DNA of 35,068 bases from Polaromonas sp. (lineage in GTDB: Bacteria; Pseudomonadota; Gammaproteobacteria; Burkholderiales; Burkholderiaceae_C): the NCBI RefSeq assembly GCF_018780625.1, contig NZ_JADMJK010000090.1, positions 1 through 35,068 on the forward strand, in the 5' to 3' direction. A model generated the notes under the pieces. That model did no database searches. It was given only the letters and a program-made list of their open reading frames with translations, and had not been told where the DNA came from. Both the position numbers and the translations under genes were made by a program. Below, in pieces: positions 1-35,068 of this stretch. Each line of letters begins with the position of its first letter. The first letter of the stretch is position 1.

Positions 1-239
<239 letters not shown>

Positions 240-316
240 TGAATTCAAAAATCTCTTACTGCAATCAGGCGCAAAATCAACCAGCGAACCCCAAAACTGC
301 CTGCAAGCACAGCTTT

Positions 317-390
317 TGGAGCGGGAGACGGGAATCGGACCCGCGTCATTAGCTTGGAAGGCTAGGGTTCTACCATTGAACTACTCCCGC
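317..390 (-). tRNA. tRNA-Gly (anticodon TCC), CCA encoded
   Basis: The reverse strand starts GCGGGAG and ends CTCCCGC-T-CCA. The anticodon arm TAGC-CTTCCAA-GCTA gives anticodon TCC. Length is 74 nt. It is the middle tRNA of the Tyr-Gly-Thr cluster. Confidence 0.97.
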
Positions 391-491
391 GCAGCTCTAC
401 CAGATCAACTCACACTCTACTATTTCACAACTCAAGACCGGTCACACGACACTGGCCTTTCGATGCACTCTTACCAAAATCAACTAGAAGT

Positions 492-577
492 TGGTGGATG
501 GGGCTGGATTCGAACCAGCGTACGCGTTAGCGAACAGATTTACAGTCTGCCTCCTTTAACCACTCGGACACCCATCC
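492..577 (-). tRNA. tRNA-Tyr (anticodon GTA), CCA encoded
   Basis: The reverse strand begins GGATGGG and ends CCCATCC-A-CCA. The anticodon loop CTGTAAA gives GTA. A long variable arm, typical of bacterial tRNA-Tyr, explains the 86-nt length. It is the first gene of the tRNA-tuf unit. Confidence 0.97.
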
Positions 578-593
578 TCTAAGTGAACCTCAG

Positions 594-622
594 ATTATGC
601 CACGGGTTTATGTCAGTAGCCA
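594..622 (-). promoter_or_regulatory. Predicted sigma70 promoter of the tRNA-tuf operon
   Basis: Reverse strand: TGGCTA (617-622), a 17-nt spacer, then an extended -10 TGG-CATAAT (594-602). The -10 lies 17 nt before the 5' end of tRNA-Tyr. The -35 is weak, but the extended -10 is good and the position fits a stable-RNA operon. Confidence 0.6.
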
Positions 623-688
623 GCCAATGGTATGGAAATTAAATAAAAGTTGTGGGATGCCAAGGCATTTGCCGTGCACCCGCTCTTT

Positions 689-1423
689 TTACCGACCCGC
701 TTGCAGGCCACGCCACCGGGACACCTGCGAGAAGTGGCCACAGCCGATGAACGGCAGCGGCGGCCGCAGCGCAGACAGCGGCGACGGATGGTTGGCCAGC
801 AGCACCTTGTGGCGGCTGGCGTCTATCAGCGCGCGCTTGCTCTGGGCATGGGCACCCCACAGCAGAAACACCACCGCATGATCACCGCCCGATACCTGGC
901 GAATCACGCTGTCGGTCAACACCTCCCAGCCCTGCCCGGCATGGCTGGCTGGCCGCCCCTCTTCCACTGTCAGGCAGGTGTTGAGCAGCAGGACGCCGTC
1001 GCGGGCCCAGCCCACAAGGCTGCCGCCGGGCACCGGAAAGAGCGGCGGCGGCGTGCCCAGGTCGCGCTGCAACTCCTTGAAAATATTGCGCAGCGACGGC
1101 GGCAAAGGCACGCCGGGCGCGACGGAAAAAGCCAGCCCCTCAGCCTGCCCTCGCCCGTGGTACGGGTCCTGCCCCAGGATCACCACGCGCACCGCTTCGG
1201 GCGGCGTGAGCGCGAGCGCGCGCAGCGGCTGCGGCGGAAAAATCACCGCGCCCTCGGCCAGCCGGCGGCGCAAAAAGCCCAGCAGCTTTTGCCCCGCTGG
1301 ACTCGCAAAAAAAACCTCGGTCAGGGGCCGCCAGCCGGGCGCAACCAGCCAGTCCGACGGGTCGGCGCTGGTCAGACGATCAGGCGCGCTTGCCTGCATG
1401 CCGGCCAACGAAACCTGCTCCAT
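689..1423 (-). CDS. ung: Uracil-DNA glycosylase, family 1
   Basis: Removes uracil from DNA as the first step of base-excision repair. The 244-aa protein is a little longer than typical because of an N-terminal tail. Motif GQDPYHG (residues 84-90) holds the catalytic Asp86. HPSPLSA (212-218) holds the catalytic His and the minor-groove loop, and FIGCGHFSQ is the usual C-terminal segment. It starts 8 nt after the trpC stop, so it is probably the last gene of the trp transcription unit. Nothing in it connects to tryptophan. Confidence 0.95.
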
Positions 1424-1431
1424 GGTCGCCG

Positions 1432-2223
1432 TTACAGGCCGAACAGCTGCTGCAACGCCACGCCCGGGTCGTCGGCGCGCATGAAGGCCTCGCCCACCAG
1501 AAAGGCGTTGACCTTGGCGTCACGCAGGCGCTTCACGTCTTCGGGCGTGGTGATGCCCGATTCGGTCACCAGCAGACGGTCTGCGGGCACCTTGCCCATC
1601 AGCTTCAGCGTGGTGTCGAGCGAGACTTCAAAGGTGTTGAGGTTGCGGTTGTTGATGCCGATCAGCGGCGTCCTGAGCTTGAGCGCGCGGTCCAGCTCAG
1701 CCTCGTCGTGCACCTCGACCAGCACGGCCATGTCGAGCGACATCGCCAGCGCCTCCAGCGACTTCATCTGCGCATCGTCCAGGCAGGCGGCGATCAGCAA
1801 AATGCAGTCAGCGCCCATCACGCGCGATTCATAGACCTGGTAGGCGTCGATGATGAAATCCTTGCGCAGCACCGGCAGGCCACACGATGCCCGGGCCTGC
1901 TTCAGGTAGTCGATGCTGCCCTGGAAGAACTGCTTGTCGGTCAGCACCGACAGGCAGGCCGCACCGGACTCGGCATAGGCTTGGGCAATGTCGGCGGGAA
2001 TGAAGTCCTCGCGCAGCACGCCCTTGGACGGGCTGGCCTTCTTGATTTCAGCGATCACTGCCGGCTGGCCGGCCGCAATCCTGGCGCGCAGGGCACCGAC
2101 GAAGTCGCGTGTATTGACGCGCGACTCGGCGTCTTTGCGCATGGCCAGCAGGGGCTTGCGGTTGATCGCTTCTTCGATTTCTTCGCGCTTGACGGCAATG
2201 ATTTTGTTCAGAATGTCACTCAT
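1432..2223 (-). CDS. trpC: Indole-3-glycerol phosphate synthase
   Basis: Closes the indole ring in tryptophan synthesis (CdRP to indole-3-glycerol phosphate). The ATG at 2223 ([16 protein letters not shown]) gives 263 aa, the normal length for monofunctional TrpC. Family motifs include [11 protein letters not shown] (substrate lysines), [18 protein letters not shown] and VTESGI near the C-terminus. No good Shine-Dalgarno precedes this ATG. The reading frame stays open upstream to 2367 and encodes a hydrophobic segment (separate entry), so the true start could be earlier. It lies between trpD and ung. Confidence 0.93.
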
Positions 2224-2367
2224 GGGATTCCAGTGGGTTGGCAGGGAGGTCGGCGGGTGAACGCCGTTTTGGAAGACTTTCATAAAGATGCGGTGCATCA
2301 CGAAGCCCACGATGATAAACAGCGCAGAAATGCCAAGAGCGATCCAGGCGCCGGGATCGCGCCACAT
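2224..2367 (-). other. In-frame upstream extension of trpC encoding a transmembrane segment
   Basis: Forty-eight codons run without a stop into trpC. They start with ATG at 2367, 4 nt after the trpD stop. The predicted peptide begins MWRDPGAW, then has a ~20-residue hydrophobic helix ([15 protein letters not shown]), then basic and polar residues. Third codon positions are mostly G or C, as in real genes here. It could be a membrane-anchoring N-terminus of TrpC, or a former small membrane-protein gene now fused to trpC. I do not recognise the family. Confidence 0.4.
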
Positions 2368-2371
2368 GGCC

Positions 2372-3415
2372 TCACGCCACGGCGCGCTGGCTGAAGGCCA
2401 CCAGTTGCGCCAGCTTGTCCCTGGCCGCGCCTGATTCGATGGCCGCCCGCGCCCGCTCGATGCCGTGCATCATGGAATCCACCACATTGGCGGCGTACAG
2501 CGTCGCACCGGCGTTGAGGATCACGATGTCGCGCGCCGCGCCCGGCTGGTTGTCGAGCACGCCCAGCAGCATGGCCCTGGACTGCTCGGGCGTTTCAACG
2601 CGCAGTGCGCGGTTGCTGGCCATCTGAAGCTTGAAGTCTTCGGGATGGATTTCGTACTCGGTGATTTCGCCGTCTTTGAGCTCGCCCACCACAGTGGCCG
2701 CACCCAGGCTGACTTCATCCATACCGTCCTTGCCGTAGACCACCAGCGCATGTTCGGCGCCCAGGCGCTGCAGCGCCCTGACCTGAATGCCCACCAGGTC
2801 GGGATGGAACACGCCCATCAAAATGTTGGGCGCGCTGGCCGGATTGGTCAACGGGCCCAGGATGTTGAAGATGGTGCGCACGCCCAGTTCCTTGCGGATG
2901 GGCGCGACGTTTTTCATGGCCGGGTGGTGATTCGGCGCAAACATGAAACCCACGCCCACTTCTTCGATGCACCTGGCAATCGCGTCCGGCGACAGGTTGA
3001 TGTTGATGCCCAGCGACTCGACGACGTCGGCGCTGCCCGACTTGCTGCTGACGCTGCGCCCGCCGTGCTTGCTGACCTTGGCGCCCGCCGCCGCGGCTAC
3101 AAACATGGCGCAGGTAGAGATGTTGAAGGTGTGCGAGCCGTCGCCGCCGGTGCCGACGATGTCGACCAGGTGGGTTTTGTCGGCCACATGGACCTTGGTC
3201 GAAAACTCGCGCATCACCTGCGCGGCGGCGGTGATTTCACCGATGGTTTCCTTCTTGACGCGCAGCCCGGTGATCAGCGCGGCCATCATCACCGGCGACA
3301 TCTCGCCGCTCATGATCATGCGCATGACGTGCAGCATCTCGTCGTGAAAGATCTCGCGGTGCTCGATGGTGCGCTGCAGCGCTTGCTGGGGCGTGATTTT
3401 GTGGCTGTTGGGCAT
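2372..3415 (-). CDS. trpD: Anthranilate phosphoribosyltransferase
   Basis: Transfers phosphoribose from PRPP to anthranilate, the second step of tryptophan synthesis. The protein is 347 aa from ATG 3415 ([14 protein letters not shown]), a normal length. It shows [14 protein letters not shown] (PRPP-binding glycine motif), [28 protein letters not shown] and [15 protein letters not shown]. The longer ORF in the track starts in out-of-context sequence. It follows ltaE by 46 nt and is followed closely by the trpC frame. Confidence 0.96.
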
Positions 3416-3461
3416 GGGCGTCTTTAGGGTATGGGTATGTTTTCTGAATGGCAACAGGCCG

Positions 3462-4511
3462 TCAGGCCTTGAAAAATTGGCGCATCGCGGCTGCAGCCTG
3501 GTCAATGCCCGCCTCGTCCACATCCAGGTGCGTGACAAAGCGCAGCCGGTACAGGCCGGTGGCCTGGATGCCCTGCTCGGCCAGGTGGGGCAGCAGGCCC
3601 GCCGACTTCGCCTTGGCAGCACCGCTCAGGTCCACGAACACGATGTTGGTCTGCGGCACCTCGACCTGCACGCCTTCAATTCCCGCCAGGCTGCCGGCCA
3701 GGCGCTGGGCCAAGGCATGGTCTTGCGCCAGCCGCTCGACATGGTGGTCCAGCGCATGCGAGGCCGCCGCCGCCAGCATGCCGGCCTGGCGCATGCCGCC
3801 GCCGGCCATCTTGCGGATGCGGTGGGCGCGTGCAATGAAGCCCTGCGAGCCGCACAGCGCCGAGCCAATCGGCGCGCCGAGGCCCTTGCTGAAGCAGACC
3901 GAGACACTGTCAAAACAGCCGGCTATGCGCGCGGCCTCGGTGAAGGCGTCGCTGCCGGTTTGCGCCGCCTGCGCCACCGCCGCATTGAACAGGCGCGCGC
4001 CGTCCAGATGCCGGCTCAGGCCTTTGGCTTTTGCCAGTTGCGTGGCCTGCTGCAGATAGTCAAACGGCAGCAGCTTGCCGCCCAGCGTGTTTTCAAGCGC
4101 CAGCAGGCGCGTACGGGCGAAATGCGCGTCGTCGGGCTTGATCGCGGCTTCAATGTCAGCGAGGGCCAGCGTGCCGTCCGCCTGGTGGTTCAAGGGCTGC
4201 GGCTGCACGCTGCCCAGCACCGCCGCGCCGCCGCCTTCCCAGCGGTAGCAGTGCGCCATCTGGCCGACAAGGTATTCGTCGCCGCGCTGGCAATGCGCCA
4301 GGATGGCGCAGAGGTTGCTCTGCGTGCCGGTGGGCATGAACAGCGCGGCTTCGAAGCCGAGCATAGCGGCGATCTTGTCCTGCAGCGCATTGACGCTGGG
4401 GTCGTCGCCAAACACGTCGTCGCCCAGCGGGGCCGCCAGCATGGCCGCGCGCATGGCGGCGGTCGGCTGGGTCACCGTGTCGCTTCGCAGATCAACAGTT
4501 TTATGAATCAT
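3462..4511 (-). CDS. ltaE: Low-specificity L-threonine aldolase
   Basis: PLP enzyme that splits threonine or allo-threonine into glycine and acetaldehyde. The 349-aa protein has [10 protein letters not shown] at the N-terminus, [10 protein letters not shown] (168-177) and [14 protein letters not shown] with PLP lysine K209. The usual ENTHN-type segment reads [10 protein letters not shown]. The ATG at 4511 has a strong GGAGG at 5-nt spacing that lies inside a copy of a dispersed repeat (see 4508-4564). It is an unusual member of a trp operon, placed between trpG and trpD. No sequence feature shows why. A related PLP amino-acid lyase cannot be excluded. Confidence 0.9.
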
Positions 4512-4564
4512 TTAAGCCTCCAGCCCAATCAATTCGGACATTTACAGCTATTGAATACATAGCA
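4508..4564 (-). repeat. Dispersed two-hairpin repeat, copy A
   Basis: Reverse strand: AT-rich hairpin GCTATGTATTCAATAGC, a ~20-nt middle, then GATTGGGCTGGAGGCTTAAA. It aligns along its length with copies at 14912, 24487 and 34123 (shared GCTAT..AATAGCT, CC, GATTGGGCT, AGGC). In this copy the distal part is GGCTGGAGGC, and its GGAGG is the Shine-Dalgarno of ltaE. Confidence 0.65.
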
Positions 4565-4567
4565 AAT

Positions 4568-5140
4568 TCACGCCTGCTGCGTCAGGAAGTTTTTCAGCAT
4601 CGCGTGGCCGTGCTCGGTCAGTATCGACTCGGGGTGAAATTGCACGCCCTGAATCGGCAGCTCTTTGTGGCGCACGCCCATGATCTCGCCGTCGTCGGTC
4701 CAGGCCGTGACGGCCAGCACCTCGGGGCAGGATGCGCGTTCGATCGCCAGCGAGTGGTAGCGGTTGACGGTGAATTGCCGGGGCAGTCCGGCAAACACAC
4801 CCTCTTGCGTGGTGGTGATCACGCTGGTCTTGCCGTGCATCAGTTGCTGCGCCCGCACAATCGTGCCGCCGAACGCCGCGCCTATGGCCTGGTGGCCAAG
4901 GCAGACACCCAGAATCGGCAGCTTGCCGGCAAAGTGCTGGATCGCCGCCACCGAAATACCGGCCTCGGCGGGCGAGCACGGGCCGGGCGATACCACCAGC
5001 CGGTCTGGCGCGCGCGCGGCAATCTCGGCCAGCGTGATCTCGTCGTTGCGGAACACCTCGACCTCGGCCCCCAACTCGCCAAAGTACTGGACGATGTTGT
5101 AGGTAAAGCTGTCGTAGTTGTCGATCATCAAGAGCTTCAT
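4568..5140 (-). CDS. trpG: Anthranilate synthase component II (glutamine amidotransferase)
   Basis: Supplies ammonia from glutamine to TrpE. The same family also serves PabB in folate synthesis. The 190-aa class I amidotransferase has GVCLGHQ with nucleophile C80, and HPES with H169 and E171 completing the triad. The ATG is 3 nt after the trpE stop. Its GGAG Shine-Dalgarno overlaps the last trpE codons (CTGGAGTAAGCCATG), so the two subunits are translationally coupled. Confidence 0.96.
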
Positions 5141-5143
5141 GGC

Positions 5144-6643
5144 TTACTCCAGTCCTTCTTCCACCAGCTCGCTGGCGCGCAGCAAGGCGCGCGCCTTGGC
5201 TTCGGTTTCTTTCCATTCCAGCTCGGGCACAGAATCGGCCACCACACCGGCAGCCGCCTGCACATACAGCGTGCCGTCCTTGATGATGCCGGTGCGAATC
5301 GCAATCGCCACATCCATGTCGCCCGCATAGCTGAGGTAGCCGCAGGCACCGCCGTACAGCCCGCGCTTGGTCGGCTCCAGCTGGTCAATCATCTCCATGG
5401 CGTGCACCTTGGGCGCGCCGGTCAGCGTGCCGGCCGGGAAGGTGGCTTTCAGCACGTCCATGCTGGTCATGCCGTCGAGCAAAATCCCCTCGACGTTGCT
5501 GACGATGTGCATGACATGGCTGTAGCGCTCGACCGAAAAGGCTTCTGTGACCTTCACCGTGCCGGTCTTGGCAATGCGGCCAATGTCATTGCGCGCCAGG
5601 TCAATCAGCATGACGTGCTCGGCGCGCTCCTTGGGGTCGTTGATCAGTTCCTGCTCGGCCGCCCTGTCGGCTTCTGGCGACGAGGCGCGCGGCCGGGTGC
5701 CGGCCAGCGGTCGGATGGTGATTTTTTGCCCTTCTTCCACCTGCTCCTGGCGCACCAGGATTTCGGGCGACGCGCCGACCACATGGAAATCCCCAAAATG
5801 GTAGTAGTACATATAGGGCGACGGATTCAGCGAGCGCAGCGCGCGGTACAGACTCAGCGGCGACTCGGTGTAGCGTTTTTTGATGCGCTGGCCGACCTGC
5901 ACCTGCATGAAGTCGCCCGCTTCAATCAGCCGCTTGGCGCGCTCCACGGCGGCAATGTAGTCGGCCTTGGCAAAGTCGCGCTCGGCCGGGTGGCCCTGGC
6001 TCGGCTTGACCACGGGCGCGCTGACCGAGTACCTGAGCTGCTCCTTGAGTTCGCGCAGGCGCTTTTTGGCGTTGGCATAGGCCTCGGGCAGCGCCGGGTC
6101 GGCATACACAATCAAATACAGCTTGCCCGACAGGTTGTCGATCACGGCCAGTTCTTCGCACTGCAGCAGCAAGATGTCGGGGCAGCCCAGCGTGTCGGGC
6201 GGGCAGCTGGCTTCCAGCTTTTTCTCGATGTAGCGCACCGTGTCGTAGCCAAAGTAGCCGGCCAGTCCGCCGCAAAAGCGCGGCAGGCCAGGCCGCAGCG
6301 CGACCTTGAAGCGTTTTTGGTAGTCGCTGATGAAGTCGAGCGGGTTGCGCGCCGAGGTTTCAACCACGCGCCCGTCGGTCACCACCTCGGTCCGCATGTC
6401 GGCGCCAAAGCCCGAAGCGCGCACCAGCGTGCGGGCCGGCAGGCCAATGAAGCTGTAGCGGCCAAAGCGCTCGCCACCGACCACGGATTCGAGCAGGAAA
6501 CTGAACTTTCCGCCGTCCTTGGAGTGCGCCAGTTTCAGGTAAAGCGACAGCGGGGTTTCAAGGTCGGCAAAGGCCTCGGCCAGCAGCGGGATGCGGTTGT
6601 AGCCTTGCGCCGCGAGACTTTTAAATTCGAGTTCAGAGATCAC
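5144..6643 (-). CDS. trpE: Anthranilate synthase component I
   Basis: Converts chorismate to anthranilate with ammonia from TrpG. The 499-aa protein has an N-terminal regulatory part with SFLLESV (the region that binds feedback tryptophan in this family). The chorismate-binding domain shows FMQVQVGQRI, RPLAGTRPR, LIDLARNDIGR and FPAGTLTGAPK. The start is GTG at 6643, with GAAGGA 6 nt upstream. It is the first structural gene of trpE-G-ltaE-D-C-ung. A 260-nt leader with attenuator features precedes it, suggesting control both at enzyme and transcript level. Confidence 0.96.
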   Translation of the reverse strand: MISELEFKSLAAQGYNRIPLLAEAFADLETPLSLYLKLAHSKDGGKFSFLLESVVGGERFGRYSFIGLPARTLVRASGFGADMRTEVVTDGRVVETSARNPLDFISDYQKRFKVALRPGLPRFCGGLAGYFGYDTVRYIEKKLEASCPPDTLGCPDILLLQCEELAVIDNLSGKLYLIVYADPALPEAYANAKKRLRELKEQLRYSVSAPVVKPSQGHPAERDFAKADYIAAVERAKRLIEAGDFMQVQVGQRIKKRYTESPLSLYRALRSLNPSPYMYYYHFGDFHVVGASPEILVRQEQVEEGQKITIRPLAGTRPRASSPEADRAAEQELINDPKERAEHVMLIDLARNDIGRIAKTGTVKVTEAFSVERYSHVMHIVSNVEGILLDGMTSMDVLKATFPAGTLTGAPKVHAMEMIDQLEPTKRGLYGGACGYLSYAGDMDVAIAIRTGIIKDGTLYVQAAAGVVADSVPELEWKETEAKARALLRASELVEEGLE

Positions 6644-6762
6644 GGTAAGTCCTTCATCAGAAGACGCTGCGCATCAAAAAACGCCGCCTTCTGTCATTCA
6701 AAACACCCCGAGGTCCGGGGCCGGGAATGCTCTTGCGTGGCGCAGGAGCGCATCAATTCAGC

Positions 6763-6786
6763 AAAAAGCAGGCTGCGGGGCCATGC
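6763..6786 (-). terminator. Candidate trp attenuator (terminator hairpin + T5)
   Basis: Reverse strand: GCA-T-GGC, loop CCCGCA, GCCTGC, then TTTTT. That is a 6-bp GC-rich stem with one bulged T and a T run. It lies 32 nt after the stop of the Trp-rich leader ORF and ~120 nt before trpE. The upstream CGTGC (6789-6785), which overlaps its 5' arm by two bases, can instead pair with GCACG (6828-6824). This offers an antiterminator. Confidence 0.5.
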
Positions 6787-6818
6787 ACGGGCTCAAAACA
6801 ATGAGCGATACGGGCGCC

Positions 6819-6902
6819 TCAGGCGTGCCGGGTGGAACAGGAACGCCAAAGCCAGGCTCCCCGGCCGGCGCAGGCTGTTTGGTTGATGCGATGAATGAAC
6901 AT
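6819..6902 (-). CDS. trpL: Candidate tryptophan leader peptide (27 aa)
   Basis: ATG at 6902 to TGA at 6821-6819, ending in ..AWLWRSCSTRHA. Trp codons at positions 17 and 19 (TGG CTT TGG) sit inside the left arm of a possible stem: GCCT..GGCGT pairing with ACGCC..AGGC. A ribosome stalled there would open that stem, freeing the right arm to form the antiterminator. This is the layout of classical trp attenuation. There is no Shine-Dalgarno. The ATG lies only 9 nt after a predicted -10, so translation may be nearly leaderless. Prediction from sequence alone. Confidence 0.5.
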   Translation of the reverse strand: MFIHRINQTACAGRGAWLWRSCSTRHA

Positions 6903-6911
6903 GTAGGCCAA

Positions 6912-6920
6912 AGTGTAGCA
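6912..6920 (-). promoter_or_regulatory. Predicted extended -10 of the trp operon
   Basis: Reverse strand TGC-TACACT (6920-6912) matches an extended -10 (TGn then TAnnnT). No good -35 is found at 16-18 nt. Transcription would start near 6905, giving a ~260-nt leader before trpE. Confidence 0.4.
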
Positions 6921-7013
6921 AAGACGGGCCGCCCGTTGCTGGCTGCGGACCACCCGCGCCGGGCACAACGACAGAAATAGCCATGGGTACTAACGCTGAT
7001 CTCGCAAACCCTG

Positions 7014-7042
7014 TTGCCGGGGCGCATGGCCGGCTTCAAAAT
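7014..7042 (+). promoter_or_regulatory. Predicted sigma70 promoter of the chalcone-isomerase-like gene
   Basis: TTGCCG (7014-7019), 17-nt spacer, CAAAAT (7037-7042), each 4 of 6 to consensus. It lies about 57 nt before the ATG at 7099. Between this and the trp promoter (6921-7013) I see nothing else definable. Confidence 0.35.
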
Positions 7043-7098
7043 GGGTACACAAAAACGAACGACCGTTCTTTTTAACCATTCCCCGGAGAGACCTACTC

Positions 7099-7686
7099 AT
7101 GACTTTCACCATGCGATGCGTGGCGGGCCTGGCGGCCTGGCTGCTGTCACTTAGCGTTCTGGCCGCGCCGGTCGAGATTTCAGGCGTCAAGCTCGACGAG
7201 TCGCTGGAGCTGCAGGGCAAAAAACTGCAGCTCAATGGCGCCGGCATACGCTACAAGGCGATTTTCAAGGTCTATGTGGCGGCCCTTTATCTTGAAAAAA
7301 AGGCCGGCACGCCAGAAGATATCTACGCCGCAGCGGGGCCCAGGCGCATGCACATCACACTGCTGCGCGAGATTGACTCAAACGAACTCGGCAAAAGCTT
7401 CACCAAGGCGTTTGAGGAAAACGCCCCCAAGGCAGAAATGTCCAGACTGATCCCCGGCCTGCTCAAAATGGGCCAGGTTTTCTCGGACCAGAAAAAAATG
7501 GCGGCGGGCGAAGGCTTCACCATCGACTGGGTACCAGGCACGGGCACCGTGATTTCAGTCAGGGGAAAAGCGCAGGGCGACGCCATCAAGGAACCCGAGT
7601 TTTTCAATGCCATGATGCGCATCTGGCTGGGCGCCAAACCGGCAGACTGGAAACTCAAGGACGAGTTGCTGGGCAAGATGCCCTGA
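7099..7686 (+). CDS. Exported chalcone-isomerase-like domain protein
   Basis: A 195-aa protein with an N-terminal signal peptide (basic MRC, hydrophobic AGLAAWLLSLSVLA, likely cut near LAA). The body matches the bacterial chalcone isomerase-like family: VEISGVKLDESL near the N-terminus, NGAGIRYKAIFKVYVAALYL, then a helical part ending in AMMRIWLGAKPAD. Bacterial members lack a proven substrate, and flavonoid isomerisation should not be assumed. It is probably periplasmic. GGAG precedes the ATG. It is convergent with gph and transcribed alone. Confidence 0.85.
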   Translation: MTFTMRCVAGLAAWLLSLSVLAAPVEISGVKLDESLELQGKKLQLNGAGIRYKAIFKVYVAALYLEKKAGTPEDIYAAAGPRRMHITLLREIDSNELGKSFTKAFEENAPKAEMSRLIPGLLKMGQVFSDQKKMAAGEGFTIDWVPGTGTVISVRGKAQGDAIKEPEFFNAMMRIWLGAKPADWKLKDELLGKMP

Positions 7687-7702
7687 AGCGGGCGCCGTGC
7701 GC

Positions 7703-8413
7703 TTATTGCGGCCAGCGCACCTGCGTCAGCGAGTCAATCAAGCCATCGGCATCCACGGCTTGCACCGGCTCGCCGTGGTTGTAGCCATAGGTCACCAGCA
7801 GCACCGGGCAGCCTGCCGCGCGGGCGGCCTGGGAGTCGTTGCTGGAGTCGCCAATCATCAGGGTGCGGGCGGGTGTGGTACCCAACAGCGCGCAGGTTTT
7901 CAGCAGGGGCAGCGGATCCGGCTTCTTGCGCTCGAACGAATCACCGCCAAACACCGTCCCAAAAAACCCGTCCAGGCCCTTGCGCGCGAGCAGCGCGCGG
8001 GCAAAGGCGACAGGCTTGTTGGTCAGGCACACCAGGGGCAAGCCCGCACCGTGCAAGCCGCGCAGCCCTTCCAGCACTCCCGGATACAACGCTGAATGCT
8101 GGCCGTTCACGGCGGCGTAATGCGCCTGGTAATGGTCAAAGGCGAAGTCGTAGTGCGCCAGCACATCCACCGCGTTTTGCGCCGGCGGCATCTGCTCTTG
8201 AACGTGCGCCAGCACGGACCTGACCAGATGCTCCGAGCCTTTGCCGACCATGCGGTTGGCGGTGGCTGCGTCCAGAGGCAGGCTGTCGTCGGGCAGAGGC
8301 AAATCACCGAGCATCAAATTGATCGCCGCCACGAAGTCACCCATGGTGTCCACCATCGTGCCGTCCAGATCGATGATGACGGCGTCTATTTCGCCGTCAA
8401 TGGCCCACTGCAT
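7703..8413 (-). CDS. gph: Phosphoglycolate phosphatase (HAD family)
   Basis: Dephosphorylates 2-phosphoglycolate, formed by Rubisco oxygenation or DNA repair. The protein is 236 aa from ATG 8413. HAD motif I is IIDLDGTMVDT near the N-terminus. The thr/ser motif is LVCLTNKP, the lysine lies in FERKKPDPLP, and the acidic motif is MIGDSSNDSQAARAAG. The rpe stop and gph start overlap as TGATG. A GTG at 8416 would add one residue. The rpe-gph pair is common in proteobacteria. Confidence 0.93.
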   Translation of the reverse strand: MQWAIDGEIDAVIIDLDGTMVDTMGDFVAAINLMLGDLPLPDDSLPLDAATANRMVGKGSEHLVRSVLAHVQEQMPPAQNAVDVLAHYDFAFDHYQAHYAAVNGQHSALYPGVLEGLRGLHGAGLPLVCLTNKPVAFARALLARKGLDGFFGTVFGGDSFERKKPDPLPLLKTCALLGTTPARTLMIGDSSNDSQAARAAGCPVLLVTYGYNHGEPVQAVDADGLIDSLTQVRWPQ

Positions 8414-9111
8414 CACGACGCGCCAAGCGCCGCCCGCATGGCGTCGATCACGGCCTTGTAGTCGGGCTTGCCAAAAATCGCGCTGCCCGCCACAAAGGTG
8501 TCGGCACCCGCGTCGGCCACGCGGCGGATGTTGTCGGTCTTGATGCCTCCATCGACTTCCAGACGGATGTCCTTGCCCGAGGCGTCAATGCGTTTGCGCG
8601 CCTGCTCGATTTTGCGCAGCGCCGAATCAATGAAGCTCTGGCCGCCGAAGCCGGGGTTGACGCTCATGATCAGGATCAGGTCGATGTCGTCAATCACCCA
8701 GTCCAGCACGTCCAGCGATGCCGCCGGATTGAACGCCAGCCCGGCCTTGCAGCCCTTGGCCTTGATGGCCTGCACGCTGCGGTGCACATGGCCGGAGGCA
8801 TCCGGGTGAAAGCTGATCAGGTCGGCGCCGGCATCGGCAAAGGCGGCTGCCAGCGCGTCGACGGGCTGCACCATCAAATGCACGTCAATCGGCACCGCCG
8901 TGCCGTCGGCTTTTTTGGCGTGGGGCTTCAAGGCCTGGCAAATCATGGGCCCAAAGGTCAGGTTGGGCACGTAGTGGTTGTCCATCACGTCAAAGTGAAT
9001 CCAGTCGGCGCCCGCCGCGATGACGGCTTTGAGCTCGTCACCCAGACGGGCGAAGTCGGCGGACAACAGGGACGGGGCAATGCGAAAGGCGGGCGTGGTG
9101 GTGTTGGGCAT
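8413..9111 (-). CDS. rpe: Ribulose-phosphate 3-epimerase
   Basis: Interconverts ribulose-5-P and xylulose-5-P in the pentose phosphate and Calvin pathways. A TIM barrel of 232 aa from ATG 9111 ([20 protein letters not shown]). It shows the family motifs [47 protein letters not shown] and [11 protein letters not shown]. The TTG at 9117 used by the ORF track is less likely. It overlaps gph downstream and diverges from apaG. Confidence 0.95.
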
Positions 9112-9221
9112 GCGCAAGATTGTCGCAGCAAGCCGGCTCAGGGGCCATGCCCCGGCGCCGGCGCGGCCGTGGCGGAGGCGGTTAACATGGCTGCCAACTA
9201 CTGCTTGCGCCTGCTGCTGCC

Positions 9222-9617
9222 ATGTCCAAATACCAATTCTCCTGCGAAGTCACCCCCCAATACCAGGCGGAGCAGTCCGCGCCGCAAGAAGCGGTCTATG
9301 GGTTTTCCTATACCGTCACCATCACCAACACCGGCGAGGTGCCGGCCCAGCTGATTTCGCGCCACTGGCTCATCAGCGACGCCAACGGCCACACCGAAGA
9401 GGTCAAGGGCTTGGGCGTGGTGGGCCATCAGCCATTGCTCAAACCGGGCGAATCCTTCCAGTACACCAGCGGCTCCCGGCTGCGCACCGCCAGCGGCACC
9501 ATGCACGGCAGTTTTTTCTGTGTCGCTGAAGACGGCGCGCGCTTTGAAGTCGCGATCCCGATGTTTGTTCTGGAAGCCGACCCGGGTGGCAGCGCCTCCG
9601 GTCGGGTGCTGCATTGA
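9222..9617 (+). CDS. apaG: ApaG / DUF525 domain protein
   Basis: A 131-aa single-domain Fn3-like protein. It shows [40 protein letters not shown] and MHGSFFCV, all typical of ApaG. Its biochemical role is unsettled; ApaG is associated with Co/Mg resistance and Ap4A-related phenotypes in enterobacteria. The stop overlaps the TTG start of the next gene (TTGA), so the two are probably co-translated. A weak TTAACAT at ~9180 could be the -10. Confidence 0.92.
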
Positions 9618-11581
9618 GCCGACCGGTCAAGGACCTGCCGGCCCTGCTGGCGGCGCTGGACCCGGCAGCCGGACTGGCCGAGCGCCACGTCTGGCTGATC
9701 CAGTTGTTTGCATGGATTCGCGGCGACCAGACTTCCCCGGAGTCGGCGCTGGTGCGGGTCCAGGTCTTCATGGATGCGGTTCAGGCGCAGCCTGCGCTGC
9801 AGGCGCGCTTGCAGGCCTGGTGGCAGCAGCTGCTGCAGACCGTGGACATCACGACCTTGCTGGCTGATTTTGGATTTGCGCCGCGCACGGCGTTTGTCAG
9901 CGAACTGGCCGAACGGCTGCGCCGCAAGCTGCTGCCCAGCACGCCCGAAACCGTCGATGCGTCGGAGCTGCTGCCGCTGGTGGCGCCCACGCGTTTCGAT
10001 GCGCAGTGGCTGGCCGCGCTGGACGAGCCCAAAATCAGCCAGCTGGCGCGCCTGCTGTCGGCCCAGCCCGAGGCCGACACGCTGCACTGGCACAACAGCC
10101 TGATGGACGCCCTGACCTACTGCACCGCGCAAATTCGCGCCACCGGTTTTGCCCCTGAACTGCGCTTGCGCATAGACCCCAGCCTGCCGGGCGCGCGGGC
10201 GTTTCATGCGCTGCCCGCCGACATTGACGAGTTGCGCCAGGCCTTTTTCAAGGCCGATCGCGACGAGGCCCGGCTGGAAGCGGCCATCACGCAGTACCGG
10301 GAACGGCTGGACGCATGCCGCCAGGCCATCAACAGCATTTATGCGCACCTGGAGGAAAACGGCATTTCCGTGGGCATGGTGTTTCGGTTGCGCCAGCTGC
10401 GCGAGCGCATCATGCGCGTGCGCGAGCTGCTGGACAGCCTGACCTCGCCCCACCCCGCAGTGGCGGCGGTCAAGCTGCTGGCGCGGCGCGTGGTGACGAG
10501 CGAGGAAAGCAAAAGCATAGGCGCGCTGATCAGCGCCAACTCCACCCTGCTGTCGGCCAAGGTGGCCGAGCGCAGCGCCGAAACCGGCGAACACTACATC
10601 ACCCGCAACCGCAGCGACTACAAGGAAATGCTGGGCAAGGCCATGGGCGGCGGTGCCGTCACGGCCGTCACCATCTGGTTCAAATTCCTGTTGATGGCCG
10701 TCGGCCTGACCGCGTTCTGGGGCGGTTTCTGGATCGGCGTGAACTACGCCTTCTTTTTCACCCTGATCCAGTTGCTGCATTTCACGCTGGCGACCAAGCA
10801 ACCGGCCATGACCGCGCCCGCCATGGCCGCCAAACTCAAGGACATCGACTCGCCAGAAGCCATCACGTCGTTTGTCGACGAGGTGACCCACCTGGTGCGC
10901 TCGCAGATGGCCGCCGTGTTTGGCAATGTATTCATGGTGGTGCCGGCCGTGCTGCTGGTCAATGCGCTGATTTACGTGCTGCGCGACCACCCCATGCTCA
11001 GCCCCCAGCAGGCAAGGCATGTGCTGGAAACGCTGACGCTGCTGGGCCCTACGCTGCTCTGGGCCGGTTTGACGGGCGGGATTCTCTTCATGGCCAGCAT
11101 CATTGCGGGCTGGGCAGAAAACTGGTTTGTGCTGCACCGGCTTGATTCGGCCCTGCGGCACAACCCGCTCTTTACGGGCGTGCTGGGCGCCGAACGCGCC
11201 GCGCGCTGGTCAGCCTTCATGCGCAAGAACATCTCAGGCTTTGCCTCGAATATTTCATTTGGTTTCATGCTCGGACTGATTCCGGCCTTCACCAGTTTCT
11301 TTGGCCTGGATCTTGAAGTGCGCCACGTCACGCTGTCGGCCGGGCAACTGGCGGCCGCGAGCGCCACGCTGGGGCTTGAGACCTTCAGGCAGCCGGCGCT
11401 CTGGTGGTGCATCGCTGCCATTCCGCTGACGGCAGCGCTCAATGTGGGCGTGAGTTTTTACCTCGCGTTCCGTCTGGCCTTGCAGGCCCACAGCGTCAGC
11501 GGCCCGGACCGCGCGCGCATCCGCTCGGCCATCTGGGCGCGCTGGCGCAGCCATCCGCGCAGCTTCTTCATGCCCGAATAG
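9614..11581 (+). CDS. Gcr-type 'site-specific recombinase' family membrane protein
   Basis: A 655-aa protein. The N-terminal ~330 residues are soluble and helical. From about residue 345 there are at least five hydrophobic segments (e.g. IWFKFLLMAVGLTAFWGGFW, VFMVVPAVLLVNALIYVL, LLWAGLTGGILFMASIIAGW). The pattern fits the betaproteobacterial family annotated after Neisseria Gcr. I see no tyrosine or serine recombinase signature and the protein looks like an inner-membrane protein, so the recombinase name is doubtful. The start is TTG at 9614, overlapping the apaG stop. Function unknown. Confidence 0.75.
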   Translation: MSRPVKDLPALLAALDPAAGLAERHVWLIQLFAWIRGDQTSPESALVRVQVFMDAVQAQPALQARLQAWWQQLLQTVDITTLLADFGFAPRTAFVSELAERLRRKLLPSTPETVDASELLPLVAPTRFDAQWLAALDEPKISQLARLLSAQPEADTLHWHNSLMDALTYCTAQIRATGFAPELRLRIDPSLPGARAFHALPADIDELRQAFFKADRDEARLEAAITQYRERLDACRQAINSIYAHLEENGISVGMVFRLRQLRERIMRVRELLDSLTSPHPAVAAVKLLARRVVTSEESKSIGALISANSTLLSAKVAERSAETGEHYITRNRSDYKEMLGKAMGGGAVTAVTIWFKFLLMAVGLTAFWGGFWIGVNYAFFFTLIQLLHFTLATKQPAMTAPAMAAKLKDIDSPEAITSFVDEVTHLVRSQMAAVFGNVFMVVPAVLLVNALIYVLRDHPMLSPQQARHVLETLTLLGPTLLWAGLTGGILFMASIIAGWAENWFVLHRLDSALRHNPLFTGVLGAERAARWSAFMRKNISGFASNISFGFMLGLIPAFTSFFGLDLEVRHVTLSAGQLAAASATLGLETFRQPALWWCIAAIPLTAALNVGVSFYLAFRLALQAHSVSGPDRARIRSAIWARWRSHPRSFFMPE

Positions 11582-11710
11582 AAATCACGCGCGCCGCAGG
11601 CCTTTTTGGCCTTGCCCGGCATGCGCCTTTTCGGCCGGGGGGCGCACTTGATGCAGTTAAACTCGGCCCAAACGGTTGTTAGCTGACACCCACCGGTATC
11701 CATCGCCGGT

Positions 11711-11732
11711 CTTGGCGCCTCAGGGCGCCAAG
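11711..11732 (+). other. Perfect 9-bp hairpin upstream of the antiporter gene
   Basis: CTTGGCGCC-TCAG-GGCGCCAAG is a perfect 9-bp stem with a 4-nt loop, 70 nt before the ATG at 11802. No T run follows in either direction. It could be a read-through control of the upstream gene or a 5'-UTR structure. The rest of 11582-11801 holds no gene I can support. Confidence 0.4.
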
Positions 11733-11801
11733 CAATCGCGCACCACGCCTTCCCCCCGGGCCTGGCTGCAGAAGTCCTGACTCGAGTGGAGATACACCGT
11801 A

Positions 11802-13064
11802 ATGAACGACATCATGTCCATCTGGGCTGAATGGATCAAGCCATCGGCCGGCTTGCCCACCGTGCAATGGTCGATTTTGCTGGCGCTGGCCGCCGCCGCA
11901 GGTCATCTCGTGAACCGCTACAGCGGCCTGCCCAAGGTCATCGGCTACTCCGTGGTCGGCGCCTTCGCCGGCCTGGCCGGCTTCACCGGCGCGATCTGGC
12001 CACTGCAAGGCATCGGGCTGTTTTTGCTCGAACTCGGTGTGGCAGTCGTGCTGTTTGAAGCGGGCGGGCGCATCCCGCTGCGCTGGTTTCGCCACAACCC
12101 CATGGTGCTGGTGCAAAGCCTGGTGGAATCCACGCTGACCTTTTTGCTCGTGTACTGGGCGCTGGGCCTGATGGGCGTGCAAAGCCTGGTGGCCGAGTCG
12201 CTGGCCCTGGTGGCCATGGCGGCATCCCCGGCCGTGCTGTCGCGCGTGGCGATTGACACGCGGGCCGCCGGACCAGTCACGGAGCGCGCCATGGTGCTGT
12301 CCACCCTCAGCAGCCTGTATGCCCTGACGCTGTGCAGCGCCCGCGCCGGCATGATGCCCCAGGGCGAAGCTGGCGGGCTGGTCAACTCGCTGTTCCCGGT
12401 GCTGGTGGTGCTGGGCATGTCGGTGGTGGTGGCGGCGGTGCTGGCGCTGACGCTGCGCACCGCGCTGCGCGTCATGAGCCCGACCAGCGAAAACACCGCC
12501 ATTTTGCTGCTCGCGGTGATTGCCGCCGGCGCCGCACTGGCCGCCAATTTTGGCGGCTCGGCCGCGCTGGCAGCGCTGCTGGGCGGCATGCTGCTCAAGC
12601 AACTCAACCCGCGCCCCTGGTCGTGGCCCCGGCAAATGGGCACGGCGTCGTCCATGCTCACCATGCTGATGTTCGTGCTGGTGTCCGTGGTGGCGGCGCA
12701 GGCCGACTGGAGCGCGCCCGTGGCCGGCGTGGTCGCGGTGCTGGTGCTGGCGCGCATGCTGGCCAAAATCACCGGCGTTGCGATTGGCAATGTGGGCAGC
12801 GGCTCCAGCTGGAAGCAAGCCCTGTGGGTCGGCTGCGCGATGTCGCCGATGTCCTCGGTGGCACTGCTGCTGGTGTCCCAGTATGTGGCCGCGTCCGGCC
12901 CCATCGGGCGCGAGATTGCCGGCGTGGCCCTGCCCGCCATTTTGCTGATGGAGGTGCTGGGCGCCATTTTGGCCACCGTGGCCATTTACCGCGCCGGCGA
13001 AAGCTCAAAACCCTGGGAGCGCCTGACGCGCGGCCCCGCCACAGGACCTGTCCATGAGTCTTGA
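11802..13064 (+). CDS. CPA2-like cation:proton antiporter family membrane protein
   Basis: A 420-aa protein with about 12 hydrophobic segments along its whole length. It carries the Na+/H+ exchanger-like pattern [19 protein letters not shown] and [20 protein letters not shown]. Family: Kef/NhaA-fold CPA2. At the place where Kef proteins carry the ion-binding Asp of the fifth core helix, this one reads [12 protein letters not shown]. Transport mode is therefore uncertain. GGAG lies ~10 nt before the ATG. It overlaps the YbdK-type gene by 11 nt, indicating co-translation. The short C-terminal tail lacks a TrkA-N domain. Confidence 0.75.
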
Positions 13065-14193
13065 AACCTTCCAGAAATCCGCCGCCCTGTCACTGGGCGT
13101 GGAGCTTGAACTGCAGCTCGTCAACACCCACGACTACGACCTCGCGCCCTACGCCGAGGACATGCTGCGCCTGATGGCCAAAACGCCGCTGCCCGGCGCC
13201 GTGGTGCCCGAGATGACGTCGAGCATGATCGAGATTTCGACCGGCGTGTGCCAGTCGTCGTCCGAAGTGCTGGGCCAGTTGAGCCAGATCCGCGACGCGC
13301 TGGTCAAGTGCGCCGACAAGCTCAACATTGCCGTGGTCGGCGGCGGCACGCACCCGTTCCAGCAGTGGCACGAGCGCCGCATTTACGACAAGCCGCGCTT
13401 TCGGGAGCTGTCCGAGTTGTACGGCTACCTGTCCAAGCAGTTCACCATTTTTGGCCAGCATGTGCATGTCGGCTGCCCCGACCCCGACAGCGCGCTGCTG
13501 ACGCTGCACCGCATGTCGCGCTACATTCCGCATTTCATTGCGCTGTCCGCCTCCAGCCCGTATGTGCAGGGCCAGGACACGGCGTTTGACTCGGCCCGGC
13601 TCAATTCGGTGTTTGCCTTTCCGCTGTCGGGCCGCGCGCCGTTTGCGCTGACCTGGGACGAGTTCACGGTGTACTTCAACAAGATGGCGCACACCGGCGT
13701 GGTCAAGAGCATGAAGGATTTCTACTGGGACATCCGGCCCAAGCCGGAGTTCGGCACCATCGAAATCCGCGTCTTCGACACGCCGCTGACCATAGAGCGC
13801 GCCGCCGCGCTGTCCGGTTACGTGCAGTCGCTGGCGTCCTGGTTCATGAACGACCAACCCTTCATGCCGACCGAAGACGACTACCTGGTCTACACCTACA
13901 ACCGTTTCCAGGCCTGCCGCTTCGGACTCGATGCGGTCTACGTCGACCCGGCCACCGGCAGCCACATGCCGCTGCGCGAGCACATCCTGATGACCATGAG
14001 CCAGATCGACCGCCATGCGATCAGCGTGGGCGCCAGCGCCTCCCTGAACCTGCTGCGCAGCAGCGTGGACCGCAACGACAACGACGCCCGCTGGCTGCGC
14101 GAAAAGCAGGGCGAGGAACGCCTGCTGGCCGAAGTCATCCGGCAGGCGGCCGAGCGTTTTCGCGGCGGCGTGACCCACGCCCAGCAGCGCTGA
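13054..14193 (+). CDS. YbdK-type carboxylate-amine ligase (GCS2 family)
   Basis: A 379-aa ATP-grasp-like glutamate-cysteine ligase 2 family member. [11 protein letters not shown] (substrate/Mg acids) is near the N-terminus, followed by [42 protein letters not shown] and [13 protein letters not shown]. coli YbdK has weak glutamate-cysteine ligase activity, and the natural substrate is unknown. It overlaps the upstream antiporter by 11 nt. Kef-type antiporters are gated by glutathione adducts, so a thiol-linked partnership is possible but is inference. Confidence 0.88.
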
Positions 14194-14207
14194 GGCCCGC
14201 AGCCGCC

Positions 14208-15197
14208 ATGGGTGAATTTGACCTGATTGCCCGCTATTTCACGCGCCCCACGCCGCGGGCCGTGCTGGGCGTGGGCGACGACTGCGCGCTGCTGCAGCCG
14301 GCGCCCGGCACGCAAATGGCCATCTCCTGCGACATGCTGGTGCAAGGCCGTCACTTCTTTGCCGACGTAGACCCGGCCGCGCTCGGCCACAAGGCGCTGG
14401 CCGTCAACCTCAGCGACCTGGCCGCCTGCGGTGCCACGCCGCTGGCCTTCACGCTGGCGCTGGCCCTGCCGCTTGCCGACGATGCCTGGCTGGCGCCTTT
14501 TTCGCGCGGCCTGCTGGCGCTGGCCGATGCCCACGGCTGCGAACTGGTGGGCGGCGACACCACGCAGGGGCCGCTCAATATCTGCATCACGGTATTTGGC
14601 GAAGTGCCGGTGGTCCATGGCCGCAGCCAGGCGCTGCTGCGCTCGGGCGCCCGCGCCGGGGACGACGTGTACGTCAGCGGCACGCTGGGCGACGCCCGGC
14701 TGGCGCTGGACGCCTTGCGCGGCACGCGGGCCCTGCCCGCCACCGTGCTGGCCGAGGCCCGGCAGCGGCTGGAGCAACCCACCCCGCGCGTGGCGCTGGG
14801 CCAGGCGCTGCGCGGCGTGGCCAGCGCGGCCATTGACGTGAGCGACGGCCTGCTCGGCGACCTGCGGCACATCCTCAAAGCCTCTGGCGTGGGGGCCACC
14901 ATCGACACCTCGATAGCTATTAATTTAATAGCTTCATGCACCCACAAAGATTGGGCTACAGGCCTTATTTCCTTAAACAATCAGCTCGAATACGTGCTGG
15001 CCGGCGGCGACGACTACGAACTCGCCTTCACCGCCCCCGCGTCAGCGCGGGAGGCGGTGCAGGCCGCCGCGCGCCAGGCCCACACCCCGGTCACGCGCAT
15101 TGGCCGCATCGAGCCCGAAGCCGGCCTGCGGCTGATCGATGGCCAGGGCCAGGCCTTGCCGCCCCACAGCTTCGCCTCGTTCGACCACTTCGCCTGA
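14208..15197 (+). CDS. thiL: Thiamine-monophosphate kinase (with repeat-derived segment)
   Basis: Phosphorylates thiamine monophosphate to the active diphosphate. The 329-aa protein has GEFDLIARYF at the start, VGVGDDCALL-type Asp motif (VLGVGDDCALLQP), NLSDLAACGA, GGDTTQGP, AAIDVSDGLLGDL and AGGDDYELAFT. Residues ~235-256 (TSIAINLIASCTHKDW..) are encoded by a dispersed repeat, read in frame in a variable region just before GGDDYEL. All catalytic motifs are intact, so the gene is probably functional. It lies 14 nt after the YbdK-type gene. Confidence 0.94.
   Translation: MGEFDLIARYFTRPTPRAVLGVGDDCALLQPAPGTQMAISCDMLVQGRHFFADVDPAALGHKALAVNLSDLAACGATPLAFTLALALPLADDAWLAPFSRGLLALADAHGCELVGGDTTQGPLNICITVFGEVPVVHGRSQALLRSGARAGDDVYVSGTLGDARLALDALRGTRALPATVLAEARQRLEQPTPRVALGQALRGVASAAIDVSDGLLGDLRHILKASGVGATIDTSIAINLIASCTHKDWATGLISLNNQLEYVLAGGDDYELAFTAPASAREAVQAAARQAHTPVTRIGRIEPEAGLRLIDGQGQALPPHSFASFDHFA
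14912..14973 (+). repeat. Dispersed two-hairpin repeat, copy B (inside thiL)
   Basis: AGCTATTAA-T-TTAATAGCT (14915-14933) is a perfect 9-bp inverted repeat. It is followed by a middle section and ATTGGGCTACAGGCCTTATT, whose GGGCT/GGCCT can form a short second hairpin. This is an AT-rich island inside a GC-rich gene. It is the cleanest of four related copies in the window and resembles a short repeat I recall from Comamonadaceae genomes. Confidence 0.75.
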
Positions 15198-15212
15198 CGC
15201 GGCCGCACCCGG

Positions 15213-15392
15213 CTATTCGTCCTGGGGCGTCGGCGCATCCTTCACCAATTCGGTTTCTGCTGCCGCCCCCAGCGCGTGCGCCGGCACGGGCATGCACATT
15301 TTTTCGCCGTCCCAGCGCTGGCCGCACCAGCAGTCGCCGTCGGCATTGATCAGGCAGGTGCCGGTGCCGCAGCACCTTGAATCGTTGCGCAT
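15213..15392 (-). CDS. Small Cys-rich protein, 59 aa (hypothetical)
   Basis: Not in the ORF track (below its length limit). ATG at 15392 with ACGGAG ~9 nt upstream, stop TAG at 15213. The sequence begins MRNDSRCCGTGTCLINADG, then CWCGQRWDGEKMC, giving six Cys in 33 residues as CC-x4-C and CWC. A polar tail lacks cysteine. No signal peptide or membrane helix is seen. The Cys spacing suggests metal (zinc or Fe-S) binding. It is alone on the minus strand between thiL and pgpA. I think close relatives occur in Comamonadaceae, but I cannot name a function. Confidence 0.7.
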   Translation of the reverse strand: MRNDSRCCGTGTCLINADGDCWCGQRWDGEKMCMPVPAHALGAAAETELVKDAPTPQDE

Positions 15393-15427
15393 GGTCTGAC
15401 TCCGTAGATTGACGCAGTGGCCCGGGC

Positions 15428-15456
15428 TTGAGCCATCCCCGGTTTGCCGGTATTGT
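15428..15456 (+). promoter_or_regulatory. Predicted sigma70 promoter of pgpA-pncC
   Basis: TTGAGC (15428-15433), exactly 17 nt, then TATTGT (15451-15456), each 4 of 6 to consensus. It lies 68 nt before the pgpA ATG at 15524. This also argues against the TTG start at 15428 used in the ORF track. Confidence 0.45.
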
Positions 15457-15523
15457 CAGCCACGCCTGCCGAACCGGTATGCCAAAATCATCGTCACCCC
15501 TACTCCCTTGCCCCCTACCGACG

Positions 15524-16060
15524 ATGTCCGACGCCCTCTTGTCCCCCGAAATGCCCCGCGCCGCCGCGCTGCGGCCCAGCGCCGGCTTCATGCTGGCCCA
15601 CCCTGCGCATTTCGTGGCCATGGGCTTTGGCTCGGGCCTGAGCCCTCTGGCGCCCGGCACCGCAGGCACGCTGTGGGCCTGGCTGTCGTTTCTGGTGCTG
15701 CAGCGCTGGCTGTCGCCGGCCGGCATGGGCGCGCTGATCGCCGCCTCCGTGCTGGTGGGCTGGTGGGCCTGCACCGTCACGGCCCGCAACATGCGCGTCG
15801 CCGACCCCGGCAGCATCGTCTGGGACGAGGTGGTGGGCTTCTGGCTGGTGCTGTGGCTGGTGATGCCGGCCGGCTTGCTCGGGCAGCTGGTGGCATTTGC
15901 GCTGTTCCGGTTTTTTGATGCCGCCAAACCCGGCCCGGTCGCCTGGGCCGACAAGACCTTCAAGGGTTTTGGCTGGCGCGGCGGCTTCGGCATCTTGTTT
16001 GACGACCTGGTGGCCGCCGCCTGCACCTTGCTGGTGATCGCCTTGTGGCGCTTTTTTTGA
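15524..16060 (+). CDS. pgpA: Phosphatidylglycerophosphatase A
   Basis: Removes phosphate from phosphatidylglycerol phosphate to make phosphatidylglycerol at the inner membrane. The protein is 178 aa from ATG 15524 (MSDALLSPEMPR). Motifs GFGSGLSPLAPGTAGTL, IVWDEVVGFW, FRFFDAAKPGP and ILFDDLVAAA are characteristic, and four hydrophobic helices are present. The longer ORF from 15428 starts at TTG inside the predicted promoter. It is followed 8 nt later by pncC. Confidence 0.94.
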   Translation: MSDALLSPEMPRAAALRPSAGFMLAHPAHFVAMGFGSGLSPLAPGTAGTLWAWLSFLVLQRWLSPAGMGALIAASVLVGWWACTVTARNMRVADPGSIVWDEVVGFWLVLWLVMPAGLLGQLVAFALFRFFDAAKPGPVAWADKTFKGFGWRGGFGILFDDLVAAACTLLVIALWRFF

Positions 16061-16068
16061 GACCGGAA

Positions 16069-16563
16069 ATGTCTTCCCCCAACACGCTGTCCACGCCCGA
16101 ATGGGTTGCCCAAATAGCCGATTCGCTGCAAAAAAAACAATGGCTGCTGACAGCCGCCGAAAGCTGCACCGGCGGCCTGATTTCAGCTGCCTGCACCGAC
16201 CTCGCGGGCTCCAGCGCCTGGTTTGAACGCGGCTTCGTGACCTACTCGAACGACGCCAAGACGGAAATGCTGGGCGTAGACGCCGCGCTGATCGCGCGTC
16301 ACGGCGCCGTCAGCGAAGAAGTGGTACGGGCCATGGTGCAGGGCGCCCTGGCCCGCGCCCATGCCCAAGTGGCGGTGGCCGTGACCGGCGTGGCCGGCCC
16401 CAGCGGCGGCAGCGCCGCCAAACCCGTGGGCACGGTCTGGTTTGGCTGGGGCACGCCCGCCGGCGTCGTCAGTGAAATACGCCATTTTGCCGGCGACCGG
16501 GCGGCCGTACGCGCGGCCACGGTCCAGCATGCCCTGCAGCGGCTGGCGGCCTTGCTGACGTAG
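16069..16563 (+). CDS. pncC: Nicotinamide-nucleotide amidase (CinA C-terminal domain)
   Basis: Deamidates NMN to nicotinate mononucleotide in pyridine-nucleotide recycling. The 164-aa single domain from ATG 16069 has LLTAAESCTGGLISAACTD, FVTYSNDAKTEMLGV, AVAVTGVAGPSGG and KPVGTVWFGW. The GTG at 16045 would overlap pgpA and is less likely. It has no CinA N-terminal domain, as is usual for stand-alone PncC. Co-transcribed with pgpA. Confidence 0.93.
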   Translation: MSSPNTLSTPEWVAQIADSLQKKQWLLTAAESCTGGLISAACTDLAGSSAWFERGFVTYSNDAKTEMLGVDAALIARHGAVSEEVVRAMVQGALARAHAQVAVAVTGVAGPSGGSAAKPVGTVWFGWGTPAGVVSEIRHFAGDRAAVRAATVQHALQRLAALLT

Positions 16564-16927
16564 TGCGGCGCTGCACGCGGTAAGCATGTACAGGCGGCAA
16601 GGCCGGTTGCCGCAGCAGGCAAACCACCGGCCAGGCCAGCAGCGCCACCACAGCACCCAATCCAAGTGCCACGGCCGCCAGGCTCGCCCCATCGAGCCCA
16701 TACCCCCTGTCGGCCAGCGACGCGCCGGTGAGCGGCGGCACAGCCAAGGCAGCCACCACCGCCGCCAGCATGCCCACGCCCAGCGCCAGCGGAATATGCC
16801 GGGCGCTGAGCCCGTCCCGAGCCGCCCACATCAGCGCCAGCCATGAGCCCACGACCACCGCCACCAGCGGCAGCGCAGACAGCGCCAGTTCATAAACCAT
16901 ATTGAGGGCCAGCCAGATTTCATGCAT
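16469..16927 (-). CDS. Hypothetical small membrane protein
   Basis: A 152-aa ORF. The first ~110 residues contain three hydrophobic helices (LPLVAVVVGSWLALMW; LGVGMLAAVVAALAVPPL; AAVALGLGAVVALLAWPVVCLL). They lie outside pncC and look real. The last ~40 residues are Arg/Pro-rich, overlap the 3' end of pncC antisense by 95 nt, and look like read-through after loss of an original stop. Family not recognised. A candidate promoter and palindrome lie at 17030-17055. It is divergent from the Blh-like gene. Confidence 0.5.
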   Translation of the reverse strand: MHEIWLALNMVYELALSALPLVAVVVGSWLALMWAARDGLSARHIPLALGVGMLAAVVAALAVPPLTGASLADRGYGLDGASLAAVALGLGAVVALLAWPVVCLLRQPALPPVHAYRVQRRTTSARPPAAAGHAGPWPRVRPPGRRQNGVFH

Positions 16928-16979
16928 AGTGCGTCTCCTTGTGCGTCGTGTGCTCAGCGTTTGTCATACCCGGCCCTTG

Positions 16980-17002
16980 AGCACGGCCAGCTACGCCGTG
17001 CT
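16980..17002. other. Perfect 8-bp hairpin in the divergent intergenic region
   Basis: AGCACGGC-CAGCTAC-GCCGTGCT, an 8-bp stem with a 7-nt loop. It lies between the predicted minus-strand promoter and the ATG at 16927. No T run follows. Role unknown. Confidence 0.35.
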
Positions 17003-17029
17003 GCGCATGCCTGACTCCTTTTCAATTAC

Positions 17030-17055
17030 CTGCAGGGGTATAGTGCAAGTCAATA
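17030..17055 (-). promoter_or_regulatory. Candidate promoter with TACCCC-TGCAG-GTA operator-like palindrome
   Basis: Reverse strand TTGACT, then 18 nt, then GTAATT. Between them lies CTATACCCCTGCAGGTAA, with core CCTGCAGG and flanks TACC../..GGTA. TACCCC-type G/C tracts flanked by TA resemble operators of CsoR/FrmR-type repressors. The placement between -35 and -10 fits a repressor site for the 16927 gene. No such regulator is encoded in the window. Confidence 0.3.
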
Positions 17056-17087
17056 CTTTCATTGGACACGGGCAGCATGTTTTGGAC

Positions 17088-17101
17088 TTGATGTAAATCA
17101 A
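17088..17101 (+). promoter_or_regulatory. FNR/ANR-type binding site
   Basis: TTGAT-GTAA-ATCAA is a perfect match to the FNR/ANR consensus TTGATNNNNATCAA and extends to a 16-nt palindrome, CTTGAT..ATCAAG. Its centre is 72 nt before the ATG of the Blh-like gene. No good -10 is seen at the class II distance, so the exact promoter is unresolved. Confidence 0.6.
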
Positions 17102-17166
17102 GCAAGACCTCCAGGGTTACGCCCGCAGCGCCCTGTTTTTTTCAAGTCAACGACGAAAGCCCCGCC

Positions 17167-18045
17167 ATGCCGCAGCCACTCGCCATAGAACACTTCTTTG
17201 ACGAAGACACCTCCACCTTCAGCTACCTCGTGCTGGACCACCGCACGATGCAGTGCGCGCTGGTCGACAGCGTGCTGGACTACGACCCCAAATCGGGACG
17301 CACCAGCACCCGGTCGGCAGACAAACTGGTGGCGCGCGTCCAGGCGCTGGGCGCGCAGGTGCAGTGGCTGCTGGAAACACATGTGCACGCCGACCACCTG
17401 TCGGCCGCGCCCTATCTGCAAAGCCAGCTGGGTGGGCGCATCGCCATTGGCGGCCGCATCACCACGGTGCAGCAGGTGTTTGGCAAGCTGTTCAACGCCG
17501 GCCCCGAGTTTGCCCGCGACGGCTCCCAGTTTCAGCGCCTGTTTGAAGATGGCGACCTGTTCACCATTGGCAGCCTGCCCGCGCGCGCCATGCACACACC
17601 CGGCCACACGCCGGCCTGCATGACTTACGTGATTGAAGATGGCGCGGGCACCGTGGCTTTTGTTGGCGACACGCTGTTCATGCCCGACTACGGCACTGCG
17701 CGCTGCGACTTTCCGGGGGGCGATGCGGCCGTGCTGTACCGCTCGATCCAGAAAGTGCTGGCCCTGCCGCCCGAGACCCGGCTGTATTTATGCCACGACT
17801 ACCCGCCCGGGGGGCGTCCCGAGGCCCACATGAGCACCGTGGCCGAGCAGCGCAGCGCCAACATCCATGTGCACATCGGCGTGACCGAGGACGCATTCGT
17901 AGCCATGCGCCGCGCGCGGGACGCCACGCTGTCCATGCCGGTGCTGATGCTGCCGTCCGTGCAGGTCAACATGCGCGCCGGAAAAATGCCGCCGCCCGAG
18001 GACAACGGCGTGCGCTATCTGAAGATTCCGGTTGATGTGCTGTAG
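17167..18045 (+). CDS. Blh/ETHE1-like metallo-hydrolase (persulfide dioxygenase family)
   Basis: A 292-aa metallo-beta-lactamase-fold protein. THVHADH (H72, H74, D76, H77), GHTPAC (H147), FVGDTLFMPDYG (D168) and LCHDYPPGGR (H210) give the metal ligands. The arrangement follows the ETHE1/Blh branch, which oxidises glutathione persulfide to sulfite in sulfide detoxification, rather than glyoxalase II. Nearby genes for a rhodanese and a TDT transporter fit that role. A perfect FNR box lies upstream. It stands alone on the plus strand, with a terminator-like hairpin after the stop. The substrate is inferred. Confidence 0.82.
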   Translation: MPQPLAIEHFFDEDTSTFSYLVLDHRTMQCALVDSVLDYDPKSGRTSTRSADKLVARVQALGAQVQWLLETHVHADHLSAAPYLQSQLGGRIAIGGRITTVQQVFGKLFNAGPEFARDGSQFQRLFEDGDLFTIGSLPARAMHTPGHTPACMTYVIEDGAGTVAFVGDTLFMPDYGTARCDFPGGDAAVLYRSIQKVLALPPETRLYLCHDYPPGGRPEAHMSTVAEQRSANIHVHIGVTEDAFVAMRRARDATLSMPVLMLPSVQVNMRAGKMPPPEDNGVRYLKIPVDVL

Positions 18046-18085
18046 GCGGGCCTGAGCACGGACCCCGCGCTGCTTGCCGCCCTTC

Positions 18086-18108
18086 AACACAAAGGGTTGC
18101 CCTTGTTT
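18086..18108. terminator. Bidirectional terminator-like hairpin
   Basis: AACACAAAGGG-TTG-CCCTTGTTT: a five-base core AAGGG/CCCTT, extended outward past one bulged A, with a TTGTTT-like tail on the plus strand and A/T flanks on both sides. It lies between the convergent Blh-like and DUF3422 genes. Confidence 0.45.
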
Positions 18109-18128
18109 GAGCACATTGACGCGCGGTT

Positions 18129-19499
18129 TCAATGCCCGGTGTGCAGCTTTCGGTGAATGCGCCGCGTGGTGCTCCAGACCGCCCACAGCACCAGCGGGAT
18201 CAGTGCCCCGGCCGCTATTTCGGGGTTGATCGGCACGCCCGCGCCCTTGAGCGCCTTGCCGCCGTAGAGCAGCAGGCTGACCACGTAGTAGGAGATCGCC
18301 GCGATCGACAACCCTTCCACCGTGCTTTGCAGGCGCAGCTGCAGTTCTTGCCCGCGCGTGAGCTTTTCCAGTAGCTGCTGGTTTTGCACCTCGGTGGCAA
18401 TGTCCACCCGCGTGCGCAGCAAGGCGCTGGTACGTGACACCCGCTCTGACAATGACGCGAGCCGCTGCGCGGTGGATGCCACGGTGGCAATGGCGGGCGA
18501 CAGCCGGCGCTGCATGAAGTCGCCCAGCGTTTGCGTGCCGGGAATGGGCTGCTCGCGCAATTCGGTGATGCGCTGGGTCACCAGCGTGTCGTAGGCGCGG
18601 GTAGCTGAAAACCGGTACACATGCTCGGCCGTGGCGCGCTCCACACGGGCCGCCAGCGATACCAGCGTGTCCAGCAGTTCCTGGTCTGACGCCGACTTGA
18701 GCTCGAGCCGCGCCGTGATGTCAGCCAGCGCGTCGTCTGACGCGGTCAGCATGGGGCCCAGCTGCTTGGCCACGGGCAGGCCGCGCAGGGCCATGAGCCG
18801 GTAGGTTTCGAGCTCCAGCAGGCGGTGCGAGATGCGGCCGACGCGCGTTTGCGTGGTGCCCGGCGGCACGATCACCAGCATGCGTTCAAAGCCGCTGGGG
18901 CGCAGCATGAAGTCGGTCACTGCCCAGGAGTGGCCGGCATTGCCCGTCACCGAAGCCACCACCGGGTGTTCGCCAAACCAGGCCCGGGCCTGCGCCAGCG
19001 TGTCGTCCACCGCCGCCAGGTCGCCATGCACCATGGCCAGCTTGATGGCCGCAATGGTGCGGCCCGGTATGCCGCGCAGCCATTCAGGCGCCAGCACCAG
19101 CGCGGACATCAGTTCGGGGTCAGACGCGCCAAGCTGTGCGTGCGCGGGCAAGGGCTGCACGATGGCGTAGCGGCTGAACTCGGTGTGCCGCTCCCACTTG
19201 ACGGTATAGCCCTCAAAGCGCAGGCGCAAGAAATTGCCCTGCAGGCTTTCGGGGGCCAGGTCCTGCTGACCGGGCAGCAGGCGCAGGTGCGCGCATTCCT
19301 GCTCGCGCGTGACGCCTTCATTGAACACGGCCACATACACCACCAGCGCCGGCACGCGGATGCGCGCGGGCGGGCGGGCATGCACCTCGTTGTGCAGCAT
19401 GGCGCGCTGCGCGTCGTCGTCGGGCAGCATGCGCTGCGCCAGTGGCACCGACGGTCTGGACGGCAGCAAGGCAGAAGGATGAACAAGAGGTGGATTCAT
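18129..19499 (-). CDS. DUF3422 family membrane-anchored protein
   Basis: A 456-aa protein. The N-terminal region has RAMLHNEVHARPPARIRVPALVVYVAVF, the family hallmark. A central helical region follows, and two hydrophobic helices lie at the C-terminus (IAAISYYVVSLLLYGG and AGALIPLVLWAVW). It is probably cytoplasmic with a C-terminal membrane anchor. The family is common in alpha- and betaproteobacteria and has no known function. The ATG at 19499 is plausible. Convergent with the Blh-like gene. Confidence 0.85.
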   Translation of the reverse strand: MNPPLVHPSALLPSRPSVPLAQRMLPDDDAQRAMLHNEVHARPPARIRVPALVVYVAVFNEGVTREQECAHLRLLPGQQDLAPESLQGNFLRLRFEGYTVKWERHTEFSRYAIVQPLPAHAQLGASDPELMSALVLAPEWLRGIPGRTIAAIKLAMVHGDLAAVDDTLAQARAWFGEHPVVASVTGNAGHSWAVTDFMLRPSGFERMLVIVPPGTTQTRVGRISHRLLELETYRLMALRGLPVAKQLGPMLTASDDALADITARLELKSASDQELLDTLVSLAARVERATAEHVYRFSATRAYDTLVTQRITELREQPIPGTQTLGDFMQRRLSPAIATVASTAQRLASLSERVSRTSALLRTRVDIATEVQNQQLLEKLTRGQELQLRLQSTVEGLSIAAISYYVVSLLLYGGKALKGAGVPINPEIAAGALIPLVLWAVWSTTRRIHRKLHTGH

Positions 19500-19573
19500 G
19501 GCGCTGAAGGTGTGGGTGACGGGGCTATTGTGCGGTCAATTTTTGGGGTCTTTCCATGAACCGCCTCCCGACT

Positions 19574-19653
19574 CGTCAGCGCGAGCGAAGCGCGGCGATC
19601 CATCGCCGAAAAAGCGCAGTCATGGATTGCCGCACTTTATTCGCAATGACAGG
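19574..19653. repeat. ~80-bp imperfect palindromic repeat
   Basis: Arm CGTCAGCGCGAGCGAAGCGC.. with GGCGATCCAT is matched by the inverted arm TGTCATTGCGAATAAAGTGC.. with GGCAATCCAT. About 22 of 32 positions agree. The motifs CATTGCGA and GGCAATCCA are those of a widely dispersed bacterial palindromic repeat. It lies in the 312-bp gap 19500-19811, which holds no gene. Confidence 0.65.
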
Positions 19654-19762
19654 GATAGATTGCACCGGCTCATGGTTCGTGTGCAGTTCTGGAACGGAAC
19701 AAGAGGCGCGCAACCGGCCTCTTGCCGGCGCGGGTTGGCATCGAGGCGCTTTCTGGATACAC

Positions 19763-19786
19763 CATATATCGCAGATTGCTTATATG
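19763..19786 (+). promoter_or_regulatory. Inverted repeat at the predicted -10 of the rhodanese gene
   Basis: CATATA-N12-TATATG is a perfect 6-bp inverted repeat overlapping a -10-like TATGAT, 26 nt before the ATG at 19812. The size and position resemble an ArsR-type operator (BigR/SqrR-like sulfide sensors belong to that family), but no regulator gene is in the window. No good -35 is visible. Confidence 0.35.
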
Positions 19787-19811
19787 ATCCAGCGTCAACA
19801 CTGGAGACATC

Positions 19812-20285
19812 ATGAAAAAAGTTACTTCACGCTGGGCCGTCAGCCTGAGCCTCGGTTTGGGCCTGGCGCTGTGCGCACCGGTCTGGGCCGACAACAAGGC
19901 TGCGGCCATCGACGAAATGGCGGGCTACCTGGAGTTTGTGGACTATGGCGGCGCCACCATTTTTCCCGAGCAAATCCCCAAGGACGAATACGCCAAGATG
20001 ATGGTCATTGACGCCCGCGATGCCGCGCAGTTCAGCGCCGCGCACATTCCCGGCGCCGTCAACATCGAGTGGCGCCAGGTGCTGGCCAAGAGCAGCCAGA
20101 TTCCCAAAAACAAGCCGGTACTGATCTACTGCAACACCGGCTCGCTGTCGGCCCAGGCGGGCTTTGCGCTGCGGGTGGCCGGCTGGGACAACGTGCGGAT
20201 TTTGCAGGGCGGCTTTGCCGAGTGGCAAGCCAAAGGCGGACTGGACGCCAACGCCAGGGCGGCAGGCGCACAGCCCAAGCATTGA
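19812..20285 (+). CDS. Exported rhodanese-like sulfurtransferase
   Basis: A 157-aa protein with a signal peptide (MKKVTSRW, hydrophobic SLSLGLGLALC, cut near VWA). A single rhodanese domain shows MVIDARDAAQFSAAHIPGAV, LIYCNTGSLSAQA with active-site C107, and ILQGGFAEWQAKGG. It probably acts in the periplasm, moving sulfane sulfur. GGAG lies 5 nt before the ATG. A 24-nt inverted repeat overlaps its -10. It is convergent with the TDT transporter, with a 12-nt gap. Confidence 0.88.
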   Translation: MKKVTSRWAVSLSLGLGLALCAPVWADNKAAAIDEMAGYLEFVDYGGATIFPEQIPKDEYAKMMVIDARDAAQFSAAHIPGAVNIEWRQVLAKSSQIPKNKPVLIYCNTGSLSAQAGFALRVAGWDNVRILQGGFAEWQAKGGLDANARAAGAQPKH

Positions 20286-20297
20286 TGCCCCCACGCC

Positions 20298-21299
20298 CTA
20301 CGCGCCGGCCGGCGTGATCATCGCTACCGGCTCAGGCGCCAGCAGCGTGCCTTCGCGCAGCCCCTTCACGGTGGCCAGCGACAGCGCGGCAATCACCAGC
20401 GTCGTCAGGGCCAGCACCAGCATCGCCAGGGGCTGAAACCAGCGGGCGGCATGGGGCGCCAGTTGCAGCGTCAGCGCGGCAAACGCCGCCAGCGGAAACG
20501 ACAGCGCCCAGAGCGTCACGCTGAACGGCTGCGAAATGGCGCGCTTGAAAATACCGGCCGACCAGACCAGGAAAAACAGCGCCACGCCCCAGGCCATCCA
20601 GGACAGCAGCGGCGACGCGCCCAGTTGCAGCGCGGCCAGGCCCGCCACGGCCGGCGGCGACACCGTGATGAAGGTGCTGGCCAGCAGCCGCTCGGGCCAC
20701 AGGCCTGCCGTGCCCACGCGCACGGCCAGCAGCGTGAGCAGCACCGGCCACAGCAGCAGCCCCAGGCCCAGCTGCGCCGCCGACCATTGCGAAGAACCCA
20801 GCGCCACGCCAGCCAGCGGCGCCAGCATGTTGCCGACCACGGGAATCAGCATCAGCGGCGTCAGGCTGGGCCAGACCAGGCCGCCCTCCTTGTTGCCCTT
20901 GAGCCAGCGCGACAGGACCCACACCGTGACGCCAAACTGCCAGGCCGCGCCCAGCACCCACAGCACCCTGGCGGGCGTACCGGCTCCGGTCAACGCGGTG
21001 GCGACGGTGGCCAGCAACAGCAGCGACGCCGGCAATGCCGCCACCAGCGGATGGCGCACCGGGTGCTTCAGGTCATCGGCCAGCGCCAGCGGATAACGTT
21101 GCCAGCGCAGCAGCGACAGCCCGGCCAGCAGCGCAAACACCAGCGCCGCCAGCGCGCCAAGCACCATCGCCCCGGCGCCCGCCGTGTCACCCAGAATGGG
21201 CACCGCGCTGTGCCAGGCCAGAGACAGCCCCGACAGGCCCATGACGACGACGAACCAGCCGGGCATGAGGAATTTGAGCGCAGTGGGATGGTGGGGCAT
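20298..21299 (-). CDS. TDT family transporter (TehA/SLAC1-like)
   Basis: A 333-aa integral membrane protein with about ten hydrophobic helices. It starts MPHHPTALKFLMPGWFVVVMGLSG, the 'P-x-WF..VMG' opening typical of the tellurite-resistance/dicarboxylate transporter family. The family includes TehA, SLAC1 anion channels, Mae1 malate carriers and Ssu1 sulfite pumps. The substrate cannot be read from the sequence. Proximity to the rhodanese and Blh-like genes makes sulfite efflux a reasonable guess, nothing more. Confidence 0.8.
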   Translation of the reverse strand: MPHHPTALKFLMPGWFVVVMGLSGLSLAWHSAVPILGDTAGAGAMVLGALAALVFALLAGLSLLRWQRYPLALADDLKHPVRHPLVAALPASLLLLATVATALTGAGTPARVLWVLGAAWQFGVTVWVLSRWLKGNKEGGLVWPSLTPLMLIPVVGNMLAPLAGVALGSSQWSAAQLGLGLLLWPVLLTLLAVRVGTAGLWPERLLASTFITVSPPAVAGLAALQLGASPLLSWMAWGVALFFLVWSAGIFKRAISQPFSVTLWALSFPLAAFAALTLQLAPHAARWFQPLAMLVLALTTLVIAALSLATVKGLREGTLLAPEPVAMITPAGA

Positions 21300-21480
21300 G
21301 AAGGGGACTCGGTTGCAAAGGGACGCGCGCGGCTTGGACCAACGCCTGGCAGGAGGGTGAAGAATAGCGCCAATGGGGCCGCGGCTTGATTTTCAGCCCG
21401 CGGCAGGCGGTGCCATGGCTTTGCGACATACTGGCGCGGGGCACTGCCCCATTTTTTCAACCGACTCCAGCGAGCAATCC

Positions 21481-22149
21481 ATGGCCACCGACACCGTAAC
21501 TATTTCAGGACGACGCCCCCGCCTGCTGGCCGTACTGGGGCTGCTGGTGCTGGCGGCCTTGCTGTGGTCGGGCGTGGCGCCTTATGACCGGGGCACCTGG
21601 CTGATGGAGGTCGCGCCCGTGCTGATGGCCGCGCCGGTGCTGCTGGCCACCTGGCGCCGCTATCCGCTGACGACGCTGCTGTACGCGCTGATTGCCCTGC
21701 ACGCGCTGGTGCTGATCCTGGGCGGCGCCTACACCTACGCGCGCGTGCCGATGGGTTTCTGGCTGCAGGATGCGCTTGACCTGGGCCGCAACCCCTACGA
21801 CAAGATCGGCCATTTCATGCAGGGCCTGGTGCCCGCCATGGCGGCGCGCGAAGTGCTGCTGCAGCGCGGCTACTTGCGCCACCAGGGCATGGCGGCGTTT
21901 CTCGCGGTCTGCACCGCCATGGCGATCAGCGCCGTGTACGAACTCGTCGAATGGGCCTCCGCGCTGGCGCTGGGCCAGGGCGCCGATGAATTCCTGGGCA
22001 CGCAGGGCGACCCGTGGGACACGCAGTCGGACATGTTTTATGCGCTGATCGGGGCGACGGTGGCGGTGACGCTGCTGCGGCGCTGGCAGGACCGGCAGAT
22101 GGAGGCGCTGCATGCGTCGCAGCAAGCTGCGCAGATGCCCCGACGCTAA
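21481..22149 (+). CDS. DUF2238 (YjdF-like) inner-membrane protein
   Basis: The protein is 222 aa from ATG 21481 (MATDTVTISGRRPRLL). It has about six hydrophobic helices. The family motifs are GGAYTYARVPMG, NPYDKIGHFMQGLVPAM, SAVYELVEWASA and GTQGDPWDTQSDMFYALIGA, with conserved Asp/His/Glu within membrane segments. Function unknown. The ORF-track start at 21373 lies in upstream non-coding sequence. It is convergent with the UPF0149 gene and divergent from the TDT transporter. Confidence 0.88.
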   Translation: MATDTVTISGRRPRLLAVLGLLVLAALLWSGVAPYDRGTWLMEVAPVLMAAPVLLATWRRYPLTTLLYALIALHALVLILGGAYTYARVPMGFWLQDALDLGRNPYDKIGHFMQGLVPAMAAREVLLQRGYLRHQGMAAFLAVCTAMAISAVYELVEWASALALGQGADEFLGTQGDPWDTQSDMFYALIGATVAVTLLRRWQDRQMEALHASQQAAQMPRR

Positions 22150-22176
22150 AAAATCAGCAGCAACCAGCCCTGATCT

Positions 22177-23022
<846 letters not shown>

Positions 23023-23036
23023 GGCAATGCAGTCCT

Positions 23037-23054
23037 GAGCCTCGCATGAGGCTC
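23037..23054 (-). other. Perfect 7-bp hairpin next to the UPF0149 Shine-Dalgarno
   Basis: GAGCCTC-GCAT-GAGGCTC. On the minus-strand transcript it ends directly before AGGA (23036-23033) and 14 nt before the ATG at 23022. It could affect ribosome access. No partner sequence was found. Confidence 0.35.
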
Positions 23055-23198
23055 TTATGGTGCAAGAGTGTATCTGCCGCGCTCCGGGCGCTTGCGCCGC
23101 AAGGCTTGCCCGGGTGCCGTCGCGCACCACTATTGCTGGCGTGATGGCGTTACCATCTGCCGCACACTTTGCCGCCCCTTTATCCAGAAAGAAACCCA

Positions 23199-24503
23199 AT
23201 GGCGATTTTTGACGACTCCGCACTCAAGCCCGGCGTGGCCAGGCGGGAGGTTTTTGGCTGGGCCATGTACGACTTTGCCAACTCGGGCTACACCACCGTG
23301 GTGCTCACGGCGGTGTTCAACGTCTACTTCATTGGCGTGGTGGCCAACGGGGCTGGATGGGGCACGCTGGCCTGGACGCTGGCGCTGTCGGCGTCCAATT
23401 TGCTGGTGCTGCTGCTGATGCCGGCCCTGGGCGCGTGGGCCGACGCGCACGCGGCCAAGCGCCGCCTGCTGATGCTGGCAACAGCGGCCTGCGTGGCGAC
23501 CACCGGCGCGCTAGCGCTGACGGGGCGCGGCGATTTGTGGCTGGCGGTGGCGGCGATTGTGCTGTCCAATTTTTTTTACTCGGTCGGCGAGTCGCTGACG
23601 GCGGCGTTTTTGCCCGAGCTGGCGCGGCATGAGGCGATGGGCAAGGTGTCGGGCTGGGGCTGGAGCTTTGGCTACTTCGGCGGCATGCTGTCGCTGGGGC
23701 TGTGCCTGGCCTATGTGCTCCACGCGCAGGCACAGGGCCAGGCGGCCACCGACTTTGTGCCGGTCACCATGCTGATCACGGCCACCGTCTATGGCGCGGC
23801 CGCGCTGGTGACGTTTGCGCTGCTCAAGGAACGCGCCCAGCCGCAGCGCACGGCACCGGCCAAAAGCTCGGCCTGGGCCGCGCTGGTGGGCAGCTGGCGG
23901 CAGGCGCAGCCCTACACCGACTTCAAGCGGCTGCTGCTGTGCGCGGTGTTTTACCAGGCCGGCATTGCCGTGGTGATTGCGCTGGCGGCGGTGTATGCCG
24001 ACCAGGCGATGAAGTTCTCGCAGAGCGAGACGATGGCGCTGGTGTTCGTCGTGAACATTGCGGCGGCCGTCGGCGCGTTTGCGTTTGGCTACTGGCAGGA
24101 CCGGCTGGGCCACAAGCCGGCGCTGGCCATGACGCTGCTGGTCTGGATTGCCATGGTGCTGATTGCCGCTTTAACGGAATCGCGCCCCATGTTCTGGCTG
24201 GCGGCCACGCTGGCCGGGCTGGCCATGGGCTCGTCGCAAAGCGGCGGCCGGGCGATGGCCGGCACCCTGATTCCGGCGGCGCGGCTGGCCGAGTTTTTTG
24301 GGCTGTGGACCTTTGCCGTGCGGCTGGCCGCCATCATCGGCCCCGTCACCTACGGCCTGGTGACCTGGCTGACGCACAACAACCACCGGCTGGCGATTTT
24401 GGCGACCGGCAGCTTTTTTGTGATCGGGCTGGCGCTGCTGCAGCGGGTCAACATGCAGCGCGGCACGGCCGCCGGACTAAACGAATCGCTACCCTTTAAA
24501 TAG
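23199..24503 (+). CDS. UMF1-type MFS transporter
   Basis: The protein is 434 aa from ATG 23199 (MAIFDDSALKPGVARREV). About 12 hydrophobic helices. The opening VFGWAMYDFANSGYTTVVLTAVFNVYF and the segment GWGWSFGYFGGMLSLGLCL are typical of the UMF1/Atg22-like major facilitator family. Substrate unknown. The upstream TTG at 23169 is less likely. The last codons and stop (LPFK-TAG) lie inside a dispersed repeat shared with the convergent PIN gene, so the two coding regions overlap by 8 nt. Confidence 0.88.
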   Translation: MAIFDDSALKPGVARREVFGWAMYDFANSGYTTVVLTAVFNVYFIGVVANGAGWGTLAWTLALSASNLLVLLLMPALGAWADAHAAKRRLLMLATAACVATTGALALTGRGDLWLAVAAIVLSNFFYSVGESLTAAFLPELARHEAMGKVSGWGWSFGYFGGMLSLGLCLAYVLHAQAQGQAATDFVPVTMLITATVYGAAALVTFALLKERAQPQRTAPAKSSAWAALVGSWRQAQPYTDFKRLLLCAVFYQAGIAVVIALAAVYADQAMKFSQSETMALVFVVNIAAAVGAFAFGYWQDRLGHKPALAMTLLVWIAMVLIAALTESRPMFWLAATLAGLAMGSSQSGGRAMAGTLIPAARLAEFFGLWTFAVRLAAIIGPVTYGLVTWLTHNNHRLAILATGSFFVIGLALLQRVNMQRGTAAGLNESLPFK

Positions 24504-24541
24504 CGGACTGCGCCCGCACGCCAAGGGCCACCAGCCTTTTT
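24487..24541 (+). repeat. Dispersed two-hairpin repeat, copy C (at two gene ends)
   Basis: CGCTACCCTTTAAATAGCG, a middle GACTGCGCCCGCACGCCAA, then GGGCCACCAGCCTTTTTGAC. It aligns with copies A, B and D (GCTA..TTTAAATAGC, CCC, GGGC.AC.AGCCTTTTT). It supplies the TAG of the MFS gene (+), the TAA of the PIN gene (-), and the last ~13 codons of the latter. Its GGGC..GCC hairpin plus T5 could also act as a terminator for the MFS gene. Confidence 0.65.
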
Positions 24542-24915
24542 GACATCGAAAGAACATGCCGGTCCTTGCTCAGCAGCAGGGCTTGTCCGGCCACGGCCAG
24601 GTCAATGAACTTCTGGTCGTCGGGGTCGCTACAGGTCAGGCGGGCCTTGACGGCAACGGCCAGCAGGCGGGTGTGGCGGTCAAATTGCGCCAGCACCTGT
24701 TCGGCCGTGATTTGGTAAAAACCCAGGCGCGGCACGATTTGCGGGTAGTCCAGCACGCGCGCCAGCTCGTCGCGCATGGCTTGCGTGGCGATCCAGTCGA
24801 GTTCGCCGGCTTCAAGCGCTTGCTGGAGGGGTTGTGCCGCCGCGTCCGCGAACACAAACAGGTCCAGCACGATGTTGGTGTCCAGCACGACGGGCTGGCA
24901 GGCCTCAGTCGTCAC
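24496..24915 (-). CDS. PIN-domain protein (VapC-like, orphan)
   Basis: The protein is 139 aa from GTG 24915, overlapping the end of the RlmL-like gene by 11 nt. PIN features: VVLDTNIVLDLFVF (first acidic residue), central MRDELARVLDY (acidic), and C-terminal SDPDDQKFIDLAVAGQALLLSKD (two or more acids). This is a putative Mg-dependent RNase of the PIN_3 type. No antitoxin gene adjoins it, so it need not be a toxin. Its position behind an rRNA methyltransferase suggests an RNA role (inference). The C-terminal ~13 residues are encoded by repeat copy C. Confidence 0.82.
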   Translation of the reverse strand: MTTEACQPVVLDTNIVLDLFVFADAAAQPLQQALEAGELDWIATQAMRDELARVLDYPQIVPRLGFYQITAEQVLAQFDRHTRLLAVAVKARLTCSDPDDQKFIDLAVAGQALLLSKDRHVLSMSKRLVALGVRAQSAI

Positions 24916-26272
24916 GGCGCGGCGTGGCGGGCTGGTCTGTCTGCTTGGCGCGGGCCGATCCGGCCACCATGTCAAAGCGGAACAGCCGGCATTCGATCGG
25001 GCCGTTCCACATCGGCACGCGGCGCGATTCCTTCAGGCGCATCTTGCCGGGCAGCTTGAGGTCGGGCGTCAGGATGTGGGCGGTCCAGCCGGCGTAGTTC
25101 TTTTTCCAGTGCGCGGCGAGTTGCGGAAAGAAGTCGGAGGCCTCGTCGCCCCAGGCGTCCTGCGCCTGCTCGCGGCCGGGGTTGGCGGAGCGGTCGCGCG
25201 GGGCCTGTGCGGCTTCTGCGGCTTCGGGGCGGCGCAGCGGCTGGCCGAAATCGTCGACGTTCTGGCCGCGCTCGTCGCGCTGGTTGCGGCTTTGAACGCC
25301 TGAAATACCGGCCACGCCCGCCACGTCAATGCGCTCGCCGTAGGGCGGGTTCACCAGCATCACGCCAGTGGGCGCTGGCGGCATGCGCTGCAGCGCGTCG
25401 CCGCCGCGAAACTGCACGGCATTGGCCACGCCGGCGCGCTCGGCATTGCGCTCGGCAAAGTCGACCATGCGGAAAGACACATCGCTGCCATACACCGGCG
25501 CCGTGGGTTCGGTGATCGCATCCTCGGCCTGGTCGAGCAGGCCTTCCCAGACATGGCCCTGGAACGGCAGGTACTTCTGGAAGGCAAACTTGCGGTTGAT
25601 GCCGGGGGCGATGTTGCAGGCGATCTGCGCGGCCTCGATGGCGATGGTGCCCGAGCCGCAGCAGGGGTCGTACAGCGGCACGCCGTCCTTGCACAGCTGG
25701 TCCCAGCCGCTGGCGGCAATCATGGCGGCGGCCAGCGTTTCCTTGAGCGGCGCGTCGCCCTTGTCCTCGCGCCAGCCGCGCTTGAACAGCGGCTCGCCCG
25801 AGGTGTCGATGTAGATCGTCACGGTGTCGGTGGTCAGGTGCACATAGACACGCACGTCGGGCCAGTGGGTGTCCACGCTGGGGCGCACGTCGTTGAACTT
25901 GTGGCGAAAGCGGTCGGCAATCGCGTCCTTGACCTTGAGCGCGGCAAAGTTCAGGCTTTGCAGCGGGCTGTGCTGCGCCGTGATTTCGACCTTGAAGGTC
26001 TGCTTGGGCGTGAACCAGATTTCCCAGGCGACGTTGGCGGCCGCGTTGTACAGGTCCTGCTCGCTGCGGTACTGGCAGTGCTGCAGCTCGATCAGCACGC
26101 GCTGGGCCAGCCGGCTGTGCAGGTTGAGCTTCATCGCGTCGCGCCAGGAGCCCTGCAGCTGCACGCCGGCGCGCCAGGCTTTGCCCTGCGTGCCGGTGAT
26201 GCGCTGGACTTCGGTGGCCAGCAAGGCTTCGACGCCGGCGGCGCAGGGCAAAAATAGTTGAAGTTGATTCAT
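24905..26272 (-). CDS. THUMP-domain 23S rRNA (guanine-N2) methyltransferase, RlmL-like
   Basis: A 455-aa protein. The N-terminal THUMP region includes LFLPCAAGVEALLATEVQRI. The SAM-dependent domain shows LYDPCCGSGTIAIEAAQIA (SAM site) and MLVNPPYGERI (catalytic motif). The C-terminal part resumes with DFFPQLAAHWKKNYAGWTAHILT. Expected product is m2G2445 in 23S rRNA, as in RlmL. Between NPPYGERI and DFFPQL is a ~65-residue polar low-complexity insert (GVQSRNQRDERGQNVDD.., APRDRSANPGREQAQD). It lacks the second methyltransferase domain of E. coli RlmKL. Followed by the overlapping PIN gene. Confidence 0.9.
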   Translation of the reverse strand: MNQLQLFLPCAAGVEALLATEVQRITGTQGKAWRAGVQLQGSWRDAMKLNLHSRLAQRVLIELQHCQYRSEQDLYNAAANVAWEIWFTPKQTFKVEITAQHSPLQSLNFAALKVKDAIADRFRHKFNDVRPSVDTHWPDVRVYVHLTTDTVTIYIDTSGEPLFKRGWREDKGDAPLKETLAAAMIAASGWDQLCKDGVPLYDPCCGSGTIAIEAAQIACNIAPGINRKFAFQKYLPFQGHVWEGLLDQAEDAITEPTAPVYGSDVSFRMVDFAERNAERAGVANAVQFRGGDALQRMPPAPTGVMLVNPPYGERIDVAGVAGISGVQSRNQRDERGQNVDDFGQPLRRPEAAEAAQAPRDRSANPGREQAQDAWGDEASDFFPQLAAHWKKNYAGWTAHILTPDLKLPGKMRLKESRRVPMWNGPIECRLFRFDMVAGSARAKQTDQPATPRRDD

Positions 26273-26323
26273 GGTATGGCTTTAAAAATGAGGACGTGAC
26301 GCGGGGGCATTCGGCGTGACGGT

Positions 26324-26350
26324 AAAAAAATGGCGAAGAGCGCGGCCGCC
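26324..26350 (-). terminator. Weak terminator-like sequence after rpoN
   Basis: Reverse strand GGCG..CGCC with an ~11-nt loop, then A and seven T (26330-26324). The stem is short (4 bp). It lies directly after the rpoN stop and before the RlmL-like gene. Confidence 0.3.
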
Positions 26351-27873
26351 TAGAGGGCTTTGCGCAGGCTGGCGGGCGCAATGCGCAGGGCTTCGCGGTA
26401 CTTGGCCACGGTGCGGCGCGCGCATTCAATGCCTTGCTCCTTGAGCATTTCGGCAATCTGGTTGTCGCTCAGTGGCTTTTTGGTGCTTTCGGACGCGACA
26501 AACTGCTTGATCAGCGCGCGCACCGCCGTGCTGGAGGCGTTGCCGCCGGTCTCGGTGCCCAGCGCCGAACCAAAGAAGTATTTGAGCTCGAAGGTGCCAA
26601 ACGGCGTGCTCATGTACTTGGCCGTGGTGACGCGCGAGATGGTGGACTCGTGCAGGCCCAGCTCGTCGGCGATTTCGCGCAGCACCAGCGGGCGCATGGC
26701 CAGCTCGCCGTGGGTGAAGAAGTTCTTTTGCCGCTCCACAATGGCGCTGCTGACGCGCAGGATGGTGTCAAAGCGCTGCTGGATGTTCTTGATGAACCAG
26801 CGCGCTTCCTGCAGCCGCTGCTGCAGCGCCTGCCCGCCCTGGCCCTTGTGCTGCTTGAGCGCGTTGGCATACATGTCCTGCACGCGCAGGCGGGGCATGA
26901 CCTCGCGGTTGAGCGAGACCTTGAAGCCCCGGCCCGATTTGACGACGATGACGTCGGGCACGATGAGGTTGCGCTCGACATTGACAAAACGGCGCCCGGG
27001 CTTGGGGTCCAGCCGGGCAATCACGGCAATGGCGCCCTTGATCACGTCGTCGGTAAAACCGCACAAATGGGCCAGGCGCTTGACGTCGCGCTTGGCCAGC
27101 AGTTCCATGGGCTGCTGGCACATGGCCAGCGCGGCGCGGGTTTCGTCGCTGGGCTCGGCATCGCGCAGCTGCAGGCTCAGGCATTCGGCCAGGTGGCGCG
27201 CGCCCACGCCGGCCGGCTCCATGTGCTGCAGCAGCTTCAGGGTGATGGCGAAATGCTGCTCCAGCTCCTCGGCCTGCTCCAGGTCGCTGCCGGCCAGGCC
27301 GGCGGCCAGCGAGGCCAGGCTGTCTTCCAGATAGCCGTCGTCGTTGAGCGACTCGATCAGGAAATGCAGCGCCGCGCGGTCCACCTCGGACAGCCGCAGG
27401 CCAAGCGCCTGCCGGTGCAAATAGTCCTGCAGCGACACATGCGCGCCGGTCAGGTCGGACGCTTCGGCGTCGCTGTCGTCCAGGTTGTTCTTGCGCGCGG
27501 GCGCGTCGCCGCCCCACTCGCTGTCATCGGGCGATGACTCGACCGAGCCGTCGCCTTCCCAGCTTTCTTCCAGCGTGGGCTCCTGGCTGGATTCGGTGCT
27601 GGATTCGGCGTCATTCTGGCTTGTAGCGACGGAAACAGTAGCAGACTCAAATTCGCGAATGTCCTGGCTGACCGGCGTGTCGGTCTGCTCCAGGCCAAAG
27701 TCCTCGCGCACGGCGGCCTCTTCAGCGATTTCCAGGAACGGGTTCTCATCGAGCATCTGCTCGACCTCCTGGCTCAGCTCCAGCGTCGACAACTGCAGCA
27801 GGCGAATCGACTGCTGCAGCTGCGGCGTGAGCGCCAAATGCTGCGAGACGCGAAGTGAAAGCCCTTGTTTCAC
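26350..27873 (-). CDS. rpoN: RNA polymerase sigma-54 factor
   Basis: Directs RNA polymerase to -24/-12 promoters activated by enhancer-binding proteins. The protein is 507 aa from GTG 27873 with GGAG upstream. Region I is Gln-rich (LRVSQHLALTPQLQQSIRLLQLS), region II is acidic (residues ~80-135), and the core-binding region is next. The HTH shows LREIADELGLHESTISRVTTAKYM, and the RpoN box ARRTVAKYRE is at 485-494. It follows lptB in the usual lptA-lptB-rpoN order, but with 228 nt of repeats in between. No hpf gene follows in the window. Confidence 0.97.
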   Translation of the reverse strand: MKQGLSLRVSQHLALTPQLQQSIRLLQLSTLELSQEVEQMLDENPFLEIAEEAAVREDFGLEQTDTPVSQDIREFESATVSVATSQNDAESSTESSQEPTLEESWEGDGSVESSPDDSEWGGDAPARKNNLDDSDAEASDLTGAHVSLQDYLHRQALGLRLSEVDRAALHFLIESLNDDGYLEDSLASLAAGLAGSDLEQAEELEQHFAITLKLLQHMEPAGVGARHLAECLSLQLRDAEPSDETRAALAMCQQPMELLAKRDVKRLAHLCGFTDDVIKGAIAVIARLDPKPGRRFVNVERNLIVPDVIVVKSGRGFKVSLNREVMPRLRVQDMYANALKQHKGQGGQALQQRLQEARWFIKNIQQRFDTILRVSSAIVERQKNFFTHGELAMRPLVLREIADELGLHESTISRVTTAKYMSTPFGTFELKYFFGSALGTETGGNASSTAVRALIKQFVASESTKKPLSDNQIAEMLKEQGIECARRTVAKYREALRIAPASLRKAL

Positions 27874-27936
27874 CCTAGCTCCAGTCAGTTGATAAGAGAC
27901 GTTGCGGCGCGTTTTGCAAGCAGGCGCGGCGGGACC

Positions 27937-28010
27937 GGCTTTGCCGGGCCGCAGGCGTCGCCCCCTTGAGGGGGGAGGGGCTACACGAAGTGAGCCCTAA
28001 CGGGGGGGAA
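27937..28010 (-). repeat. CTACACGAAGTGAGC repeat, unit 1
   Basis: A ~74-bp unit. It has GGCTTTGCCGGGCCGCAGG, then CCCCCTTGAGGGGG (hairpin), GGGGCTACACGAAGTGAGCC and a G run. It is the same as unit 2 at about four positions in five. It is familiar from Comamonadaceae intergenic regions (from memory). Confidence 0.75.
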
Positions 28011-28019
28011 TTCGTCCAC

Positions 28020-28094
28020 GGCTGTGCCGGGCCGCAGGTGACGGCCCCCTCAGGGGGGAGGGAGCTACACGAAGTGAGCGACAACGGGGGGGAA
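28020..28094 (-). repeat. CTACACGAAGTGAGC repeat, unit 2
   Basis: Second tandem unit: GGCTGTGCCGGGCCGCAGG, CCCCCTCAGGGGG hairpin, GGAGCTACACGAAGTGAGCG and a G run. The hairpin loop differs from unit 1 while the stem is kept. With unit 1 it fills the lptB-rpoN gap, which contains no ORF I would support. Confidence 0.75.
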
Positions 28095-28101
28095 CGCATG
28101 G

Positions 28102-28890
28102 CTACATTTTGAAGTGTTCGCCGAGATAGACGCGGCGCACATCGGCGTTGTCCACGATCTCGGCCGGGGTGCCGTTGGCCAGCACATGGCCGTCGCTGAT
28201 GATGTAGGCGTGGTCGCAAATGCCCAGCGTTTCGCGCACGTTGTGGTCGGTGATCAGCACGCCAATGCCGCGCGCTTTCAGGAACCCGATGATGCGCTGG
28301 ATCTCGATCACGGCGATTGGGTCAATGCCGGCAAACGGCTCGTCGAGCAAGATAAAGCGCGGCTGTGTGGCCAGGGCGCGCGCAATTTCCACGCGGCGGC
28401 GCTCGCCGCCCGACAGCGCGGGGGCGGGCGAGTCGCGCAAATGATCGACCCGCAAATCTTTCAGCAAGGCATCGAGCCGCGCATCAATGGCGGCCGGGGT
28501 CAGCGGCTTGCCCTTGTCGTCCTGCTGCAATTCGAGCACGGCGCGCACGTTCTGCTCCACCGTGAGCTTGCGAAAAATAGACGCTTCCTGCGGCAGGTAG
28601 CTCAGCCCCAGCCGGGCACGCTGGTGAATCGGCATGTGCTCGATTGGCTGGCCGTCGATGGAAATTTGACCGGCGTCGGCCCGCACCAGGCCCACGATCA
28701 TGTAGAACGAGGTGGTCTTGCCCGCGCCATTGGGGCCCAGCAGGCCCACGACTTCGCCTTTTTCCACGGTCAGCGAAACATCCTTGACCACCTTGCGGCT
28801 GCCATAGGCTTTTTGCAGACCCTGCGCCACCAGTCGGCTGGGCGCAGCGGGGATGGTGGCGGTTGCGTTGGTGTCAGTCTCCCGATTCAT
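28102..28890 (-). CDS. lptB: LPS export ABC transporter ATP-binding protein
   Basis: ATPase of the LptB2FGC complex that extracts lipopolysaccharide from the inner membrane. The 262-aa protein has Walker A GPNGAGKT (52-59), Q-loop SYLPQEAS, signature LSGGERRR (159-166), Walker B FILLDEP (179-185) and switch His216 (TDHN). It carries ~20 extra N-terminal residues ([17 protein letters not shown]) not seen in E. coli LptB. It starts 14 nt after the lptA stop. Confidence 0.96.
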
Positions 28891-28904
28891 CGGATGCAGG
28901 CTCT

Positions 28905-29531
28905 CTAATTGGTAGGGTTGCCCAGCGTGGTGCTGGGGCGCAGGCTGGGCACGGGCCCGGCGGGAGGCGGCACGGGGGCGCCCGGCACGGCAGCGCGCGG
29001 CGACAGCATGGCGCGGACCCGCCCGCTTGGGTTGGCGGCCGTGCGGTTTTGCGCGCCGCCATCCACCGTGAACACGTCGGTGACGTTGTTGTAGGTAATC
29101 AGGCTGCCCGTGGTTTCGTCGGACAGCGTGGCGCCCTTGAAGCGGCGCATCACGGCGCGCCCGATGAATTTGACGTTGTCGGCGCGGCTGTCGTATTCGA
29201 TGCGCTCGCCCTCGCCTTCAATGTACTCATCCACCCCATCGCGCTTTTTCCGGTAAAAGGCCAGCTTGCCGGGTGCGGCAATGGCCACAGCCTGCTGGTA
29301 GCCCTCGGGGTCCTGATTCACGTCCACGCGTTCGCCGCGAATGATGGTCGTGCCCTTGGTGATGACCACGTTGCCCGTGAACACGCTGGACTGCTTCAGG
29401 TCGTCATAACGCAGGGCGTCGGCCTCGGCATTCATGGGCTTGTCGCGGTCGGCGGTTTCAGCAAGAGCCGCAGACGCAGCCCCCGCCGCCAGCGCGGCGA
29501 TCAGGAGCAGGGAGAAAAAGGATTTTTTCAT
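28905..29531 (-). CDS. lptA: LPS transport periplasmic protein LptA
   Basis: Builds the periplasmic bridge that carries LPS to the outer membrane. The protein is 208 aa from ATG 29531 with signal peptide [18 protein letters not shown] (cut near ALA). OstA-like beta-jellyroll motifs: [48 protein letters not shown] and [13 protein letters not shown]. It ends in a Pro-rich tail. Earlier starts in the long ORF would spoil the signal peptide. A -10-like TACAAT lies at 29571-29566. lptC, the usual upstream neighbour, is absent here. Confidence 0.94.
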
Positions 29532-29565
29532 AAGGCACGAATCTTGCTGCATGGTGAATCTTGCC

Positions 29566-29571
29566 ATTGTA
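29566..29571 (-). promoter_or_regulatory. Predicted -10 of lptA-lptB
   Basis: Reverse strand GGC-TACAAT-GG, 5 of 6 to the -10 consensus, 35 nt before the lptA ATG. No convincing -35 is present. It suggests lptA has its own promoter, separate from the L,D-transpeptidase. Confidence 0.4.
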
Positions 29572-29633
29572 GCCAAGCCGACGGGAGGAATGCGCCTGGG
29601 GCGCAATTATTGACATTTCCGAAGCCGGGGCCT

Positions 29634-29651
29634 GCGCCGCCGTGGCGGCGC
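29634..29651 (-). terminator. Strong GC hairpin after the L,D-transpeptidase gene
   Basis: GCGCCGCC-GT-GGCGGCGC, perfect 8-bp complementarity around 2 nt, 18 nt after the stop at 29670. It lacks a T run, so it is only terminator-like. Confidence 0.35.
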
Positions 29652-29669
29652 CTACTCAAGCCACAAGGA

Positions 29670-30503
29670 TCACTTGGCGCCCTGTGACGGCCAGGCCTGG
29701 CCTGCCGTCTTAAGGCGTGCGCGCTCATCGACGTCATACGAGCCGAAGACTTCGCGGACCGAGCGGGTTTCAGGCAGCACGTACACAATGCCGTCGGTGC
29801 CGGTAAAAGCCGGACCAACCACATTCTTGTAGAACGGGACCGGCACATTGATGCAGCCATAGGAGACGCGGTTGTCCAGCGGGCTGGGCGTGGCCAGGCG
29901 CTCGGCCCGGCGTTCCCTGGCGGTGCCGGTGACCACCGGATGCAGCGAAATCGCGGCATCGTAGTCGATCCAGAGAATTTCCTTGCCCTGCAGGTTGCGG
30001 TCCTGTGCGGCCACAAAGCGGCCGGCGGACGTGGTGCGCTCCTCGGGGCGAATGCTCGACAGCTTGCGCTGGCCTATGCCCGGCACCGCTTCATCGCCAA
30101 TGGCCAGGCCAAGCAGCGCGGGCGATTCACCACGCAGCTGGCCGCCCGGCTCAAATACGAACACCCGGGCGTCCACCTTGTCGACCACCACAAAGGGCAG
30201 GCTGCCGTTGTCGCCCGAATCAACGACCCAGTCCGCCACATGCCTGGCCTCCCGGGATGGGCTCGCCTGGCCAAAATTCGCCCGCTTCGGAAAATACGCA
30301 CCCGGCGCATCGGTAACGGCGGGAACCGGGGAAGACTGCGCCGCCGGGTGCCCGGGATTTGCGCCAGGCAATGGTGCAGCGGCCTCCGCCGCCAGCGCCG
30401 GTTGGCCAGCCAGCCCGGCGAGCAGCAGGCCAAGGACCGGTCCGCACCAGAGCCCCTTCGCCGTGATCGCGCGCGGCCCGGTCCAGCTTTTAGAGTGTGT
30501 CAT
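29670..30503 (-). CDS. Exported L,D-transpeptidase (YkuD) family protein
   Basis: The protein is 277 aa from ATG 30503. A signal peptide (GLWCGPVLGLLLAGLAGQPALA) is followed by a Pro/Ala linker. The YkuD-like core contains H188 (ISLHPVV) and SYGCINVP with C217, the catalytic Cys of peptidoglycan 3-3 cross-linking or lipoprotein-attachment enzymes. The segment around the His differs from the textbook HGT, so activity is likely but not certain. Followed by lptA. Confidence 0.8.
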   Translation of the reverse strand: MTHSKSWTGPRAITAKGLWCGPVLGLLLAGLAGQPALAAEAAAPLPGANPGHPAAQSSPVPAVTDAPGAYFPKRANFGQASPSREARHVADWVVDSGDNGSLPFVVVDKVDARVFVFEPGGQLRGESPALLGLAIGDEAVPGIGQRKLSSIRPEERTTSAGRFVAAQDRNLQGKEILWIDYDAAISLHPVVTGTARERRAERLATPSPLDNRVSYGCINVPVPFYKNVVGPAFTGTDGIVYVLPETRSVREVFGSYDVDERARLKTAGQAWPSQGAK

Positions 30504-30847
30504 ATCGAGGATCCAGACCACATGTTTTGTTGCACGGCAATGCGAGAACCTTAACGCTTAATTGCGATCCTGGCTGGTTGGTTAGCACCGGCATTGAAGT
30601 GGCCTCGGTGAGCCGAGGTCTTGCGGTTGGCCCTTCAGGCCTTGTCCCGGGCTACAGGCCATCCGCCGCAGTTTCAATCGGGGCGATTTCATGGTGGCCC
30701 GTAACCGTGACAAGCCCGGCAGCAGCCCTGCACGGCCATTGGGTCAATTGACGGATGCCTGATGCCGGGAATCCGGGCTCAGGGGATTGCCTTCCATAGC
30801 GTCCAGCCTTTTCCGCAAAGGAGGCCGGCCGCTACAGGACTAAATGA
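30504..30847. other. 344-bp intergenic region with hairpins, no supported gene
   Basis: Between the L,D-transpeptidase start and the dsbA end. It contains CCTCGG-TGAG-CCGAGG (30603-30618) and GGCC-rich inverted repeats around 30626-30660. The 84-aa plus-strand ORF at 30497 has no recognisable features, and its composition is unlike a gene here. Confidence 0.5.
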
Positions 30848-31513
30848 TCACGCCTTGCCGCGAGAAAGTCCCACCAGGTAGTCGGCCACCAGCAGCGCGC
30901 GCGGCATGGTTTGCGCCAGTGAGCCGGACGTGAAGTAACGCCCGGCCACGCCCAGCGCCGGTACGCCGTCCACCTTGTAGGTGTCCTGGAGCTGCGTGGC
31001 CTTGCGGGCCTTGGTGCTGACGGAAAACGAGTTGTACATCTCGGTGAATTTCGCCTTGTCAATACCCTGCTTTTCGGCCCAGGCAGTGACCAGCGCGGCT
31101 GTGTTCAGCGCCTGCTTTTCCACGTGAATGGCATAAAACACTTTTTTGTGGAGTTCCTCGACCTTGCCCATGCCTTCGAGCACGTAGTAGAGACGCTGCT
31201 GCGGCTCGAAATCGGGGCGAAAGGACACGGGAACGCGCCTGAGAACGACGTCCTTGGGCAGTTTTTTGGCCCAGGCCTCGAGTTGCGGCTCAAAGCTGTT
31301 GCAGTGCGGGCAGCTGTACCAGAAAAACTCCACGACCTCAACCTGCCCCGCGGCGACCTCGGTCGGCGCGGGCTTGTCCAGCGCCAGGTAATCAGTGCCC
31401 TGCTTGAAGGCACTGGCCTGGGCTTGCGCTGCGGTGGGCAGCACGGCGGCGCCAAAGGTGGCTGCGGCCGCTACGGAAGCGGCTGAAAGCGAAAACTCAC
31501 GTCGTTGAATCAA
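30848..31513 (-). CDS. dsbA: Thiol:disulfide interchange protein DsbA
   Basis: Introduces disulfides into periplasmic proteins. Thioredoxin fold with active site C68-P-H-C71 in VEFFWYSCPHC, and the cis-Pro region DGVPALGVAGRYF. I choose TTG 31513 as start because AGGAG lies 6 nt upstream and the protein then opens IQRREFSLSAASVAAAATF, a signal peptide of 221 aa total. RREFSL resembles a twin-arginine motif, unusual for DsbA, which in E. coli uses SRP/Sec. Downstream of the SPOR gene in argS-SPOR-dsbA order. Confidence 0.94.
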   Translation of the reverse strand: MIQRREFSLSAASVAAAATFGAAVLPTAAQAQASAFKQGTDYLALDKPAPTEVAAGQVEVVEFFWYSCPHCNSFEPQLEAWAKKLPKDVVLRRVPVSFRPDFEPQQRLYYVLEGMGKVEELHKKVFYAIHVEKQALNTAALVTAWAEKQGIDKAKFTEMYNSFSVSTKARKATQLQDTYKVDGVPALGVAGRYFTSGSLAQTMPRALLVADYLVGLSRGKA

Positions 31514-31594
31514 TTTTTTCTCCTGGAATAACGGGGATGGCAGGGACAGCCGGGCATTAACGCTTGACCGTAACAGTGCAGCAATGATGGCGTA

Positions 31595-31609
31595 TTTACC
31601 CGGTGTAAA
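31595..31609. promoter_or_regulatory. Inverted repeat upstream of dsbA
   Basis: TTTAC-CCGGT-GTAAA, a 5-bp inverted repeat. On the minus strand GTGTCA, 17 nt, TAAATA could be a weak promoter overlapping it. Possibly an operator; no regulator can be named. Confidence 0.25.
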
Positions 31610-31644
31610 GATTTGACACGCCAGCCCGGAAAAGTTCAAACCAC

Positions 31645-32298
31645 TTATCGCTGAACCCTGACCAGGGCCGTCTCGATGGAGTTGTTGTCCAGCCGTTCCT
31701 TGACCTTTTCGGCATCGTCTTTTTTATCAAACGGCCCCACGCGCACGCGGTACACGGTGCGCCCCGACTGCTCGCGCTCGGTCACCCGGGCCTGCATGCC
31801 CAGCAGCAGCAATCGGGCGCGCTGCTGCTCGGCGTCTTCCGGCGTGCGGTAGGCGCCCGCCTGGATGAAATAGCTGAACGGATCGGGACCCGCGCTGGCC
31901 TTGGGCTCCTGCGCCTTGGCGTTGGCCAGATCGCCCAGCGGATCCGCGGAAGCGGCAGGCTTGGCAGGTTTGATGGACTTTTCAGGCTTGGCGGCAGCCG
32001 ATGCAGCGGGTTTGGGTGCCGTCACCACGTCCGGGTCAGGCGCAATGACATCGCCCGCTTGGGCCGGCGCCTGGGCCGGCGGTTTGGCGACGTTTTTCCC
32101 GGCCAACCCGGCGTTCGGGTTCCAGTCCCGGTTCTTTTTGGCCTCCATCGCATCACCGTCGGGGTTGCGGGGCTGGCTCTTGTTCATGAAGGGAATTGGC
32201 ACCTTCGTGATGTAGACCGCCACGGCCAGCGCGGCGCCCAGGCCAATCAGGGTGCCAATAATGATCCCCAGCAGGGTTCCACCTCGTTGTTTTTTCAT
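31645..32298 (-). CDS. SPOR-domain cell-division/envelope protein
   Basis: The protein is 217 aa from ATG 32298 (MKKQRGGTLLGIIIG). One N-terminal membrane helix (LIGLGAALAVAVYI) is followed by a Pro/Ala/Lys linker. A C-terminal SPOR domain begins near FSYFIQAGAYRTPEDAEQQ and ends with YRVRVGPFDKKDDAEKVKERL. SPOR domains bind denuded septal glycan, and the layout is FtsN-like. ATG 32334 and TTG 32346 are alternative starts without better ribosome sites. It lies just after argS. Confidence 0.9.
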   Translation of the reverse strand: MKKQRGGTLLGIIIGTLIGLGAALAVAVYITKVPIPFMNKSQPRNPDGDAMEAKKNRDWNPNAGLAGKNVAKPPAQAPAQAGDVIAPDPDVVTAPKPAASAAAKPEKSIKPAKPAASADPLGDLANAKAQEPKASAGPDPFSYFIQAGAYRTPEDAEQQRARLLLLGMQARVTEREQSGRTVYRVRVGPFDKKDDAEKVKERLDNNSIETALVRVQR

Positions 32299-32352
32299 AC
32301 CTTGCCCAGCTTCCTTGCCCAAATCTGAAGTCATCAATACGGTCAATCCGGT

Positions 32353-34038
32353 TTACATCTTGCGCGGGGCGCTGACGCCCAGCACCGCCAGGCCATTGTG
32401 CAACACCTGCGCAGTGGCCGCGATGAGCGCCAGCCGCGCCAGCTTGACCGCCTCGTCGTCCACCAGGATCCGCTCCGCGTCGTAGTAGCTGTGGTAGCAG
32501 GCCGCCAGTTCACGCAGGTAAAACGCCACGTCGTGCGGCGCCAGACCGCTGGCCGCATGGCTGAGCATGTCGGGGTACCTGGCCAGCAGCAGCATCAGGG
32601 CCTGGGCCTGCGGGCTGGACAGCGCGGACAGGTCCACGTCCTTGAGCAGGTTTTCGTCGCCGCCTTGGGCCGCCCAGGTGGTCAGGATGGAGCAGATGCG
32701 GGCGTGCGCGTACTGCACGTAGTACACCGGGTTTTCATTGTTCTTGGCGAGCGCCAGGTCAATGTCAAAGATGTATTCGGTGTCGGGCTTGCGGCTGAGC
32801 AAAAAGAAACGCACGGCGTCGGCGCTGGTCCATTCAATCAGGTCGCGCAGCGTGACGTAACTGCCGGCGCGTTTGGATATCTTGACCTCTTCGCCGTTGC
32901 GCACCACGCGCACCATGGTGTGCAGCACGTAGTCGGGGTAGCCCAGCGGCACGCCGGCATCGGCCGCCTGCAGGCCGGCGCGCACCCGGGCAATGGTGCC
33001 GTGGTGGTCCATGCCCTGGATGTTGATGGCTTTGGCAAAACCGCGCTCCCACTTGGCCAGGTGGTAGGCCACGTCGGGCACAAAGTAGGTGAACGTACCG
33101 TCGCTCTTTTTCATCACGCGGTCTTTGTCGTCGCCGTAGTCGGTGGACCTGAGCCAGAGCGCGCCGTCCTGCTCGTAGGTCTTGCCGGCGTCTTTCAGGC
33201 TGGCCACGGTCGATGCGACGCGGCCCGAGCTGTACAGGCTCGATTCGAGGTAGTAGTTGTCAAAACGGACCGAAAAGGCCTGCAGGTCCAGGTCCTGCTC
33301 GTGGCGCAGGTAAGCCACGGCGAACTGGCGAATCGAGTCCATGTCCTCGATGTCGCCTGATGCTGTGAATTCGCGGTCGTCGGACTTGACGGTTTTGCCC
33401 GCCATGAAGTCGGCGGCGATGTCGGCAATGTAGTCGCCGTTGTAGGCCAGCTCGGGCCAGTCGGCGTCGCCGGGCTTGAAACCCTTGGCGCGCGCCTGCG
33501 TGCTGGTGGCCAGGGTCTGGATCTGCACGCCGGCGTCGTTGTAGTAAAACTCGCGCCAGACCTGGGCGCCCTGGGTCGCAAACAGGTTGCAGATCGCGTC
33601 GCCCAGCGCGGCTTGGCGGCCATGGCCCACATGCAGCGGACCGGTCGGGTTGGCCGATACAAACTCAACAATCATGCGCGGCTGGCTACCCGCAGGCTCG
33701 CGGCCGTACTGGGCGCCGCCTTGCAACACCTCGCGCACGGTTTCCTGCTTGGCTGCGGGTTTGAGGCGGATGTTGATGAAGCCCGGGCCGGCAATTTCAA
33801 TCGCCTCCACCCAACGCTCAAAGGCCGGCGCCTGCAACAGCAGCGCACGCAGGGCTTCGGCCGTTTGGCGGGGATTTTGCTTGAGCGGCTTGGCCAGCTG
33901 CATGGCCGCCGTGCAGGCGAAGTCGCCGTGGGCCGCCACTTTGGGGGATTCAAAAGCGGCTTTGGTGCCGGCGCCGGGAGAGAGTTGTTCGAGCGCGTCA
34001 GCCAGGGCTGCGAGCAGGTCTTTTTTAATCGAGAGCAT
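32353..34038 (-). CDS. argS: Arginyl-tRNA synthetase
   Basis: Charges tRNA-Arg. The 561-aa class I synthetase has the N-terminal Add1 domain, [13 protein letters not shown] with the HIGH-type motif HVGH (136-139), [39 protein letters not shown], and [13 protein letters not shown] in place of KMSKS. Anticodon-binding helices make up the C-terminus, which ends in PRKM. It is the first gene of argS-SPOR-dsbA. Confidence 0.97.
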
Positions 34039-34122
34039 CGGACGATTTTACGGTGACGGCCGCCGGGCGCGGCTGCGGCAGGAAGGCGCCACCGGCCTGC
34101 CGCAGCGGGCGAGTGCACAACG

Positions 34123-34175
34123 CTACTTTTTTTATAGCTACAAGTTCCCGTGGTTACGTGGCTAAAGCCGTATTT
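34123..34175 (+). repeat. Dispersed two-hairpin repeat, copy D
   Basis: GCTACTTTTTTTATAGC, a middle section, then GTGGCTAAAGCCGTATTTTA, whose GGCT-AA-AGCC is a perfect hairpin. It aligns with copies A-C. It lies in the 182-bp gap between argS and the LysR gene. Confidence 0.6.
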
Positions 34176-34220
34176 TATACAAACTTTATCGCCGCCAGGC
34201 ACGCGACGGCGAAACCGGCA

Positions 34221-35068
34221 TCAGTGCTGCAGCAGACGCTCGCTGGCAGCCCGCTTGATGGCCTGTGTCAGCCGTTGCGCGGCCAGCGGTTCGCGCGCCC
34301 AGTGCTGCCAGTACAGCACCACGTCGACCGGGTGGCCGGGCAGCACTTCCTGCAGCGGCAGGCCGGCGGGGCGCGCTGCCAGCAGCATGTCGGGCACCAT
34401 GCCCCAGCCCAGGCCCAGCGCCAGCGCCAGCTCGAACGCATCGACCGCCGGCACGAAGTGGCGCGGGTAGAGCGCGCCCTGCAAATTGAAATGCTGCGCC
34501 AGGAACGCGTCCTGCAAGGCGTCCTTGCGGTTGAAGATGACTGCCGGGCTGCGCAGCATGCCGTGCGGCAGCGCCCCGCCCCAGGCGGCAATCAGCGCCG
34601 GCGCGGCCACGCAGCGGTAGCGCATGATGCCCAGCGGCTCGGCCACGCAGCCGCGCATGGACTGCGCCAGCGTGGTCACGCAGCCCACCACGTCGCCGCT
34701 TTTCAGCGCGTCATGGGTGTGGTCCTGGTCGTCGACCACCACATCGAGCAGCAGGCGGTGCGTTTGCAGCGCGCTGGCCACGCCGGGCAAAAACCAGCTG
34801 GTCAGCGAGTCGGCGTTGACCGCCACGCTCAGGGTCTGCATGCCGGCACCGCCGCCCGGCAAGCCGGCCATCAGGTCGGACTCCATCAGCCGCACCTGCT
34901 TGACATGGCCCAGCAGCGCCTGCCCGGCGGGGGTGGCGCGCACCTGCTTGCCGCGCACCAGCAAGCGCTGCCCCAGCGCGGCCTCCAGCGACTTGATGCG
35001 CAGCGACACGGCCGCCAGCGTCAGGCTGAGCGCCTTGGCGGCGGCGCCAAAGCTGCCGTGTTCAATGA
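34221..35068 (-). CDS. LysR-family regulator, ArgP/IciA-like (5' end cut by window)
   Basis: 282 codons lie in the window and the start is outside. The N-terminal visible part, IEHGSFGAAAKALSLTLAAV, continues SLRIKSLEAALGQRLLVRGK, a LysR winged HTH. The effector domain includes LSVAVNADSLTSWFLPGVAS and LLLDVVVDDQDHTHDALKSG, both typical of ArgP. ArgP-like proteins control lysine/arginine exporters, so a divergent LysE-type gene beyond 35068 would be expected. The GTG at 35009 used by the ORF track falls inside the HTH and is not the start. Confidence 0.92.
   Translation of the reverse strand, partial: IEHGSFGAAAKALSLTLAAVSLRIKSLEAALGQRLLVRGKQVRATPAGQALLGHVKQVRLMESDLMAGLPGGGAGMQTLSVAVNADSLTSWFLPGVASALQTHRLLLDVVVDDQDHTHDALKSGDVVGCVTTLAQSMRGCVAEPLGIMRYRCVAAPALIAAWGGALPHGMLRSPAVIFNRKDALQDAFLAQHFNLQGALYPRHFVPAVDAFELALALGLGWGMVPDMLLAARPAGLPLQEVLPGHPVDVVLYWQHWAREPLAAQRLTQAIKRAASERLLQH

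Follow-up and report, generated by a model that had tools for sequence, protein, structure and literature searches.

A conserved Trp-codon leader ahead of trpE in Comamonadaceae, very probably attenuator-like, with a distal element complementary to its start

The region ahead of trpE in a Polaromonas sp. raises the question of whether a short open reading frame (ORF) with two Trp codons serves as the sensor of an attenuator, and how such a device would be read from an mRNA whose start codon is not preceded by a Shine-Dalgarno (SD) sequence. The stretch of DNA analysed in this study, referred to as the window, comprises 35,068 nucleotides, and all coordinates given below refer to its minus strand (-). 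In the window, trpE, coding for anthranilate synthase component I, occupies positions 5144–6643 with a GTG start at 6643 and is defined by the Pfam domains PF04715 (Anth_synt_I_N) and PF00425 (Chorismate_bind). The gene is preceded by the SD sequence GAAGGA (6655–6650) and adjoined by trpG (4568–5140), a glutamine amidotransferase (PF00117), which is followed on the same strand by a Beta_elim_lyase gene (PF01212; threonine aldolase type) at 3462–4511, and three closely spaced tRNA genes are located at 168–577. Neither TrpR (PF01371) nor TRAP (PF02081) was detected in the genome assembly, whose completeness is estimated at 89%.

The leader ORF trpL (6902–6819) encodes the peptide MFIHRINQTACAGRGAWLWRSCSTRHA in 27 codons. 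It starts with an ATG (6902–6900), contains the Trp-Leu-Trp control codons TGG-CTT-TGG (6854–6846) and terminates in a TGA (6821–6819) about 175 bases ahead of the GTG of trpE, in agreement with a first-pass annotation, which had described this ORF upstream of trpE. In a single genome, 27 codons with two Trp codons would be unremarkable and might reflect a chance ORF in an intergenic region, a view that has found no support after comparison with related sequences. For this comparison, a search of 41 genomes placed trpE in 40 of them, and 80 named genome loci were added from Polaromonas, Rhodoferax, Acidovorax, Hydrogenophaga, Ramlibacter, Variovorax, Comamonas, Limnohabitans and others. A first set of 109 trpE upstream regions, later complemented by 50 extracted regions, yielded 147 distinct leaders. 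An A-W-x-W motif with an in-frame ATG is present in 94 of the 109 regions of the first set, 94 of these loci keep the GAWxWR core together with the ATG, and the core is retained across the 147 distinct Comamonadaceae leaders, with MFIHRI..TG.SDRGAWPWR as family consensus peptide. Both TGG codons are found in all of 86 distinct leader cores, which were selected by the pattern TGG-N3-TGG, and the same pattern occurs in 94 of the 109 upstream regions, which were not preselected for it. The alignment of Comamonadaceae trpE upstream regions, proposed as a check in the first-pass annotation, thus shows the Trp codons to be kept in every leader found. A census with a sequence model built on promoter and leader core, which replaced the overly loose pattern GGRGCNTGGNNNTGGCG, recovered the element, almost always as a single copy, from 81 of the 87 genomes of the genus, and a sample of 200 order-level genomes showed it to be confined to the family except for one weak partial match elsewhere. 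The ORF is real and widely conserved in Comamonadaceae, and its in-frame conservation, fixed Trp codons, start codon and promoter spacing in 147 distinct sequences refute a chance origin, to which we assign a negligible probability. In other Burkholderiales families, different short Trp-rich ORFs precede trpE (L017, L021, L026, L027, L029), with motifs such as AWLWRRW, WRMWRWRRG, WLEWRWRR and SWRWRV and some without an SD, which are possibly independent or diverged trp leaders.

The second question concerns the start of the transcript and its translation. An extended -10 element TGCTACACT (6920–6912), the promoter of trpL-trpE, ends 9 nt ahead of the ATG in the window, as had been noted in the first inspection of the sequence, and a sigma-70 scan returned no -35/-10 pair, consistent with an extended -10 promoter. 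In all 147 distinct leaders, the sequence TA(C/A)ACT (TACACT or TAAACT) ends 5–11 nt before the ATG, with modal distances of 9 and 6 nt, and TGn precedes this -10 in 130 of them. An SD-like motif ahead of the ATG is found in just one leader, and its absence in the window and in a total of 146 out of 147 sequences accords with the initial description of trpL as lacking an SD. Since RNA polymerase normally initiates about seven bases past the -10, the 5' UTR would comprise 0 to about 4 nt. From this narrow spacing and the missing SD we infer a leaderless or nearly leaderless start of trpL that is conserved in the family. Such a start had initially been regarded as unusual; the conservation of the architecture without an SD supports it, but the precedent of trpL in Sinorhizobium meliloti, to which we return below, makes it less exceptional than assumed.

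The conservation of the leader is not restricted to its peptide. In a core reaching across the Trp codons (ACAG...CCGGGGAGCCTGGCTTTGGCG, 6878–6844), synonymous sites are nearly fixed, as illustrated by the usage of CGG (99% in leader cores vs 13% in trpE), GGA (92% vs 4%), ACA (82% vs 5%), GGT (78% vs 15%) and of ATT at codon 3 (77% vs 21%). The CGG-GGA-GCC preceding the Trp codons is fixed at synonymous sites too, and RNA, beyond peptide sequence, is therefore also under selection. A possible cause, judged from the sequence, is provided by local hairpins spotted by eye (GGU..ACC, CCGGGG..CCCUGG and UGGC-GNRA-GCCA), and another might be the SD-like GGGGAG located about eight bases ahead of the second Trp codon, where it might confer extra ribosome pausing. 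The segment CCGGGGA (6864–6858), just ahead of the Trp codons, shows hardly any variation at synonymous sites in the leaders of the family.

Features reminiscent of known attenuators are also found in the predicted secondary structure. A 1:2-like stem GGCGT/ACGCC (6847–6822) extends from the second Trp codon to the stop codon and shows 87% of cells paired in 42 Polaromonas-type sequences. The whole stem including GCCT/AGGC, which had been proposed to enclose the Trp codons, does exist, with 86% of cells paired in the same sequences compared to at most 57% in slid controls, although with two-sided changes at one pair, most of the pairing reflects sequence conservation. Further downstream, a terminator scan and the alignment revealed a terminator-like hairpin CCCCG-GACCT-CGGGG followed by TGTTTTG (6721–6705, with TGTTTTGAATGA), about 60 nt ahead of trpE and outside of the region 6763–6920 covered by the first-pass annotation. 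In the 42 Polaromonas-type sequences, 94.1% of its cells are paired compared to 31–61% in slid controls, three pairs carry two-sided changes, and a shuffle control is just moderately exceeded. The stem of this hairpin varies widely in the genus and its place just before a UGAAUGA element is fixed. Together with its U-rich tail, it has the form of an intrinsic terminator between trpL and trpE in the window and in most Polaromonas-type relatives, and outside of Polaromonas-type genomes, for example in Variovorax, it often lacks the U-run. The GC hairpin with T5 that had originally been assigned as terminator (about 6783–6763) has not withstood comparison, as its T5 is found in 5 of 42 aligned relatives and the same sequence only in the nearest. 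Just upstream of the terminator-like hairpin, another one, termed hairpin X (GATGCGCTCxTGC/GCAAGAGCATC, 6754–6727), recurs in the predictions for many Polaromonas-type sequences, where its stems differ, as in GCCCGTGC/GCACGGGC in L145 and GATGCCcTCCC/GGGaGGCATC in L112, and in the window's own short fold other pairing is preferred in this region. A hairpin CAGAAG...CTTCTG (6693–6658), with stems that vary in relatives, is located between the UGAAUGA element and the SD of trpE. In loci of Variovorax, Ramlibacter and Acidovorax (for instance L075, L108 and L041), a strong hairpin, for example GCACGGCG/CGCCGTGC, begins within a few bases downstream of the leader stop, so that its formation would be blocked by a ribosome terminating there.

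How the position of the ribosome might be communicated to the terminator is less evident. The 5-bp antiterminator GCACG/CGTGC of the first-pass annotation is not conserved, with all five pairs present in 11 of 39 sequences and the helix broken (CGCGC) in the nearest relative L122. Two other candidates were rejected: reasoning from sequence and alignment, a pairing of the leader CCGGGG with the terminator arm has the wrong sign, because a stalled ribosome would cover CCGGGG, and a 2:3-type helix between stop region and hairpin X (GGCGC/GCGCT) is 83% paired with a covariation that is no better than in a slid control. The influence of the ribosome was further investigated by partition function calculations on the RNA up to the U-run, with the ribosome stalled either at the Trp codons or located at the stop. 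For the RNA of the window, the hairpin is predicted to form with a probability of 0.03 when the ribosome stalls and of 0.97 when it is located at the stop. However, among the 42 sequences, its formation is lower in the stalled case in 6 and the reverse is found in 9, and a looser test on 122 sequences gave 19 and 15 cases, respectively. The window's own sequence thus folds like a switch but its relatives do not, and equilibrium folding of these 42 and 122 relatives has revealed neither a consistent direction that would define a conserved ribosome-position switch nor a conserved antiterminator or mutually exclusive structure. Equilibrium folding ignores kinetics and can miss co-transcriptional switches, so that a conserved antiterminator may still exist. 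The combination of a rigidly conserved Trp-codon core with no conserved antiterminator found poses a real puzzle.

A distinct feature of the locus is the UGAAUGA(AC) element (6700–6694, family consensus UGAAUGAAC) residing directly 3' of the hairpin. It stood out by its conservation at a stage when the complementarity had not been recognised, and folding later showed its pairing with the leader. Its 10-base consensus scores at least 8 out of 10 in 94 of 149 regions compared to about 1.5% of shuffled regions. The complement of the element lies within the first ~25 nt of the leader, where UCAUUCA at nt 5–11 (6898–6892, codons 2–4) matches UGAAUGA, and the family consensus of nt 3–11, GUUCAUUCA, is the exact reverse complement of UGAAUGAAC. 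A helix score of at least 7 bp, with G.U counted as half, is reached in 62% of 106 distinct pairs, compared to 17% for dinucleotide-shuffled leaders and 0–7% when the remaining parts of the leader are used. A second leader site at nt 17–25 (UCAUUCAAA) pairs with UUUGAAUGA in Polaromonas-type genomes, with 88% of cells paired vs 28–56% in slid controls, and in L188, L191 and L192, which have lost the first leader site, the sequence of the element is UGAAUGAU, matching AUCAUUCA. Chance does not account for this complementarity; it likely reflects an RNA helix, and a DNA inverted repeat is possible. Raw duplex energies were abandoned as a test for the long-range helix since they are swamped by GC-rich matches, and the idea that UGAAUGA opens another small ORF coupled to trpE was dismissed in light of its distribution over the three frames (27/17/15), which is not conserved. 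In the Variovorax loci L080 and L075, the leader sequence GTTCGTTC has a further complement in GAACGAA(C/T) next to the SD of trpE, which could be chance.

In the explanation that we consider probable, trpL is the leader of the trpEG transcript, its mRNA is leaderless or nearly so, and attenuation is mediated by the ribosome with the terminator hairpin as output. In its favour are the conserved Trp-codon peptide directly ahead of trpE, the rigid spacing of -10 and ATG, the synonymous constraint across the control codons, the hairpin with its two-sided changes, the fold of the window's own RNA, the failure to detect TrpR or TRAP in the assembly and the precedent of S. meliloti. Against it are the lack of a consistent effect of ribosome position on the hairpin among relatives, the hairpins with no U-run outside of Polaromonas-type genomes and the failure to find an antiterminator. 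The two parts of the explanation differ in their strength: a role of trpL in sensing Trp appears highly likely, and an intrinsic terminator as its output is probable. What stands of the attenuation proposed in the first-pass annotation is thus the Trp-codon leader for trpE, supported by its conservation, but not the antiterminator and terminator that it had named. In the presumed sequence of events, transcription would begin at the AUG or no more than about four bases from it and trpL would be translated from this mRNA. With scarce tRNA-Trp, the ribosome would stall on UGG-N-UGG, and with plentiful tRNA-Trp it would proceed to the stop codon, its position setting whether RNA polymerase passes the hairpin at 6721–6705 into trpE. 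In read-through transcripts, UGAAUGA may base-pair with the very beginning of the leader and thereby silence its start codon. This last step amounts to a built-in off switch, where, after read-through past the hairpin, UGAAUGAAC would pair with bases 3–11 (or about 17–25) of the same mRNA, a proposal that we regard as tentative and on balance doubtful. If true, the start codon would be closed to 70S ribosomes and the 5' end protected, and only the first rounds of leader translation would meter each trpE message.

Part of the evidence could also be accommodated by other mechanisms. Stalling on trpL might sense Trp and act via Rho-dependent termination, mRNA stability or the translation of trpE, as would agree with the failure to find a conserved antiterminator or ribosome-position switch and with the hairpins that lack a U-run in several genera. 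We view this as rather unlikely, given the conserved position of the hairpin relative to trpE and UGAAUGA, the U-rich tail in the window and most close relatives, and the potential of co-transcriptional switches to escape equilibrium folding. An action of the terminated leader RNA or peptide in trans might explain part of the conservation, as the peptide is conserved beyond its Trp residues (MFIH, RGAWxWR) and the start is leaderless as in S. meliloti (PMC7298713), but much of the conservation is located at synonymous sites and hence not simply a matter of peptide sequence, which makes this improbable. Finally, GTTCATTCA at +3 and the downstream TGAATGAAC might constitute inverted-repeat sites in the DNA for a DNA-binding regulator. 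Outside of Polaromonas-type genomes, G.U is found about as often as A.C (26 vs 25 combinations), a balance that lends no weight to RNA pairing, and the UGAAUGA element persists in L189, L193 and L194 despite a lost leader 5' site. Own pairs beat swapped pairs modestly, but the swap effect is likewise seen for leader slices 8 and 16, which together with the neutral G.U to A.C ratio speaks against taking covariation as proof of the long-range helix. Conversely, the spacing between the two sites varies widely, the partner appears to shift between two leader sites with 7–10 bp kept (TGAATGAT with ATCATTCA in L188, L191 and L192), and in L155 a G-C replaces an A-U pair where its relative L153 has a G.U pair. 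We thus consider a DNA site very improbable and retain attenuation by the translating ribosome as the favoured explanation.

Collectively, our analysis describes what is very probably a trp attenuator-like leader, of a kind that is known and whose leaderless start has a precedent in trpL of S. meliloti. It places a Trp-sensing leader in the Comamonadaceae, for which we found no description of a trp leader in the open literature; the surveys Vitreschak 2004 and Merino 2008 were outside the scope of this search and a prior prediction is possible. No Rfam family, including the Trp_leader covariance model, matched the leader region even at E-values up to 5. The locus shares with the enterobacterial trp attenuator (Rfam Trp_leader) a short Trp-codon ORF, a stem around the control codons and stop and a hairpin with a U-rich tail ahead of trpE, and it differs in the missing SD, the absence of TrpR from the assembly and of a conserved antiterminator among the structures found. 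In E. coli, translation of the trp leader is reportedly self-inhibited in read-through transcripts, according to work of the Yanofsky laboratory in the 1980s. The off switch considered here would resemble this self-inhibition in the idea of a distal leader segment pairing with the leader translation start, but it would act on a start without an SD and with a partner located 3' of the terminator-like hairpin. For such switches, we found no report of a complementarity between 5' end and distal element in the literature that we could read. The closest relationship is to trpL-trpE(G) of S. meliloti (Bae and Crawford 1990, cited in PMC7298713), for which ribosome-mediated attenuation with a leaderless trpL and action of rnTrpL and peTrpL in trans have been reported (PMC7298713). 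As far as that account describes them, both systems share a Trp-codon leader ORF of trpE(G), a terminator between the two and the lack of transcriptional repression of trpE(G) in the genome. For S. meliloti, the reported 5' end of the attenuator RNA coincides with the trpL ATG (PMC7298713), whereas the leaderless start is here deduced from sequence. The described S. meliloti peptide contains 14 residues with consecutive Trp codons, compared to 27 residues of different sequence with a W-x-W motif in Comamonadaceae, and with respect to that account, the RNA-constrained core and the element complementary to the mRNA 5' end are features of the leader studied here. The conserved UGAAUGA(AC) element 3' of the hairpin, complementary to the leader start, is new with respect to the literature covered here. 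The Comamonadaceae leader would thus be a second case, beside S. meliloti, where attenuation seems to run on leaderless mRNA. Its 147 distinct sequences make it an evolutionarily rich one, and its conserved complementarity between 5' end and distal element makes the regulation of leaderless initiation directly testable.
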